Under the pieces are notes generated by a model. The model made no database searches. It was not told the origin of the DNA and saw nothing but the letters and a program-made list of their open reading frames with translations. From positions 124,001 through 188,000 of the forward strand of contig CANKUU010000002.1 in NCBI GenBank assembly GCA_947486785.1: a stretch of DNA of 64,000 nt, in the 5' to 3' direction. Origin of the DNA: an uncultured Flavobacteriaceae bacterium (lineage in GTDB: Bacteria; Bacteroidota; Bacteroidia; Flavobacteriales; Flavobacteriaceae). The position numbers and the translations under genes are program-made. The stretch's first letter is position 1; each line of letters opens with the position of its first letter. Shown piece after piece: positions 1 through 64,000 of this stretch.

Positions 1-1771
1 TATTCTGATGCTTAAACTCGCCAAGAGCTTCTACCTTAAAGTACTTTAAAAACTTATAGTTTAAACTAAATCGAGGTTCCCATATTTGGGTATTAAACTT
101 ATCTAAATAGTTGTGTCGCAAACCTATATTTACAAACAGTAGTTTATTTAAAGCCCATTTAATTTCACTAAAAACACCATAGGTACGCAATACTTTACTT
201 TCGTAAAAAAGGTATTGAGGTCGATCTACATCATCAAGATTATTTATTTGGGTTTCTACTAAATGGTACCCGTTAATCCAATGTACTTGAGGTGAAAGTT
301 CTAAATCTCCTAAAAACTTAAAGCTAGTTTCTGAAACGGTATTCTTTTGTAAAAATCGCTGATTTTTAAGAATGTTCGCGTTAATACCCTTTAGCTGATA
401 CTCACTTTCGTAAATAGAAAGTTCTGATCTAAATTTTTCAGACCAAGTTCTTTGATATTTTAAGCTTGCCGCAGTACTATTTTGGTTTAAACTACTTTCT
501 TTAACTTCTTCTGCCCCATTAACCTCTTCTCTTTCGTTAAAGACCAAGGCGTTGGCGGTTTGAATAAAATTTAACTGAAATCTATCTTTATTAGAAGGTT
601 GGTATAAGGCTCGAAAAGAAGCATCATAAAAGTCAAAATCAATTCCTGAATTAATGACATTAACTACATGATTTTCTATTTCGGTATTTTGAGCGATACG
701 ATTAAAATATTCACCATACGTGGGGGTATCTATAAAATCGCTAATTGATTTTCGTGCTGCTACTTGTAATGAAGCTTTTTTACTAATGGGTACATCTACA
801 AAACCATTAACATCCAAAAAATTTACCCCAATATTACCTTTTAACTTTTTATTGATAAATTTATCTGTAGTCATGGCTATTGTGCCCGAAACACCATCGG
901 TTTCGGCAGCACTAGTTCCGTTTTTATAAAGCTCAACTTTTTGGGTAATATTAGAGTTATACATCGATATTAAACCAAAAAAATGACCCGATTGATACAT
1001 TTTAATGCCGTCCCAAGAAATCAAATTTTGATCATTACTACCTCCTCTAATATTAATATTTGAAACCGTTTCATCAATACTGTGTATGCCCGCAAAAGAT
1101 TGAACACCATGCAATACATCTTTGTCTATAAGACCAGGAAGTAAACGCATTTTATTTAATTTTAATTGAAACGCACCATTGTCTAATTTATCAACACCTT
1201 GGGTTAAATAGTCATAAACGACTATTTCAGATAATTGCTCGTAATTTGGGTCTAAATAAATTGCTTTACAATCGGCAGAAAGCTCAAAATTATTCGCTTG
1301 TCTTGAAAGTGTTTTGTGGCCGATATGTCGAATTCGGATGAGATCCTCATCAGAAGAAATAGCAATTTCAAAATAGCCTTCTTCGTTTGATATAACGCCT
1401 TTGTTGCCATTTTGTATGGTTACAAAAGGTAATACTTCTTTGGTATATCTATCTTTTATATAGCCGCAAAGTATCTTTTCTTTGTTTTTAATGGAGATGA
1501 TTTTATCAGAAATAAAGACAAAATCTAAGTTTGATTGCGCACCTAAATCTGAAACAATTTCTTTTATTGGTGCTGATCTAGTGCTATAGTTTACGGTAAC
1601 ACTATCTACTAAAGTTGAGGCATAATTAAACTGAACGCTATACTGAGCTTGCAATTCTGTTAACACATTTGATAAACGTTTTTTAACAGCATTACTTTCT
1701 TGAGCGAAGGTGCAATTACATATACATAGTAGTGTAATTGTGAGGAGCGGGACATTAAACTTCTTATTCAC
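1..1771 (-). CDS. FecA-like TonB-dependent receptor (partial, C-terminus beyond window)
   Basis: Outer-membrane active-transport receptor, cut by the left edge and absent from the ORF track. I translated it from a GTG at 1771-1769; the codon just upstream in frame is a stop, and no in-frame ATG lies near. The start overlaps the end of the upstream fecR-like gene by 8 nt, so they are translationally linked. The protein has a signal peptide ending near CNCTFAQ. An STN domain follows (about residues 30-90), the periplasmic module of receptors that signal to an anti-sigma factor. Next come a carboxypeptidase-regulatory-like segment, the plug (SNINIRGGSNDQNLISWDG) and the start of the barrel. With the adjacent FecR and sigma genes it forms a trans-envelope signalling system in which substrate binding induces expression. 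The substrate (iron chelate or glycan) cannot be told from sequence. Confidence 0.88.
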   Translation of the reverse strand, partial: MNKKFNVPLLTITLLCICNCTFAQESNAVKKRLSNVLTELQAQYSVQFNYASTLVDSVTVNYSTRSAPIKEIVSDLGAQSNLDFVFISDKIISIKNKEKILCGYIKDRYTKEVLPFVTIQNGNKGVISNEEGYFEIAISSDEDLIRIRHIGHKTLSRQANNFELSADCKAIYLDPNYEQLSEIVVYDYLTQGVDKLDNGAFQLKLNKMRLLPGLIDKDVLHGVQSFAGIHSIDETVSNINIRGGSNDQNLISWDGIKMYQSGHFFGLISMYNSNITQKVELYKNGTSAAETDGVSGTIAMTTDKFINKKLKGNIGVNFLDVNGFVDVPISKKASLQVAARKSISDFIDTPTYGEYFNRIAQNTEIENHVVNVINSGIDFDFYDASFRALYQPSNKDRFQLNFIQTANALVFNEREEVNGAEEVKESSLNQNSTAASLKYQRTWSEKFRSELSIYESEYQLKGINANILKNQRFLQKNTVSETSFKFLGDLELSPQVHWINGYHLVETQINNLDDVDRPQYLFYESKVLRTYGVFSEIKWALNKLLFVNIGLRHNYLDKFNTQIWEPRFSLNYKFLKYFKVEALGEFKHQN

Positions 1772-2678
1772 TCATACTCAAACGCACATTGTTTGAATTT
1801 ATTATCTCATAATTTATACCTAGTGGCTCAGATACTGCATTTAGGGCGTTTGCAAGGTTACCGTGTGTAAAAGCACCTGTAAATAACTGTTCGGTATTTA
1901 CCGATTCTGTAGTTATTTTTACGCCATATTGACGCTCTAACTCTTCAAATACCTCAGCAAGTGGGGTATGATCAAATGTACTTAAATTGTTTATCCATTC
2001 GGGCATTTCAGAGCTATGCTTACCGGTAACTATTTCACCAGCCTCTGATCTATATTTATCACCAACCTTTAATATTTTAGTGTCACGATCTGTTTTAACT
2101 CGTACGGTACCCTCATAACAAGTAACCTCAAAAATATGCCCTCTTTGTTTAATATTAAATTCGGTACCTAAAACACTTACCGTACCGCTAGCAGTTACAA
2201 CATCAAATTTTGCTCCTTTAGCAACATCAAAAAATGCTTCTCCTTCTAATTCAATTTCTCTTTTGTTTTGCCACTCTTCCTCGTTGTACTTTACCTCAGA
2301 CAAAGCATTTAGTACCACTTTTGAAGCATCGGGTAAAGCTATTGTTGTTTTCTCAACTACCGCAGTTTGTACTTCAACTAACTGGTTATTAGTAAACATG
2401 AAATAAACACCAACCAATACTAAAGCAACACTTGCAATACGCATCAATGGCTTATACCAATTTAATTTTTTAACAGGGGTAGTATCTTCTTTTAGCTGTT
2501 TTTTGAAATCTTCAAAATCTGGCATTTTAGAAAAATTCGCTGCTTTAAATTGGGTAGCGTCTTCAATAATGCTTTTGTAAAAAGAGGCGTCTTCATGAGC
2601 TTCAAAAGTGCTTCTTTCTTCATCTGTCATTTCATCAGACAACCACTTTTTTAGTAGATCGTTATTATTTATGAGCAT
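1764..2678 (-). CDS. FecR-family anti-sigma factor
   Basis: Inner-membrane anti-sigma regulator of the preceding ECF sigma factor. The 304-residue protein has a short cytoplasmic N-terminal region (1-75) and one membrane segment (about 77-95, IASVALVLVGVYFMF). A periplasmic FecR domain follows, with the typical ALPDASKVVLNA, EGEAFFDVAK and VLGTEFNIK blocks, and a C-terminal DUF4974-like part (PLAEVFEELERQYGVKI) that contacts the receptor STN domain. It lies 43 nt after the sigma gene and overlaps the receptor gene by 8 nt, so the three read as one operon. Length and domain order are normal for Bacteroidota. Confidence 0.92.
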   Translation of the reverse strand: MLINNNDLLKKWLSDEMTDEERSTFEAHEDASFYKSIIEDATQFKAANFSKMPDFEDFKKQLKEDTTPVKKLNWYKPLMRIASVALVLVGVYFMFTNNQLVEVQTAVVEKTTIALPDASKVVLNALSEVKYNEEEWQNKREIELEGEAFFDVAKGAKFDVVTASGTVSVLGTEFNIKQRGHIFEVTCYEGTVRVKTDRDTKILKVGDKYRSEAGEIVTGKHSSEMPEWINNLSTFDHTPLAEVFEELERQYGVKITTESVNTEQLFTGAFTHGNLANALNAVSEPLGINYEIINSNNVRLSMSE

Positions 2679-2721
2679 AATCCTTTTTTTTATAAAACAA
2701 CTAACAAGCTAAATCTCCTGA

Positions 2722-3246
2722 CTATTTTATCTTAAAATTTTCTAATTCTTTTTTTAATTGATTAAAAGCCGAGTAAATACGGTACTCTACCACCTTTCGA
2801 GTGACTCCTAATAATTCTGCAATTTCTTCATGCTTTTTACCTTCAACCTTATTTAGCATAAAAGCGGTTCGTTGATCTTCTGATAAATTAGCAATAGCAT
2901 TTTGGTACTTTTTATTATACTCTTCTTTTTCAAGTATAAACTCTGGGGTTTCATTTGTATAGTTTTTAGGCGCTACCGACTTATAGTTTAAAACTACTTT
3001 TTGGTGTTTTACCTCATTTAGCATTAAGTTATTTGCTATGGTAAACAAATAAGACTTTGCTTTAGTTAAGGGTACTTTCTTACAATTTTCCCATAACTTA
3101 ATAAATGCCTCTTGTGCTTTATCACCAGGATTTAAATTTTCACCATACTTATAATAAAGAAAATCGTGTAGATTTTTAGCGTGTTTCTCATATAAATTGG
3201 CATATATGGTGTCGTTACATACGTCTTGATGTAGATCTTTTTTCAA
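2722..3246 (-). CDS. ECF-type RNA polymerase sigma factor
   Basis: A 174-residue sigma-70 family extracytoplasmic-function factor. Region 2 covers about residues 15-85 (FIKLWENCKKVPLTKAKSYL, then the conserved FTIANNLMLNEVKH). Region 4 covers about 110-165 (LSEDQRTAFMLNKVEGKKHEEIAELLG, a helix-turn-helix). It is the first gene of a sigma/anti-sigma/receptor operon, the arrangement of the FecI-FecR-FecA paradigm, and should direct polymerase to its own operon and perhaps to the divergent lipoprotein gene. Its target promoter cannot be stated from one window. Confidence 0.93.
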   Translation of the reverse strand: MKKDLHQDVCNDTIYANLYEKHAKNLHDFLYYKYGENLNPGDKAQEAFIKLWENCKKVPLTKAKSYLFTIANNLMLNEVKHQKVVLNYKSVAPKNYTNETPEFILEKEEYNKKYQNAIANLSEDQRTAFMLNKVEGKKHEEIAELLGVTRKVVEYRIYSAFNQLKKELENFKIK

Positions 3247-3285
3247 CTCTCACTATTTTATTTGATAAAAGTAAATAAACTTTTC

Positions 3286-3310
3286 TATTAAATTTTCAGG
3301 AAATTTAATA
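3286..3310. promoter_or_regulatory. Perfect inverted repeat in divergent promoter region
   Basis: TATTAAATTT and AAATTTAATA are perfect 10-bp arms around a 5-bp spacer (TCAGG). The site lies 40 nt before the sigma gene start and 50 nt before the divergent lipoprotein start. There is no T-run, so an operator is more likely than a terminator. The binding protein is unknown. Confidence 0.4.
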
Positions 3311-3360
3311 CTTCAGTTGTTTTACTACTAAACGTAGACCAAATACACCAACAATAAACG

Positions 3361-4452
3361 ATGAAAAAAAATAACCCCATAGTAGCTATTCTATTAATTA
3401 TTTGCGTTTTAGCAAGTAGCTCTTGTAGGAAAGAAGATTCTGAATATGTGGGTGAAACCCCAGCAGACCGACTACCGAAAAATGCTAACATTACTAATTT
3501 ATTATCAAGAATTACCATGAATGATGGTTCTTATGATAATATTATAGACCAAGCAAGTTGTTTTTCTGTTAAACTGCCGGTTACTGTTTTTGCTAATGAA
3601 ACACAAATTATAGTAAATACTGCTGATGATTTAGATCGTTTAGAAGATCTTATTAGCGAAAGAAACGATGAAAATAATAGGCTGACGATTATTTTTCCGA
3701 TCACTATTATTTTATCAGATTTTACCGAAGTAACGCTAACAAGTAATGATGAATTACAAGCTTATGCCAACACCTGTGAACCTGTCAACACTTCAGATTC
3801 AGATGTAGAGTGCATCGATATTCAATATCCTATTGAAGCGGCTTACGTTAATGTAAATAGTGGCGCAATTGAAACAAAGGCGATTACTAACGATAAAAAA
3901 TTATTTGATTTTCTAGAAGATTTAAATAATGATGTAGTGGTAAGTTTAAATTTTCCGATCACCGTTATACTAAGTGACCGATCTGAAATAGAAATTTCAT
4001 CGATAGAAGAATTAGAAAACGTTATCAACGAACATAAAGACGATTGTGATGAACTTGACACCAACCAAATGGTAAACGATTGTGCCAACTGCGAACCTGA
4101 TGATTTAGTAGCTATATGGGCTTTTTGTTCAGAGTGGACGGTTAAACGTCTTAAAGTGGACCAGCTTGAAGTAGGCCATATTTATGAAGATTTTGTGTTT
4201 AAGTTTAATCAAGATGGCACTTTACTAGCTTCTTCTAGCCTATTATCCTACTCAGGATCTTGGACCACTAGCGGCACAGGCAATGATATCTTGTTAACCA
4301 TTAATATACCCCAATTACCTAATTTTCACTTTAACGGAACATGGAACCTGATTAACATTAAAAACTTTATGAATGGTAACAACGGTAAAATTAGACTGAA
4401 TTTTAAAACAGCTACTAATAATAAACTTCGATTTAAACAAAACTGTGATTAA
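3361..4452 (+). CDS. Flavobacterial lipoprotein with tandem FPIT-ILSD repeats
   Basis: A 363-residue predicted lipoprotein. The signal peptide ends at lipobox LASSSC (Cys22), so it is probably anchored in the envelope. The body has repeated blocks of the same build: a strand pair such as LPVTVFANETQI, FPITIILSDFTEV or FPITVILSDRSEI, followed by a helix rich in Asp, Glu and Leu ending near a Cys (ELQAYANTC, ELENVINEHKDDC). The last 120 residues form a separate beta-rich, lipocalin-like part (GSWTTSGTGNDILLTI). I know no function for this family, though similar lipoproteins are common in flavobacteria. It is transcribed away from the sigma operon across a 114-nt region holding a perfect inverted repeat, so shared control is possible. 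Confidence 0.82.
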   Translation: MKKNNPIVAILLIICVLASSSCRKEDSEYVGETPADRLPKNANITNLLSRITMNDGSYDNIIDQASCFSVKLPVTVFANETQIIVNTADDLDRLEDLISERNDENNRLTIIFPITIILSDFTEVTLTSNDELQAYANTCEPVNTSDSDVECIDIQYPIEAAYVNVNSGAIETKAITNDKKLFDFLEDLNNDVVVSLNFPITVILSDRSEIEISSIEELENVINEHKDDCDELDTNQMVNDCANCEPDDLVAIWAFCSEWTVKRLKVDQLEVGHIYEDFVFKFNQDGTLLASSSLLSYSGSWTTSGTGNDILLTINIPQLPNFHFNGTWNLINIKNFMNGNNGKIRLNFKTATNNKLRFKQNCD

Positions 4453-4475
4453 AGGCTACTGCCTTTTACACCAGT

Positions 4476-4512
4476 AAAAAATAGCGCGGATAGGTATCTG
4501 CGCTATTTTTTT
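4476..4512. terminator. Bidirectional intrinsic terminator
   Basis: AAAAAATAGCGC pairs perfectly with GCGCTATTTTTT around a 12-nt loop, with A and T runs on either side. It sits between the convergent lipoprotein and ZIP transporter genes and can serve both. Confidence 0.85.
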
Positions 4513-4560
4513 GTTTCACAGCTTGTTTTACTAGGTAGCACCAGCTTTATAAGCCGAAGC

Positions 4561-5382
4561 TTATCCTAGCCCCACATCTAAAGTCATCATTACAATAAAA
4601 CCTGCAATAAAACCCATTACAGCTATATCTGAGTGTTTGTCTTGCTGTGTTTCTGGAATTACTTCTTCTACCACAACAAAAATCATTGCCCCAGCTGCAA
4701 AAGAAAGCGCATATGGTAATATCGGCTGAAACGTTAATACTGCCCAAGCACCAATTACTGCTGCAATAGGCTCAACCAATGCAGATGCTTGGCCATATTG
4801 AAAACTCTTCCACCTGCTTAAGCCTTGCCTTCTTAATGGCATAGCTACGGCAAAACCTTCTGGAAAATTCTGTAAACCAATACCTAGTGCTAAAGCAACC
4901 GCCCCCCCAATAGTTGCGCCATCAAAACCAGCAGCTACACCACCAAAAAGAACTCCTACCGCCAATCCTTCTGGTATATTATGTAAAGTAATTGCCAAAG
5001 TTAAAAGTGTAGTTTTATGCCAAGGTGTTTTCATACCCTCTGCATCTGATTCTTTAAAATTTAAATGTAAATGCGGCAACACTTTATCTAATCCGAAGAG
5101 AAAAAGGGCGCCAAAAAAGAATCCCACAGCAGCAGGTATCACTTTTACAAAACCCGTCCCCGGACTCATCTCTATTCCTGGGGCTAATAAGCTCCAAAAA
5201 CTAGCGGCCACCATAACACCGCCCGTAAAACCCAACATACCATCCATTACCGCACGATTTGGATTCTTAAACAAAAAAACCAAAGCGGCACCCGATGCGG
5301 TTAAAAGCCACGTAAATAAAGTTGCATAAAATGCAGCTAGAATGGGATTGATCGATTTCAAAAATTCAATTACTTCTTGCAT
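4561..5382 (-). CDS. ZIP-family divalent metal transporter
   Basis: A 273-residue integral membrane protein of the ZIP (ZupT/GufA-like) family, moving divalent metal (Zn, Fe or Mn) into the cytoplasm. The binding-site segments in the fourth and fifth helices are visible: HNIPEGLAVGVLFGG and GIGLQNFPEGFAV. Note that the second has QNFPEG where many members have HNIPEG. About eight membrane segments can be read. The gene follows the DtxR-type repressor with a 2-nt gap, so the two are one operon and the repressor most likely controls the transporter according to metal supply. Ion preference is inference. Confidence 0.9.
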   Translation of the reverse strand: MQEVIEFLKSINPILAAFYATLFTWLLTASGAALVFLFKNPNRAVMDGMLGFTGGVMVAASFWSLLAPGIEMSPGTGFVKVIPAAVGFFFGALFLFGLDKVLPHLHLNFKESDAEGMKTPWHKTTLLTLAITLHNIPEGLAVGVLFGGVAAGFDGATIGGAVALALGIGLQNFPEGFAVAMPLRRQGLSRWKSFQYGQASALVEPIAAVIGAWAVLTFQPILPYALSFAAGAMIFVVVEEVIPETQQDKHSDIAVMGFIAGFIVMMTLDVGLG

Positions 5383-5384
5383 AA

Positions 5385-6041
5385 CTATTCTGCTATTTTC
5401 AGGTATAAATTACTGGCTATTAGGTAAGAGATATGTATGGTATGTGTTTTAATTTGTATAATGTACGAACCATCAAATTCTTCTTTATCGCGTACATAAA
5501 TGGTATCGCCTAAGGCAATTTTATGTTTGTCTAAAAACTTAAGAAATGGCGGCGATGAATCTTTTACACCCACACATGTGCCACTAGCACCCACTGGCAC
5601 ATCACATAGTAGTTTTTTTATCGCCTTTTTAAACACTCCTTCTTTTGAAGGAATTGGATCTCCATGCGGGTCTACTTGCGGAAAACCCAAATGCCTCTCG
5701 AGCTGATCTACAAGTTTATCGCTCTTAATATGCTCTAACTGCTCGGCCACTACATGTACCTCATCCCAAGAAAAATCTAACTTTTCAACCAAAAAAACCT
5801 CCCAAAGACGATGCTTTCGAATTAACGAAAGTGCAATTTTTTGACCATATTCAGTAAGATTAACGCCTCTGTAAGGTTTATAATTAACCACACCCTTCTC
5901 TGATAATTTTTTAACCATATCTGTTACCGAAGAAGGTTTGGCAGCAACTTTTTCTGCCATTGCATTTGTAGAAACCGTAGTATTCTCTCCTTTACCTAGG
6001 TGATAAATCGCCTTTATGTAATCTTCTTCAGAAAGTGTCAT
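5385..6041 (-). CDS. DtxR/MntR-family metal-dependent repressor
   Basis: Metal-sensing transcriptional repressor. The start is set at the ATG at 6041 (MTLSEEDYIKAIYHL), which matches family N-termini; the longer ORF from 6077 adds 12 unlikely residues. The winged-helix DNA-binding domain (about 1-65) contains VSTNAMAEKVAAKPSSVTD. The metal-binding and dimerisation domain (about 66-140) has HRLWEVFLVEKL, and HVVAEQLEHI with the conserved metal ligands. The C-terminal 70 residues are an SH3-like FeoA domain (LGDTIYVRDKEEFDG). It is cotranscribed with the ZIP transporter and divergent from a TonB receptor. A possible operator lies just before that receptor. The metal (Mn, Fe or Zn) is not decided by sequence. 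Confidence 0.92.
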   Translation of the reverse strand: MTLSEEDYIKAIYHLGKGENTTVSTNAMAEKVAAKPSSVTDMVKKLSEKGVVNYKPYRGVNLTEYGQKIALSLIRKHRLWEVFLVEKLDFSWDEVHVVAEQLEHIKSDKLVDQLERHLGFPQVDPHGDPIPSKEGVFKKAIKKLLCDVPVGASGTCVGVKDSSPPFLKFLDKHKIALGDTIYVRDKEEFDGSYIIQIKTHTIHISYLIASNLYLKIAE

Positions 6042-6181
6042 TCTAATCTTTTTTGTAACAGTACTGTTTGGCAGCACATACTCTCATAAGCTTTCACATT
6101 CATTCAACCCCTAAACGGTATTTGAACCCTACTAAAAATAGCCTTTAAACAAAAATACATTTTTATATCCAAAAACAAATA

Positions 6182-6197
6182 TTTAGTTTTATCTAAA
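6182..6197. promoter_or_regulatory. Candidate DtxR-family operator
   Basis: TTTAG-TTTTAT-CTAAA is an inverted repeat with 5-bp arms and a 6-bp spacer, 11 nt before the TonB receptor ATG and inside its probable promoter. It resembles the TTAG/CTAA half-sites of DtxR-family operators and faces the divergent dtxR-like gene. The arms are short, so the support is modest. Confidence 0.35.
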
Positions 6198-6207
6198 AAT
6201 TAATTTT

Positions 6208-8502
6208 ATGCATTCAAAAATTAAATTTTTGAAAGATAAAAACATAAGCTACAGTCTACTTTGCTTGTTTTATTTTGCTGTTTTTTGGGCACAGGCGCAA
6301 CAAACAGCAATTTATGGTACAATTACAGATAGTGATGCCCCTATACCCTTTGCCAATATCTATTTAGAGGGCACCTCCATAGGAACCGCTTCCGATGGCG
6401 ACGGAAAATATCATTTAAAAAACATTCCTGCCGGAAAGTACAAGCTAAAAGCCACCGTTTTGGGCTACCATAACTTTTCTAAAACCATTTACATACAACC
6501 CAATGCGCAATTAAATATTCCTATTGCGTTAACACCAGCCTCCGAACAGCTCGAGGAAACCGTTGTTACGGGTACGCTTAAAGCAGTTAGCAGGTCTCAA
6601 AGTCCTGTTCCGGTAGAAGTGTATAGTCCCACTTTTTTAAAAAAGAATCCTACGGCCAATATTTTTGAAGCTTTACAAAACGTAAACGGTGTGCGCCCAC
6701 AAATAAATTGTAATGTTTGTAATACGGGCGATATTCATATCAATGGCTTAGAAGGCCCCTACACACTGGTTTTAATAGACGGCATGCCTATTGTAAGCGG
6801 CCTAGGAACGGTTTACGGCCTATCGGGTATTCCAAACTCGCTTATAGAACAAGTAGAAATTATTAAAGGGCCCGCATCGAGTCTTTATGGCAGTGAAGCA
6901 GTAGGCGGACTCATTAATATCATCACCAAAAACGCTTTAGCAGCACCAGTTTTTGCCGCCGATACCTTTATTACTGATTGGGGCGAATATAATATTGATG
7001 TAGGTGGCAAAATAACTATAGGAAAGAAAACTAATTTGCTTTTAGGGCTTAACTATTTCAATTTTGATGGGTTAATGGATAATAACGGAGATAATTTTAC
7101 TGATTTAACACTGCAAGACCGTATTTCTATTTTTCAAAAATGGAATTTTCAACGCAAAGACAATCGCATCTTCACCTTGGCTGGGCGTTATTTTTATGAA
7201 GACAGATGGGGCGGCGAATTACAATGGACACCAGCGTTTCGCGGCGGTGATGAAATTTACGGCGAAAGCATCTATACCAGTCGGTGGGAGGTTTTGGGTA
7301 AATACCAACTGCCTGTAAATGAAAAACTGCTTTTATCGCTCTCTTACAACAACCACGCACAAAACTCGGTATATGGCGATGTTGCTTATAGAGCCGATCA
7401 GCGAATAGGCTTCGCTCAATTAACCTGGGATAAAAAAATAAACAAACACGATATACTGTTAGGTAGTGCCCTACGCTACAATTATTATGATGATAACACA
7501 ACGGCTACAGTAGCTGCTGATGAAGTAGTTATTCCGAGTTTGTTTGTGCAAGATGAAATTGGCTTTTCTAAAAAACACGCTCTGTTATTGGGCATGCGTT
7601 ATGACTATGACAAAAGACACGGAAACATTGTTACACCAAGAATGGCATATCGTTTTAAAATGACCGATAATGACATTATACGCCTAAATGCAGGTACCGG
7701 TTTTAGGGTGGTTAATTTATTTACCGAAGAGCATGCCGCCCTTACCGGTGCGCGAGATGTTATTGTAGCTGAAACATTACAACCTGAAAAATCATTTAAT
7801 GTAAACCTCAATTATCTAAAAAAAATATACGCTGACAATGGCACCTTTGCCCATATTGATGCCTCGCTGTTTTACACCCATTTTAGCAATGCCATTCTAC
7901 CCGATTACGATACGAACCCCAACCAAATTATTTATGATAATTTAAAAGGAAAATCAGTTTCTCAGGGGCTTAGCGTTAACCTTGATGTGGTATTTCCGTC
8001 TGGTTTTAAATACTTGATTGGGGCTACTTTTCAAGATGTGCGTCAAACAGAAAACAATAGCTCAAGTCGTCAAATTTTAACCGAAAGCTATACCGCTACT
8101 TGGAATGCAGGTTATAATTTCAAAAAAATAAACCTAAGTATTGATTATACTGGTAATTTATATGGCCCTATGCGATTACCTACCCTTGGCCCAAAAGACC
8201 CTCGTAGTGACTATTCGCCCGTATGGAGTATTCAAAATATACAGTTTACCTACAAGGGCTTTGCTAATTTTGAAATTTACGGAGGCGTAAAAAACCTTTT
8301 AAACTGGACACCCAACAAAGGCAATCCGTTTATTATTGCCCGTGCAAATGACCCTTTTGACAAAAACGTAGTTTTTGATACCAATGGTAATGTAATAGCT
8401 ACCGCTGACAACCCCCATGCCTTAACTTTTGACCCTAGTTACGTATACGCTCCAAACCAAGGAATACGTAGTTTCTTGGGGCTACGGTATCGCCTAAATT
8501 AA
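6208..8502 (+). CDS. TonB-dependent receptor, probable metal-complex uptake
   Basis: A 764-residue outer-membrane receptor. The signal peptide ends near FWAQAQQ. A carboxypeptidase-regulatory-like domain follows (about 35-110, GTITDSDAPIPFANIYLEG). The plug (about 125-240) contains VLIDGMPIVSG and GPASSLYGSEAVGGLINIIT, and the 22-strand barrel runs to the C-terminus. The plug carries a Cys pair (NCNVCNTGD), a mark I associate with a subgroup of Bacteroidota receptors. It is divergent from a DtxR-family repressor that is cotranscribed with a ZIP metal importer. Iron, manganese or zinc chelates (or heme) are therefore the likeliest cargo; this is inferred from context only. No second gene follows in the operon. 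Confidence 0.9.
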   Translation: MHSKIKFLKDKNISYSLLCLFYFAVFWAQAQQTAIYGTITDSDAPIPFANIYLEGTSIGTASDGDGKYHLKNIPAGKYKLKATVLGYHNFSKTIYIQPNAQLNIPIALTPASEQLEETVVTGTLKAVSRSQSPVPVEVYSPTFLKKNPTANIFEALQNVNGVRPQINCNVCNTGDIHINGLEGPYTLVLIDGMPIVSGLGTVYGLSGIPNSLIEQVEIIKGPASSLYGSEAVGGLINIITKNALAAPVFAADTFITDWGEYNIDVGGKITIGKKTNLLLGLNYFNFDGLMDNNGDNFTDLTLQDRISIFQKWNFQRKDNRIFTLAGRYFYEDRWGGELQWTPAFRGGDEIYGESIYTSRWEVLGKYQLPVNEKLLLSLSYNNHAQNSVYGDVAYRADQRIGFAQLTWDKKINKHDILLGSALRYNYYDDNTTATVAADEVVIPSLFVQDEIGFSKKHALLLGMRYDYDKRHGNIVTPRMAYRFKMTDNDIIRLNAGTGFRVVNLFTEEHAALTGARDVIVAETLQPEKSFNVNLNYLKKIYADNGTFAHIDASLFYTHFSNAILPDYDTNPNQIIYDNLKGKSVSQGLSVNLDVVFPSGFKYLIGATFQDVRQTENNSSSRQILTESYTATWNAGYNFKKINLSIDYTGNLYGPMRLPTLGPKDPRSDYSPVWSIQNIQFTYKGFANFEIYGGVKNLLNWTPNKGNPFIIARANDPFDKNVVFDTNGNVIATADNPHALTFDPSYVYAPNQGIRSFLGLRYRLN

Positions 8503-8565
8503 TTTTAACCTGCTTTAAATAGAAAACCTATTACGCCTTACAATCACTTCAAACCAAAACGTACT

Positions 8566-8632
8566 AGTGTATTTTTTAAGGTAACCCTAGCTATGCCAAA
8601 AGCTATAGGGGTGCTACCATTAAGAAAACACT
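8566..8632. repeat. Imperfect long inverted repeat
   Basis: Both arms contain AGTGT, a T-rich run, GGTA and CCCTA, and meet at an AGCTAT/GCTAT core around GCCAAA. They form an imperfect hairpin of about 67 nt. It follows the TonB receptor and may work as a terminator or be a decayed repeat element. I saw no second copy in the window. Confidence 0.4.
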
Positions 8633-8699
8633 TTATTTTACGGTGCTTTTAAGTCTCAGCACAAAGTTCTATTGCATACAGCGGGTTTAATGGCTATTT

Positions 8700-9881
8700 T
8701 TGAAAGTACAAATACCAATTACAGCATTGAATGATTCTTTACATTACGACTATATCATAATAGGTGCTGGTGCAGCCGGTTTAATGCTAGCCCATGCTAT
8801 GGGTGAAGATGCTTTTTTTAAGAAAAAAAGTATTTTGCTGCTAGACAAAGATGACAAAAAAACCAACGATCGTACTTGGTGTTTTTGGGAACGTGGAGCG
8901 GGGCAATTTGAATTTCTTGTTTCTAAAAAATGGCATCATATTTTTTTCAAAGGAAAACAATTTTCAAAACGCTATAACATCAATCCCTATTGCTATAAAA
9001 TGATACGGGGTATTGATTTTTATACCGCATTATTGCAAAAAATAGCCAAATACCCCAATGTTACTTTTAAAAAAGCAGCGGTAACCAATGTGGTTGATAA
9101 CGGAAAAGTAGTAACCGTAACTACCGCAACACAAACATTTGTTGCTAACAAAGTTTGCAATAGCATTTTTAGCTATAAAATGGCTACCCACCAAAAAAAA
9201 TACCCTGTTTTACAGCAGCATTTTTTAGGCTGGGTGGTACAAACAGAAAAAGCTGTTTTTGATGCTGACCAAGCTACCTATATGGATTTTTCTATTCCCC
9301 AGCAGAAAAATACCCGTTTTATGTATGTACTTCCTTTTTCTGCAAAAGAAGCCCTGATAGAATATACCTTATTTTCAACAGATTTACTACCAAAAGACAC
9401 CTATGAAACTGCCCTAAAAGACTACCTCACCAATGATTTAAAATGTAGTGCATATACCATAAAAGAAAAAGAAATGGGCAGCATACCCATGACCTGCTAT
9501 GAGTTTAAAGAACACCACACCAAAAACCTTCGTTATATTGGTACAGCAGGGGGCTGGGCAAAACCCAGCACAGGCTATACTTTTGCCAGTACAGCACAAA
9601 AAATTCCTATTTTAATAGCGCATATAAAAAGTGGAAAGCCGCTAAAAATTTTGCGTTTTAAAAATAGGTTCTGGTACTACGATTTATTATTTTTAGATGT
9701 GCTTTATAAAGATAATGCCAGCGGATACCACATCTTTGAAACCCTTTTTAAAAATCGAAGACCGCAGCTCATCTTTAAATTTTTAGATGAAAAAACGCGC
9801 CTTTGGGAAGATATAAAATACATTGCTGGCTGCCCAAAAAAGCCTTTTATACAAGCCTTATTTCGAAGATTGTTTTTTTAA
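8700..9881 (+). CDS. crtY: Lycopene beta-cyclase
   Basis: FAD/NAD-dependent flavoprotein that closes the beta-ionone rings of lycopene in carotenoid synthesis at the inner membrane. The 393 residues begin with the dinucleotide fold YDYIIIGAGAAGLMLA (about 17-32). The cyclase motifs DRTWCFWERG (about 58-67) and GTAGGWAKPSTGYTF (about 280-294) follow, with the usual basic, membrane-facing C-terminus. No ATG is available before residue 29. TTG at 8700 is the first start after an in-frame stop at 8688, and a second TTG lies at 8727. An out-of-frame ATG at 8690 opens a 14-codon frame ending at 8734. So the start is unusual, or a frameshift lies at the 5' end. Length and later sequence look intact. 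Other carotenoid genes are not nearby. Confidence 0.88.
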   Translation: MKVQIPITALNDSLHYDYIIIGAGAAGLMLAHAMGEDAFFKKKSILLLDKDDKKTNDRTWCFWERGAGQFEFLVSKKWHHIFFKGKQFSKRYNINPYCYKMIRGIDFYTALLQKIAKYPNVTFKKAAVTNVVDNGKVVTVTTATQTFVANKVCNSIFSYKMATHQKKYPVLQQHFLGWVVQTEKAVFDADQATYMDFSIPQQKNTRFMYVLPFSAKEALIEYTLFSTDLLPKDTYETALKDYLTNDLKCSAYTIKEKEMGSIPMTCYEFKEHHTKNLRYIGTAGGWAKPSTGYTFASTAQKIPILIAHIKSGKPLKILRFKNRFWYYDLLFLDVLYKDNASGYHIFETLFKNRRPQLIFKFLDEKTRLWEDIKYIAGCPKKPFIQALFRRLFF

Positions 9882-9903
9882 GAACGGTATAAAATAACAG
9901 GGG

Positions 9904-9932
9904 GCACATCCCCCTAGCCCCCTTCAAAGGGG
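9904..9932. repeat. 29-bp direct repeat, copy A
   Basis: This is identical over 29 bp to 11218-11246, in the same orientation. The core is ATCCCCCTAGCCCCC followed by TTCAAAGGGG, which can form a CCCCTT/AAGGGG hairpin. ACATCCC in this copy can also pair with GGGATGT 50 nt downstream, suggesting a longer folded element up to about 9983. Similar C-rich/G-rich elements are familiar from many Bacteroidota genomes. Confidence 0.85.
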
Positions 9933-10000
9933 CGACAGAGCGAAAGCTATAGGCGAGATGCAGCGATGGCAAGGGATGTCCGCAAGAGTAAGCAAATAAC

Positions 10001-10420
10001 ATGAAAAACCAAATAATAGCATACCATCCAAAACTAAAAGAGTACGCTAGGCAGCCAACCAACAATAGCACCCTGTCTAACGTAGACTTAGGGCAACGCT
10101 TAAAAGGCAAGTGTATGGGTAAAGGCGAATATTGGATTCCTGATTTTGTGTTGGTGGCTAAAAGAGAAAATGCGATAACTAAGAAAATAACATTCGAAAC
10201 CATAGTAGTAGTTGCCAAGCGTACTCGAAATACAGACTTTACCCTCAACCAAAAAGAAGCAGATAAATTAACAAGATGGAAAATAAAAGCAGTAAAAGGT
10301 AAATTAATACATGGAACAGATTTAGGATTAAAACCTGATAATTGGTTAACCAAAAAAGGAAAATTTATAAAACTATTTAACGAAGGTGGTACTTTAAAAA
10401 CAGCCTTAAAAACAAACTAA
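10001..10420 (+). CDS. Putative nuclease-toxin domain protein with DUF559-like N-terminus
   Basis: A 139-residue protein of mixed look. Residues 1-40 (KNQIIAYHPKLKEYARQ, NNSTLS, RLKGK) closely resemble the N-terminus of Bacteroidota DUF559 Vsr-like endonucleases. The rest of that fold is absent. From residue 43 it reads like the C-terminal nuclease domain of a polymorphic toxin: WIPDFVLV, then ETIVVVAKRTRNTDFTLNQKEA, similar to restriction-endonuclease-fold (PD-(D/E)xK) toxin domains. Position 71, where an acidic residue is expected before A-K, is Val, so activity is doubtful. There is no signal peptide or secretion domain. A second gene starts 5 nt downstream, as toxin/immunity pairs do. The whole pair lies between two exact 29-bp repeats. 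The family assignment is from memory and moderate. Confidence 0.5.
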   Translation: MKNQIIAYHPKLKEYARQPTNNSTLSNVDLGQRLKGKCMGKGEYWIPDFVLVAKRENAITKKITFETIVVVAKRTRNTDFTLNQKEADKLTRWKIKAVKGKLIHGTDLGLKPDNWLTKKGKFIKLFNEGGTLKTALKTN

Positions 10421-10425
10421 GCATC

Positions 10426-11121
10426 ATGAGTATTTTAAAAAAACATCAAAAAGTATTTAGCTTACTGCAGGTAGAATTAGAACAATTTGGTTTTAATGAA
10501 TTTAATTATCGACCTCATAATTATTTGTTAGATGCCAAAAAAAACATAGGAGAACTTACCTATTTATTAAGTTTTCATCTTTCCTCAAAAAGTATTTCAT
10601 TAAGCTATGTTTATGGAGAAATCATGGTAAACCCAGTAAACAAAATACTAAACCAATTTATACCAGACTTATCAGATAACAATGAATTTATAACTTTAAA
10701 AAACCATAAAAACGGAGGAACACAAGACGATTTTGAAAAAATAAACCGGCATGTAAAAAACGTAGACATAGGAGTTTATATAGCTGTCATTATGGAACAT
10801 ATAAAAAAAATAGACTTTCCCTTTTTTGAGCAATACCCCACTTTGGAAACCATTAACCAAGAAATTATTAATAAAGTACCAGAGGATGATTATTTTGAAT
10901 GGTTTCCTGGCCTTTTTTTGTATAAAGCATTAATAATTATGAAGCTTTGTGCTAATTCAAAATACGAAGATTACAAAAATAGAAAAATAGAACTATATAA
11001 AGAATATTTAGAAAAAGACATTAACAAATATAAAGATACCTATAAAAGATTTTTATCTCTTATTGATTATTTAGACAGCGGCAAATATTTAAAAATAATA
11101 GAAAGTGACACTATTGTTTAA
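10426..11121 (+). CDS. Putative immunity-type protein (unrecognised family)
   Basis: A 231-residue soluble protein with no signal peptide or membrane segment. It is acidic, helix-rich in its second half (YKDTYKRFLSLIDYLDSGKYLKI), and I do not recognise its family. It starts 5 nt after the stop of a gene whose C-terminal half looks like a nuclease toxin domain. That close pairing, the size and the lack of other motifs fit an immunity protein that binds the toxin domain. The downstream 29-bp repeat copy follows its stop by about 96 nt. Function is inferred from position only. Confidence 0.45.
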   Translation: MSILKKHQKVFSLLQVELEQFGFNEFNYRPHNYLLDAKKNIGELTYLLSFHLSSKSISLSYVYGEIMVNPVNKILNQFIPDLSDNNEFITLKNHKNGGTQDDFEKINRHVKNVDIGVYIAVIMEHIKKIDFPFFEQYPTLETINQEIINKVPEDDYFEWFPGLFLYKALIIMKLCANSKYEDYKNRKIELYKEYLEKDINKYKDTYKRFLSLIDYLDSGKYLKIIESDTIV

Positions 11122-11217
11122 GTTGATTTTTTATCCCCCCACTGGCGAGCAGAAAACAGATAAAATAAACGCTAGCGCAAGTGTCACAATAGTACCAGCA
11201 AGCAGTTAGAGTAAAGA

Positions 11218-11246
11218 GCACATCCCCCTAGCCCCCTTCAAAGGGG
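11218..11246. repeat. 29-bp direct repeat, copy B
   Basis: Exact second copy of 9904-9932. Here the hairpin half is extended by one more G (AAAGGGGGAATTG). It closes the two-gene cassette on the right. The 244-nt gap around it (11122-11365) holds no other gene that I can see. Confidence 0.85.
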
Positions 11247-11365
11247 GAATTGTGAGTACTGGTAATTAACATTGGTACAAATAAATAAGAACTATAAACG
11301 TAATGCACTCCATTTCGTTAGCCCCTAAGGGAGCAAAAACAGAAAGCGAGTTTAGCACTAAATTA

Positions 11366-12340
11366 CTACACCTTGCGACTCATTAAATTTTTGCCAAAAA
11401 TTCTTAGCACTTCTTTCTTTTCCTCAGAAATTGATAGCCTGTTAAGTACCTCAAATGCTTTATTGGTATATTTTTCAATTTCTTGCTGCGTATTTTCACA
11501 GGCACCCGTAGTCTCAAATATGTGTTTAATAGCACTAATTTTATGGGTAGGATCTTGTGGCTGAATAGAAAAAAGGTCAAACAGCTCATTTTTCTGATCT
11601 GTAGAACCTAATTCTAATGCTTTTAAATACAAAAAGGTTTTCTTATTCTCAATAATATCACCCCCTACTTGTTTTCCAAAGGTTTTAGGATCTCCAAAAG
11701 CATCTAAATAATCATCTTGTAATTGAAAGGCTATACCCAAATTTCTTCCAAATTCATATAACACATCTTGCTCATAAACAGTAGCCCCTGCAACAATTCC
11801 TCCCATTTTTAAGGCTGCTGCAACTAAAACTGCTGTTTTAAACTCAATCATTTTTAAATACTCTGCTAAAATTACATCATCACGGGTTTCAAAATCTACA
11901 TCATATTGCTGACCCTCACATACTTCAAGGGCTGTTTTACTAAAAAGCTTTGCCAAAGCTCTAAATGTTTCACCATCATAATTTTCAAACAGCTGATAAG
12001 CACTAATAAGCATCGCATCACCTGAAAGAATACCCGTATTTATATCCCATTTTTCATGCACGGTAGCCTTGCCTCTTCGCAGGGGCGCATCATCCATAAT
12101 ATCATCATGTACTAAAGAAAAATTATGAAAAATTTCAATTGCCAAAGCTGCATCAAAAGCTTTTTTATAATCTGATCCAAAAATATCAGTAGCCATAAGC
12201 ACCAATACCGGACGCAAACGCTTGCCGCCCAAACCCAAAATATAGGTAATGGGCTCATACAAATTAACAGGCTCTTTAGTTTTAGTTGCTAACTCTAAGT
12301 ACGAGATAAACTCATTGCGATAGTGCGCTATAGCATGCAT
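11366..12340 (-). CDS. Trans-polyprenyl diphosphate synthase
   Basis: Condenses isopentenyl diphosphate with an allylic diphosphate to make C15-C40 prenyl chains for carotenoids, quinones or undecaprenol precursors. The 324-residue all-helical enzyme has GGKRLRPVLVLMA (about 38-50), the first aspartate-rich motif LVHDDIMDDAPLRRG with DDIMD at 79-83, EGQQYDVDF, and the second aspartate-rich motif FQLQDDYLDAFGD (near residue 210). Chain length cannot be set with confidence from the residues before the first motif. The gene is monocistronic and its start lies 125 nt from the divergent tetR-like start. Confidence 0.92.
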   Translation of the reverse strand: MHAIAHYRNEFISYLELATKTKEPVNLYEPITYILGLGGKRLRPVLVLMATDIFGSDYKKAFDAALAIEIFHNFSLVHDDIMDDAPLRRGKATVHEKWDINTGILSGDAMLISAYQLFENYDGETFRALAKLFSKTALEVCEGQQYDVDFETRDDVILAEYLKMIEFKTAVLVAAALKMGGIVAGATVYEQDVLYEFGRNLGIAFQLQDDYLDAFGDPKTFGKQVGGDIIENKKTFLYLKALELGSTDQKNELFDLFSIQPQDPTHKISAIKHIFETTGACENTQQEIEKYTNKAFEVLNRLSISEEKKEVLRIFGKNLMSRKV

Positions 12341-12426
12341 AGATGTTTTTTTTCAAAAATACACCAATTCAAAACAATGACATACTGCATATGGAAATGT
12401 TAAAAAGAAAAAAACCTAGGAAACTT

Positions 12427-12459
12427 TTTGTGTTTTTAAAGTTTCCTGTTATATATTTG
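12427..12459 (+). promoter_or_regulatory. Bacteroidota-type promoter of tetR-like gene
   Basis: TTTG (12427-12430) and TATATTTG (12452-12459) match the -33 TTTG and -7 TAnnTTTG elements with a 21-bp spacer. The -7 box ends only 6 nt before the ATG at 12466, so the mRNA should be leaderless or nearly so. Confidence 0.6.
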
Positions 12460-12465
12460 CCTCCG

Positions 12466-13071
12466 ATGAAAGCAAAAATTTTAGAAAAGGCTACCGACAT
12501 GTTCTTAAACTACGGGTTTAAGAGTGTTACAATGGATGATATTGCACATGAAATGGGCATTTCTAAAAAAACAATTTATACGCATTACGATAATAAAACT
12601 AAATTGGTAGCGGAGAGTACCATGCACCTCTTTATTATTATTACTGAAGGGATTAATGAAATTATAGCCCTTAACAAAAACCCTATTGAAGAACTCTACG
12701 AGATTAAGAAATTTGTTATGGAGCATTTAAAAGACGAAAAGTCTTCGCCCCAATACCAACTTCAAAAATACTATCCAAAAATTTACAAAGAACTAAAAGA
12801 AAAAGAATATGATATTATGCTAGACTGTGTTGTAAACAACATAAAAAGGGGACTTGAACTGGGTATTTACAGAGATAATATTAATGTCGATTTTATTTCA
12901 AGAATCTACTACTCTGGTGTATTTGCCATAAAAGACAACACCTTGTTTCCAAATACCGAATTTAAAATGACCACCCTAGAGGGTTATTTTTTAGAATACC
13001 ACCTACGGGGTATTGTTACCCCAAAAGGACGACAAATATTAAATAAAATCATCAATTCAAATCAAGAATAA
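12466..13071 (+). CDS. TetR/AcrR-family transcriptional regulator
   Basis: A 201-residue local repressor of the efflux genes that follow. The start is set at ATG 12466 (MKAKILEKATDMFLNYGFKSV), where family N-termini begin; the ORF-track start at 12343 would place the promoter inside the gene. The helix-turn-helix lies at about residues 22-45 (TMDDIAHEMGISKKTIYTHY). The remaining helices form the variable ligand and dimer domain. It is followed after 1 nt by a TolC-like gene, then MFP and RND genes, so it is the first cistron of an efflux operon and probably autoregulates it. The inducer is unknown. Confidence 0.9.
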   Translation: MKAKILEKATDMFLNYGFKSVTMDDIAHEMGISKKTIYTHYDNKTKLVAESTMHLFIIITEGINEIIALNKNPIEELYEIKKFVMEHLKDEKSSPQYQLQKYYPKIYKELKEKEYDIMLDCVVNNIKRGLELGIYRDNINVDFISRIYYSGVFAIKDNTLFPNTEFKMTTLEGYFLEYHLRGIVTPKGRQILNKIINSNQE

Positions 13072-13072
13072 C

Positions 13073-14419
13073 ATGCGAAAATTTCTGCTATTGGTTTTAA
13101 GCTTGTCTGTTGCTCATATTGGGCTTTCACAAGAACAAACAACAACCAATAATTTTACCTTACAAGAAGCTATTGCCTATGCATTGGCCAATAATTATAG
13201 TGCTATTAATGCCGACCGAGACCTCATTGATGCCAAGAAACAAAAATGGGAAACCATTGCTACAGGTCTTCCTCAAATATCAGCTGGGGTAAATTATCAA
13301 AATCAACTAAAACAACCTGTACAGTTAATTCCTGCAGAAATTTTTGGTGGCGAGCCAGGTACTTTTGCCGAAGTTATTTTTGGTCAGCCCCAGTCTGCAA
13401 CAGCCACAGCTACCTTACGGCAACAAATATTTGATGGCTCTTACATTGTGGGGGTACAGGCAACCAAAGCTTTTTTAGATTATAGCAAGAATAACAAAGA
13501 GAAAACGCAATTAGAAATAATAAAAGCAGTCACTGAAGCTTATGGCAATGTTTTACTTGCCCGTGAGAGCTATGCAATCTTAGAAAAAAACAAAGCGAAT
13601 TTAGAAAAGAATCTATACGAAACCACAAAACTGTATGAAAATGGTTTGGGTGACGAAGAAAGTGTAGAGCAACTTCAAATTACCCTTTCGTCGGTTAATA
13701 ATCAATTAAAAAATGCCGGTAGACTACAAAATATCACCTTACAAATGCTCAATTTAGTACTAGGTATCGCTATTGATGCTCCCACAACATTAAAACAAAA
13801 TTTAGATGATTTAGCCCAACAGCAAATTAATTTTGGACTCTTAGAAAGCGATTTCAATATTGAAAATAATGTGGATTACAAACTAGCATCAAACCTTAAT
13901 GAACAACGTTATTTTGAATTAAAACTTGCCAAAAGCAAGGCGCTACCTACCTTAAATTCATTTATTAATTATGGCACTTCGGCCTTTTCTGATAATTTTG
14001 ATTTTTTTGGTAGTGACCAAAAATGGTTCAACTCATCGGTACTTGGTTTTGATTTAACTATTCCCATATTTAGCTCCGGAAGACGCAGCGCAACTACTGC
14101 ACGCGCAAAAATAGCTCTAGAAAAAGCGAAAACGCAACTTAGCGAAGCAGAAGAGCAAATTAGATTGCAACTACAAAGTGCAAAAAGCAGCTATACCTTA
14201 GCTATTGATGAGTATGAAACCGCAAAAGACAACCTAAATTTAGCAGAACGTATTGCCCATAAAAACGAAGTTAAATATGCCGAAGGATTGTCTAGTAGCT
14301 TTGAACTACGCCAAGCACAATTACAGTTATACGATGCCCAACAAAATTACCTACAAAGTATGGTTGAGGTCATCAATAAAAAAACAGCCTTAGAAATTAT
14401 AATTAACAATAAATCATAA
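13073..14419 (+). CDS. TolC-family outer-membrane efflux channel
   Basis: A 448-residue outer-membrane factor of a tripartite pump. It has a signal peptide (to about GLSQ, residue 20) and two OEP repeats with long coiled helices, for example FTLQEAIAYALANNYS near residue 30 and VKYAEGLSSSFELRQAQLQLYDAQQNYL near residue 405. The latter is the hallmark end of each repeat. The first gene (tetR-like) ends 1 nt before it, and the adaptor and RND genes follow. Length is normal. Confidence 0.92.
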   Translation: MRKFLLLVLSLSVAHIGLSQEQTTTNNFTLQEAIAYALANNYSAINADRDLIDAKKQKWETIATGLPQISAGVNYQNQLKQPVQLIPAEIFGGEPGTFAEVIFGQPQSATATATLRQQIFDGSYIVGVQATKAFLDYSKNNKEKTQLEIIKAVTEAYGNVLLARESYAILEKNKANLEKNLYETTKLYENGLGDEESVEQLQITLSSVNNQLKNAGRLQNITLQMLNLVLGIAIDAPTTLKQNLDDLAQQQINFGLLESDFNIENNVDYKLASNLNEQRYFELKLAKSKALPTLNSFINYGTSAFSDNFDFFGSDQKWFNSSVLGFDLTIPIFSSGRRSATTARAKIALEKAKTQLSEAEEQIRLQLQSAKSSYTLAIDEYETAKDNLNLAERIAHKNEVKYAEGLSSSFELRQAQLQLYDAQQNYLQSMVEVINKKTALEIIINNKS

Positions 14420-14470
14420 AAAACGAACAGCAACCTGCCTGTCCTAAAAACAGGTTTAAATACGACTCTT

Positions 14471-15655
14471 ATGAAAAAAATAATATACCTCTGTATCGCC
14501 ACCATTGCCATTTCTTCTTGCGGAGACGGCAAAATAATGTCTGTTGACGACCTTATAGCGGAAGGAAATTTGGAAGCATTACGCACCAAAAAAAGTGAAT
14601 TATCAAAAGAACAAAAAGCATTAAATGCCCAATTGCATCAGTTAGATTCTGTAATTGCAACATTTAAAGGGAATGAAAAATTACCATTGGTAACCACTAT
14701 CGTTGCTAAAGCCGATACCTTTGAGCACTACCTAGAACTACAAGGCGATGTAAAAACAAAGCAAAACGTATTAATATATCCTGAAATGGCAGGTACCCTG
14801 AAAAAGGTATATGTAAAAAAGGGCGACAAGGTAAACAAAGGGCAACTTTTAGCCAGCATTGATGATGGTGGTATGACTAGCCAATTGGCACAACTAAAAA
14901 CACAAGCGGCTTTAGCACAAACCACCTTTGAACGTCAACAAAAGTTATGGGAACAAAAAATAGGTTCAGAAATTCAATACCTTCAGGCAAAAAGCAACTA
15001 TGAAGCTAGTGAAAGTGCTGTAAAACAAGCGCAAAGTCAATTAGGCAAAGCAACCTTACGAGCCCCTTTCTCAGGTATTATTGATGATGTTATCAAAGAC
15101 CAAGGCACGGTAGTTTCTCCAGGGCCTGGGTCTGAGGTTTTCCGTATTGTTAACTTATCAAACATGTACATTGAGGTTGATGTTCCTGAGAGTTATTTAG
15201 GAAACGTAAAAAAAGGAAAAGAAGCTATCGTGTATTTCCCTATTTTGGGTGATACTATAGTTTCTAAAATTCGTCAAACCGGAAATTTTATCAATCCTGG
15301 CAACAGAGCCTTTTCTGCTGAAATTCCTGTACCCAATGGCAAAGGCAATATCAAGCCCAACCTTACAGCCAAGGTGAGTCTTAATGATTATACCAATGAA
15401 AAAGCAATTACTATTCCACAAAGCATAATTTCTGAAAATGCCGACGGAGAACAGTATGTATACATCGCTACGCCATCAGAAAAAGAAAACGAAGCTTTAA
15501 TTAAACGACAAATCATTACAACAGGCAGAACCCAAGGTAGTATGGTAGAAATTCTTTCGGGTATCGCTAACGGCGACCAACTCATTAAAGAAGGGGCTAG
15601 AAGTGTAAAAGATGGTCAAAATGTGCAGATTTTAAATTCAAGCAGCAATGAGTAA
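14471..15655 (+). CDS. RND efflux periplasmic adaptor (membrane fusion protein)
   Basis: A 394-residue HlyD/AcrA-type adaptor linking the RND pump to the TolC-like channel. The signal peptide ends in a lipobox (ATIAISSC), so it is a lipoprotein. A coiled segment (ELSKEQKALNAQLHQLDSVI) comes before the barrel-sandwich (lipoyl-like) domain (GTLKKVYVKKGDKVNKGQLLASID). The helical hairpin (QLAQLKTQAALAQTTFERQQ) and beta-barrel parts (LRAPFSGIIDDV, VSPGPGSEVFRIVN) follow. The gene lies 51 nt after tolC, with a small AACCTG/CAGGTT hairpin in the gap, and overlaps the RND gene by 8 nt. Confidence 0.93.
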   Translation: MKKIIYLCIATIAISSCGDGKIMSVDDLIAEGNLEALRTKKSELSKEQKALNAQLHQLDSVIATFKGNEKLPLVTTIVAKADTFEHYLELQGDVKTKQNVLIYPEMAGTLKKVYVKKGDKVNKGQLLASIDDGGMTSQLAQLKTQAALAQTTFERQQKLWEQKIGSEIQYLQAKSNYEASESAVKQAQSQLGKATLRAPFSGIIDDVIKDQGTVVSPGPGSEVFRIVNLSNMYIEVDVPESYLGNVKKGKEAIVYFPILGDTIVSKIRQTGNFINPGNRAFSAEIPVPNGKGNIKPNLTAKVSLNDYTNEKAITIPQSIISENADGEQYVYIATPSEKENEALIKRQIITTGRTQGSMVEILSGIANGDQLIKEGARSVKDGQNVQILNSSSNE

Positions 15656-18600
15656 GCAAAAGAAAAACGCCAATAAAGAGTTTAAAATATCCTCGTGGGC
15701 TATAGATAACCCCTCGGTTATTTATGTAATGATTGCTATTTTCCTATGGTTGGGCTTTCAATCATATCAAGCCATGCCACGCGAAGATCTTCCTGAAATC
15801 ATTCAAAACAAAATTTATGTGAGTACTCCTTATCCGGGGAATACTGCTGAAGATGTGGAGCGACTCATTACTGACCCTTTAGAAGATCGCCTAAAGAATA
15901 TTAGTAATGTGGTAAAAATAACCTCTACATCACAAGAAGACTACGCTATCATCACCATAGAATTTGATGAAGATTTAACGGTAGACCAAGCCAAACAAAA
16001 GGTAAAAGACGAGGTAGATAGCGAAAAAGCTAGTGAAGACTGGCCTACCTTTAATAATGCCAAATTAGAACCAAAAGTTTTCGATTTAAACCTTTCAGAA
16101 TCTTTTCCCATCATGAATGTGAATTTTACAGGAGACTACCCTGTAGAAAAACTGAAGGAATTTGCAGAATACCTGCAAGATGAAATTGAAGACCTACAAG
16201 AAATAAAAGAAGTAGGTATTAGAGGGGCGCAAGATAAAGAAGTAGAAGTTGCTGTTGACGTGTACAAAATGATGGCGGCAAAAGTTAGTTTTCAAGATGT
16301 TATTGGCGCTATCGCTAATGGCAATATAACCATGTCTGCCGGAAATCTTAAAGCGGGCGATCAGCGCAGAACAATACGTATTTTAGGAGAGGTTAAAAAC
16401 CCTAAAGAATTAGAAAATTTTGTTGTAAAAGCAGACAATGGGGCGATATACCTTAAAGATATTGCCAAAATTTCTTTTAATGAAAAAGAGAAAACAACCT
16501 TTGCACGTGAATACGGCAAAAGTGTTGTAATGCTCGATATTAAAAAACGATCGGGTAGTAATAAGATTGAGGCGACTACCAAAATTCGCGAGCTTGTAAA
16601 AGAAGCCGAAACTAATTATTTCCCCAAAGATTTAAATATAACCATTGCCAACGATTCATCGGGCAGAACCTTAAATCAAGTAGACGATTTAGTAAATAAT
16701 ATCATCTTTGGTATTATACTAGTAGTCGCGGTACTAATGTTCTTCTTAGGCTTTAGAAACGCCCTGTTTGTAGGTTTTGCCATACCCATGTCTATGTTTA
16801 TGTCATTCATGGTACTGTCACTCTTAGGCTACACCCTAAACACCATGATTCTTTTTGGAATGATCATGGGGCTTGGTATGCTAGTAGATAACGGTATTGT
16901 AGTGGTTGAAAATGTGTATCGCTTAATGAGCGAAGGCATGTCTAGAACCGAGGCTGCAAAAAAAGGAATTGGCGAAATAGCCATACCAATTATCATTTCT
17001 ACCTTAACTACGGTAGCGGCTTTTGTACCGCTAGCCTTTTGGCCCGGTATTTTTGGGCAATTTATGAAGTATTTCCCTATCACCTTATCAGTGGTATTGG
17101 GGTCGTCACTTTTTGTAGCCATTTTTATGAACTCTATGCTGGTCTCACAGTTTATGAGTATTGATGAAAAAGAACTTACCAAAAAACAACTATTACGTAT
17201 TACGGCTGTTTTGGGTAGTTTTGGGGTATTCATACTTTTCTTTGGAGGCGCTATGAGAGGTTTGGGTACGGTTATGATTGTAACCGCAATTTTCTTTTGG
17301 ATCTACAAATATGCCATTAAAAAATGGGCCACAAACTTTCAGAATAAGGCAATGGTTCGTTTTGAAAATTGGTATGAAAGACGCATCAAGCATGCGTTAA
17401 AAGGCAATAATGTATATTGGTACTTTGGCACCACTTTTCTTTTATTAATTGCTGTTTTTATGCTTTTTGGCATGTCTTTAGACAGCGGCAGAACCAAAGT
17501 AGAGTTCTTTCCAGATAATAAACCTAATGAAATATACGCGTATATTGAATACCCACAGGGTACGTCTATAGAAAAAACCAATGCCCTTACTAAGGAAATA
17601 GAAAAGCGTGTTTATGCGGTTGCCAACAGCCCCAAGTATACCGATGGTGATCACAACTATTTGGTAGAGTCGGCTGTATCGCAGGTTGGCGAAGGCGCTG
17701 GCAATCCACAAACAGATGGTGGTTCATCGGCAGAAATGCCACATCGTGGTAAGGTGACGGTTTCTATGAAAGAATATAAATATCGTAATGGAAGAGATAC
17801 CGAAGAGCTTCGTGGTGAAATTCAAGAAGCTTTAACGGGTATTTATCCTGGTGTAGGTATTTCTGTTGAAAAAGAAGCCAATGGCCCGCCAGCAGGATAC
17901 CCTATAAATATAGAATTGCAAGGTAAAGATTATACCGAGCTTATTAGTACTGCTGAAGATATTAGAAACTTTATCAATACTAAAAATATTGCAGGTATTG
18001 AAGAGCTTAAAATTGATGTCAACAAAGGCAAGCCAGCCATGCAAGTTGTGGTAGACCGTAAAAAAGCAGGTGAATTAGGCGTTTCTGTGGGGCAAGTTGG
18101 GCAGCAATTAAGACGTTCTTTATTTGGTGAAAAAGCAGGTATCTATAAGGTAGATGGTGAAGATTACGACATTAACGTTCGATTTGATGAAGACATTCGA
18201 TATAACAAAAGTGCCCTCTTCAATCAAAATATTATTTTTAGAGATCAGTCCACAGGAAAAATAAAAGAAATACCTGTTTCTGCAGTTGCCAAAAAACGAA
18301 ATTCCTCTGGTTTTAGTGCAATAAAGCACAAAGATAAAAAGAGAGTGGTAACGATATATTCGCAACTAAAACCCGGGTTTAGTGATGCGGGCGCTATTGT
18401 AGCCGAAATTCAAAAAGAAATGGAAGACTATAAAGGGCTTCCAAAAGATGTAAAGCTAGATTTTACAGGTCAAATTGAAGAGCAAAATAAGCAAATGTTA
18501 TTTCTTGTAAGCGCCTTCTTTGTTGGTTTAGCCTTAATTATGCTTATTCTTATTTTTCAATTTGGGGGCATCTCAAAACCAATGATTATCATGATCGCTA

Positions 18601-19181
18601 TTTTCTTGAGCTTTATTGGTGTTTTTGGTGGCTTAATGATTACAGGATGGTCATTTGTGATAATGATGACGATGATGGGTATTATTTCACTCGCAGGTAT
18701 CGTTGTAAACAACGGGGTAGTTTTATTAGACTATACGCAAATTCTCATCGATCGTAAAAAGGTAAAATTAGACTTAGAAGACAAAGACTTGCTTACAATG
18801 AATCAGGTTACCAAAATTATCGTGGCAAGTGGTAAAGCCAGATTGCGACCCGTAATTCTTACCGCCATTACCACCGTACTGGGTTTAATTCCCCTAGCCA
18901 TCGGATTAAACATTGATTTCTTTTCGTTATTTACCGAGTTTAACCCCAAAATTTATATGGGTGGTGATAATGTAATTTTCTGGGGGCCCCTAGCATGGAC
19001 GGTAATCTTTGGTTTAATAGTTGCCACTTTCTTAACCTTAATAATCGTTCCGGTATTATTCAACATTATTTACCGCATAAAAACAGCGGTTAGAGGTCTT
19101 AAAAAAGCGAATACTAGTGAAACTGAAAATACACCACTAGAAAATATCACATTAGACACTTTGCCAAATACGCAGCGATGA
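15648..19181 (+). CDS. RND-family efflux permease (HAE1-like)
   Basis: A 1177-residue inner-membrane proton-driven pump of the AcrB/HAE1 class, longer than the usual 1030-1050 residues. The extra length is mainly an insert of about 80 residues after TM6 (LTKKQLLRI to YKYAIKKW), with added hydrophobic stretches. The TM4 proton-relay block reads GMLVDNGIVVVEN: the first of the two AcrB aspartates is kept and the second is Asn, as in many HAE1 relatives. The two large periplasmic loops (PYPGNTAEDVERLITDPLE, then YIEYPQGTSIEKTN) are complete. It starts inside the adaptor gene end and closes the operon before a strong terminator. Substrates are unknown; multidrug, solvent or lipid export are all possible. 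Confidence 0.93.
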   Translation: MSKQKKNANKEFKISSWAIDNPSVIYVMIAIFLWLGFQSYQAMPREDLPEIIQNKIYVSTPYPGNTAEDVERLITDPLEDRLKNISNVVKITSTSQEDYAIITIEFDEDLTVDQAKQKVKDEVDSEKASEDWPTFNNAKLEPKVFDLNLSESFPIMNVNFTGDYPVEKLKEFAEYLQDEIEDLQEIKEVGIRGAQDKEVEVAVDVYKMMAAKVSFQDVIGAIANGNITMSAGNLKAGDQRRTIRILGEVKNPKELENFVVKADNGAIYLKDIAKISFNEKEKTTFAREYGKSVVMLDIKKRSGSNKIEATTKIRELVKEAETNYFPKDLNITIANDSSGRTLNQVDDLVNNIIFGIILVVAVLMFFLGFRNALFVGFAIPMSMFMSFMVLSLLGYTLNTMILFGMIMGLGMLVDNGIVVVENVYRLMSEGMSRTEAAKKGIGEIAIPIIISTLTTVAAFVPLAFWPGIFGQFMKYFPITLSVVLGSSLFVAIFMNSMLVSQFMSIDEKELTKKQLLRITAVLGSFGVFILFFGGAMRGLGTVMIVTAIFFWIYKYAIKKWATNFQNKAMVRFENWYERRIKHALKGNNVYWYFGTTFLLLIAVFMLFGMSLDSGRTKVEFFPDNKPNEIYAYIEYPQGTSIEKTNALTKEIEKRVYAVANSPKYTDGDHNYLVESAVSQVGEGAGNPQTDGGSSAEMPHRGKVTVSMKEYKYRNGRDTEELRGEIQEALTGIYPGVGISVEKEANGPPAGYPINIELQGKDYTELISTAEDIRNFINTKNIAGIEELKIDVNKGKPAMQVVVDRKKAGELGVSVGQVGQQLRRSLFGEKAGIYKVDGEDYDINVRFDEDIRYNKSALFNQNIIFRDQSTGKIKEIPVSAVAKKRNSSGFSAIKHKDKKRVVTIYSQLKPGFSDAGAIVAEIQKEMEDYKGLPKDVKLDFTGQIEEQNKQMLFLVSAFFVGLALIMLILIFQFGGISKPMIIMIAIFLSFIGVFGGLMITGWSFVIMMTMMGIISLAGIVVNNGVVLLDYTQILIDRKKVKLDLEDKDLLTMNQVTKIIVASGKARLRPVILTAITTVLGLIPLAIGLNIDFFSLFTEFNPKIYMGGDNVIFWGPLAWTVIFGLIVATFLTLIIVPVLFNIIYRIKTAVRGLKKANTSETENTPLENITLDTLPNTQR

Positions 19182-19214
19182 GAGTGAGGTAGAATTATGA
19201 AAAGAACATGATCA

Positions 19215-19256
19215 AAAAAAGACCTGATAATTACAATTTATCGGGTCTTTTTTTTG
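19215..19256 (+). terminator. Intrinsic terminator of RND operon
   Basis: AGACCTGATAA pairs with TTATCGGGTCT (one T-G pair), followed by eight Ts. It is 33 nt after the RND stop. Confidence 0.88.
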
Positions 19257-19427
19257 CTAAATCTCCTTATTTTATAAACTTTTAGCATACAATCTCAGCT
19301 AAGATTACAAGGCATTTCAAAAGGTTTTGTTGGTGATTGAATACCTGTATCGGGCTATCCTAATTGCATTTGCAAATTAAAGCGCAATACCCGATTGTAT
19401 TTTTTAGATGATACCATGATAACTTCT

Positions 19428-19435
19428 TACCTTTG
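19428..19435 (+). promoter_or_regulatory. aspS -7 promoter element
   Basis: TACCTTTG fits TAnnTTTG and ends 21 nt before the aspS ATG. A clear -33 TTTG is not seen at the usual distance. Confidence 0.45.
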
Positions 19436-19456
19436 CAGCTTTAAATTTTAACACAC

Positions 19457-21205
19457 ATGTACAGAAGTCATACCTGCGGAGAATTACGCGAATCGCATAT
19501 CAACCAAAAAATAAGCCTTTCGGGGTGGGTACATAAAACCAGAGACAAAGGTTTTGTTGTTTGGGTAGATCTGCGTGACCGTTATGGCATTACGCAACTT
19601 GTTTTTGATGAAGACAGAACTTCGTCTAAACTATTAGAACAAGCCCGAAGTTTGGGTCGAGAGTTTGTAGTACAAGTTCGTGGAGAGGTTATTGAAAGGG
19701 CGTCTAAAAACCCCAATATTCCAACAGGTAGTATTGAGGTATTGGTTGAAGATCTTGTGGTTTTAAACACCTCAAAAACCCCTCCTTTTACCATTGAAAA
19801 TGAAACCGATGGCGGCGAAGATATTCGCATGAAATATCGGTATTTAGATATTAGAAGAAACCCCGTAAAAGACAGTCTTATTTTTAGAAGCAAGGTGTCT
19901 ATGGAGGTAAGAAAATACTTGTCTGACCAAGGTTTTATAGAAGTGGAAACGCCTTATTTAATAAAATCTACACCAGAAGGTGCTCGCGATTTTGTAGTGC
20001 CTAGCCGTATGAATGAAGGTCAATTTTACGCCCTTCCGCAATCGCCACAAACCTTTAAACAATTATTAATGGTTGGTGGATTAGACAAATATTTTCAAAT
20101 TGTAAAGTGTTTTAGAGATGAAGATTTACGTGCAGACCGGCAGCCAGAATTTACGCAAATAGATTGCGAGATGGCTTTTGTAGAGCAAGAAGATATTTTA
20201 GCCGCTTTTGAAGGTTTAACCAAGCACCTTCTTAAAGAAATTAAGCAGATAGAAATTACTAGTTTTCCTCGGATAACCTATGACGACGCCATGAAAAAGT
20301 ATGGCAACGACAAACCCGATATTCGGTTCGGAATGGAGTTTGGCGAATTAAACACGGTAGCGCAGCACAAAAATTTTAATGTTTTTAACCAGGCAGAATT
20401 AGTTGTTGGAATTGCCGTACCGGGTGCAAATAGTTACACTAGAAAAGAAATAGATGCGCTTACCAATTGGGTAAAAAGACCCCAAGTAGGTGCCCTAGGC
20501 ATGGTGTATTGTCGCTGCAATGACGATGGCAGCTACAAATCATCGGTAGACAAATTTTACTCCCAAGAAGATTTAGCGCAATGGGCAGCAGTTACTGGCG
20601 CAAAACCTGGTGATTTAATTTGTGTGCTTTCTGGTGACACCAACAAAGTTCGTGCACAATTGAGTGCCTTACGTATGGAGTTAGCAGATCGTTTGGGACT
20701 AAGAAATCCGGAAGAATTTTCACCTTTATGGGTTGTAGATTTTCCGTTATTAGAACTAGATGAAGAAACAGGGCACTACCATGCCATGCACCACCCTTTC
20801 ACCTCTCCAAAACCCGGGCAGCTAGCATTACTTGATACCGACCCTGGTGCCGTTAGAGCAAACGCCTATGATTTGGTGCTTAACGGCAACGAAATTGGTG
20901 GTGGCTCTATTCGTATTCACGATGCAGCAACGCAAAGCACCATGTTTAAACATTTAGGCTTTACCCCTGAAGAGGCTAAAGCACAATTTGGTTTCTTAAT
21001 GGACGCTTTTCAATATGGCGCACCGCCACATGGTGGTATTGCCTTTGGCCTAGACCGTTTGGTTGCTATTTTAGGAGGGCAAGAAACCATTCGCGATTTT
21101 ATCGCTTTTCCAAAAAACAACAGTGGTCGTGATGTGATGATTGATGCCCCAGCACCCATAGACGAAGCGCAGTTGAAGGAATTAAATTTAAAATTAAATC
21201 TGTAA
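19457..21205 (+). CDS. aspS: Aspartate--tRNA ligase
   Basis: Charges tRNA-Asp with aspartate in the cytoplasm. The 582 residues are the full bacterial length. The N-terminal OB fold binds the anticodon ([21 protein letters not shown]). Class II motif 2 is [20 protein letters not shown], and motif 3 is [17 protein letters not shown] near residue 545. A GAD insert (about 285-420), typical of bacterial rather than archaeal enzymes, is present. The gene is single, with its own -7 element upstream and a strong terminator downstream. Confidence 0.97.
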
Positions 21206-21234
21206 AAACAGTTTTAAATAAAAAACAAAATACC

Positions 21235-21280
21235 CCCACCGTTTTAAAAGTTACACATTTTAAAACGGTGGGTATATTTT
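21235..21280 (+). terminator. Intrinsic terminator of aspS
   Basis: CCCACCGTTTTAAAA pairs perfectly (15 bp) with TTTTAAAACGGTGGG around an 8-nt loop and is followed by a T-rich tract. Confidence 0.85.
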
Positions 21281-21403
21281 TAATGTGCTAGTGGTTTATG
21301 CGCCTCTATTCTGTAAAAAGCACCTTGCCTTTAAAGGAGCTATAAATAAAGCTCGTGCATAGCATAAAGATTTTAACTACTTTTAGTGCTGCAAATAATT
21401 TTA

Positions 21404-23188
21404 ATGGCAACCCCAGCGCACAGAGCCTTTAGAAAAATTCTTAAATGGCGGTATAAAAATATCTCCAATAAAACCTTTACCCATATTTTAGCGGTAGCCG
21501 TGGGTCTGTTAGCTGGTTTGGCATCGGTAACCCTTAAAAACCTTACGTATTTTATAGAATCGGCTTTAGAGGAAGGTATTGTTTTCTCTAGCAACCAATT
21601 GCATTTTATTTTACCTATTATTGGACTTGCCTTAGTATTTGTATATGTAAAATTGGTGCATAAAAAGCGCTTAGAACATGCTATTTCGTCTATTTTATTT
21701 GCGTTGAGTAAAAAGAAAGGCGTCATTAATTATAAAAAAATATACACGCCGCTTATTACGGCACCACTAACGGTAGGCTTTGGAGGCTCGGTTGGTTTGC
21801 TGGGCCCTGCAGTAGCATCAGGTTCTGCAATTAGCTCCAATTTAGGTAAAATACTACTCCTAAATACAAAAACACGGTCGCTACTCATTGCTTGTGCCTC
21901 AGCTGGTGCGGTAGCTTCAATTTTTCAATCGCCAATTGCTGCCATCATTTTTGCCGTAGAAATTTTCAGTATCGATTTCACCATGCTATCGATGCTTCCA
22001 CTCTTATTGGCGTCTATTTCAGGAGTACTCACATCTTATTTTTTTCTTGGAAACGAGGTGCTTTTTAATTTTTCACTTTCCGATAATTTTGAAATTAAAG
22101 ATACCTTATTTTATGTGCTTTTAGGCGTAGGTACGGCATTTGCCTCTATCTATTTTACCAAAATGTATTTTGGCATTCTACAGTTGTTTAAACCTTTGAA
22201 AAGTCCGAAATATCGTTTGCTCGTTGGGGGGCTTGCTATTGGTATTATGCTGTATTTTATTCCTCCCTTATATGGTGAAGGTTTTGGTTTTATTAATAGC
22301 CTTTTAGAAGGCGATCACCTTTCTGCATTAGGTGCAACCCCTTTTGATGACTATTTAAGTAATATATGGGTTGTAATTGCACTCTTATTTGGACTTACAG
22401 TTTTTAAAGCCATTGCCATGACCACTACTTTTGCAGCCGGGGGTGCAGGAGGTATTTTTATTCCTACCATGGTTATGGGTAGCGCTTTAGGTAACGTTTT
22501 TGCCAAAGTGGTTAATAACCTAGGCTTAGATTTTGCTGTTTCAGAGAGTAATTTCACTCTCATCGGTATGGCTGGCCTCATTGCAGGGGTACTACATGCC
22601 CCATTAACCGCTATTTTCTTAATTGCGGAAATCACAGGAGGTTATGAGCTTTTTGTACCCTTAATGATTACTGCATCAATATCTTACCTAATTACAAAAA
22701 ACACCCTAGATTATACTATTTATACTCGAGAGCTGGCTAAACAGGGCGCACTACTCACCCATAATAAAGACGAAAATGTACTTACCGTAATGCATATCGA
22801 TGATGTTATTGAACGAAAATTTAAAACGGTAACACCAGATATGCTCTTAGGTGATATGCTACATGAAGCTGTTTCAAAATCAGCTCGTAATATATTTCCA
22901 GTAATTGATGAGAGCAATGCCTTTTTGGGTATTGTTTTACTAGATGATATTAGAGAGTTTATGTTTGAAACTTCTTTATACAATTCAATAACAGTAGCTA
23001 CATTTATGAGAGCTGCCCCTGAGCATATCTTTTATGAAAAAGACAATATGCAACAAGTAATGAAAAAATTTCAGGATAGCGGCGCTTGGAATTTACCGGT
23101 GATTAAAAATGGCAAATACTATGGTTTTGTATCAAAATCAAAATTACTAACCGGCTATAGAAAAGAATTAATTAATTTTACACAATAG
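21404..23188 (+). CDS. ClC-family chloride channel with CBS domains
   Basis: A 594-residue membrane protein that moves chloride or a similar anion. ATG 21404 is preferred to the GTG at 21386. The ClC core covers about residues 20-440, with FGGSVGLLGPAVASG (126-140) and AGGIFIPTMVMGSALGNVFA near 355. Two C-terminal CBS domains (about 455-590) probably bind adenine nucleotides. The family signature is normally GxEGP or, in many Bacteroidota, GLEAP. Here it is G-L-L-G-P, so the gating glutamate (Glu148 of the E. coli protein) is Leu133. The inner proton glutamate (Glu203) aligns with Ile187. This points to a passive anion channel rather than a chloride/proton exchanger. The loss may be common in flavobacteria. 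Confidence 0.9.
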   Translation: MATPAHRAFRKILKWRYKNISNKTFTHILAVAVGLLAGLASVTLKNLTYFIESALEEGIVFSSNQLHFILPIIGLALVFVYVKLVHKKRLEHAISSILFALSKKKGVINYKKIYTPLITAPLTVGFGGSVGLLGPAVASGSAISSNLGKILLLNTKTRSLLIACASAGAVASIFQSPIAAIIFAVEIFSIDFTMLSMLPLLLASISGVLTSYFFLGNEVLFNFSLSDNFEIKDTLFYVLLGVGTAFASIYFTKMYFGILQLFKPLKSPKYRLLVGGLAIGIMLYFIPPLYGEGFGFINSLLEGDHLSALGATPFDDYLSNIWVVIALLFGLTVFKAIAMTTTFAAGGAGGIFIPTMVMGSALGNVFAKVVNNLGLDFAVSESNFTLIGMAGLIAGVLHAPLTAIFLIAEITGGYELFVPLMITASISYLITKNTLDYTIYTRELAKQGALLTHNKDENVLTVMHIDDVIERKFKTVTPDMLLGDMLHEAVSKSARNIFPVIDESNAFLGIVLLDDIREFMFETSLYNSITVATFMRAAPEHIFYEKDNMQQVMKKFQDSGAWNLPVIKNGKYYGFVSKSKLLTGYRKELINFTQ

Positions 23189-23226
23189 CAACAACCAGTC
23201 ATTAATGATACATTCCTACAAATAAA

Positions 23227-23481
23227 ATGAGATATCTTGTACTTCTTATTGTCATAATTTCGTTTAGCGCTATTATTTACGGTTATAACTTAGATGCTTC
23301 ACAAGAAGCACTTTCGCATAAATATATAGGTGCTGGCACCGCAGGTTTATTTCTGCTGGCAATGCCCCTTTTTTTATATAAAGAAAGTAAAGGAAAAGAC
23401 TTTAAAGATTATATGCTTACCGATGAAAATGTACGAAAGATGCAAGGTAAATCTCCAAAAGAAGATAAACCCTCTAATTAA
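23227..23481 (+). CDS. Small two-helix membrane protein
   Basis: An 84-residue protein with two hydrophobic segments (YLVLLIVIISFSAIIYGY and AGTAGLFLLAMPLFLY) and a charged cytoplasmic tail (KESKGKDFKDYMLTDENVRKM). It lies 38 nt after the ClC channel gene in the same direction and may be cotranscribed. Its last 8 bp overlap the end of the convergent tadA gene. I recognise no named family; conserved short proteins like this are known next to transporters in flavobacteria. Function is unknown. Confidence 0.7.
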   Translation: MRYLVLLIVIISFSAIIYGYNLDASQEALSHKYIGAGTAGLFLLAMPLFLYKESKGKDFKDYMLTDENVRKMQGKSPKEDKPSN

Positions 23482-23923
23482 GGTTTCTTCGCTGAATAAA
23501 AAATTTCTTTAATAAATTTGAGGCTTCTTTTTCTAATATTCCTCCTTTTATTTTTGTTTTTGGATGTAAAGTAGTACCCAAAACACCACAACCTCGCTGC
23601 GGATCTTTTGCAGCATAAACAATTTTAGAAATTTGACTCCAATACAAAGCACCTGCACACATTTGGCAAGGCTCTAAGGTGACGTATAGCGTACAATCTT
23701 TCAAAAATTTACCGCCTAAAAAATTGGCAGCTGCCGTAATTGCCTGCATTTCTGCATGTGCGGTTACATCAGTAAGCTGTTCGGTTAAATTATGTGCTCT
23801 TGCAATGATACGATCTTGAACTACTATTACAGCGCCTATTGGCACCTCCCCTTTTTTAAAAGCATCTTCTGCTTCTTGCAAGGCTTTTTTCATAAAATAG
23901 CTGTCATCTAAAGGTAAAATCAT
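23474..23923 (-). CDS. tadA: tRNA-specific adenosine deaminase
   Basis: Deaminates A34 to inosine in the anticodon wobble position of tRNA-Arg(ACG). The 149-residue zinc deaminase has the ligand and proton-shuttle motif THAEMQAI (HAE, about 56-58) and the second zinc motif TLEPCQMCAGAL (PCxxC, about 86-90). Family elements VPIGAVIVV, AHN and GCGVLG are in place. The C-terminus overlaps a small membrane protein gene on the other strand by 8 bp. Guanine deaminases share the motifs, but the order and length fit TadA. Confidence 0.93.
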   Translation of the reverse strand: MILPLDDSYFMKKALQEAEDAFKKGEVPIGAVIVVQDRIIARAHNLTEQLTDVTAHAEMQAITAAANFLGGKFLKDCTLYVTLEPCQMCAGALYWSQISKIVYAAKDPQRGCGVLGTTLHPKTKIKGGILEKEASNLLKKFFIQRRNLN

Positions 23924-23973
23924 ACCGCTAATGTAAAACTAAGTTCTTTATAAAAAAGAATAATTAGCTAGAC

Positions 23974-25350
23974 TTAAGACTTATTAGCATAACTAACATT
24001 CTTGTAAAGCGGAATTTTTAAACCCATATAAAAATCAGCACTTTTACTATTATCAGACAATAGGTTTGTAAGTATAGAACCTGAACCAACTGTTAAAGGG
24101 CCTAAACGGAAACCAAGACCCCATGTGGGTGACCCGTATTGACGTAATCCAACAGGTGAATACACACTCAGCCATTTCGACTCCCATCTTGGTACTAAAG
24201 TTGCTGTATTAATAACAGTATTCGCAATACTTTTATTTAGGCTAGCTTTACGCATAGAAAGTGTGGTGTGTAAACCTAAATACCATTTGTTACCAATATA
24301 ATAGTCTCCTAGAATTTGAAGCGCAGAAGGCAATAATACTTTTTGACTCTCAGTAACCCTTGTTCCACTATAATTATCCTCTAAAATTTGATCAATGGTT
24401 TTAGTCTGAAAATCAATTGCAGAAACCGAACCATTAGCATCATATACTGTATTTTCTGCATTTTTATAATTTATACTGCCTATATCGGTTAGCGAAAGTG
24501 CTAGCTTAAACTTGTATTCTTGCGCACGTTTGCCTTGAACTTTGTCGTCCATTATCCGCTTTCTATACTCATAAACCAAACCAATATCAAAACCAACACC
24601 ACCCTGATTATTAGCAAAATTGAGATCTTGGCTTTCAAAATTTGAGGTGTTTCCGTAAGAAAGCGTTCCTTGAGTATTTAGCATATTTAGGGTGCCATTA
24701 AATTCACCTGATAACTCTTGTGATGAAATATAAGCAGCTCCGTAACCCGCTAAGTATTTAAGGGTAATACCTCCCTTTAAAAACTGTTCTTTAGTATTTA
24801 CAATTTCTCTTCCGTAGGTTAATCCTATTTCAGAAAAATAATGCGCTGTAAGATTCAAATTATCTGCGCTAAACTGAAAATCATTTCCAATATCAAAGCC
24901 ATCTTCAATACGCTCATAAAGAGCACCAGGAATATCATTTAAATTAAAAAAGCCTCTTAATCTTGTGGTAAAAGCGACACTTTGTTTTTCACCTAAATTG
25001 AACATGACAGAAGGACCTAAAATATCTACATTACCAAAAAAGTGATTTTTATCCAATGGTGTACGCTCTGAATTTTGACTAAAATTTGAACCACTATCTA
25101 AGGCGTCGACAAGTGAAATACCTATATAATCGTTACCTACAAAAGTACTAACAGAGGCAATATTAATATCACTCGCAAAAGGCGAATTAAAAACATTTGC
25201 CGGATTTAAAAGTACGCCGTGCACGCCCGAATAGTTATCTACAGACTGACCAATATAACTTTGAGCCATCATACCCAAATGAAAAAATGATAGTAGAACC
25301 ATTATGCCTACCCTATAACACCCCTTATTGCCTTTTAAATCTCTTCTCAT
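23974..25350 (-). CDS. DUF5723-family outer-membrane-type protein
   Basis: A 458-residue protein counted from ATG 25350 (MRRDLKGNKGC), whose signal peptide (VGIMVLLSFFHLGMMAQ) fits best; the ORF track starts 10 residues earlier. The remainder is beta-rich, beginning SYIGQSVDNYSGVHGVLLNPAN. It has alternating hydrophobic strands and ends with a strand-like GSPTWGLGFRLGPLTVGSG region, as in the DUF5723 family of predicted outer-membrane barrels. Such proteins are widespread in Flavobacteriia and have no established role. It is monocistronic, divergent from dxs across a 250-nt region. Confidence 0.75.
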   Translation of the reverse strand: MRRDLKGNKGCYRVGIMVLLSFFHLGMMAQSYIGQSVDNYSGVHGVLLNPANVFNSPFASDINIASVSTFVGNDYIGISLVDALDSGSNFSQNSERTPLDKNHFFGNVDILGPSVMFNLGEKQSVAFTTRLRGFFNLNDIPGALYERIEDGFDIGNDFQFSADNLNLTAHYFSEIGLTYGREIVNTKEQFLKGGITLKYLAGYGAAYISSQELSGEFNGTLNMLNTQGTLSYGNTSNFESQDLNFANNQGGVGFDIGLVYEYRKRIMDDKVQGKRAQEYKFKLALSLTDIGSINYKNAENTVYDANGSVSAIDFQTKTIDQILEDNYSGTRVTESQKVLLPSALQILGDYYIGNKWYLGLHTTLSMRKASLNKSIANTVINTATLVPRWESKWLSVYSPVGLRQYGSPTWGLGFRLGPLTVGSGSILTNLLSDNSKSADFYMGLKIPLYKNVSYANKS

Positions 25351-25600
25351 AAGATGAATTTTAATATTCAACTTCAACAAGCTGAACTTACGTTAATTAT
25401 GATATTACCCTACAACGACTGAAGTTTTAAAAAATTATATGAAAATAGTAGCAAACTATAATTGTTTTCATCTCTAAAACAATTTACAATACCTTTTTAC
25501 CATTAAATTTTAAACGATACCGCAAATAATTGTTAAAGATGTGGTACAATTAACTTTGAATAAAACCAAAAATTGTAGTTTTATCTTTAATTCTGCCTAA

Positions 25601-27376
25601 GTGAAAAAAAGCATCCTCGATAGCATATTAAAACCTAGCGATCTGCGCAAGATTAAGATTGATGACCTGCCACAGCTCGCCCAAGAACTACGAAAATTTA
25701 TTATTGAAATTGTAGCCAGTAAAGAAGGTCATTTAGGTGCGAGTCTTGGAGTAGTAGAACTTACGATAGCGCTACACTATGTTTTTAATACCCCAAAAGA
25801 TCTACTTATTTGGGATGTAGGCCATCAAGCCTATGGCCATAAAATTTTAACTGGACGAAAAAATATTTTTAGCACCAACAGACAGTTAGGAGGCATAAGT
25901 GGTTTTCCAAATAAAAAAGAGAGTGCTTATGATGCCTTTGGTACAGGGCATAGCTCTACATCTATTTCTGCCATTTTAGGCATGGCTATAGCATCAAGCC
26001 TAAAAAAAGAATTTAACAAACAACATATTGCTGTTATTGGAGATGCATCAATTGCGAGCGGAATGGCTTTTGAAGGCCTCAACCATATGGGGGTAACAAA
26101 AGCTAATGTTTTAATTGTGCTTAATGATAATGCTATTGGTATTGACCCAAGTGTTGGTGCGCTAAAAAAATACCTCACGAACGTTAAAACGGGTACTGCA
26201 AAAGATGAAAATATTTTTGAATGTTTAAACTTTGATTATTCTGGCCCTATTGATGGGCATGACTTTCATAAATTAATAGCAGAACTAGAACGTTTAAAAA
26301 CCGTTTCTGGCCCCAAATTATTACATGTAATCACTACAAAAGGAAAAGGATTAAAGCAGGCCGAAGAGCAGCAAGTAACCTACCACGCACCTGGAAAATT
26401 TAATAGCGCTACGGGCGACTTACTTCCAAAAGTAAACACTAATAAAACATCAAAATACCAAGATGTTTTCGGACATACTTTAGTTGAACTTGCCACCAAA
26501 AATTTAAATATTGTTGGTATTACCCCCGCAATGCCTACCGGCAGTTCTCTAAAATTTATGATGGAAAAAATTCCAGATCGTGCTTTTGATGTGGGTATTG
26601 CAGAACAACATGCTGTTACTATGGCCGCAGGTATGGCTTGCGAAGGCCTTGTGCCGTACTGTGCCATTTACTCCACTTTTCTACAAAGAGCTTATGACCA
26701 AATAATACACGATGTAGCTTTGCAAAATTTACCTGTTATTTTTTGCTTAGATCGTGCAGGTTTGGTGGGCGCAGATGGTGCTACACATCACGGTGTATAC
26801 GATATTGCGTATTTGCGTTGCATACCTAACTTAATTATTTTTGCCCCTCTTAATGAAATTGAATTGCGAAATATGATGTATACGGCGCAGCTTGGTTTAA
26901 AACAGCCTATTGCTATTAGATATCCGAGAGGAAAAGGAGCTTTACTACACTGGAAACAACCTTTTAAAGAAATAAAAATAGGTACTTCAACCGTATTAAA
27001 AACAGGTATAAAAATTGCAATTTTAACAATAGGCCCAATAGGTAATATGATTACTGAAATTATAGATGAAATGGGCAATCCTATAGAGATAGGGCATTAT
27101 AATATGCGCTTTATTAAACCACTAGATCATAATCGATTAGTACATATTTTTGAGACGTATAGCCATATAATTACGCTAGAAAATGCAGCTAAAATAGGAG
27201 GTTTTGGTAGTGCTGTGTTAGAATTTGCCAATACTCATAAATACTTAAAACCTATTAAAATTTTCGGAATAGACGACAATTTTATTAGCCATGGTACTAC
27301 AGATGAGTTGCATGAAATCGCAAGGATAGATAAAAAAACAATAAAGAATCATATAAATTATTTGATGAATGTTTAA
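25601..27376 (+). CDS. dxs: 1-deoxy-D-xylulose-5-phosphate synthase
   Basis: First enzyme of the MEP isoprenoid pathway: pyruvate plus glyceraldehyde 3-phosphate gives DXP, using thiamine diphosphate. The 591-residue protein starts at GTG 25601. The thiamine-diphosphate domain has HLGASLGVVELTIALHYVF, GHQAYGHKILTGR and IGDASIASGMAFEGLNHMG (the metal-binding GD motif). The pyrimidine domain has DVGIAEQHAVTMAAGMA near 330, and CLDRAGLVGADGATHHGVYD near 385 is the Dxs mark that separates it from transketolases. It is about 30 residues shorter than E. coli Dxs. It overlaps the next gene by 8 nt. It feeds the prenyl synthase and lycopene cyclase encoded earlier. Confidence 0.95.
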   Translation: MKKSILDSILKPSDLRKIKIDDLPQLAQELRKFIIEIVASKEGHLGASLGVVELTIALHYVFNTPKDLLIWDVGHQAYGHKILTGRKNIFSTNRQLGGISGFPNKKESAYDAFGTGHSSTSISAILGMAIASSLKKEFNKQHIAVIGDASIASGMAFEGLNHMGVTKANVLIVLNDNAIGIDPSVGALKKYLTNVKTGTAKDENIFECLNFDYSGPIDGHDFHKLIAELERLKTVSGPKLLHVITTKGKGLKQAEEQQVTYHAPGKFNSATGDLLPKVNTNKTSKYQDVFGHTLVELATKNLNIVGITPAMPTGSSLKFMMEKIPDRAFDVGIAEQHAVTMAAGMACEGLVPYCAIYSTFLQRAYDQIIHDVALQNLPVIFCLDRAGLVGADGATHHGVYDIAYLRCIPNLIIFAPLNEIELRNMMYTAQLGLKQPIAIRYPRGKGALLHWKQPFKEIKIGTSTVLKTGIKIAILTIGPIGNMITEIIDEMGNPIEIGHYNMRFIKPLDHNRLVHIFETYSHIITLENAAKIGGFGSAVLEFANTHKYLKPIKIFGIDDNFISHGTTDELHEIARIDKKTIKNHINYLMNV

Positions 27377-28484
27377 TAATAAATTCACAAACTATATTCT
27401 TCTAGCTGTTATCTTAATTATTACGAGTACCAGCAATACCTTAGCCCAAGATACTATTACTACAAATACACAGGTAGATTCAACTAAAATTGATACTATC
27501 GTTATCCGAAGAAAACACTATAAGATAAAACATATACCAAGGGGCGTTGAACTGGTAAGTCCGAAAATTTCATTTAAAAACACTAAACCACTAAGCAAAC
27601 GTTTTAAGCGTTTTCGCCCACCCTCTTTTTGGGAGGAAATAAATAAGTTAAGTTTATCTATTAGTGAAGTTGCTTTTTTTAATTGGAAAGCAGGTGGCAA
27701 TAACTCGGTATCAGTAATTGCTAACGGAAGGTTTGAACGGAATTATAAATTTAGATACATCAACTGGAAGAATATTTTAAATCTCAGATTTGGATCAAAC
27801 GCCCAAGAAGGGCAAAAACCTAGAAAAACAGATGATGCCATTCGGTTTAGTTCAGCTTTTAGTTATCGTAGAGATACTATTAGTAATTGGTACTATTCGG
27901 CAAAGGCAAATTTTAATACCCAATTCTCAAATGGGTTTAAATACCCCGATAGAGATACACCTATTTCTAGATTTATGGCGCCAGGTTATTTTTTCTTTGG
28001 TGCAGGTACATCCTATATTCCTGAAAATAAAAAATTTATATTGTACATGTCACCAATCACCCTAAAATCAACCTTTGTCCTAGATCAAAATTTGGCAGAC
28101 AAAGGAGCATACGGGGTTCAAAAAGCGATTTTAGATGCCAATGGAAATGTAATTTCCCCAGGCAAAACAAAATTAGTTGAACTAGGTCTACTTATAAATC
28201 ATAGCTGGGAAAAAGAGATTTATAAAAATGTAGAAATGGATCATCGTATCAGTCTTTATACAGATTACCTAAATAGTTTTGGAAATATTGATATTGATTG
28301 GGAATTAAAATTTAAGCTAATTGTAAACAAATATATAAGCGCAAATATCGGAACACACGTAATCTATGATGACGATATTTTATTTGATCCTATAAAAAAT
28401 GAAAATGGTATTGTTATAGACGAAGGGGTACAACGAATACAATTTAAACAAATTATAGGAGTCGGCGTAGAATATAATTTTTAG
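27369..28484 (+). CDS. DUF3078 domain-containing envelope protein
   Basis: A 371-residue protein with a signal peptide (LLAVILIITSTSNTLAQ). A basic linker holds KHIPRGVELVSPK, and the long beta-rich DUF3078 region has WEEINKLSLSISEVAFFNWKAGG and NSVSVIANGRFERNY, ending YNF as barrel proteins do. The pattern suggests an outer-membrane beta-barrel. Start and end overlap signals show it is cotranscribed with dxs (8-nt overlap), a pairing that suggests fixed gene order rather than shared chemistry. The role is unknown. Confidence 0.82.
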   Translation: MFNNKFTNYILLAVILIITSTSNTLAQDTITTNTQVDSTKIDTIVIRRKHYKIKHIPRGVELVSPKISFKNTKPLSKRFKRFRPPSFWEEINKLSLSISEVAFFNWKAGGNNSVSVIANGRFERNYKFRYINWKNILNLRFGSNAQEGQKPRKTDDAIRFSSAFSYRRDTISNWYYSAKANFNTQFSNGFKYPDRDTPISRFMAPGYFFFGAGTSYIPENKKFILYMSPITLKSTFVLDQNLADKGAYGVQKAILDANGNVISPGKTKLVELGLLINHSWEKEIYKNVEMDHRISLYTDYLNSFGNIDIDWELKFKLIVNKYISANIGTHVIYDDDILFDPIKNENGIVIDEGVQRIQFKQIIGVGVEYNF

Positions 28485-28514
28485 CCTCTATGATACAGTT
28501 AAATACAATTAAGA

Positions 28515-29858
28515 CTAAAGCTGTTTACCCATAATTTTGTTATGAATGTGTACCGCAGCACTATCGGAAAGACTAGCAACATAGCAACAGGTATTTAACA
28601 AAATTTGATAGGTAGATTGATCGGTTTTTCGATAAAATTCTGGTAGTGTTTTAAGCATTAAAGCATCATAATTAGAGGAACATCCTTCTTTAGTACGTAC
28701 TAATGCCCTTGTATACACCTCTAAAATATCTGAGATAATTTTATAGCCTGCTATCTCTTTTTCAATAACTTCTTGCGATTCATATACCTGCGCAACACTT
28801 ACATCAATAATGTCAGATATCTGCGCTTTATAGCCACTTTTGTCTAGTAAAGCGACATCAAAGCTGCCGTCAAGTATAGCCTCTTCATTGGCTATAAAAA
28901 TAGAAATAGCATCTCTTATTAAGGTATTTATTGCCAAAGCACGTAAATAGCTAAGTCGGTCTTGCTTATATTTTAATGCATTGTACTTAGCGGTATTTAT
29001 TGAATCTTTTACCAGTTTTATCAAATACTCTAATGCGTAATCTTCAGAAATTAGTCCTAAATTAATGCCATCTTCAAAATCTATAATAGTATAGCAAATA
29101 TCATCGGCTGCTTCTACTAAAAATGTTAAAGGATGTCTTGCAAAACTAATAGCATCGGTACTTCGGGTTTGCACTAAACCTAACTCATTAGCCACTTCTT
29201 GAAAGCTCTCTTTTTCGGACTGAAAAAAACCAAACTTCTTATCGGCTATATGCTTTGTAGCTTTTTTAGGTAATGATTCTTTAGGATATTTCATAAAAGC
29301 ACCTAAAGTAGCATAGCTTAGTCGTAAGCCCCCATCAACGCCTTCACGTGTTTCTGTCAACAATTTATACCCATTAGCGTTTCCTTCAAAATCAATAATA
29401 TCTTGAAATTCTTTTTCTGAAAGTTGGGCTTTAAACTGCTGTCCGTTTCCATTTTTAAAATACTCTCCAATGGCCTTTTCACCACTATGGCCAAAGGGTG
29501 GGTTACCAATATCATGAGCCAATGCCGCTGCGGCAACTATAGCTCCAAAATCATTAAACTGGTAGCCATGGGTTTCTTTTAAATGTGGATGTTTCTCTAA
29601 TAACTTTTTTCCAGCAATTCTACCTAAACTTCTACCTACTACTGACACTTCTAAACTGTGTGTTAATCTTGTATGAACAAAATCTGTTTTTGAGAGTGGT
29701 ATTACTTGAGTTTTATCTTGTAAACTACGAAAAGCTGCCGAAAAAATAATTCGATCATAGTCCACTTCAAAACCCAAGCGGGTCTCATCTTGCTCTTTAC
29801 GTAATCTTTTTGTGGTATCGCCGAAGCGCTTTAACGACAGAAGCTGTTCCCAATTCAT
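28515..29858 (-). CDS. dgt: Deoxyguanosinetriphosphate triphosphohydrolase
   Basis: HD-superfamily phosphohydrolase removing tripolyphosphate from dGTP (or other dNTPs), so it tunes nucleotide pools in the cytoplasm. The 447 residues contain the N-terminal family block RLGFEVDYDRIIFSAAFRSLQDKTQV. The metal site is built by HTRLTHSLEVSVVGRSLG (about 61-79), the HD pair AAALAHDIGNPPFGHSGEKAI (about 112-132) and a later D in EAADDICYTIIDFEDG. It ends 30 nt from the convergent DUF3078 gene and stands alone. Confidence 0.92.
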   Translation of the reverse strand: MNWEQLLSLKRFGDTTKRLRKEQDETRLGFEVDYDRIIFSAAFRSLQDKTQVIPLSKTDFVHTRLTHSLEVSVVGRSLGRIAGKKLLEKHPHLKETHGYQFNDFGAIVAAAALAHDIGNPPFGHSGEKAIGEYFKNGNGQQFKAQLSEKEFQDIIDFEGNANGYKLLTETREGVDGGLRLSYATLGAFMKYPKESLPKKATKHIADKKFGFFQSEKESFQEVANELGLVQTRSTDAISFARHPLTFLVEAADDICYTIIDFEDGINLGLISEDYALEYLIKLVKDSINTAKYNALKYKQDRLSYLRALAINTLIRDAISIFIANEEAILDGSFDVALLDKSGYKAQISDIIDVSVAQVYESQEVIEKEIAGYKIISDILEVYTRALVRTKEGCSSNYDALMLKTLPEFYRKTDQSTYQILLNTCCYVASLSDSAAVHIHNKIMGKQL

Positions 29859-29953
29859 TTGCTAATTAATGTTTTAAGCTTTGCATTACCTAGTTGGCTC
29901 TTAAGGTCTTATGAAAAACCTAAAAGAATAACCTATTAGTAGTTTTACTATGG

Positions 29954-29982
29954 TTTGCAAGATACAGCTTTTACTATGTTTG
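29954..29982 (+). promoter_or_regulatory. Possible basal promoter upstream of phosphate-locus receptor
   Basis: TTTG (29954-29957), a 17-bp gap and TATGTTTG (29975-29982) match the Bacteroidota consensus. The site lies upstream of the 11-bp repeat array and would give a leader of about 150 nt that includes the array. It may be a low-level promoter or chance. Confidence 0.35.
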
Positions 29983-30030
29983 CGCGAATATTGATAGATT
30001 CTAATCGGTACTTAACCTTCTCTTAATATA

Positions 30031-30108
30031 GTAACATTTAGGTAACCGTTTTGCAATATCCATTTAACATACCGATAACTCGACTTTTACAAGTAGGCAG
30101 TTCTTTTG
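30031..30108 (+). promoter_or_regulatory. Six in-phase 11-bp units plus -7 box (Pho-box-like array 1)
   Basis: GTAAC 30031, GTAAC 30042, GCAAT 30053, TTAAC 30064, ATAAC 30075 and TTTAC 30086 are spaced exactly 11 bp, followed by TTCTTTTG at 30101-30108. Two further units (TTAAC 30012, TTAAT 30023) lie upstream, 11 bp apart but out of phase with the rest. One-turn direct repeats just upstream of -7 are the binding geometry of PhoB/PhoP-type (OmpR-family) regulators, and nTAAC resembles the PhoP TTAACA half-site. The receptor ATG is 33 nt downstream. Confidence 0.68.
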
Positions 30109-30140
30109 CACCGGTATTTAAAACAAACACAAACATAGTA

Positions 30141-32948
30141 ATGAAAACAATTTTAACCACGTTACTTTTAGTAGCAACGGCACAAATTTTTGCCCAAAAT
30201 ACAGGTAGTATTGGCGGTACTCTTACCGACAAAGAATTAAATAATGAGCCTCTTGCTTTTGCAAATATTTTAATTGAAGGCACCACAAAAGGCACCACTT
30301 CAGATTTTGATGGTTTATATGAAATAACCAACCTAGAACCGGGTATTTATACGGTTATATTTAGCTTTTTAGGCTATGAAACTGTTAGCATGCCAAATGT
30401 AAAGGTGGAAGCAGGAAAAATAAGCACTATAAATTTAGCAATGTCTGCAAATGCAGGAGTTGAATTAGATGCCGTAACGGTTACAACAGTAGCACGAAAA
30501 GATTCTGAAACAGCACTTTTATTAGATCAAAAGAAGGCATCGGTAGTAAAAGAAAGTATTGGTTCAATTCAACTAGGTAAAATTGGCGTTTCTGATGTTG
30601 CTACAGCTACAACAAAAATATCAGGTGTTTCAAGTAGTGAAGGATCGGGCGATGTTTTTGTAAGAGGACTGGGTGATCGGTATTTAACTACAACACTTAA
30701 CGGCTTATCCGTTCCATCAGACGACGTAGAAAAGAAAAATATTGATTTAGGCCTATTTCCAACCCGAGTAATACAAAACGTAAGTATTAGCAAAACCTAT
30801 GCTGCACAATCTTCTGCAGATCAGGCTTCTGGCAACATAGATATTAGCTCTAGAGAGTTATCTGGGTCAAGTGAGTTTAGTTTAGGTGTGCAATCTGGCA
30901 TCAATACTAACGTAGCTGCTAGTGGCGTATTTGATAATTTTAAAGCGACAGTAAATAGCAGAAATACTGATTTTGGTTTTTATAGTCAAAGTCTTTCAAC
31001 AGAAGAATTAATATCAAGACAAGGGTGGAACCCCATAAAGCATGAAACGCCTATTGATTATGCGATGAACTTTGTGGCTGGAAAAAAATTCAATAATAAA
31101 ATTTCGTTATTACTCACAGGCTCACACAAATCATCTCATGAATATGGTCAAGGTCTTTTCAGACAATATCGATCTAATTTTATTGATGATACGATTACCG
31201 ATGCAACAAATTTTAAAAGAAAAACGATTACCTCTGCTTTATTGGATATTGCTTTTTTCGTTAACGAAAAAAACAAATTAAAATCGAGTACATTTTTTGT
31301 AAACAAAATTTCTGATCAAGTATATGAAGGTGGGCGAAATGGAGAAGGAACTATTTTTGAAGAAACAGATCCGTCAGAAGGCTTATTTCAGTTTGTTCGG
31401 GATCAAAACACCAAACAAACACGCCTACTGGTAACGCAATTACTAGGAACACATACTCTAAGCGATAACAATAAATTAAGCTGGGCAGCAGGTTACAACC
31501 TTGTTAACGCCGATGAACCTAACAGAATTAGGAATGAAGTAAACTTTGATCCTGATGGATCGCTGGTACAACTTGGTAGAACAGGTGGTTTTCAGCAAAG
31601 AAAATCGAAACAAGAAATAGAAGATGTAGCCATAAATGGTTACGTAAAAGATCTTCTTACCATTTTTGATAACGACGACCAATCTTTTAAGATTGAATTA
31701 GGTTTAAATGTTCGCAACAAAGAGCGAGATTTTAGATCTCAATTTATTGGTGTAGAAGAAAGACTTACTGGTATCATAAGCCCTACAAGTATAGACAATA
31801 TCGGAGGCATTTTTCAGCCCGGTAATTTTTCTAATCGCCTGTTAAAATTGAACGTTTTACAACCAGATGTATACAACGGAACCTTAAACTCTCAGGCGGC
31901 GTTTGCAGATTTTAAATTTAACCTAAACAAGTGGAGCTTTAATGCTGGTCTACGTTATCAAAAAGATGAAATAAAAGTAGGTTTCGACGTCGGCAACTTC
32001 CCTGGTCGTGTTGGCGAAATAATTAAAGATTACAGCAGCCTTTACCCAACGGTTAATATTAAGTATGACCTAAATGAAAAGAATACGCTAAGAATGGCGG
32101 TGAGTCAAACCATAACACTTCCCGAATTTAAAGAAATTGCTCCTTTTGAATATGTTTCGCAAACTGGACAAGTAGTTAGAGGTAATCCAGATCTTGAAGC
32201 TTCAACTAATCTTAATTACGATTTAAAATGGGAATACTACCCATCGAATGGACAGTTAATATCACTGGCTTCTTTTTATAAAAATATTTCAGACCCCATA
32301 AACACCGTACAGGATAGAGGTTCTGCAGGGGTATTCTCTTATTTTAATTCTGGAGAAAAAGCAGAAGTATTTGGTCTTGAAGCCGAAACTAAAATTAACT
32401 TAATAAAACCGATTGAAAACGAAGATGATGGCACCCAATCGGGATACAATTTAAACTTAAACTTAAATGCTACGCGCATGTGGCACAGGCAAGACTTAAA
32501 AGAAGTTTACAACGAACAAGGCGACTTTGTTAGAACCTTTAGATACAAAGGTTTAACAAAAACTGATTTACAAGGTGCTGCCGATTGGATATTTAATAGC
32601 AGTTTAAACTTTTCTACCGTAGGCGAAAATGCAATAAGTGCCTCTTTAACCGCAAACTACGCATCTGATAAGATTCTTGCATTAGGAGCACCAGAAATAC
32701 AAAGTGAAAGCGAAACTTTTTATAACGACGCAATTATAGAAAAAGGATTTGTTGCTTTAGATGCTGTAGTTAGCAAAGAGTTTGGCAAACATTTTAGAGT
32801 ACGACTTATTGGTAGAAATCTTTTAAATCCGACTATAAAAAGAACACAATTAGTAAAGCCAAGTACCACAAATATAGAAACCGAACAAACCGTTAGGTCT
32901 TACACCATAGGCACCAATCTTAGCTTAGGTATTAATTACAAATTTTAA
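30141..32948 (+). CDS. TonB-dependent receptor of phosphate-type locus
   Basis: A 935-residue outer-membrane receptor. The start is ATG 30141 (MKTILTTLLLVATAQIFAQ), giving a clean signal peptide; the 30 residues the ORF track adds upstream lie in the promoter array. A carboxypeptidase-regulatory-like domain follows (about 20-105, LEPGIYTVIFSFLGYET). The plug holds DVFVRGLGDRYLTTTLNGL and a SISKTYAAQSSADQASGNIDI segment, then a large barrel ends in LGINYKF. A beta-helix lipoprotein gene starts 46 nt after its stop, as a surface partner would. An OprO/P-like porin and PiT transporter lie downstream, and the promoter has phosphate-box-like repeats. Uptake of a phosphorylated compound or phosphate-bearing polymer is therefore inferred; the substrate is not shown by the sequence. 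Confidence 0.88.
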   Translation: MKTILTTLLLVATAQIFAQNTGSIGGTLTDKELNNEPLAFANILIEGTTKGTTSDFDGLYEITNLEPGIYTVIFSFLGYETVSMPNVKVEAGKISTINLAMSANAGVELDAVTVTTVARKDSETALLLDQKKASVVKESIGSIQLGKIGVSDVATATTKISGVSSSEGSGDVFVRGLGDRYLTTTLNGLSVPSDDVEKKNIDLGLFPTRVIQNVSISKTYAAQSSADQASGNIDISSRELSGSSEFSLGVQSGINTNVAASGVFDNFKATVNSRNTDFGFYSQSLSTEELISRQGWNPIKHETPIDYAMNFVAGKKFNNKISLLLTGSHKSSHEYGQGLFRQYRSNFIDDTITDATNFKRKTITSALLDIAFFVNEKNKLKSSTFFVNKISDQVYEGGRNGEGTIFEETDPSEGLFQFVRDQNTKQTRLLVTQLLGTHTLSDNNKLSWAAGYNLVNADEPNRIRNEVNFDPDGSLVQLGRTGGFQQRKSKQEIEDVAINGYVKDLLTIFDNDDQSFKIELGLNVRNKERDFRSQFIGVEERLTGIISPTSIDNIGGIFQPGNFSNRLLKLNVLQPDVYNGTLNSQAAFADFKFNLNKWSFNAGLRYQKDEIKVGFDVGNFPGRVGEIIKDYSSLYPTVNIKYDLNEKNTLRMAVSQTITLPEFKEIAPFEYVSQTGQVVRGNPDLEASTNLNYDLKWEYYPSNGQLISLASFYKNISDPINTVQDRGSAGVFSYFNSGEKAEVFGLEAETKINLIKPIENEDDGTQSGYNLNLNLNATRMWHRQDLKEVYNEQGDFVRTFRYKGLTKTDLQGAADWIFNSSLNFSTVGENAISASLTANYASDKILALGAPEIQSESETFYNDAIIEKGFVALDAVVSKEFGKHFRVRLIGRNLLNPTIKRTQLVKPSTTNIETEQTVRSYTIGTNLSLGINYKF

Positions 32949-32994
32949 TAATCTCAAATATAAATTTAATCAGAAACTATTAAAACTATTAACT

Positions 32995-34101
32995 ATGAAA
33001 CTTAAATCAATTAATCTATTTTCAATGTTAGCGTTGGGTTTAACACTATCAATAATTAGCTGTAGTAGTGATGACAATGCTACAGATCCGGGTACCTCAG
33101 GAGCAGCACCCACATGTTCTGACAATATTCAAAATGGCGATGAAACCGGTGTAGATTGCGGCGGAAGTTGTACTGCCTGTTCAGATGATAACTCATCTAC
33201 AACTAATCTTGAAGGCAATATAACTGAAGATCGTACCTTAAATGCCTCAGAAACGTATACCTTAAAAGGCACCTTAAATATAAATTCAGGTGCAACTTTA
33301 ACCATTCCAGCAGGAACAACTATTGTTTCCGAAACTGGTACCGAAAATTATATTGCAGTACAGCAAGGAGGAAAAATAGATATTCAAGGTACAGCAACTG
33401 CACCCGTAGTTATGACCTCTGAAGACGAAACTCCTGGTGATTGGGGCGGATTAGTAATTGCAGGTAAAGCTACAACGACTGAAGGTATTAATGCAACTGC
33501 AGAAGTTGGAGGAATAATTTACGGCGGTACAGATAACGCTGATGACTCTGGTTCTATAAACTACTTAATCATTAACTATGCAGGAGCTCAAATCAACTCT
33601 GAGTCTCAATATAATGGTCTTACACTTTACGCTGTTGGTTCTGAAACAAGTATCGAAAACGTTGCCATTTTAAACGGTACAGATGATGGAGTTGAATTCT
33701 TTGGCGGTACGGTAAGCGCTAGTAACTTCTATTTAGAAAATAATGAAGATGATGCTATCGATTGGACTGAGGGCTGGAACGGTACCTTAACCAATGCGTA
33801 CATATCGCATACTAGAGCAGGTTTCTCTACCGCAGTTGAAGCAGACGGGGTAAATAATAACCCTAGCCTAGTTAACCTAACTGCTGTATCAACCCAAGAA
33901 GGAACAGCTTTACAGTTTAAAGCAGAATCAGGTGCTACTATCACTAATCTTTACTTAAGTGGTTATGAAACTTTAGTTGACATGAAAGATGACGGTCCTT
34001 TAGCAAATATACAAATTGACGGGGCTACCGCTACCGTTGAAGGCCCTTATGATGAAGGAACACAAGTAGACGTTACTATGTTTGATTGGGCTAGAAACTA
34101 G
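32995..34101 (+). CDS. Surface lipoprotein with parallel beta-helix
   Basis: A 368-residue lipoprotein. The signal ends at lipobox TLSIISC, followed by an acidic Ser/Asp-rich linker that in Bacteroidota often sends lipoproteins to the cell surface. A Cys-rich motif follows (CSDNIQNGDETGVDCGGSC), known from flavobacterial surface proteins. The rest (about 75-360) is a right-handed beta-helix type repeat with SGATLTIPAGTTI, GDWGGLVIAGK and GTDDGVEFFGGTVS turns. It follows a TonB receptor by 46 nt and ends at a terminator, so it is likely its substrate-capture partner. No catalytic motif for a phosphatase or lyase is visible. Confidence 0.82.
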   Translation: MKLKSINLFSMLALGLTLSIISCSSDDNATDPGTSGAAPTCSDNIQNGDETGVDCGGSCTACSDDNSSTTNLEGNITEDRTLNASETYTLKGTLNINSGATLTIPAGTTIVSETGTENYIAVQQGGKIDIQGTATAPVVMTSEDETPGDWGGLVIAGKATTTEGINATAEVGGIIYGGTDNADDSGSINYLIINYAGAQINSESQYNGLTLYAVGSETSIENVAILNGTDDGVEFFGGTVSASNFYLENNEDDAIDWTEGWNGTLTNAYISHTRAGFSTAVEADGVNNNPSLVNLTAVSTQEGTALQFKAESGATITNLYLSGYETLVDMKDDGPLANIQIDGATATVEGPYDEGTQVDVTMFDWARN

Positions 34102-34119
34102 TTCTAATTAAATACCACT

Positions 34120-34154
34120 GAAAGCCCTGATTAAATTCGGGGCTTTCTATTTTT
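34120..34154 (+). terminator. Intrinsic terminator after receptor/lipoprotein operon
   Basis: GAAAGCCC...GA pairs with TTC...GGGCTTTC (one T-G pair) around TTAAA, followed by a T-rich tract. Confidence 0.85.
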
Positions 34155-34164
34155 ATAAAACAAC

Positions 34165-34231
34165 TTAACCTTTAACTTACTAATAATTGATTTTAACTTA
34201 ACTCTAATTTTACATTTCAGGCTTTACTTTG
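34165..34231 (+). promoter_or_regulatory. Five in-phase 11-bp units plus -7 box (Pho-box-like array 2)
   Basis: TTAAC 34165, CTTAC 34176, TTGAT 34187, TTAAC 34198 and TTTAC 34209 are spaced exactly 11 bp. TTACTTTG at 34224-34231 starts 15 bp after the start of the last unit, the same register as array 1. The ATG at 34250 lies about 19 nt after the -7 box. Confidence 0.65.
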
Positions 34232-34249
34232 CACTTTATTATAAAAGTC

Positions 34250-34636
34250 ATGAGAAATTTGATCCTTATTAGTAGTTTTTTGCTTCTTTCAGCAAATTTG
34301 TTTGCACAAAATACAGGGAGCTTAAAAGGTATGGTTACTGATGAATCGATGAACAATGAGCCCTTATTATTGGCAAATGTTCAACTAAAAGGCAAACAAC
34401 TTGTTTCACAGACAAACTTTCATGGCAATTTTGAAATCTCTGATTTAGAAGCAGGTAACTATACAGTAGTAGTTAGCTATTTGGGTTATGAGACTAAAGA
34501 AATACCCGTTACAATTAAGAAAAATACAACTGCAGAAATTAAAGCTATTTTAAACCCTTTAGAGTTTAATTTTGATGCTATTAAAGATGCTATGGAAGAA
34601 GGAGCCAAGGTGAGCTTAACCTCACGCCAAGAATAA
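34250..34636 (+). CDS. Orphan carboxypeptidase-regulatory-like domain protein
   Basis: A 128-residue exported protein. ATG 34250 gives the signal peptide MRNLILISSFLLLSANLFAQ; the ORF-track TTG at 34229 overlaps the -7 box. The rest is a single carboxypeptidase-regulatory-like (beta-sandwich) domain, NTGSLKGMVTDESMNNEPL to YLGYETKEIPVTIKKN. It clearly resembles the N-terminal domain of the TonB receptor encoded 4 kb upstream (NTGSIGGTLTDKELNNEPL, FLGYETVSM). There is no plug or barrel, and the frame ends cleanly before a terminator. It could be a free periplasmic copy of that domain or the relic of a second receptor. It has its own promoter array. Confidence 0.78.
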   Translation: MRNLILISSFLLLSANLFAQNTGSLKGMVTDESMNNEPLLLANVQLKGKQLVSQTNFHGNFEISDLEAGNYTVVVSYLGYETKEIPVTIKKNTTAEIKAILNPLEFNFDAIKDAMEEGAKVSLTSRQE

Positions 34637-34657
34637 AATAAAAGTAACTTATGATAC

Positions 34658-34694
34658 AAAAAAAAAGCCCAGTCGTTTGATTGGGCTTTTTTTT
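34658..34694. terminator. Bidirectional intrinsic terminator
   Basis: AAGCCCAGTC pairs with GATTGGGCTT (one G-T pair) around GTTT, flanked by A9 and T8 runs. It separates the orphan-domain gene from the convergent MORN-repeat gene. Confidence 0.87.
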
Positions 34695-34713
34695 AAAATT
34701 ATGGTACTTGTTA

Positions 34714-35073
34714 CTAATCTCTACTGACAATACCCTCTGTATTTTTAGTTTCAGTAACGGCAGCGATTGCATTTTCATTATATTCAACTTCCTTGAGTAC
34801 ATTATTAGCCCAAAATAACCATTTTCCTGTTTTCACTCCGTTTTCATAAGAGCCCACAGTAATCATTTCTCCCTTGGAGTTATAACTAAGCCACTCACCA
34901 TGTAATTGCTTGTCTAAATTAAAAGTTCCCTTTTGGCTAATTTCACCATTCGCATGAAAAAAGGTAGCTTCTATAAGGTTAGTTTCTTTGTTCAATTTCA
35001 TTTCTGGTTTAACCTGAGCTAAACAAGTGGTAGCAAATAATAAAACCGCTATAAAAAAAATAGATTTAGTCAT
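34714..35073 (-). CDS. Exported MORN-repeat (YwqK-like) protein
   Basis: A 119-residue protein with a signal peptide (FFIAVLLFATTCLAQ) and two to three MORN_2-type repeats (GEISQKGTFNLDKQLHGEWLSY, GEMITVGSYENGVKTGKWLFW, LKEVEYNENA). Such proteins are often labelled 'YwqK-family antitoxin', but no toxin partner is present, and the exported form is a common flavobacterial protein of unknown role. It converges on the orphan-domain gene. An 11-bp repeat array lies 36 nt upstream of its start but reads in the opposite orientation, so control by it is uncertain. Confidence 0.75.
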   Translation of the reverse strand: MTKSIFFIAVLLFATTCLAQVKPEMKLNKETNLIEATFFHANGEISQKGTFNLDKQLHGEWLSYNSKGEMITVGSYENGVKTGKWLFWANNVLKEVEYNENAIAAVTETKNTEGIVSRD

Positions 35074-35108
35074 AATATTGAAAACTTAAATTATCATTCA
35101 GGTCTAAA

Positions 35109-35163
35109 ATTACATAAACTTCACATAAAAACAACATTTACGTAACATTAAATTTACATTAAA
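35109..35163 (+). promoter_or_regulatory. Five in-phase 11-bp units without clear -7 (array 3)
   Basis: ATTAC 35109, TTCAC 35120, ACAAC 35131, GTAAC 35142 and TTTAC 35153 are spaced exactly 11 bp; the last three extended units read CAACATTTACG, TAACATTAAAT and TTACATTAAAC. No TTTG box sits 15 bp after the last unit start. It lies between the MORN gene and the porin gene 375 nt away. Confidence 0.5.
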
Positions 35164-35164
35164 C

Positions 35165-35537
35165 ACATAACAGACTTTTAATCAATACATTACATATAAT
35201 TAGTTTTATTAGTTTTATTTAAAACAACTACATATATCCTGAGAAGGTAAGGCGATCAAAAAAGTTGCATCAGGGTTTAACCAACTCTTTGCGCACTAAT
35301 TTAATGGTAATGGCAGCGGAGCGAAATAAAAAGCCCCTGAAATAAGCACGTTTACGAAAATTTATTTAAAACAAAATATCCTAAGCCTAAAACACCTAAC
35401 TTTTAATTTATATTTGATGAATTCATAGGAAGAGTAATACCCTATATTGTATTCCTAAATAAATACATTGCTTTATTTTTATAAAAGCTTCTTAAACGAA
35501 CGAATAAAGCCTTAGAAAGTTAAAAACTAGTAAGTAC
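35165..35537. other. Non-coding gap before the porin gene
   Basis: The 373-nt gap has no convincing gene. It contains a tandem TTAGTTTTA pair (about 35200-35220), a locally GC-richer patch (GGCAGCGGAGCG, about 35315) with a 13-codon open frame that may be a decayed element, and a good -7 box near its end. A non-coding RNA driven by array 3 cannot be excluded. Confidence 0.4.
35409..35416 (+). promoter_or_regulatory. Porin gene -7 promoter element
   Basis: TATATTTG matches TAnnTTTG perfectly, 121 nt before the porin ATG. Near it are CTAA-type repeats that are not spaced 11 bp apart. Confidence 0.4.
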
Positions 35538-36743
35538 ATGAAATTGAGATTTGTTTCGCTTTTAGCACTTTTGTCAATTTACACCATGTCAATTGCCCAA
35601 GAGTCAAACGCACCAGCCTACGGAAAAGGACTTTTTAATTTGATAGGAAAAGACAGTACTTGGAGTATGAAAATTGGCACGAGAATGCAATTTTTAACAA
35701 CAGCTAGCTGGACTAAACAGGAAAACGATGGCCTTAGCGACCCAAAACAAAATTTTTTAATAAGGCGCGCACGACTAAAACTAGATGGCTTTGCGTATGC
35801 TCCTAAACTAAGATATAAAATTGAACTAGGGCTTTCAAACCGTGATATCTCAGGGGGCTCCGAATTTACAAGTAATGCCCCAAGGTATATTTTAGATGCC
35901 GTAATTAAGTGGAATTTCTATAAAGATTTTGATTTATGGATGGGACAGTCAAAACTTCCTGGTAATATTGAGCGGATCATATCTTCAGGTAATTTACAAC
36001 AGGTAGATCGTTCGCTACTAAATAGTAGTTTCAATATAGATCGTGATCTCGGACTACAACTACGTCACCACTTCACCCTCTCGAATAAATTTTTAATTCG
36101 TGAAAAATACGCAATTACCATGGGCGAAGGCAGAAACATAACCACAGGAAACTTAGGTGGTTTTCAGCATACCTTGCGGTTAGAGCTATTACCATTTGGG
36201 GCATTTACAGCAAACGGTGACTATAGCGGTAGTGATTTAAAACGAGAAGAAAAACCAAAATTATTGATAGCTGCAACCTATGATTCGAACCAAAATGCTG
36301 TAAAAACCAGAAGTAACCAAGGTAAGTATATGAGAACCGATACTGGTTTTTACGAGACAAACATTAACACCATTTTCATAGATGCCATGTTTAAATACAA
36401 TGGAATTTCTTTCATGGCAGAGTATGCAAATAGATTGGCAAGCGACCCCATAGCCAAAAATACTGATGGAACACCCACTGGTGATGTAGTGGAAGTAGGT
36501 ACGGGTTTAAATCTACAATCAGGATATTTATTTCAAAATAATTGGGAAATATCAGGCCGTTATACGGCTATTAAACTAGATCCTATTCTTATGACGAAGA
36601 ATCTACAGAAGCAATATACCCTTGGCCTTTCTAAATTTATACACGGCCATAAATTAAAAGTTCAGACCGATCTAAGTTATCTTTCTGTTGATAATACTAC
36701 TAATAGCGTACTATTTAGAATACAAGTAGACATGCACTTTTAA
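35538..36743 (+). CDS. Phosphate-selective porin OprO/OprP-like protein
   Basis: A 401-residue outer-membrane barrel. The signal peptide ends at MSIAQ; mature sequence of the OprO/OprP type follows: SWSMKIGTRMQFLTTASW, LIRRARLKLDGFAYAPKLRYKIELG and WMGQSKLPGNIERI. The C-terminus ends in FRIQVDMHF, with the terminal aromatic residue of barrel proteins. Family members form basic-lined pores for phosphate or polyphosphate, though many Bacteroidota homologues have not been tested. The PiT transporter gene begins 77 nt downstream with its own promoter array inside the gap, so the pair can give outer- then inner-membrane passage for phosphate. Confidence 0.87.
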   Translation: MKLRFVSLLALLSIYTMSIAQESNAPAYGKGLFNLIGKDSTWSMKIGTRMQFLTTASWTKQENDGLSDPKQNFLIRRARLKLDGFAYAPKLRYKIELGLSNRDISGGSEFTSNAPRYILDAVIKWNFYKDFDLWMGQSKLPGNIERIISSGNLQQVDRSLLNSSFNIDRDLGLQLRHHFTLSNKFLIREKYAITMGEGRNITTGNLGGFQHTLRLELLPFGAFTANGDYSGSDLKREEKPKLLIAATYDSNQNAVKTRSNQGKYMRTDTGFYETNINTIFIDAMFKYNGISFMAEYANRLASDPIAKNTDGTPTGDVVEVGTGLNLQSGYLFQNNWEISGRYTAIKLDPILMTKNLQKQYTLGLSKFIHGHKLKVQTDLSYLSVDNTTNSVLFRIQVDMHF

Positions 36744-36751
36744 CCTAAATA

Positions 36752-36796
36752 GTAACATTTAGATAACATTATGATTCAAAAGACTATAGATATTTG
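36752..36796 (+). promoter_or_regulatory. 11-bp units plus -7 box before PiT gene (Pho-box-like array 4)
   Basis: GTAAC 36752 and ATAAC 36763 are 11 bp apart, and a weaker in-phase unit (ATTCA) starts at 36774. GATATTTG at 36789-36796 starts 15 bp after that unit, the same register as arrays 1 and 2. TTAAC 36740 is off by one. The PiT ATG is 24 nt after the -7 box. Confidence 0.62.
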
Positions 36797-36820
36797 TAAA
36801 CTTATTTGACACCAAAAATT

Positions 36821-39124
36821 ATGGATAACATTTACTTTATAATGATTATTGCTCTTGCAGCTTTGGCAATCGCAGATTTGGTTGTTGGCGTTAGTAATGA
36901 TGCTGTAAATTTCTTGAATTCGGCTATAGGCTCAAAAGCTATTTCTTTCAGAACCATTATGATTGTTGCCAGTTTAGGTATTGCCTTTGGGGCAATATTT
37001 TCAAGTGGAATGATGGAGGTTGCTCGAAAAGGCATTTTTAACCCAAGTGAATTTTACTTTGATGAAATAATGTTCATTTTTATGGCGGTAATGATTACCG
37101 ACATACTATTACTTGATTTCTTCAATACCTTAGGAATGCCAACATCTACAACCGTTTCTATTGTTTTTGAACTGTTGGGTGCTGCGGTTGCAATGTCCTT
37201 AATTAAAATTGGAGCTGATGGGGGTAATTTTGGAGAGGTAGTTAACTATATAAATACAACAAAAGCAGGTGAAATTATATATGGTATATTATTATCTGTT
37301 GTGGTCGCTTTTTCTATTGGTGCCATAGTACAATGGATTTCGCGTTTGTTATTATCCTATCATTTTGAGCGAAAAGCTAAATGGGTTGGTGCTCTTTTCG
37401 GTGGTGTAGCCCTTTCAGCTATAACCTACTTTATTCTTATGAAAGGAATAAAAGGAACTGCTTTTGCAAAAGAAAGCTACGACCTTATTGGCGGTAGCAC
37501 GATAAAACATTTTCTTGAAGAAAATTGGGTTTCAATCGCAGGAGTCAACTTTGTAATTTGGTCTATTCTATCCTATATTTTAATGAATTTCGCTAAGGCC
37601 AATATTTATAAAATAATTATTGGTGTAGGCACATTTGCCTTAGCACTTGCCTTTGCTGGAAATGATTTAGTAAATTTTGTTGGTGTACCTATTGCGGCTT
37701 GGCAATCTTATGAAGCTTGGATAGCGTCGGGCACTGCTGCATCAGAATTTAGTATGTCCGTATTAGATGCCAAAGTACCCACGCCAACATTACTACTATT
37801 TATTGCAGGTGTAATTATGGTAGTTACACTTTGGTTTTCAAGCAAGGCAAAGGCAGTCGTAAAAACCTCTTTAGATCTCTCAAGTCAAGAAGAAACTAAC
37901 GAACGCTTTCAACCGAACTTTATTTCCCGTAGTTTGGTACGCACAGCCGTTTCCTTTTCTAATATGATTTGGCAAATTGTGCCAAATTCTGCAAAAGAAA
38001 AAATTGAAAATCAATTTGAAAAACCCGTAATTCAGCTCGCAAAAAATAAAGTTCATGAGCTTCCTGCTTTTGATATGGTAAGGGCAGCAGTTAACTTAAT
38101 GGTTGCAGGTATATTAATTTCAATAGCTACATCTTACAAACTTCCATTATCTACAACTTATGTAACTTTTATGGTTGCCATGGGAACTTCATTAGCAGAT
38201 AGAGCATGGGGTGCAGAAAGCGCCGTATATCGAGTTGCTGGCGTACTTAATGTAATAGGCGGTTGGTTTGGTACCGCCATTGTTGCCTTTATTGCTTCTG
38301 GGTCAATTTTAGCGCTAATCAGTTTTGGTAAAGGCTCTGCCATTGCGGTATTACTTTTCGTTGCGATTTTACTTTTAGCAAGAAACTACATTTCACATAA
38401 TAAGAAATCAAAAGAAATTAAAGCTGAAGATTCATTAACCAAAGCAGAAAGCAGCTCTATACAAGGTGTTATAGAAGAAAGTGCAAATAATATCTCGAAC
38501 ATTATAAAAAGAACGAATAGAATATACACCAATTCTATTAACGGTCTTTCAGTACAAAACCTTGAATTACTAAAAAAGAATAAGAAACAAGGCGCAAAAT
38601 TGTCTAACGAAATAGATGATATACGTGATCATATTTTCTATTTCATTAAAAATTTAGATGAAGCTAGTGTAGGTGCCAGTAACTTCTACATTACCGTTTT
38701 AGGACACTTAACTGACATTACACAATCTTTAGAATACATAGGAAAAGTAAGTCTAAAACACATCAACAATAATCACAAAAAATTAAAATACAATCAAATC
38801 AAAGAACTCAAGCAAATAGATCAAAAATTAGAAGAAATATTTACGACCACTCAAGAAGCTTTTGATAATAGATCTTTTGAAGACATTGGAAGGGTATTAG
38901 CTAAAAAACAAGAATTATTTGATTTAATCTCCGAAAAAATTCAGATTCAAGTTGCACGCACAAGAACGGTAGAATCTAGTCCTAAAAACACTACTTTATA
39001 CTTCTCATTACTTTTAGAAACAAAAGATTTAATGACTACTACCATGACCCTTTTAGAGCTCTATTATAACGAACACGACAGCTCAATTACCCCAGCAACA
39101 ATTGATGAACCAGCTGAAAATTAA
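36821..39124 (+). CDS. PiT-family inorganic phosphate transporter with PhoU-like tail
   Basis: A 767-residue inner-membrane protein. ATG 36821 is chosen over the TTG at 36806. Two PiT half-repeats with the family signature are present: LVVGVSNDAVNFLNSAIGSKA near residue 20 and LALAFAGNDLVNFVGVP near 275. A third conserved block, KLPLSTTYVTFMVAMGTSLAD, lies near 445. About twelve membrane segments are present. After residue 540 comes a soluble, helical PhoU/DUF47-like domain (IIKRTNRIYTNSINGLS, then IDDIRDHIFYFIKNLDEAS). In other bacteria this domain is often a separate regulatory protein; fusion to the permease is typical of Bacteroidota. The porin gene lies directly upstream and a phosphate-box-like promoter lies between. 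Confidence 0.92.
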   Translation: MDNIYFIMIIALAALAIADLVVGVSNDAVNFLNSAIGSKAISFRTIMIVASLGIAFGAIFSSGMMEVARKGIFNPSEFYFDEIMFIFMAVMITDILLLDFFNTLGMPTSTTVSIVFELLGAAVAMSLIKIGADGGNFGEVVNYINTTKAGEIIYGILLSVVVAFSIGAIVQWISRLLLSYHFERKAKWVGALFGGVALSAITYFILMKGIKGTAFAKESYDLIGGSTIKHFLEENWVSIAGVNFVIWSILSYILMNFAKANIYKIIIGVGTFALALAFAGNDLVNFVGVPIAAWQSYEAWIASGTAASEFSMSVLDAKVPTPTLLLFIAGVIMVVTLWFSSKAKAVVKTSLDLSSQEETNERFQPNFISRSLVRTAVSFSNMIWQIVPNSAKEKIENQFEKPVIQLAKNKVHELPAFDMVRAAVNLMVAGILISIATSYKLPLSTTYVTFMVAMGTSLADRAWGAESAVYRVAGVLNVIGGWFGTAIVAFIASGSILALISFGKGSAIAVLLFVAILLLARNYISHNKKSKEIKAEDSLTKAESSSIQGVIEESANNISNIIKRTNRIYTNSINGLSVQNLELLKKNKKQGAKLSNEIDDIRDHIFYFIKNLDEASVGASNFYITVLGHLTDITQSLEYIGKVSLKHINNNHKKLKYNQIKELKQIDQKLEEIFTTTQEAFDNRSFEDIGRVLAKKQELFDLISEKIQIQVARTRTVESSPKNTTLYFSLLLETKDLMTTTMTLLELYYNEHDSSITPATIDEPAEN

Positions 39125-39172
39125 CGGTTATTTTAGTTTCATAAAATATAATTATATTGTGTTTTTAAAAAT

Positions 39173-39895
39173 ATGGTAATGAAGTACATTAGTTTTATAA
39201 TTTTGGTTTTTTTTAGTTTATTTTCTTTTGCACAAGAATTAACCGGAGCTCAGCTTCTTGATAAAGCCATTAAATACCACGACCCTAACGGCAACTGGTC
39301 TACTTTTGAAGGTAATTTAAGCGTTACCATGAAAACACCCGATAAGAATGAAAGAGTTAGTGAAATTACCATAAATCTAATAAAAGAATATTTTCAGGTC
39401 ACTTCTAAAAAAAACGGATCGGTTGTAAAGCAAACCTTAGATAAAGACAACTGTCATTTAACATTAAATGGCAAAAGCACTATTTCAGAAGAGGAGCAAA
39501 AAAAACACGGTCTAAGTTGCGAACGTGCCAAAATGTTTAAAAACTATTATACCTACCTCTATGGTCTGCCCATGAAATTGAAGGACAAAGGAACTCTTGT
39601 CGACCCGAAAACAAGGTTAAAAAAATTTAAAGGCAAAGAATATCTTGTTTTAAAAGTAAACTATAAACAAGATGTGGGTAAAGATACTTGGTACTTTTAC
39701 TTCGACCCCAAAACCTATGCCATGAAGGTATATCAATTTTTTCATGACGAAACTATAAATGATGGAGAATATATTCTTCTTTCTGATGAGCTAGAATATA
39801 ACCAAATTAAACTGCCACAAAACAGAGCATGGTACTACAATAAAAACGACCAACACTTAGGTACAGACATTTTAACAAAAGCTTCACCCCTTTAA
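39173..39895 (+). CDS. Exported DUF6503-like protein
   Basis: A 240-residue protein with a signal peptide (FIILVFFSLFSFAQ). A beta-rich body resembles the lipoprotein-localisation (LolA-like) fold: ELTGAQLLDKAIKYHDPNGNW near 20, then alternating strands, with KGKEYLVLKVNYK, DTWYFYFDPKTYAMKVYQF and the tail RAWYYNKNDQHLGTDIL. Many flavobacterial proteins of this family exist without a known role. It follows the PiT gene by 48 nt and may be read through from it. ATG 39179 is an equally good start. Confidence 0.7.
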   Translation: MVMKYISFIILVFFSLFSFAQELTGAQLLDKAIKYHDPNGNWSTFEGNLSVTMKTPDKNERVSEITINLIKEYFQVTSKKNGSVVKQTLDKDNCHLTLNGKSTISEEEQKKHGLSCERAKMFKNYYTYLYGLPMKLKDKGTLVDPKTRLKKFKGKEYLVLKVNYKQDVGKDTWYFYFDPKTYAMKVYQFFHDETINDGEYILLSDELEYNQIKLPQNRAWYYNKNDQHLGTDILTKASPL

Positions 39896-40077
39896 AAAAC
39901 ATTCTTTATTTAGGTTTTAAAATAAATTAAAGATTAAAAATAGGTATTAGCGCGGTTGACAGTAAAACAACTTAATCTAAAAAAGTACTTGTACATAACG
40001 AGAATTAGTGTCTTAGGTCGTATTTGATGAAAATTTCTTGAATATAAACTTATCTTGAAGCCTTAATATTACAATTA

Positions 40078-40485
40078 ATGAGGCTTTATCTTACCAAGCA
40101 AAAACCCATTGCGGTACATCATTTAGAAATAGGAAAAATTACAATATATTTAAATATTATAGTTTGCGAATTTAAAGAAGGGGTACACATTAACTTTGAA
40201 AATACTGCTTTTCCAATTCAAATAATCCAAATGACTGTTGGTGACAAAAAACCAATAGTTTACATTTCACATCGGCGAAATTCTTATTCTTGGAACCCCA
40301 TAAGATATGGAGAAGTTATTGATCTATTTCCAAATTTAATTGCTTTTGGTATTGTCGCCGAAAACAAAAGAAGGCGAACCATTGCAGAACTTGAGCAGCA
40401 TTTTATTAAGGTACCTATTAAACTTTTCACAAATATAGAAGATGCCTTTTTATGGGCCTCAGAAATTATTGAAGACTGCCCTTAA
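40078..40485 (+). CDS. Hypothetical STAS/SpoIIAA-like protein
   Basis: A 135-residue cytoplasmic protein without signal or membrane segments. The order of strands and helices (KPIVYISHRRNSYSWNPI, LIAFGIVAENKRRRTIAELE) and the end IKLFTNIEDAFLWASEI resemble the SpoIIAA/STAS-like proteins found in many flavobacteria, where the last helix follows an 'F-x-x-x-E-A-x-x-W' pattern. No phosphorylatable Ser block typical of anti-anti-sigma factors is clear. It stands alone between the DUF6503-like gene and the convergent nadD. Function is unknown. Confidence 0.6.
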   Translation: MRLYLTKQKPIAVHHLEIGKITIYLNIIVCEFKEGVHINFENTAFPIQIIQMTVGDKKPIVYISHRRNSYSWNPIRYGEVIDLFPNLIAFGIVAENKRRRTIAELEQHFIKVPIKLFTNIEDAFLWASEIIEDCP

Positions 40486-40586
40486 TTAAATTAAACTGAT
40501 AGCAATTTATGAGCTAGCACCTACAATTTGGTTTAAGCATTTTGCGAAGTATAATAGTTGCAAATAAAAATGCTAATTGATAGCAG

Positions 40587-41171
40587 TTATCTATAAAAGT
40601 TCATTTCATCCATATAAGACCAAACTTCACTAGGTAATAATGGCTTTATGTTTTTACCATTTTTATGATTATTTCGTATAAAGGTGGAAGATATTTCCAT
40701 AATCGGTGCATGTACTTGATGTACCTTTGGGTGATTTAAAAACTTACGCTCAGTTGTACCCTTTGAAATTCGAGGATATACATAGAGATGATAATTCTCT
40801 AAAATTGTTTCATAATTTTTCCATTTATGAAAGCTTTTTAGATTATCCTCACCCATAATTAAATTAAACTGATAGTCTTTATTATACATTTCATCTAAAT
40901 GAACTAGGGTATTTATGGTGTAATTTGGTTGAGGTAAATCAAATTCGATTTTACTTGGTTTTAGTTGAGCATAGTCTTTGGTTGCTTCAAAAACCATTTG
41001 GTAGCGGTGGTGATTGTCTAAAAGTGTTTTTTTTACTTTAAAAGGGCTTTGAGGAGTAACTACAAACCAAACCTCATCTAAATTTGAAAACTCCACCATA
41101 TGGTTCGCTATCACCATATGCCCTACATGTATAGGGTTAAACGTTCCGAAGTAAAGACCAATATGTTTCAT
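40587..41171 (-). CDS. nadD: Nicotinate-nucleotide adenylyltransferase
   Basis: Joins nicotinate mononucleotide and ATP to deamido-NAD in NAD synthesis. ATG 41171 (MKHIGLYFGTFNPIHVGH) is the family start; the ORF track adds 14 residues. The 194-residue nucleotidyltransferase has GTFNPIHVGHMVIANHM (the T/HxGH site, about residues 9-19). It also has VWFVVTPQSPFKVKK, the substrate-binding MGEDNLKSFHKWKNYE and the second nucleotide motif ISSTFIRNN. It is the last gene of a yicC-gmk-nadD operon (61 nt after gmk). Confidence 0.93.
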   Translation of the reverse strand: MKHIGLYFGTFNPIHVGHMVIANHMVEFSNLDEVWFVVTPQSPFKVKKTLLDNHHRYQMVFEATKDYAQLKPSKIEFDLPQPNYTINTLVHLDEMYNKDYQFNLIMGEDNLKSFHKWKNYETILENYHLYVYPRISKGTTERKFLNHPKVHQVHAPIMEISSTFIRNNHKNGKNIKPLLPSEVWSYMDEMNFYR

Positions 41172-41232
41172 TATTTGAAGTTTAAAACCTCTCTTGTTTT
41201 CATATAGTATCAAGAAAAGCTACAGCAGAAGC

Positions 41233-41826
41233 TCATTCATCCTTTTTAAAACTAGACTCGGCTAAATAATTTGCCACCAACTTGTGCGCATCACTTAAAG
41301 CTGTTTCTAAATCATAATTCTTAATAATATGATCAAATTGCGGCGCGGTAGCAAGTTCTACAGAAGCTTTAGCAATTCGCATATTAATTTTATCATCACT
41401 TTCTGTACTTCGCTTTTTTAAACGAATTTTTAATTCATCAATACTTGGTGGTTTTACAAAAACGGCCAAAGTCTTATCCGGAAACTTGTTTTTTATTCGC
41501 AAGCCTCCGGCAACGTCTATATCAAAAATAACATTCTTGCCTTGCGCCCAAAGCCGTTCTACTTCACTTTTTAAAGTGCCATAAAAATTATCTCGATACA
41601 CTTCTTCCCACTCTAAAAAATCTTCATTTTTAATGTGCTTTTTAAACTGGGTGACATTTAAAAAATAATAATGCTCTCCATTTTTTTCCTTACCACGACG
41701 TGGCCTGGAGGTAGCGGAGATTGAAAAAGCCAAATTAAGCTCAGATTGGGCTAACAAATGACGAACAATAGTTGTTTTACCGCTACCTGATGGAGCTGAA
41801 AAAATAATTAATTTTCCTCCTTTCAT
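41233..41826 (-). CDS. gmk: Guanylate kinase
   Basis: Phosphorylates GMP to GDP with ATP. The 197 residues hold the P-loop FSAPSGSGKTTIVRHLL (about 9-25), the GMP-binding segments SATSRPRRGKENGEHYY-like and FLEWEEVYRDNFYGTLKSEV, and the lid region (KRSTESDDKINMRIAKA). The start codon shares one base with the yicC stop (TAATG), so the two are translationally coupled, an arrangement conserved in many bacteria. Confidence 0.96.
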   Translation of the reverse strand: MKGGKLIIFSAPSGSGKTTIVRHLLAQSELNLAFSISATSRPRRGKEKNGEHYYFLNVTQFKKHIKNEDFLEWEEVYRDNFYGTLKSEVERLWAQGKNVIFDIDVAGGLRIKNKFPDKTLAVFVKPPSIDELKIRLKKRSTESDDKINMRIAKASVELATAPQFDHIIKNYDLETALSDAHKLVANYLAESSFKKDE

Positions 41827-42689
41827 TACAACACATTTAACATTTGCTCTTTAATTTTTTCGAGCTCGTCTTTCATTTGAACTACCAATTGTTGCATTGG
41901 CGCATAATTAGCTTTTGAGCCAATGGTATTAATTTCGCGACCCATTTCTTGTGTAATAAACGCTAATTTTTTTCCGTTCGAATCATCAGACTTTAAAGTT
42001 TTAGTAAAATAATCGAGGTGATTTGCTAAGCGTACTTTTTCTTCAGTAATATCATATTTTTCTAAGTAGTAAATCAATTCTTGTTCAAACCGGTTAGCAT
42101 CTACATCTGCTGCCATATCTGCAACTGCCTTTTCTAAACGTTGTCGTACATCGCTTTGCCGATCTGGGTCCATTTTAACTACCTCATCAAGTAAGTTTTC
42201 TAAGGCATTAAGCCGCTGCATAAAATCTTTCTCAAGTACACTACCCTCTTCAGAGCGAAAGGTATTAATTTCGATAAGAGCTTCATTCAAAGCCCGCAGA
42301 ATTACTTTATACTCTTCCTCATCAATATCTTCTCGATCTGTTTTCATGCTATCAGGCATGCGCATAGCAACCTCTAACAAAGAAGACATTTCTGCTTTGT
42401 AATCAGAAACTTTTTGCAATTGTTTAATGTAAGCTTGCACAACTTCTTCATTAATTTGTGCCGTTGTTGTAGTGCCTGTAGTTTCAATATACAAACCAAA
42501 ATCAACCTTACCTCTCACCAAAGAACTTGCTATAATTTTACGCAATTCTAGCTCTTTCTCACGATAAGCAGAAGGCATACGCGCGTTTACATCTAGATTT
42601 TTACTGTTTAAAGATTTTAACTCTATTGTAATTTTTTTTGAAGGAAGCTGTATTACATGCTTTCCAAAACCTGTCATCGATTGAATCAT
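41826..42689 (-). CDS. YicC/YloC-family endoribonuclease
   Basis: A 287-residue protein with the YicC N-terminal signature MIQSMTGFGKHVIQ and SLNSKNLDVNARMPSAYREKE. The C-terminal DUF1732 block has RFEQELIYYLEKYDITEEKVRLANHLDYF and GKKLAFITQEMGREINTIGSKA. Members of this family are RNA endonucleases with a role in RNA decay and stationary-phase survival. It heads the yicC-gmk-nadD operon. Length is normal. Confidence 0.92.
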   Translation of the reverse strand: MIQSMTGFGKHVIQLPSKKITIELKSLNSKNLDVNARMPSAYREKELELRKIIASSLVRGKVDFGLYIETTGTTTTAQINEEVVQAYIKQLQKVSDYKAEMSSLLEVAMRMPDSMKTDREDIDEEEYKVILRALNEALIEINTFRSEEGSVLEKDFMQRLNALENLLDEVVKMDPDRQSDVRQRLEKAVADMAADVDANRFEQELIYYLEKYDITEEKVRLANHLDYFTKTLKSDDSNGKKLAFITQEMGREINTIGSKANYAPMQQLVVQMKDELEKIKEQMLNVL

Positions 42690-42747
42690 TGGGCATTTTG
42701 TAATTTTGGCAAAGATACTAGTTTTGACACAAGCAATCTTCGACTTT

Positions 42748-43572
42748 TTATAACTCTCTAACCCATATATTTCGATAGCTTACTCGACTATCGTCACCAT
42801 GGTCTTGTAATAATAAAGGTCCTTTCCCATGAACTGGGTTTTTTGGCCACCCAACATAAGGGGTAGTACCTTTTATTTCTGTATGATCTTGAATAAGAAT
42901 ACCGTTATGTAATACGGTCACCGTTGCCGACTTAGTCTTACCTCCTTCATCATTAAACTCCGGTGCATGGTAAATGATGTCATACACATTCCATTCTCCA
43001 GTCGGCATAGAAGCCATAGCCAAAGGAGAGCCCTGTTTGTACACAGAACCTACTTGACCATTTACATAAGTATCATTATCGTTATTATCTAAAATTTGTA
43101 TTTCATAAATACCATTTAAAAAAACTCCGCTATTACCCCTATTTTGGCCGTCTCGCTGCACAGGTAATGGAGACTTCCATTCTAGATGCAGCTGTATATC
43201 TCCAAATTCTTCTTTAGTTCTAATATCCCCTGTTTTGTCTGCCACCGTCATACTAGAATCTTTGTTTATAATCCATTTTGCAGGAGAGTTGTCTTCGGCA
43301 TGCACCCAATGATCTAATGAGGTACCATTAAAAAGAACTATTGCATCACTTGGCGCCTTAAGACCTTTCGCAGGGGTAACTACTGGCACTTTGGGCTCAT
43401 AATACTCTGTTTCTGATGGTGTCGTAGGTTCAGGCTTTTCATACTCTTCATAAGAAATAACACCATCATTAACTTCTACTGTGTTATTCATTTTTACTTC
43501 ATTTTTTGGCTCCTCACCGCAAGAAAGAAGCATCATCACAATTAAACTAATAGGTAGAATGAACTTTATCAT
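42748..43572 (-). CDS. DUF1080 lipoprotein, 3-keto-glycoside hydrolase/hydratase type
   Basis: A 274-residue lipoprotein (signal MIKFILPISLIVMMLLSC, lipobox LLSC). After an acidic linker comes a concanavalin-like DUF1080 domain (about 78-274): IVLFNGTSLDHWVHAEDN, FGDIQLHLEWKSP, RGNSGVFLNGIYEIQILDN and the end VSYRNIWVREL. DUF1080 enzymes act on 3-keto-sugars or their elimination products (2-hydroxy-3-keto-glucals). The gene is followed in the same direction as a second DUF1080 gene and a TIM-barrel isomerase, and close to GMC dehydrogenases that would make 3-keto substrates. Membrane anchoring places it in the periplasm or on the outer membrane. Hydration versus hydrolysis cannot be told from sequence. 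Confidence 0.87.
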   Translation of the reverse strand: MIKFILPISLIVMMLLSCGEEPKNEVKMNNTVEVNDGVISYEEYEKPEPTTPSETEYYEPKVPVVTPAKGLKAPSDAIVLFNGTSLDHWVHAEDNSPAKWIINKDSSMTVADKTGDIRTKEEFGDIQLHLEWKSPLPVQRDGQNRGNSGVFLNGIYEIQILDNNDNDTYVNGQVGSVYKQGSPLAMASMPTGEWNVYDIIYHAPEFNDEGGKTKSATVTVLHNGILIQDHTEIKGTTPYVGWPKNPVHGKGPLLLQDHGDDSRVSYRNIWVREL

Positions 43573-43603
43573 GTCTTCTAATTAATATAAATTTCTATGC
43601 CTT

Positions 43604-44359
43604 TTATAGTTCTTTAACTTTAATGTTTCTGAAAGCAACTACATCTCCATGGTCTTGCAAACCAATTTTACCCGTAGTATATTTTGCAAAATGCTCCCAA
43701 TCGGCAAATTTTGATTTTGAAACCATCTCACTCCATTCTGGATTATTAACTGGAAATTGTACAATTTCTACATTATTCAAAACTACAACACCAGTATTTG
43801 TTTTGTGATTAATACTAATTTCACATAAATTCCACTCACCTACAGGTCTGGTTACATCTCTTAAAGGGGCAACCATATCATATAAGGCACCAGCCTGATG
43901 GCTTTCTCCATTTTTACCATCAGGATGATTGTCGTTATCTAAAACCTGAATTTCAGGCCCTGTTTCATAAGGTTGATTTAGTTCGTCTAATTCTTTTATT
44001 CCCCAAAAAATACCACTATTGCCAGCTTTAGAAATACGCCACTCTAAAGAAAGAACAAAATCGGTATACTCGTTATCAGAAACAAGATTGTAGCTTTCTC
44101 CTTTTTTGCGCTCCTTTGGCGGGTAAAAAACCATGGCACCCTCTTCTATTTTCCAATTATCAGAAACCTTGGTCTTTTTATATTCGTGCCATCCTTCAAA
44201 GGATTTTCCATCAAAAAGCATTTTCCATTCCTCAAAAGAAGCCTCGGTTTCAGTTTTTGCCTTATCATCAGCCATTTTTTCTTTGATCGGCAATTTTGCT
44301 TTTTCTTTACAAGAGATAGTCATTGCCACAATGAAAATAATTAACACTACTTTTTTCAT
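43604..44359 (-). CDS. DUF1080 lipoprotein (second paralogue)
   Basis: A 251-residue lipoprotein (MKKVVLIIFIVAMTISC, lipobox TISC) with a DUF1080 domain at about 40-251: WKMLFDGKSFEGWHEYKKT, DFVLSLEWRISKAGNSGIFWGI, GPEIQVLDNDNHPDG, HQAGALYDMVAP and IGLQDHGDVVAFRNIKVKEL. It differs from its downstream paralogue by the HPDG-containing loop and by lacking the long linker. The two probably act on different anomers or aglycones, or on successive steps. Gap to the next gene is 31 nt and to the upstream isomerase 104 nt, giving one likely operon. Confidence 0.88.
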   Translation of the reverse strand: MKKVVLIIFIVAMTISCKEKAKLPIKEKMADDKAKTETEASFEEWKMLFDGKSFEGWHEYKKTKVSDNWKIEEGAMVFYPPKERKKGESYNLVSDNEYTDFVLSLEWRISKAGNSGIFWGIKELDELNQPYETGPEIQVLDNDNHPDGKNGESHQAGALYDMVAPLRDVTRPVGEWNLCEISINHKTNTGVVVLNNVEIVQFPVNNPEWSEMVSKSKFADWEHFAKYTTGKIGLQDHGDVVAFRNIKVKEL

Positions 44360-44463
44360 TCTAATAATTTTATTGATTTATGATTGTAGCCCAGGACGTT
44401 TCTATGGTAGTTCATAATATTGAGCTATAAATTTAAACTACCTAAACCCGCCAAACAAACTCT

Positions 44464-45531
44464 TTACAGTCCTAATATTTTTTTTAGCATTTCTTTATCA
44501 TGTTTAGCGCCGGCAAAATCATCAAAGGTTTTCTCGGTTGCTTCTATAATATGGTTTTTTATAAAAGCTGCGCCTTCGCGGGCACCTTGCTCAGGACTTT
44601 TTATACAACACTCCCATTCCATAACTGCCCAAACATCACAACCATATTGAGTTAATTTAGAGAAAATGGTTTTAAAATCAATCTGTCCGTCTCCAAGAGA
44701 ACGATACCTACCTGCTCGATCTCCCCAATCATTATAGCCGCCAAAAGCACCTTTTTTACCCGTTGGGCTAAATTCAGAATCCTTAACATGAAACGATTTT
44801 ATAAACTCATGATAATGATCAATATATGCTAAATAGTCGAGTTGTTGCAAAACAAAATGACTAGGATCATAAAGAATATTAACTCGTCTGTGGTTATTTG
44901 TTGAGGCAAGAAAACGCTCAAAAGTATCACCGTCGTGTAAATCTTCTCCTGGATGAATTTCATAACAAACATCTACACCTTCTTCATCAAAATGATTTAA
45001 AATTGGCAACCATCTTTTTGCCAACTCTTGAAAACCCATTTCAACCAATCCGGCAGGTCTTTGAGGCCAAGGATGCCAAGTATGCCATAGTAAGGCACCC
45101 GAAAAAGTAGCATGCGCCGTAATACCCAATCTTCTGCTTGCCGTTGCGGCTTTCTTTACCACATCAATAGCCCATTCGGTTCTAGCTTTTGGGTTATTTC
45201 TCAGCGCTTCGGGAGCAAAACTATCAAACATAAGATCATATGCAGGGTTAACCGCCACAAGCTGCCCTTGCAAATGGGTAGAAAGCTCTGTAATTTCTAG
45301 CCCATACGAGTTAACTTTCCCTTTAAGTTCATCACAATAAGTTTGGCTCTCTGCAGCCTTATTTATATCGATAAGAAAAGTCTCCCAAGTGGGAATTTGA
45401 ATGCCTTTATAACCCAAATCTGATGCCCACTTACACATGCCATCTAAAGAGTTAAACGGGGCTTTGCTATCTACAAATTGGGCTAAAAATACTGCTGGTC
45501 CTTTTATTGTCTTCATTTTATCGTTAGTCAA
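44464..45531 (-). CDS. Sugar phosphate isomerase/epimerase-like TIM barrel
   Basis: A 355-residue cytoplasmic protein of the xylose-isomerase-like (AP endonuclease 2) superfamily. It may start five codons later (MKTIKGPAVFLAQF). Metal-site segments are visible: the Glu in CYEIHPGEDLHDG, the Asp/His in NILYDPSHFVLQQ, FIKSFHVKDSEF and the final Glu in AVMEWEC. Relatives include inosose and hydroxypyruvate isomerases. Members next to DUF1080 and GMC or Gfo/Idh genes eliminate the aglycone from 3-keto-glycosides. It lacks an export signal, unlike its neighbours, so it may act inside the cell. It is divergent from the first GMC gene (133-nt gap). Confidence 0.87.
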   Translation of the reverse strand: MTNDKMKTIKGPAVFLAQFVDSKAPFNSLDGMCKWASDLGYKGIQIPTWETFLIDINKAAESQTYCDELKGKVNSYGLEITELSTHLQGQLVAVNPAYDLMFDSFAPEALRNNPKARTEWAIDVVKKAATASRRLGITAHATFSGALLWHTWHPWPQRPAGLVEMGFQELAKRWLPILNHFDEEGVDVCYEIHPGEDLHDGDTFERFLASTNNHRRVNILYDPSHFVLQQLDYLAYIDHYHEFIKSFHVKDSEFSPTGKKGAFGGYNDWGDRAGRYRSLGDGQIDFKTIFSKLTQYGCDVWAVMEWECCIKSPEQGAREGAAFIKNHIIEATEKTFDDFAGAKHDKEMLKKILGL

Positions 45532-45664
45532 ATTTTAAAATTACTGTTTATAAATGTATCGGAATTTAACCTTATATTTAAGCCGCTTTGTTTTTAGTCA
45601 TTTTAGCTTTTAGATACGTCCTAAATATAGGAATTACCTAAAGAAAAACCATAAAAAAAAACGA

Positions 45665-47365
45665 ATGAATACAGAAGAACAGTTTGATGCGATTGTCGTA
45701 GGAACAGGAATAAGCGGTGGTTGGGCTGCAAAAGAATTATGTGAAAAGGGTTTAAAAACTTTAGTGCTTGATCGTGGACCAATGGTAAAACATATCGAAG
45801 GGTATACGACGATGAATGATGACCCATGGGACTATCCGTTAAAAGGAAAACTTTCGCAAGAAGATAAAAAGAAATACCATGTTCAAAGCCGTGTAAATTG
45901 GGCACCCACAGAAGATGTAAAACATTTTTTCGTTAACGATTTAGAACATCCGTATGTAGAATTAAAACGTTTTGACTGGATACGCGGTTATCAAGTAGGT
46001 GGACGCTCTTTAACCTGGGGAAGACAAAGTTATCGCTGGAGTGATATTGATTTTACAGCCAATAAGAAAGAAGGTATAGGTATTGACTGGCCTGTGCGCT
46101 ACAAAGATATTTCTCCTTGGTATGACAAAGTAGAGCAGTATATTGGTGTAAGTGGAGAAAAATTAGGATTAGAGGTCTTACCAGATGGTATTTTTCAACC
46201 GGCGATGCACTTAAATTGTGTTGAAGAGTCTTTTAAAAAATCAACTAGCGAAAAATTTAATGATGGGCGCCTTGTCACTATCGGAAGAGCCGCTCATATT
46301 ACAGACCCAAAGGCCACTTTTGAAGGCAGAGGTGTGTGCCAAAATAGAAATCGTTGCTGGCGCGGATGCCCTTTTGGAGGATATTTTAGCAGCAATTCAT
46401 CAACCTTACCCGCAGCCGAGCGAACAGGAAATATGACCCTAAGACCAAATTCTATTGTACATGAAGTGATGTATGATGACGCCACCAAAAAAGCAACCGG
46501 AGTTCGGGTAATAGATACAGAAACGCATGAAAAATTTGAGTTTAAAGCAAAAGTAATTTTTTTATGTGCATCGGCGATGGCATCGGTTGGTATTCTTATG
46601 CAGTCAAAATCGAAACGATTTCCAAATGGCATGGGTAATGATTCAGACGCATTAGGACGTGGTATAATGGACCACCACTATAAACTTGGTGCAACTGCAA
46701 AGGTAGATGGGTATTTAGACAAATACTATAAAGGGCGAAGACCTAATGGCTTTTATATTCCACGGTTTGTTAACCTTGATGCAAAAACAAAACGAAAAGA
46801 GTATCTGCGTGGTTTTGGTTATCAAGGTACCGCTAGTCGTAACGATTGGTCTACATCTATTGCCGAAATGGGCTTTGGCAAAGATTTAAAGAAAGAGATT
46901 TTAAAACCCGGAAGTTGGCAAATTGGTGTTACTGGTTTTGGCGAATTTCTACCCTATGATGATAATAGAGTCACCTTAAGCCCCACAGAAAAAGACCAAT
47001 GGGGTTTGCCACAGTTAGCTTTTGATGTTGAGTTTAAAGAGAATGAACTTAATATGCGAAAAGATATTAAAAAAGAAATTGTAAGTATGTTTAAAGCGGC
47101 AGGCTTTAAAGATGTAAATTCTTATGAAGAACCATCGGGACCTGGATTAGGTATTCATGAAATGGGTGGTGCGCGCATGGGGCATAATTCTAAAAATTCG
47201 GTTTTAAACAAAAACAACCAAATACATGCTGTGCCAAACGTTTATGTTACAGATGGGGCTTTTATGACTTCCTCAAGTTGCGTAAACCCATCTTTAACCT
47301 ATATGGCTTTTACTGCACGTGCTGCCGACCATGCAGCCAAACAATTAAAAGCTGGCAAATTTTAG
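45665..47365 (+). CDS. GMC-family FAD sugar dehydrogenase (paralogue 1)
   Basis: A 566-residue flavoprotein. The FAD-binding fold is at the N-terminus (DAIVVGTGISGGWAAKEL, about 9-26). The C-terminal GMC motif is GLGIHEMGGARMGHN, and the active-site Asn block is CVNPSLTYMAFTARAADHAA. Three cysteines in C-x5-C-x3-C (225, 231, 235; VCQNRNRCWRGCPFGG) could hold an iron-sulfur cluster, as in FAD-glucose dehydrogenases. Glucoside 3-dehydrogenases of this type oxidise C3 of glucosides and pass electrons to a cytochrome. The protein has no signal peptide, and no small subunit gene is adjacent. It may share the Tat-borne subunit encoded at 52978, since paralogue 2 is very similar. Confidence 0.9.
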   Translation: MNTEEQFDAIVVGTGISGGWAAKELCEKGLKTLVLDRGPMVKHIEGYTTMNDDPWDYPLKGKLSQEDKKKYHVQSRVNWAPTEDVKHFFVNDLEHPYVELKRFDWIRGYQVGGRSLTWGRQSYRWSDIDFTANKKEGIGIDWPVRYKDISPWYDKVEQYIGVSGEKLGLEVLPDGIFQPAMHLNCVEESFKKSTSEKFNDGRLVTIGRAAHITDPKATFEGRGVCQNRNRCWRGCPFGGYFSSNSSTLPAAERTGNMTLRPNSIVHEVMYDDATKKATGVRVIDTETHEKFEFKAKVIFLCASAMASVGILMQSKSKRFPNGMGNDSDALGRGIMDHHYKLGATAKVDGYLDKYYKGRRPNGFYIPRFVNLDAKTKRKEYLRGFGYQGTASRNDWSTSIAEMGFGKDLKKEILKPGSWQIGVTGFGEFLPYDDNRVTLSPTEKDQWGLPQLAFDVEFKENELNMRKDIKKEIVSMFKAAGFKDVNSYEEPSGPGLGIHEMGGARMGHNSKNSVLNKNNQIHAVPNVYVTDGAFMTSSSCVNPSLTYMAFTARAADHAAKQLKAGKF

Positions 47366-47580
47366 AAACTCGGCATAAAACATTAAATTTTATTGAGTTT
47401 AATGAAGTATATCGGCACTTAGCTGAAAGTAAAAGTGGATCGGCAAGCTAAATGTTATCGTAATTTAAGAGGATAATAGTATTTTTGAATATTAAATTTG
47501 GGCTAATTATTTAGATTTGAATTTACATTCATCAATTATTGAAATAACAATATAACATAACTAGCAAACGTTATTATTTT

Positions 47581-48042
47581 ATGAAAAACGCTTCTGCCAA
47601 TAATATGTGGGGTGATTACTTAAAAAACCACTTAGAGGATGTCTTTCACGAGACACCGAAAATTATTCATTTTTATGACAATGAGTTCGCTGCCAATGAA
47701 TCTGCTAAATTGGTGAAAAATGGTATTAAAAGAGCAACTTCAGACTCTCTTTTAAGGCTTCAACAAAGTGAAGAAAAACACGCAAAAATTGGTGACTTTA
47801 CAATAGTAACAAATTGGGAAGGAGAAGCACAATGTATTATTGAAACCACAAAAGTAAAATTGAAACCTTTTTTTAGTATTGATGAGGAATATGCTAAACT
47901 TGAAGCAGAGGGCGACAAGTCTTTAACGCACTGGAAAAAAGTATACTGGGATTATTTTACCAGAGAGCTTGCCAAATTTGGTCGCAAACCAAGTGAAAGT
48001 ATGATTGTTGTTTGTCAAGAGTTTGTTAAAGTATACCCATAA
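47581..48042 (+). CDS. ASCH-domain protein
   Basis: A 153-residue cytoplasmic protein with an ASCH (PUA-like) fold: NEFAANESAKLVKNGIKRATSDSLLRL, then KIGDFTIVTNWEGEAQCIIETTKV and the end HWKKVYWDYFTRELAKFGRKPSE. Some ASCH proteins are N4-acetylcytidine amidohydrolases; others bind RNA. It stands alone, 215 nt after a GMC gene and followed by about 600 nt with no gene. It looks unrelated to the sugar island. Confidence 0.82.
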   Translation: MKNASANNMWGDYLKNHLEDVFHETPKIIHFYDNEFAANESAKLVKNGIKRATSDSLLRLQQSEEKHAKIGDFTIVTNWEGEAQCIIETTKVKLKPFFSIDEEYAKLEAEGDKSLTHWKKVYWDYFTRELAKFGRKPSESMIVVCQEFVKVYP

Positions 48043-48653
48043 AAAATACTGATAAGTTTTTTAACTTTACATAATTATTGGTCTTCCAAAACCTACAAAA
48101 CAATTTGGTTACACAAAATTCATTAGAAAATGTAGTAGCGAAATGTTTGCTTAGTTTACAGTTGTTTAAGAGGTAGCTTCTAGGCCAACACCTATTTGCA
48201 AATTTGCAATAGCGGCATGTTCTACTATATGCGCTACTCATCCTATTCCGACTACATTTTGCACCTTTTACTTCACAAAAAAGTACGAATTTTGCATATC
48301 TATCTCATACTATTTTTGAAAAAATGGTGGGTTTCATTCTTTTGATTTAGCTCCGGCACATCTTCATGATATGAAGTATTTAAAAGATATAAAACTCTCT
48401 GTAAAAGGTGCAGATGAATCGGTGATAGCGCTTACATAAATACTAATTATCGGTTACATTGGTTTTCTCATTACAATATGAATCGGTCTGTTCCAAAGCG
48501 AAAAAATCAACATACTTATGCGCCTTTAAAAAAAAGGTAGATAAGAGCGCGAATTAAAACTAACTAAGCTTAAATACACAACAGGTATCATTGCATCTTT
48601 TTCCTTAAGGCTCTTTTAAAAAAACTAAAGTCGAATTAGTACCAAAGTGAACA
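48043..48653. other. 611-nt stretch without a convincing gene
   Basis: No complete gene is seen on either strand. On the plus strand a 38-codon open frame (about 48327-48439, reading NGGFHSFDLAPAHLHDMKYLK) has natural-looking codon use and ends at a TAA, but no start precedes it. It may be the 3' remnant of a lost gene. The 71-codon minus-strand ORF at 48026-48241 looks like noise. Confidence 0.35.
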
Positions 48654-49793
48654 TTAAGATAGCAACTTCACCCAAACGTTATTATTTTTACTTGATTCTA
48701 CTGTAGCCTCAATAAAGTTCATGCCACGCACCCCATCTTCCATAGTTGGAAATTCACCATCATTATAAGCTTCGCCACGTATAGCCCTGGCAACACCTAA
48801 ATAAATATTTGCCATAGAATCAAAAATACCTTCAGGATGACCAGCGGGCAGCTTTGTGCCATCTAGCGATAATTTTGAATTATACGCATGTCCTGGTTTA
48901 AAGACCTGCATGGGTTGCGTATCGCTTTTTACATATAAGAAATTAGGGTTTTCTTGCTCCCAATGAAAAGAAGCTTTCTCGCCATAGATTGATATTGCTA
49001 ATCCGTTTTCTTCGCCAGTAGCCACTTGACTGCTTCTAATTACACCTTTTACATGATCATCCATCCGAATTAAAACTGTTCCATCAACATCCATTTGGTT
49101 ATCCTCGTAGAGATAATTAAAGTCGCATAGTAACGACGCTACTCGTAACCCAGTCGTATATTCTACCATATTAAATGCATGCACACCTATATCACCCATA
49201 CAAGAGCTTATTCCTGCTTTTTTAGGATCTAAGCGCCAAACAGTTGACCGTTTATCTTTATCATGAATAATTTCGTTTATCCATCCTTGATAATATTTCG
49301 CATCTACCTTATGTATTTTTCCTAATACACCATCTTTAATCATCTCTCGCATTTGCCGCACCATTGGATAGCCTGTGTAGGTATGAGTTAACGCAAACAC
49401 CTTGCCCGAAGCTTTATGCGCAGCTTGCAGTATTTTAGCCTCTTCAAGCGATGTGGTCATTGGCTTTTCGCAAATGACGTGAAAGCCATTATCTAATAAT
49501 TTTTTGGCCATTGGAAAATGCAGAAAATTTGGTGTAAGTACTGAGCATACCTGAATGCGCTTATCTTCGGGTAATTTTAGTTCTTCTTCCACCAAGGTGT
49601 CAAAATCTGAATAAATACGATTAAGAGGAATATCTATTTCTTTTGCAAACGCTTGACTAACCGCAAAATCTGGATTAAAACAGGCTCCAACAATTTGATA
49701 ATTATCATTGATATGAGATGCAACTCGATGTAAGACACCGATTAGCGAATCTCCTCCTCCACCTAAAATTCCTAACCTTATTTTTTTTGGCAT
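48654..49793 (-). CDS. Gfo/Idh/MocA-family oxidoreductase
   Basis: A 379-residue NAD(P)-dependent sugar oxidoreductase. The N-terminal Rossmann fold (KIRLGILGGGGDSLIGVLHRVA) is followed by the conserved FHVICEKPMTTSLEEA with its catalytic EKP lysine, near 103. The C-terminal substrate domain has the SCMGDIGVHAFNMVEYTTGL segment holding the GDIGxH motif. In 3-keto-glycoside pathways such enzymes reduce 3-keto-glucose back to glucose, or oxidise the C3 hydroxyl in place of GMC enzymes. Its position between the two GMC blocks supports that. It has no export signal and is transcribed alone. Confidence 0.9.
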   Translation of the reverse strand: MPKKIRLGILGGGGDSLIGVLHRVASHINDNYQIVGACFNPDFAVSQAFAKEIDIPLNRIYSDFDTLVEEELKLPEDKRIQVCSVLTPNFLHFPMAKKLLDNGFHVICEKPMTTSLEEAKILQAAHKASGKVFALTHTYTGYPMVRQMREMIKDGVLGKIHKVDAKYYQGWINEIIHDKDKRSTVWRLDPKKAGISSCMGDIGVHAFNMVEYTTGLRVASLLCDFNYLYEDNQMDVDGTVLIRMDDHVKGVIRSSQVATGEENGLAISIYGEKASFHWEQENPNFLYVKSDTQPMQVFKPGHAYNSKLSLDGTKLPAGHPEGIFDSMANIYLGVARAIRGEAYNDGEFPTMEDGVRGMNFIEATVESSKNNNVWVKLLS

Positions 49794-50010
49794 GGTACTT
49801 CTATCTTTTATTATTAAACAATTTTACATTATGAGGTATGAATATATAAAATATACTACTGTCTTACCCTATCTTTTTGTGGCAGAAATAAACTAAAATG
49901 TAAAACCAACTAGGTAGTCTGCCACCTAGTGCAAGCTATTTTAATTTTACCTCGCACAAATTTAAAGTTAAAACCAAATCACTTTTAAACAAATATGAGG
50001 CCTATGATGT

Positions 50011-50049
50011 AAACTGATGTTTTTGTAAGCAACAAAAACATCAGTTTTT
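50011..50049. terminator. Terminator downstream of TIM-barrel lipoprotein gene
   Basis: AAACTGATGTTTTTG pairs perfectly with CAAAAACATCAGTTT around a 7-nt loop. It lies 27 nt beyond the stop of the minus-strand gene ending at 50076. Confidence 0.75.
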
Positions 50050-50075
50050 CATTTTAACAGTTTTCACAAAAGCGA

Positions 50076-51068
50076 TTAGTTCAATTCCTTTGCAACTTTT
50101 AACATCAAATCTCTTGTCGCTTTTATGCCATCTTCTTCATTGAGAACGCTACCTTCATACTCTACCCCAATAAAACCAGTATATCCTGCATCCTTAACAA
50201 TTTGCATTAATCTTTTATAGTCAATATCAATCGCTTCTCCATTTTCATCGAAATCATTTGACTTTGCACTTACCGCTTTTGCGTAGGGCATTAACTCAGC
50301 AACACCTTTGTATTTGTCATATAGTTCTTTACAACTGCCGTCTTCATTTCTGGTAATACAGAAATTGCCAAAATCGGGCAGCGAACCGCAATTATCTAAG
50401 TTTACTTCTTTCATCACTTCAGCATGTAGCGCTGCGTTAGATGATAGCCCTCCGTGATTTTCTACCAAAACATTAATATTTTTAGTTTTAGCGTAAGTTG
50501 CCAACTTTGTAAGTCCATCAATAGCACTTCGTTTCCAATCTGCAGGCACCATACTACCGTTTAAATTTACTCGTATGGCATGGCAACCCATGGCCGCGGC
50601 GGCATCTACCCATTTTTTATGCTTTTCTACCGTTTCGTTTCGTTCTTTTTCATCATTTACTGCCAAGTTACCTTGACCGTCGATCATTATTAAAACATTC
50701 TCCATTCCGTGTTTTTCTGCCTCTGCATTTGATTTGTTAACAAACGCAGCCATCGCTTCATCAGAATAATTGGCATCTGAAAGTTCTGGATTATAAAGCT
50801 GACTTACGTACTCCAAACCTGTAAAGCCCCAGTTTTTGGCTTTTTCGGCAAAACTATAGGGGTCTACCCCATCTTCTAGTATCATTTTATGAATCGACCA
50901 CTGTGCTAGCGAAAGTTTAAAGAAAGGGGCTGCTTCCATGGCGTCATCTGCCATAACCTCTGTATTTTCAGATTCCTTTTTGCCATTCTCTTTACATGCA
51001 TAAACACCTAAGAGTGAAAAAGCAAGACCGGCTTGCGAACTACTTCTAATAAAATTTCTTCTTTTCAT
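50076..51068 (-). CDS. Tat-exported sugar isomerase/epimerase-like TIM barrel lipoprotein
   Basis: A 330-residue protein of the xylose-isomerase-like superfamily. It has a twin-arginine signal (MKRRNFIRSSSQAGLAF) ending in a lipobox-like GVYAC, so it is folded before export and probably lipid-anchored. Metal-site segments are INVLVENHGGLSSNA, CGSLPDFGNFCI, AVSAKSNDFDENG and GFIGVEYEGSVL. Tat export fits a metal enzyme that works with periplasmic GMC dehydrogenase and DUF1080 lipoproteins on 3-keto-glycosides. It is divergent from the second GMC gene across 191 nt that hold a perfect inverted repeat. Confidence 0.88.
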   Translation of the reverse strand: MKRRNFIRSSSQAGLAFSLLGVYACKENGKKESENTEVMADDAMEAAPFFKLSLAQWSIHKMILEDGVDPYSFAEKAKNWGFTGLEYVSQLYNPELSDANYSDEAMAAFVNKSNAEAEKHGMENVLIMIDGQGNLAVNDEKERNETVEKHKKWVDAAAAMGCHAIRVNLNGSMVPADWKRSAIDGLTKLATYAKTKNINVLVENHGGLSSNAALHAEVMKEVNLDNCGSLPDFGNFCITRNEDGSCKELYDKYKGVAELMPYAKAVSAKSNDFDENGEAIDIDYKRLMQIVKDAGYTGFIGVEYEGSVLNEEDGIKATRDLMLKVAKELN

Positions 51069-51199
51069 GTGATAACTTATTTAATTTAATGTTTAACCCT
51101 ATCTGTTTTGAGCTAAATGATGCGTAAAAAAAATCAAACCTATTTTACCTTTCAAAAGGAAAAATAATGACAACAGCCATATTTTAATCTAATTTTTAA

Positions 51200-51229
51200 G
51201 TTCTAAAGTAGAACATTAATTTATATTTT
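51200..51229 (+). promoter_or_regulatory. Inverted repeat and -7 box before GMC paralogue 2
   Basis: GTTCTA-AAG-TAGAAC (51200-51214) is a perfect 15-bp inverted repeat 8 bp before TATATTTT (51222-51229), a near match to TAnnTTTG. A repressor bound here would cover the -33 region. The same site is not seen before the other genes of the island. Confidence 0.45.
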
Positions 51230-51259
51230 AATAAATTTAAGCTCTAAACAATCTGTTAC

Positions 51260-52978
51260 ATGAGTAAATTTTATTACAACGAAGAACAAGAATCGTATGA
51301 TGCAATTGTGGTTGGCACAGGCATTAGTGGTGGTTGGGCTGCTAAAGAACTTTGTGAAAATGGTTTAAAAACCCTAGTCTTAGAAAGGGGGCGCATGGTT
51401 ACCCACAGGGATGACTATAAAACTGCAAACATGGATCCTTGGGATTTTCCGAATGGGGGTGCAGCAACACAAGAAATTATTGCGAAACAAGAAAAACAAA
51501 ATCGAACAGGTTATACTACACAAGCCGCAAGTCATATGTGGTTTGTAAACGATCTTGAACATCCGTACAACGAAACGAAAAGGTTTGATTGGATGCGTGG
51601 TTACCACGTAGGTGGCCGCTCTTTGCAATGGGGTCGCCACAGTTATCGTTGGAGTGATATTGACTTTAAAGCCAATGCGAATGACGGCATAGCTGTTGAT
51701 TGGCCGGTACGCTACAAAGATATTGCCCCTTGGTATGATAAGGTAGAATCTTATATTGGGGTAACGGGAGAGAAATTAGGCCTACCACAATTGCCTGATG
51801 GCCAATTTGAACCAATGATGGAGCTTAATTGTGCTGAACAGCTAATACGAGAAAAAGTAGCAGAAAATTTTGATGGGCGTGTCGTTACGGCTGGTCGTGT
51901 TGCACACATTAACAGCGATAAAAAATTTGCCGGTGACGGCAGATCGCGTTGTAAATTTAGAAACAGATGTATTAGAGGTTGCCCTTTTGGAGCTTATTTT
52001 AGCAGTCTTTCGTCTACCTTACCGGCAGCAGAAGCAACCGGTAACATGACTTTAAGACCAGATTCTATAGTGCATGAAGTTATGTATGACCCCGATACTA
52101 AAAAAGCGACGGGTGTTAAAGTTATTGATAGGGTTACAAAAGAAACTTTTGAGTTTAAAGCAAAGGTAATTTTCCTTTGTGCCTCTTCTATTGCTTCAAC
52201 TTCCATTTTAATGCAGTCGAAATCAGATCGCTTTCCAAACGGAATGGGTAATGATTCTGATCAACTCGGTCGTAATATTATGGATCATCATTTAGGTGTG
52301 GGTGCCTCTGGAAAACTAGAAGGTTTTGAAGATAAGTACTTTAAAGGAAGAAAACCAAACGGTATATATCTGCCTCGTTTTAGAAATTTAGGCGGAAAAA
52401 CGAATCGAACCGATTATAAGCGTGGCTTTGGATATCAAGGTGGCGGAGGAAGAGGTAATTGGCAAGATTCAATTGCTGAATTATCACATGGTAAAGATTT
52501 AAAAGATGCGATATTAAAACCAGGGGGTTGGACTTTTGGAATGGGCGGTTTTGGAGAAGTATTACCGTATGAAGACAATCGATTTACTTTAAACTACGAT
52601 AAGCTAGATCAATGGGGCTTACCAACCGTAACTTTTGATGCGGAATTTAAAGAAAATGAATGGAACATGCGTAAAGACATGAAAGAATCTGCCGTAGACA
52701 TGCTTACCAAAGCTGGCTTAAAAGAAGTAGAGCCATTTGACAATCCTGGTGCGCTAGGCTTAGGAATACATGAAATGGGAACCGCTCGTATGGGCAGAAA
52801 CAGAAAAACTTCTGTTGTAAATGGTCACAATGCGCTTCATGATGTACCCAACGTATATGTAACAGATGGTTCATTTATGACCTCAGCAAGTTGTGTTAAC
52901 CCATCATTAACTTACATGGCATTTACGGCTAGAGCTGCAAATCATGCCGCACAAGAACTTAAAAAAGGAAACATATAA
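51260..52978 (+). CDS. GMC-family FAD sugar dehydrogenase, catalytic subunit (paralogue 2)
   Basis: A 572-residue flavoprotein closely similar to the one at 45665. FAD fold DAIVVGTGISGGWAAKEL (about 14-31), conserved RGYHVGGRSLQWGRHSYRWS, C-x5-C-x3-C at 231, 237 and 241 (RCKFRNRCIRGCPFG). The active-site His sits in GLGIHEMGTARMG and the Asn in CVNPSLT. The stop overlaps the start of a gluconate-2-dehydrogenase-subunit-3-like gene by one base (TAATG). The pair therefore matches two-subunit glucoside 3-dehydrogenases. It has no signal of its own and should be carried across the membrane by the Tat signal of the small subunit. An electron-accepting cytochrome c gene is not present nearby. Confidence 0.92.
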   Translation: MSKFYYNEEQESYDAIVVGTGISGGWAAKELCENGLKTLVLERGRMVTHRDDYKTANMDPWDFPNGGAATQEIIAKQEKQNRTGYTTQAASHMWFVNDLEHPYNETKRFDWMRGYHVGGRSLQWGRHSYRWSDIDFKANANDGIAVDWPVRYKDIAPWYDKVESYIGVTGEKLGLPQLPDGQFEPMMELNCAEQLIREKVAENFDGRVVTAGRVAHINSDKKFAGDGRSRCKFRNRCIRGCPFGAYFSSLSSTLPAAEATGNMTLRPDSIVHEVMYDPDTKKATGVKVIDRVTKETFEFKAKVIFLCASSIASTSILMQSKSDRFPNGMGNDSDQLGRNIMDHHLGVGASGKLEGFEDKYFKGRKPNGIYLPRFRNLGGKTNRTDYKRGFGYQGGGGRGNWQDSIAELSHGKDLKDAILKPGGWTFGMGGFGEVLPYEDNRFTLNYDKLDQWGLPTVTFDAEFKENEWNMRKDMKESAVDMLTKAGLKEVEPFDNPGALGLGIHEMGTARMGRNRKTSVVNGHNALHDVPNVYVTDGSFMTSASCVNPSLTYMAFTARAANHAAQELKKGNI

Positions 52979-53625
52979 TGGATAGAAGAAAAGCACTCAG
53001 AAATATGGGTCTTGCAATGGGTTATACCGTAGCAGCACCAACGCTTATTAGTATAATGCAAAGCTGTAAAGAGGAAGTTGTTTTTGATTGGACACCAGAT
53101 TTTTTTACCAAAGAACAAGGTATGGCTTTAATCAAATTGGTTGATATTATTTTACCAAAAACAGATACCCCATCTGCCTCTGAAGTACAAACGCATCTTT
53201 TTATAGACCGTTTTAATAACGAAGTCTTAGATACGAATCAACAAGACTTTATAAAAATGACCGCATCTCGGTTTTTTAATAAAGCGCTTAAAGACGCAGG
53301 CGTCGAAAACATTACTGATTTAAACGAGGCGCAACTTGAGAAAACCTTAGCGGCAACTTTAAATGTTTCAAAAGAAATTGAAAAAACAAATGAAGAAGCC
53401 ATTGAAAAATATATGTTAGCGATTGCCGATGGCAAAGAAGCGCTCCTTGACGATGAAATTGCTTGCCACGCCTACGCAAGTAATTTACGAAATATGACCA
53501 TTATGGGTTTTAAAACTTCAGAATATATCGGAGAAGAAGTATTGGCCTATCAACCTATACCAGGTGAATATATAGGTTGTGCTGATGTTGAAGAACTGAC
53601 GAAAGGAAAAGCTTGGTCACTTTAA
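52978..53625 (+). CDS. Gluconate 2-dehydrogenase subunit 3-like small subunit
   Basis: A 215-residue small subunit. The Tat-type signal has twin arginines (MDRRKALRNMGLAMGY) and a lipobox-like end (SIMQSC, Cys30), so it is likely a Tat-exported lipoprotein. The core has FFTKEQGMALIKLVDIILPKTDTPSASEV, typical of the gluconate 2-dehydrogenase subunit 3 family, and a late PIPGEYIGCADVEELT block. It escorts the catalytic GMC subunit to the periplasm and is needed for its maturation. Its start overlaps the catalytic gene stop, and a terminator follows directly. It is the only such subunit in the window for two GMC paralogues. Confidence 0.92.
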   Translation: MDRRKALRNMGLAMGYTVAAPTLISIMQSCKEEVVFDWTPDFFTKEQGMALIKLVDIILPKTDTPSASEVQTHLFIDRFNNEVLDTNQQDFIKMTASRFFNKALKDAGVENITDLNEAQLEKTLAATLNVSKEIEKTNEEAIEKYMLAIADGKEALLDDEIACHAYASNLRNMTIMGFKTSEYIGEEVLAYQPIPGEYIGCADVEELTKGKAWSL

Positions 53626-53638
53626 CCCTATAAAACTG

Positions 53639-53665
53639 AGCCCTTGCATTGCAAGGGCTTTTTTA
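53639..53665 (+). terminator. Intrinsic terminator after GMC/subunit 3 operon
   Basis: AGCCCTTGC pairs with GCAAGGGCT around ATT, followed by a run of Ts. It lies 14 nt after the stop. Confidence 0.88.
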
Positions 53666-53722
53666 TTTTTATAAAAATCATCTGTAAAATAGTGGTGTAC
53701 ATATAATCAATAAAGTTACCTA

Positions 53723-54640
53723 ATGAAAAGAAGAAGGTTTATTCAGAAAACTGCTTTATCCACGGGCGCAATTGCCATGAGCGGAGGACTCTCTTATGCA
53801 ACCGAAAAAGCACGTATGCCTAAACATAACTTTCATTTAAAATACGCTCCGCATTTGGGTATGTTCAAAAATCATGCAGGAGAAGATCCCATTGATCAGC
53901 TCCATTTTATGGCCGACCAAGGCTTTAGAGCTTTTGAAGACAATGAAATGCGTAATCGTTCCACTACTCTTCAAGAAAGAATCGCTAAAACTATGCAAGA
54001 TCTCAAGATGCAAATGGGAGTATTTGTAGCACATAAGATCTATTGGAAAGAACCCAATCTAGCTTCAGGTGATTTAGCTAAAAGAACTGAGTTTTTAAAC
54101 GACATTAAAAGCGCTATAGAAGTAGCTAAACGAGTTAATGCGAAGTGGATGACCGTTGTGCCAGGTCATGTTGATTTGCGTAAATCTATGGGCTTTCAGA
54201 CTGCGAATGTCATAGAATCTTTAAAACAAGCATCTGCCTTGCTAGAACCGCATAACATAAGCATGGTACTTGAACCATTAAATTTTAGAGATCATCCTGG
54301 TTTATTTTTAACAAGATCTCCACAAGCTTATGAAATATGCAAAGCTGTAGGTTCACCTTCCTGCAAAATATTATTTGACATTTATCACCAGCAAATTCAA
54401 GAAGGCAACTTAATACCTAATATGGAGGCTGCCTGGAGCGAAATAGCCTACATTCAAATAGGTGACAATCCGGGTCGCAAAGAACCTACTACTGGTGAAA
54501 TTAATTATAAAAATGTTTTTAAATGGATACATGATAAAAAATTCGATGGCATTTTAGGAATGGAACACGGTAACGCTAACCCCGATAAAAAAGGTGAACT
54601 AATGGTTATTGATGCCTATAAGCAAGTCGATACCTTTTAA
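53723..54640 (+). CDS. Tat-exported hydroxypyruvate isomerase-like TIM barrel
   Basis: A 305-residue protein with a Tat signal (MKRRRFIQKTALSTGAIAMSGG) and no lipobox. The TIM barrel of the hydroxypyruvate isomerase/xylose-isomerase-like type has metal and substrate segments MVLEPLNFRDHPG, CKILFDIYHQQIQEG, YIQIGDNPGRKEPTTGEINY and ILGMEHGN. The DNPGR(x)EPxTGEINY block is typical of hydroxypyruvate isomerases, yet the Tat signal places this one outside the cytoplasm. In this context it more likely handles a keto-sugar made by the GMC enzymes. It follows their terminator by 58 nt. Confidence 0.88.
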   Translation: MKRRRFIQKTALSTGAIAMSGGLSYATEKARMPKHNFHLKYAPHLGMFKNHAGEDPIDQLHFMADQGFRAFEDNEMRNRSTTLQERIAKTMQDLKMQMGVFVAHKIYWKEPNLASGDLAKRTEFLNDIKSAIEVAKRVNAKWMTVVPGHVDLRKSMGFQTANVIESLKQASALLEPHNISMVLEPLNFRDHPGLFLTRSPQAYEICKAVGSPSCKILFDIYHQQIQEGNLIPNMEAAWSEIAYIQIGDNPGRKEPTTGEINYKNVFKWIHDKKFDGILGMEHGNANPDKKGELMVIDAYKQVDTF

Positions 54641-55213
54641 TACTACCATAGCAACTTAATATATTCTTTTCGAGAACCAAAACGTATTTTAAATAATTGA
54701 TATACTGCAATTTATTGGTATTACAGAGCGCACTAAATAGTGTATTTGATCTGAAATATTTTTTTTACTAAGCCGTTTATCGAAAAAATACGCTGTTTTC
54801 GTTGTACTACACCATAGCCGTATAACATTTAGATATCAGGCTCAGTTATTAAAGCATGAAAACATATGTATCCGCAATTTTAGCCTACTTTATTTTAATG
54901 GTTGTTTCTAAGATCGTCTATTCGTATTATAGCAGTTTAAACCAATCTACTGATTTAAGTAATACACCGAAGATTAATCTAAACTTTAAACTATATCCTT
55001 TACGTGAAAGTCTAATGAGTGTTTGGATTAGTATTTTAAGTATTTGGTGTTAGCCGGCAACTCACAACAATCGTTTAACAAAAATTCGTACTAGTAAACT
55101 AAAGATTTCGTGCTTTTTATTGTTTTTTTATGTATTTGAACTGTAATTTGTGTAAAAACATACTTCTTTCTTCAAATATTTGATTTAAATTCGCACTCCG
55201 AAAGATTGAAGTT
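54641..55213. other. Mostly non-coding stretch with one doubtful ORF
   Basis: Apart from the doubtful ORF at 54856, I see only A+T-rich sequence, a short palindrome CACTAAATAGTG near 54730 and a TAACATTTAGATA match to the PiT-gene promoter repeats at 54823 without a -7 box in register. Confidence 0.35.
54856..55053 (+). CDS. Doubtful small membrane protein
   Basis: A 65-residue frame with a plausible N-terminal membrane helix (YVSAILAYFILMVVSKIVYSYY) and a second weaker hydrophobic stretch at the end. I recognise no family, and no good promoter or terminator frames it. It may be a real small protein or a chance ORF. Confidence 0.3.
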   Translation: MKTYVSAILAYFILMVVSKIVYSYYSSLNQSTDLSNTPKINLNFKLYPLRESLMSVWISILSIWC

Positions 55214-55297
55214 ATGGACAAGTATTACATCATTTTGGCGATTTACATTGCTGCTTTCGCAATTTCTAAAATTGCAAAGCCGTTCGTAGAAAAATAA
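55214..55297 (+). CDS. Putative 27-residue single-helix membrane protein
   Basis: A very short frame too small for the ORF track: MDKYYIILAIYIAAFAISKI followed by AKPFVEK and TAA. It is a clean hydrophobic helix with a basic end. Its G+C and codon use are gene-like (GCG, GCT, GCA, TTC) against A+T-rich surroundings. It is followed 169 nt later by a terminator on the same strand. Short proteins of this build accompany cytochromes and transporters, but no partner is nearby. A real gene is possible, not shown. Confidence 0.4.
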   Translation: MDKYYIILAIYIAAFAISKIAKPFVEK

Positions 55298-55465
55298 ATT
55301 TAACCGCTTTCAATTAGATATCTATATTCCTATTAGATACGACCTCTTTCAACCATTCTATTTTTAAGAATACAATAATTTGCAAACCAATACCTAGCTT
55401 TATATTAAATAGGCTTATTCGTATTCGCATTTTCAATATTAATTAGCAAAAACGTACTCACACAT

Positions 55466-55508
55466 AAAGCCCCAATAGTAATTTATATATTAGCTATTGG
55501 GGCTTTTT
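55466..55508. terminator. Intrinsic terminator (bidirectional)
   Basis: AAAGCCCCAATAG pairs perfectly with CTATTGGGGCTTT, with a T-run on the plus strand and a short one on the minus strand. It lies 55 nt beyond the nrdA stop and can end nrdBA transcription as well as anything read from the left. Confidence 0.82.
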
Positions 55509-55562
55509 AAAAGGTCTTCGTGTTGTTAAATACGAAGAATTATAATCTAATAAATCGTATGG

Positions 55563-58052
55563 TTAAGATCCACACATTAAACAATCATCATCTGGCTGAC
55601 CTTCTTTAGCTCTCGCAATCATCTCTTTCATTTCTTGAGGTGTCATAGGTACTATATCAGATTCTGATTGAGAAACCCCTATAGGCGTAGTTTGCACCTG
55701 AATAGCGGCTACTTGTTTTACAGACGGTACGGTTGCAGAAATTTCCGCTTCTGCTGCTACACTAATAGGCGTTTCTTTCTTTTTAGTGTTATCAAGCGTA
55801 AACTTAATTGCATCTACAGCAGCTTTTGTTCGTAAGTAATACATTCCTGTTTTTAATCCGCTTTTCCAAGCATAAAAATGCATTGATGTTAATTTTGAGT
55901 AATTCGCATTTTCCATAAATAGGTTTAATGATTGACTTTGATCAATAAAATACCCTCTTTGGCGCGACATATCAATAATGTCTTTCATACTTAACTCCCA
56001 AACTGTTTTATACAGTTCTCTTATCTCTGAAGGAATAGTCTCAATATGCTGAATAGAGCCGTTTGCACGCATTAATTCTTGTTTCATATTTTCATTCCAC
56101 AACCCTAAACTTACCAAATCTTCTAAGAGATGCTTGTTTACAACGATAAACTCTCCTGAGAGTACTCGTCTTGTATAAATATTTGACGTGTATGGCTCAA
56201 AACATTCATTGTTTCCTAATATTTGGGAAGTAGATGCTGTTGGCATTGGCGCAACTAATAGCGAGTTACGCACCCCATTTTTCATTACTTCTTTACGAAG
56301 TTTATCCCAGTTCCATCTACCAGACAACTCTTCGTCTTTAATATTCCACAAATTATGCTGAAAATCTCCTTTTGAAATAGGAGAACCTTCATAGGTTGAA
56401 TATGGCCCTTCTTCTATTGCTGCCTCCATTGAAGCGGTAACAGCTGCAAAATATAGCGTTTCAAATATTTCTTGATTAAGTTTCTTTGCCTCATCACTAG
56501 TAAACGGTAACCGCAACATAATAAAAGCATCTGCTAAACCTTGAACACCTAAGCCAATGGGGCGGTGACGCATGTTAGAGTTTTCTGCTTCTACTACAGG
56601 ATAGTAATTTCTATCTATTACTTTATTTAAATTTTTGGTCACCCGCTTGGTTACCTTGAATAGTTCTTTATGATCAAATTTTCCATTCTTAATGAACATT
56701 GGCAACGCAATCGATGCTAAATTACAAACGGCAATTTCATCTGGAGAGGTGTACTCCATAATCTCAGTACAAAGATTTGAGGATCTAATGGTACCAAGAT
56801 TCTTTTGATTACTCTTACGATTGGCAGCATCTTTATACAACATGTAAGGCGTACCTGTCTCTATTTGAGATTCAAGTATTTTCTCCCAAAGTTCTCTTGC
56901 TTTTACCGTTTTACGGCCTTTTCCTTCTGCCTCATAGCTCGTATACAGTTTTTCAAACTCTTCGCTATGACTGGTAAACAAACCTGGGCACTCGCTTGGG
57001 CACATAAGTGTCCAATTTTCATTATTCTCAACTCTTTTCATGAATAAATCTGAAATCCACATCGCATAAAATAAATCACGCGCTCTCATTTCTTCTTTAC
57101 CATGGTTCTTTTTCAAATCTAAAAACTCAAAGATATCTGCATGCCAAGGCTCCATATAGATTGCAAAACTCCCTTTACGTTTTCCGCCTCCTTGATCTAC
57201 ATATCTGGCCGTATCATTAAAAACTTGTAACATGGGTACAATACCGTTGGATGTTCCATTTGTTCCTGCAATATATGAGCCTGTTGCTCTAATATTATGA
57301 ATAGACAAGCCTATACCACCTGCCGATTGCGAAATTTTTGCGGTATCTTTTAAAGTATCATAAATGCCTTCAATGCTATCATCTTTCATTGCTATCAAAA
57401 AACATGAAGACATTTGGGGTTTTGGTGTACCAGAGTTAAACAAAGTTGGAGTCGCATGTGTAAAATATTTTTTAGACATTAACTCGTATGTTTCTATCGC
57501 AGCATCTAAATCATCTAAATGAATACCTATAGAAACCCTCATTAGCATATGCTGTGGACGCTCTGCTATTTTACCGTTTAGTTTTAATAAATACGATCGC
57601 TCTAAGGTTTTAAATCCAAAATAGTCGTAACCAAAATCGCGATTATAGATTATGGTTGAATCTAATTTTTCTGAATTTTCTGAAATCACTTTAAAAACCT
57701 CGTCTGAAATTAGTGGTGCTTTCTTTCCGGTTCGGGGATTTACGTAGAGGTATAAATCCTCCATTGTTTCTGAAAACGATTTCTTAGTGTTTTTATGTAA
57801 GTTAGATACTGAAATACGTGCGGCCAACTTAGCGTAATCTGGATGCGTTGTAGTCATTGTTGCTGCAATTTCTGCAGCTAAATTATCTAGCTCAGAAGTT
57901 GTTACACCATCATAAAGACCTTCAATAACACGCATTGCCACTTTTAATGGATCTACCAAGCCATTAAGGCTGTAACATAATTTTCTAATTCGAGCTGTAA
58001 TTTTATCAAACATGATAAGCTCTTTTCTACCGTCTCTTTTTATTACATACAT
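55563..58052 (-). CDS. nrdA: Ribonucleoside-diphosphate reductase alpha subunit (class Ia)
   Basis: Catalytic subunit reducing ribonucleotides to deoxyribonucleotides. The 829 residues begin with an ATP-cone allosteric domain ([21 protein letters not shown], about 1-90). The 10-stranded barrel has the active-site Cys in SSCFLIAM, the finger loop [23 protein letters not shown] with the second Cys, and [20 protein letters not shown]. The C-terminal redox pair CLMCGS, which shuttles reducing power, is present. Before it lies a linker of about 70 residues rich in Ala, Thr and Val. It follows nrdB by 138 nt. Confidence 0.96.
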
Positions 58053-58190
58053 TTGGTTACTACTGTTTTTTGTGTGATTTGTATACTATTAAGTAACACC
58101 TTATTACAAGAGCTTTAAACTATTGTTAAAGATGTGGACCGAGTAATTGTTCGCTTGATACTACATGATGTACTACCAACACATGAAAGT

Positions 58191-59177
58191 TTAAAAATCT
58201 GCGTCGAAGCTAATTTTCTGCGCATCTTCATCTTTTTCTTTGTTTAAAACGCCAGCTTTCTGGTACTCGGAAACTCGTTTCTCAAAGAAGTTTGTTTTTC
58301 CTTGCAATGAAATCATATCCATAAAATCAAACGGATTGGTGGTATTATAAACCTTATCACATTCTAATTCTACAAGAAGTCGATCCGTTACAAATTCTAA
58401 ATATTGTGTCATAAGTTTCGAATTCATTCCGATTAAACTTGCAGGAAGTGATTCTGTTATAAACTCTCGCTCAATATCTAAAGCTTCAGTTAAAATTGCG
58501 GTAATTCGTTCTTTAGGAACTTTATTAATTAGGTGTCTGTTATGTAAATGCACCGCATAATCGCAATGCATGCCTTCGTCTCTTGAAATAAGTTCATTAG
58601 AAAAGGTTAAGCCTGGCATTAAACCTCTTTTCTTTAACCAAAAAATAGAACAGAAGGCACCTGAAAAGAAAATACCCTCAACCGCAGCAAAAGCAATTAA
58701 ACGTTCTGCAAAACTGGGCGATTCTATCCAATTTAAAGCCCAATCTGCCTTTTTCTTAATCGCAGGAAAATTCTCAATCGCTTTAAAAAGAACATTTTTT
58801 TCTTTTTCGTCTTTTACATATGTATCTATTAATAACGAATAGGTTTCAGAATGAATGTTTTCCATCATGATTTGAAAGCCATAGAAAAATTTTGCCTCTG
58901 CGTACTGCACTTCACTAACAAAATTCTCAGCTAAATTTTCATTTACAATACCATCTGAAGCAGCAAAAAATGCCAAAATATGTTTTATAAAATAGCGCTC
59001 ATCATCATTCAACTTATTGTTCCAATGAATAGGATCTTCACTAAGGTCAATTTCTTCTGCTGTCCAAAAACAAGCTTCACATTTTTTGTACCATTCCCAT
59101 AAATCATGATGTTTTATTGGAAAAATTACAAAGCGGTCAGCGTTTTCTTCCAGAATAGGCTCTAAGGCAGTGGACAT
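58191..59177 (-). CDS. nrdB: Ribonucleoside-diphosphate reductase beta subunit (class Ia)
   Basis: Radical-generating subunit with a diferric-tyrosyl cofactor. ATG 59177 ([20 protein letters not shown]) is chosen; the ORF track adds 34 residues that cover the promoter. In the 328-residue protein the metal and radical residues are in place: Asp in [13 protein letters not shown], Glu/His/Tyr in [11 protein letters not shown], a Glu in [12 protein letters not shown] and Glu/His in [14 protein letters not shown]. The [11 protein letters not shown] form is like eukaryotic R2, as is usual in Bacteroidota. It heads the nrdB-nrdA unit. On the minus strand CATCTTTG (about 59238-59245) with TTTG 16 bp upstream is a likely promoter. 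Confidence 0.95.
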
Positions 59178-59279
59178 AGTAGTTTTAATTTTAAAAATTA
59201 ATGTGATGGATTGGATATTACCCCGTGATGGGCTTACAAAGATGGAAAAATATGAGCTATCAAAAGCGTTTGAGACCAA

Positions 59280-59952
59280 GATTTGATCACAAAGTTTTTA
59301 ACATCGTATGTTGAAATCTAAGCTCAGTACTGATGTATATTAGCCTTGTCAAGGAAAAGCGATTTTAACCAAAACAACCCTAAATGAGCTAATAAAAAAT
59401 AAACCAAAAAGTATGTTTAGTAATATACTTTTTGGTTTAAAAATAGTCGTCTTTTTTAAAGGTTAACCTACAGTTTTAGATAGTACTTTTCTGTCTTTCT
59501 AAATGATCATTGATTAAAATCAAAAGTATATCTTCAGATAAACAATAACAACCTCTTCTCTTTTTTAGCAATTTTAGCCAACTTGCAAAGAATAGTCTCT
59601 GCATTCGAAATTTAATACCGTGCGTCAACTTTTACGTAGTACGTTTAATTTCTATTTAAAAAAGACCATAAAAAGTCATATTTTACAAATTTACACCCAA
59701 GTGTTGGCATCATCATGTAGCAGCTGAATTAGGCGCTATATTAAATACTGAACAAGAAAATATTTAAAAAATTGATGCCGATAATCGCTAACAATAAATA
59801 CTAATGCGCATCTACGGTGAAAAAAGCAAAATCATGTAACAAAAATATTATGCCTAAATAAGGTTAGCGCTATGGATAATTTAGCAATTTTATGAATTAA
59901 AGATAATACGAAATAGCGATAATTAATTAACTTTAAGAAATTACTAAATTTT
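59280..59952. other. Non-coding region between nrdB and the LytTR regulator
   Basis: A 673-nt region without a convincing gene. It holds a strong hairpin at 59401-59438. A roughly 30-codon plus-strand open stretch near 59680-59766 (HHHVAAELGAILNTEQENI) without a start may be a gene remnant. Confidence 0.35.
59401..59438. terminator. Perfect 14-bp hairpin, orphan terminator-like
   Basis: AAACCAAAAAGTAT pairs perfectly with ATACTTTTTGGTTT around a 10-nt loop. No gene on either strand ends next to it, so it may close an untranslated RNA or be a relic. Confidence 0.5.
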
Positions 59953-60663
59953 ATGGTTAAAGCAGTTATAGTAGATGATGAGAAAAAAGCCCTACAAAGC
60001 CTAATTTGGGAGCTTACCAATTTTAGTAATGAAATTACTATTTCTGCAGCGTTTACCAATCCACTTGAAGCCCAAGCTTACTTAGAAAAAAACACCCCAG
60101 ATTGTCTTTTTTTAGATATTGAGATGCCCACTATGGATGGCTTTCAATTTATACAAAACCTTAAAAATAAAGATTTTCCTATTGTAATTACTACCGCTTA
60201 TAATCAATATGCAATAAAAGCTCTAAAGCATGAAGCAATAGACTACCTCTTAAAGCCAATAGATACTGATGACCTCTCGGAAACAGTGAAAAAAATTAAA
60301 AAATACAATAAGAAAAAACTAATATACAGCGCTACAATACCTGTTTTGCAAAAGAAAATTACTTTTAAAACTGATGGTAAACTGGTGTTTTTAGAAAGTG
60401 ATGAAATCATTTATGCCGAATCTGATGGAAATTATAGCACTATTTATCTAGTTGATGGCCATAAAATTGTGCTTACTAAAAAACTAAAAGAAGTTAATGA
60501 ACTGTTACCAGAAGACATATTTTTTAGAATACACAATTCATTTATCGTAAATCTTAGTAAGATTAAAGAGTTTATAAAAACTGATAACTACATTATCTTA
60601 AAACCTAATCATAAAATACCGGTCTCAAGGCAAAAAAAATCTGAACTCTTAGATTTGATTTAA
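59953..60663 (+). CDS. LytTR-family response regulator
   Basis: A 236-residue two-component regulator. The receiver domain (1-120) has acidic pocket VDDE and phospho-acceptor Asp55 in CLFLDIEMPTMDGF, with the conserved Thr and Lys in VITTAYNQYAIKAL and YLLKPI. The LytTR DNA-binding domain (about 140-236) has IIYAESDGNYSTIYLVDG, FFRIHNSFIVNLSKIKEF and IPVSRQKKSEL. It is followed after 7 nt by its histidine kinase gene. Target genes are unknown. Confidence 0.94.
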   Translation: MVKAVIVDDEKKALQSLIWELTNFSNEITISAAFTNPLEAQAYLEKNTPDCLFLDIEMPTMDGFQFIQNLKNKDFPIVITTAYNQYAIKALKHEAIDYLLKPIDTDDLSETVKKIKKYNKKKLIYSATIPVLQKKITFKTDGKLVFLESDEIIYAESDGNYSTIYLVDGHKIVLTKKLKEVNELLPEDIFFRIHNSFIVNLSKIKEFIKTDNYIILKPNHKIPVSRQKKSELLDLI

Positions 60664-60670
60664 ACAGCAT

Positions 60671-62653
60671 ATGATTCATAAAGTTACAAACATCAAATTA
60701 AATCTATTTGAACTGGTTAAAACAAACTTAAAAAATTGCTTTGTTTTTCTATGTTTTATAGTTTCAATTGCTTCATACTCTCAAAATAAACCGAATGATG
60801 CAGATTATAAAGCAGCCATTAATCGTCTTGTACAAGATTCTCCTAAAGATTATGAGCGCATACATACCGCGCTTCAAGGAAGCGAAAATGACACACTACG
60901 TTTGCACTATCTTTTAAAATACTCAAAACAGCACAACTTTAAATTTGGCCAAGCCTATGCCCTTTATGCCCTAGGAAAAATATATACAAATTCTACACAA
61001 TATTTAAAAGCAATCACCCATCACAAAAAGGCTTTAAAACTAGCTAAAGAAATTAATTTTTTAGAATTAAGAATTGCTTGTTTAAATAGTTTAGGCCTTA
61101 CTTATCGACAAATGTCGTCGATTAAACAAGCCATGGATTATAGTAGCAAAGCTTTAAGCTTGGCTAAATCTTCACAAAACCCCACCAAAACCATATTATA
61201 TAACCTAAACCAGGCGCAAAACGGTATCGGCAATATCTATCAGCAATTACAACAATACGATAGAGCTATAAAACAGTATGAAAAATCGGTACAACTTGAA
61301 ATAAAGCAAGGTAATAAATTGGGGCAAGCCATTAACTACCACAATATTGGCGAGTGTAAAGAGCTAACTAAGCAGTTTGATGAAGCGTTGCGTTATTACA
61401 AAAAAAGCCTTTTACTAAATGAAGCTATTGCCTGTTACCCAAACCTAGTAAAATGCAAAACTGCTATCGCTAGAATTTTAATAAAACAAGGCCAGGCTAA
61501 AGAGGCCATTGCCCTTCTTGAAGCCGCCGAGAATACTTCTAAAAAATTTAGCGATCAATATGTAATAGCGCCTGTTTATATTAATAAAGGTTGGGCAAAA
61601 ATGTTGCTAAAACAATACAACCAAGCAGAAAAGAATATACTTAAAGGACTTAATATTTCAAAAAAACATCATCTTATTCGATCTACTATAAATGCTTCTA
61701 ACTTATTGTCTACTTTATATCAAAGTAAAAATGAATTTGAAAAAGCACTTGACTATAAACTTAAAGCCTTTAAACTTAAAGACGATATATTAAATGCGAA
61801 TACGATTGGTTATATTAATAATCAAATTTCTAAAAACGATTCTGAAAAAAAGAGTATCGAAATTAAACTTTTGGCCGAACAGAACGAAAGCACGCAACTT
61901 GAACTTAGAAAAAATAAAACTATTGTACTAATAATTAGCTTAGCTATAGCCTTATTTGCTTTCATTTTATATATTCTTTATCGTCAAAATCAATTAAAAA
62001 ATGAAAAAAAATTATTGACACTAGAACAAAATATGCTTCGCAGTCAAATGAACCCGCACTTTTTATTTAACTCGCTAAACTCAATTAAACTATATATAAT
62101 AAATAACGACAAAAAGAATGCAGTTCATTATTTAAATAAATTCTCTAAACTAGTTAGAAAAATACTGGAAGCTTCTTCTGTTCGAGAAATTTCTCTTGCC
62201 GATGAATTAGAAACTATAGCTTTATACATGAAAATTGAGAATATTCGTTTTTCTAATGAAATCGATTTTCAAATCATCATTGATAAGGCAATTGACCCAC
62301 ATAATATAAAAATACCTTCATTTATCTTACAACCATTTTTAGAGAATTCTTTATGGCATGGACTTTCATCTAAAAAAGGCCAGAAAAAAATAAGATTAAA
62401 CATTAATAAGATGAATCGAGAATATGTTCAAATTAGCATACTTGACAATGGCATTGGACGAAAAGCATCAGAGGAAATAAAACGCAACAAAGTATTGAAA
62501 AAAAAATCTGTTGGTTTAGATATCACTAGAGATCGTTTGTCAAATTTTTCAAGAGGTTATCAAAATTACTTTAAGCTTGATATTTTTGATTGCTACAAAG
62601 AGGATAATACTGTAAATGGCACTAAAGTAGTGTTACAAATACCTATTATTTAG
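60671..62653 (+). CDS. TPR-containing LytS-type sensor histidine kinase
   Basis: A 660-residue membrane kinase. After an N-terminal signal/anchor (CFVFLCFIVSIASYSQ), the sensor region (about 45-400) is a run of tetratricopeptide repeats (AYALYALGKIYTNSTQYLKAI, QAINYHNIGECKELTKQFDEAL). One membrane segment (IVLIISLAIALFAFILYILY) leads to a short coiled coil. The His_kinase domain follows with phospho-acceptor His in RSQMNPHFLFNSLNSIK, then an ATP-binding region (FILQPFLENSLWHGLSS, SILDNGIGRKASEE). TPR sensors in this class are common in Bacteroidota, and their ligands are unknown. It pairs with the regulator 7 nt upstream and overlaps the convergent DUF3109 gene by 8 bp. Confidence 0.93.
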   Translation: MIHKVTNIKLNLFELVKTNLKNCFVFLCFIVSIASYSQNKPNDADYKAAINRLVQDSPKDYERIHTALQGSENDTLRLHYLLKYSKQHNFKFGQAYALYALGKIYTNSTQYLKAITHHKKALKLAKEINFLELRIACLNSLGLTYRQMSSIKQAMDYSSKALSLAKSSQNPTKTILYNLNQAQNGIGNIYQQLQQYDRAIKQYEKSVQLEIKQGNKLGQAINYHNIGECKELTKQFDEALRYYKKSLLLNEAIACYPNLVKCKTAIARILIKQGQAKEAIALLEAAENTSKKFSDQYVIAPVYINKGWAKMLLKQYNQAEKNILKGLNISKKHHLIRSTINASNLLSTLYQSKNEFEKALDYKLKAFKLKDDILNANTIGYINNQISKNDSEKKSIEIKLLAEQNESTQLELRKNKTIVLIISLAIALFAFILYILYRQNQLKNEKKLLTLEQNMLRSQMNPHFLFNSLNSIKLYIINNDKKNAVHYLNKFSKLVRKILEASSVREISLADELETIALYMKIENIRFSNEIDFQIIIDKAIDPHNIKIPSFILQPFLENSLWHGLSSKKGQKKIRLNINKMNREYVQISILDNGIGRKASEEIKRNKVLKKKSVGLDITRDRLSNFSRGYQNYFKLDIFDCYKEDNTVNGTKVVLQIPII

Positions 62654-63215
62654 TATGTTGCTTTGCAACTTGCTCTAGCTCATTATACCATTTTTTGCCA
62701 AATTTTCGAACAAGCGCCTCTTTTACAAATTTGTAAACCGGTACTTTTAGCTCTGCACCTAATGAACAGGCTGGGTCGCAAATTTCCCATGTATGATAAT
62801 TTACTGCCGTCAACTCGGTATACTCTTTTACTCTAATGGGGTATAAATGACAAGAAACCGGTTTCTTCCACTTTATAACACCTTGATTATAAGCTTCTTC
62901 AATACCGCATTTTGCTACCTTATTATCACTAAAAATAACATAAGCGCATTCGCTGCCGTTAACTAAAGGTGTTTCCCATTCACCGTCTTCCCCTTTAACA
63001 AATGCACCTTGATCTTCAATTGCTGCAATTCCTTCGGAACGTAAAAACGGCTTTACATCGGCATAAATATCAACCAATATTTCAGTCTCTTTGTCTTCAA
63101 GGGGTGCACCTGCATCACCATCAATACAACATTGTCCTTTGCAAGCGTTTAAATTACAAACAAAGTCATTCTCTATAATTTCTTCAGATACTATGGTTTT
63201 TCCTAGTTGAAACAT
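62646..63215 (-). CDS. DUF3109 family cysteine-rich protein
   Basis: A 189-residue cytoplasmic protein of the DUF3109 (YkgJ-like cysteine cluster) type. Cysteines are in the family order: DFVCNLNACKGQCCIDGDAGAP, GSECAYV, VAKCGIEEAY, KPVSCHLYPIRV and WEICDPACSLG. They are likely ligands for zinc or an iron-sulfur cluster. The family is found throughout Bacteroidota, and its role is unknown. It is monocistronic. Confidence 0.9.
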   Translation of the reverse strand: MFQLGKTIVSEEIIENDFVCNLNACKGQCCIDGDAGAPLEDKETEILVDIYADVKPFLRSEGIAAIEDQGAFVKGEDGEWETPLVNGSECAYVIFSDNKVAKCGIEEAYNQGVIKWKKPVSCHLYPIRVKEYTELTAVNYHTWEICDPACSLGAELKVPVYKFVKEALVRKFGKKWYNELEQVAKQHTK

Positions 63216-63311
63216 ACAATTTATTTAAAGAATACAAAGATAGGGTATCAAAAATAAGCAGCTCTTAAAATATATTTCTAGATTATGAACAATCTTCATC
63301 AGTTTATACTT

Positions 63312-63319
63312 TAAATTTG
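63312..63319 (+). promoter_or_regulatory. marC-family gene -7 promoter element
   Basis: TAAATTTG matches TAnnTTTG perfectly and lies 60 nt before the preferred ATG. It also shows that the ORF-track TTG start at 63317 cannot be used. Confidence 0.5.
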
Positions 63320-63379
63320 CACAAAAAAACACTACAAATTATTTCGAATTGTTTCGAAATGTTTGGGACTAGAAAAGAT

Positions 63380-63964
63380 ATGGATTTAGATTTAAACTTT
63401 AATTTAAAAGAAATAGCATCGTCGAGCATGATTTTGTTTGCTGTTATTGATATTGTTGGAAGTGTGCCTATTATTATAGGTTTACGAAACAAAGTAGGAC
63501 ACATTCAATCAGAAAAAGCATCAATGGTTGCCGCCATTTTAATGGTTGCTTTCTTATTTGTCGGCGAAGAAATTTTAAACTTAATTGGTATTGATGTCAA
63601 TTCTTTTGCGGTTGCGGGTGCATTTGTAATCTTTTTTTTAGCTATTGAAATGATTTTAGGAATTACGCTATACAGAGATGACGCCCCAGAGAGCGCATCT
63701 ATTGTACCTATAGCTTTTCCTTTAATTGCTGGTGCTGGTACAATGACTTCATTACTATCTTTAAGAGCAGAATTTTACGTTGAGAACATAATTGTAGCTA
63801 TCGTTGTAAATATTATCTTCGTGTATCTTGTACTTAAATCATCTACAAGAATAGAAAAATTTCTGGGCAAGAACGGAATTAGCGTTATTCGTAAAGTATT
63901 TGGGGTAATACTTTTAGCTATTGCGGTGAAGTTATTTGCTGCAAATATCAATGAGCTTTTCTAA
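63380..63964 (+). CDS. MarC-family integral membrane protein
   Basis: A 194-residue protein with six membrane segments of the MarC/UPF0056 family: FAVIDIVGSVPIIIGLRNK near 20, then VAAILMVAFLFVGEEILNLIGI and FAVAGAFVIFFLAIEMILGI. The loop PIAFPLIAGAGTMTSLLSL is the family signature. ATG 63380 is preferred; ATG 63359 is possible. MarC was once linked to antibiotic resistance, but that is not supported for the family, and its role is unknown. It stands alone at the right edge of the window. Confidence 0.9.
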   Translation: MDLDLNFNLKEIASSSMILFAVIDIVGSVPIIIGLRNKVGHIQSEKASMVAAILMVAFLFVGEEILNLIGIDVNSFAVAGAFVIFFLAIEMILGITLYRDDAPESASIVPIAFPLIAGAGTMTSLLSLRAEFYVENIIVAIVVNIIFVYLVLKSSTRIEKFLGKNGISVIRKVFGVILLAIAVKLFAANINELF

Positions 63965-64000
63965 TTTAACGCTTGGGTTACTAGCCTTATATTATTAAGT

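Follow-up and report, generated by a model that had tools for sequence, protein, structure and literature searches.

Arrays of 11-bp repeats at fixed distances from the promoter box as putative Pho boxes in a Flavobacteriaceae phosphate gene island and in other Bacteroidota

Our analysis of the window (the whole 64,000-nucleotide stretch of DNA from an uncultured Flavobacteriaceae bacterium) indicates that the arrays of 11-bp direct repeats found upstream of a TonB-dependent receptor gene and its neighbours are very probably Pho boxes of a flavobacterial PhoB. The original prediction had read three of these promoters in this way, and the reading is supported by the phase of the repeats, their distances to the promoter box, their conservation, the genes that they accompany and the neighbouring regulator. 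We also consider it likely that they represent an undescribed Bacteroidota Pho box with a slot code counted from the start of the TTTG box (-15, -26, -37, one skipped, -59 and -70), with gene-specific occupancy (PiT promoters using only -26 and -37) and with inverted arrays at a MORN-like gene, which in this PstS-less genome would govern a single-island regulon built on a receptor/beta-helix pair and PiT. A full-text literature search, which covered few subscription papers, returned no Bacteroidota Pho-box sequence, and the novelty of the element is accordingly provisional. The genes of the island are as follows.

30141..32948, + strand: TonB-dependent receptor with a CarboxypepD_reg N-domain (Pfam PF00593, PF13715, PF07715)
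32995..34101, + strand: lipoprotein of the F. johnsoniae FII / Caulobacter ElpS kind (from position, cysteine and fold)
34250..34636, + strand: small secreted CarboxypepD_reg-like domain protein, without barrel (PF13715)
34714..35073, - strand: MORN-like small secreted protein (PF07661 below cut-off; homologs)
35538..36743, + strand: OprO/OprP-type porin (PF07396)
36821..39124, + strand: PiT-family phosphate transporter with a long C-terminal region (PF01384)

The lipoprotein has no sequence match in Pfam or PDB, and comparison with the viral collection gave nothing useful. Since its AlphaFold model is all-beta (pLDDT 83.8, residues 1-67 being unreliable) and its best Foldseek matches, which are weak (E 0.008), are pectate-lyase beta-helices, the model makes a beta-helix fold likely. 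This genome (99.8% complete) contains no PF12849 match, that is, no PstS-type protein, and hence not the pst operon on which a classical Pho regulon centred on PstSCAB depends; PiT may be its main phosphate importer. The long C-terminal region of PiT, without a Pfam match, appears PhoU-like by eye and could tie transport to PhoR signalling.

Four arrays and three associated promoter boxes were mapped in the island; array 4, which is intergenic, was absent from the original prediction.

30031..30090, + strand: array 1, six 11-bp slots with five good units
30101..30108, + strand: promoter box TTCTTTTG of array 1, starting 15 bp past the last unit start
34165..34213, + strand: array 2, five 11-bp slots with four good units
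34224..34231, + strand: promoter box TTACTTTG of array 2
35109..35157, + strand: array 4 (ATTAC, TTCAC, a weak slot, GTAAC, TTTAC)
36752..36767, + strand: array 3, two units (36752 GTAAC, 36763 ATAAC)
36789..36796, + strand: promoter box GATATTTG of array 3, starting 26 bp past the second unit start

A recount in the window confirmed the coordinates and exact 11-bp steps reported for the first three arrays. The slots of array 1 are GTAAC (30031), GTAAC (30042), a weak GCAAT (30053), TTAAC (30064), ATAAC (30075) and TTTAC (30086), the weak slot being the fourth counted from the promoter, and those of array 2 are TTAAC (34165), CTTAC (34176), a weak TTGAT (34187), TTAAC (34198) and TTTAC (34209). 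The claim that the box always starts 15 bp after the last unit is exact for arrays 1 and 2, but applies to array 3 only if its degenerate promoter-proximal slot (36774, ATTCA) is counted; array 3 belongs to a two-unit class in which this slot is empty. The arrays are thus direct repeats with an 11-bp period, placed directly before the core promoter box at a fixed position (15 or 26 bp), as is expected of Pho boxes.

To assess chance occurrence, every TTTG site on both strands of the window (about 1130) was scored for in-phase xTWAC units. Only arrays 1 and 2 reach as many as 5 and 4 perfect in-phase units, respectively, where 60 dinucleotide shuffles give an expectation of 0.017 sites with three or more units per shuffled window, and the other spacings and offsets tried in the window never yielded more than three units. 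Sites with two perfect units, the class of array 3, number 2 in the window versus 1.8 expected, so that array 3 taken alone is at chance level. Its assignment is supported by orthologous PiT promoters with an identical layout. Among 30 PiT loci of the family, chosen by protein alone and including the window, 24 carry a pair of units at an 11-bp step and, exactly 26 bp past the second of them, the box. Array 3 has this same arrangement, in which the slot nearest the promoter is unoccupied. Where a PiT gene lies downstream of a porin and has no box of its own, the porin often carries one.

A receptor scan of named genomes provided 78 loci. The usual layout in Flavobacteriaceae is two units, a weak slot, TTAAC, sTAAC, TTTAC and the box KTTYTTTGC, and most orthologs in this family repeat the order of good and weak slots seen in array 1. 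When the distances between TWAC pairs were counted with no phase assumed in 54 non-redundant receptor promoters, peaks appeared at 11, 22, 33, 44 and 55 bp (109, 59, 63, 69 and 34 pairs), compared with fewer than 15 at most other distances and with 12, 2, 0, 8 and 4 pairs at the same distances in a reversed control. Conservation of the repeat phase in related species, the lack of which the original prediction had named among its refuting outcomes, therefore holds in receptor promoters. In the 27 arrays that have at least three units, the TTTG box follows the last one at 15 bp (20 arrays) or 26 bp (six arrays), two other distances occurring once each. In most of the Bacteroidales loci within the 78 (Marinifilum, Prolixibacteraceae) the array is weak or absent. 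The repeats directly adjoin the promoter box and have a high A+T content, as would befit an extended constitutive promoter or an upstream AT-rich element with no dedicated regulator, but locking of five slots in phase, the skipped slot and the restriction, within each genome, to a small number of phosphate-related genes make this explanation highly improbable.

We searched 121 genomes of the family with a strict three-unit pattern ending in TTTGC, which gave 36 matches versus one in a backward control. Of 30 sites fetched, one being the window itself, 27 precede a receptor (14), an FII lipoprotein (4), a porin-like gene (8) or the small third gene (1), and most of them lie 20-70 bp from the start codon; orthologs of the small third gene also have a box upstream. 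A loose pattern with two mismatches gave 52 real and 52 control matches, with no genome-wide excess, and therefore only strong boxes are recognisable. Extended to 297 Bacteroidota genomes, the pattern matched 36 times versus 4 in the control; in other families the sites are found before genes for receptors, PstS (L275, L278), porins (L279, L283) and, in L273, a calcineurin-like phosphoesterase. By sequence, the same repeats at the same promoter distances recur across Bacteroidota. Since other families mostly have the complete TAnnTTTG box, TTnCTTTG seems to be a flavobacterial modification of it.

The receptor and the small third protein both have CarbopepD_reg domains, and the likeness of the arrays might therefore reflect common descent only, the promoters having been duplicated together with paralogous N-domain genes. 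However, the same phase and distances are found before the unrelated PiT, porin, PstS and beta-helix lipoprotein genes, and the spacer letters differ; this explanation, to which we give very little credence, appears already largely refuted by these comparisons.

Boxes precede phosphate-acquisition genes, and in relatives these include pstS. Eleven loci of relatives contain a true PstS: pstS itself is preceded by a box in four of them (L148, L150, L153, L156), and the porin just upstream of it in another four (L149, L151, L152, G057/L244). L055 and L075 are two further loci with a box before pstS, and the pstS loci L147 and L155 carry none. The original prediction expected boxes before pstSCAB, phosphatase or phoBR genes. 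This is borne out for pstS in relatives, but not in the present genome, where the box reaches neither phosphatase genes nor phoBR or pst, there being no PstS and no box at its own phoB, nor for the PhoX-like phosphatase genes of relatives, where we found no convincing box.

For a search of the entire 3.57-Mb genome we used R1, a sequence-only model built from 62 sites, none from this genome. The R1 sites were picked by unit score, and their letters therefore reflect selection in part; the tests anchored on genes are independent of the model. Arrays 1, 2 and 4 rank first to third (E 8e-5, 8e-4 and 3e-3), and the remaining matches are weak (E 0.02 or worse). Neither R1 nor the pattern scans revealed further convincing boxes in this genome beyond the island, and there is none at the oprP gene of the window. 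Gapped-pattern matches elsewhere in the genome were rejected as lying inside genes or near unrelated genes.

Array 4 precedes the MORN-like gene in inverted orientation. An inverted 11-bp pair is present at 40 of 43 MORN-like homologs (a count that includes three copies of the gene in the window and some loci twice), commonly with a TAnnTTTG box at a distance of 46 bp, and the homologs keep the array in three settings, beside PiT, a porin or aspS. We rejected aspS as a new target in the four genomes concerned, as the array belongs to the divergent MORN-like gene.

Only three Trans_reg_C proteins are encoded in this genome. A PhoB-like regulator (L036) and its kinase form a pair on contig C1 of G000 at about 286 kb; the best NCBIfam model for the regulator is PhoB and those for the kinase are PnpS and PhoR, all below cut-offs. 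With so few candidates, another OmpR-family regulator, such as the RpaB/MtrA/YycF-like L035, has to be weighed as the protein that binds the arrays. WalR/YycF sites are 11-bp direct repeats, TGTWAH-N5-TGTWAH, and resemble the array units on the other strand. L035 scores higher with the RpaB, MtrA and YycF models than with PhoB, and the MORN-like gene has inverted units of the form TGTAAA-N5-TGTTA. We nevertheless consider a role for L035 unlikely, since the targets are phosphate genes (the receptor/ElpS pair, porin, PiT and PstS) and since it is the L036-type regulator, not L035, that adjoins the arrays, lying divergently beside the receptor in 32 of the 78 loci with a median identity of 83% to the copy in this genome. 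The same divergent arrangement of an L036-type regulator and the receptor occurs in genus g121, where the porin and FII lipoprotein genes nearby also have boxes before them.

Assignment of the arrays to PhoB also agrees with what is known of F. johnsoniae. The gene order regulator/receptor/FII lipoprotein in relatives is that published for its phoB cluster, in which the TonB-dependent receptor Fjoh_0545 and the lipoprotein Fjoh_0546 are strongly induced, being listed at 8.0 and 9.9 on phosphate depletion (FC column of Table 1; PMC8115612). Membership of the receptor and lipoprotein in the Pho regulon, as originally proposed, is supported by analogy, the partner genes belonging to a cluster that phosphate starvation is known to induce (PMC8115612). 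F. johnsoniae oprP was not induced by phosphate depletion (PMC8115612), in contrast to which the g121 porin genes beside the PhoB-like gene do carry a box.

In the mechanism that we propose, low phosphate would cause the PhoR-like kinase to phosphorylate the PhoB-like regulator, which would bind head to tail on the 11-bp direct repeats xTWACA, with one protomer to each helical turn and all of them on one face of the DNA. In F. psychrophilum, TAnnTTTG boxes sit at -12 to -5 (PMC9723704). This would place the units near -27, -38, -49, -71 and -82. The slots near -27 and -38 presumably match the position of the E. coli Pho box. Occupied slots would overlie the region of the -33 element and recruit RNA polymerase to a weak box, switching on the TonB receptor with its beta-helix lipoprotein, the porin and the small receptor-like domain for outer-membrane capture, together with PiT. 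PiT promoters would use a two-slot version one turn further upstream, and the inverted array at the MORN-like gene might serve either activation or repression.

PhoP boxes of B. subtilis are multimeric arrays of TTAACA/TTTACA units with an 11-bp period, and inverted arrays are known at repressed promoters; PhoP reportedly has a repressor role at tagAB, going by the title of a 1998 report (Liu 1998, listed in PMC4415409). The arrays described here share the unit sequence, period and multimeric character of these boxes but differ in phylum, promoter type and target genes. The Pho box of E. coli PhoB consists of two 11-nt direct repeat units (PMC4415409). In both systems, head-to-tail 11-bp repeats stand directly before the core promoter in place of the upstream element, the regulator is of the two-component type, and the targets include pst, porin and transporter genes. 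However, the unit is xTWACA here and CTGTCAT in E. coli, the box is of the Bacteroidota type, up to five good units occur with a skipped slot, and the place of phoA and pst as core targets is taken by the TonB receptor, the ElpS-like lipoprotein and PiT. Within the phylum, Bacteroides fragilis PhoB binds the pstC promoter, and pst, a phosphate permease and the porin O gene are PhoB-dependent (PMC3547664); this PhoRB system is pst-centred, and we found no defined binding sequence in that paper (PMC3547664). The F. johnsoniae PUS IV / PhoBR cluster shares the receptor and FII lipoprotein but places them next to phoBR, whereas in the present genome phoBR lies at another locus and the pair is followed by OprP-PiT; the portion of the source consulted describes no regulatory sequence for the F. 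johnsoniae PHO regulon (PMC8115612). Caulobacter ElpS and CC0171 likewise combine a phosphate-starvation lipoprotein with an adjoining TonB receptor gene, although Caulobacter is an Alphaproteobacterium and its receptor was reported to be expressed in both rich and poor medium (PMC2996285). A definition of the PhoB site in Bacteroidota, a major marine, soil and gut group, would allow phosphate regulons to be predicted from sequence, and its exact slot geometry is available for reporter tests. It would also link the most consistent target, the little-understood pair of TonB receptor and ElpS-like lipoprotein, with phosphate control throughout Bacteroidota.

Two further elements were observed in g121 genomes. 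A near-identical element, TTGATATTCAGTTAACTTTAAATTAACATT..TGTTAATAAGTT, scores with R1 in L324, L327, L329 and L336 and has no gene start close behind it. In L330 and L339, array-like repeats without a TTTG box precede a gene for a lysine- and alanine-rich protein.
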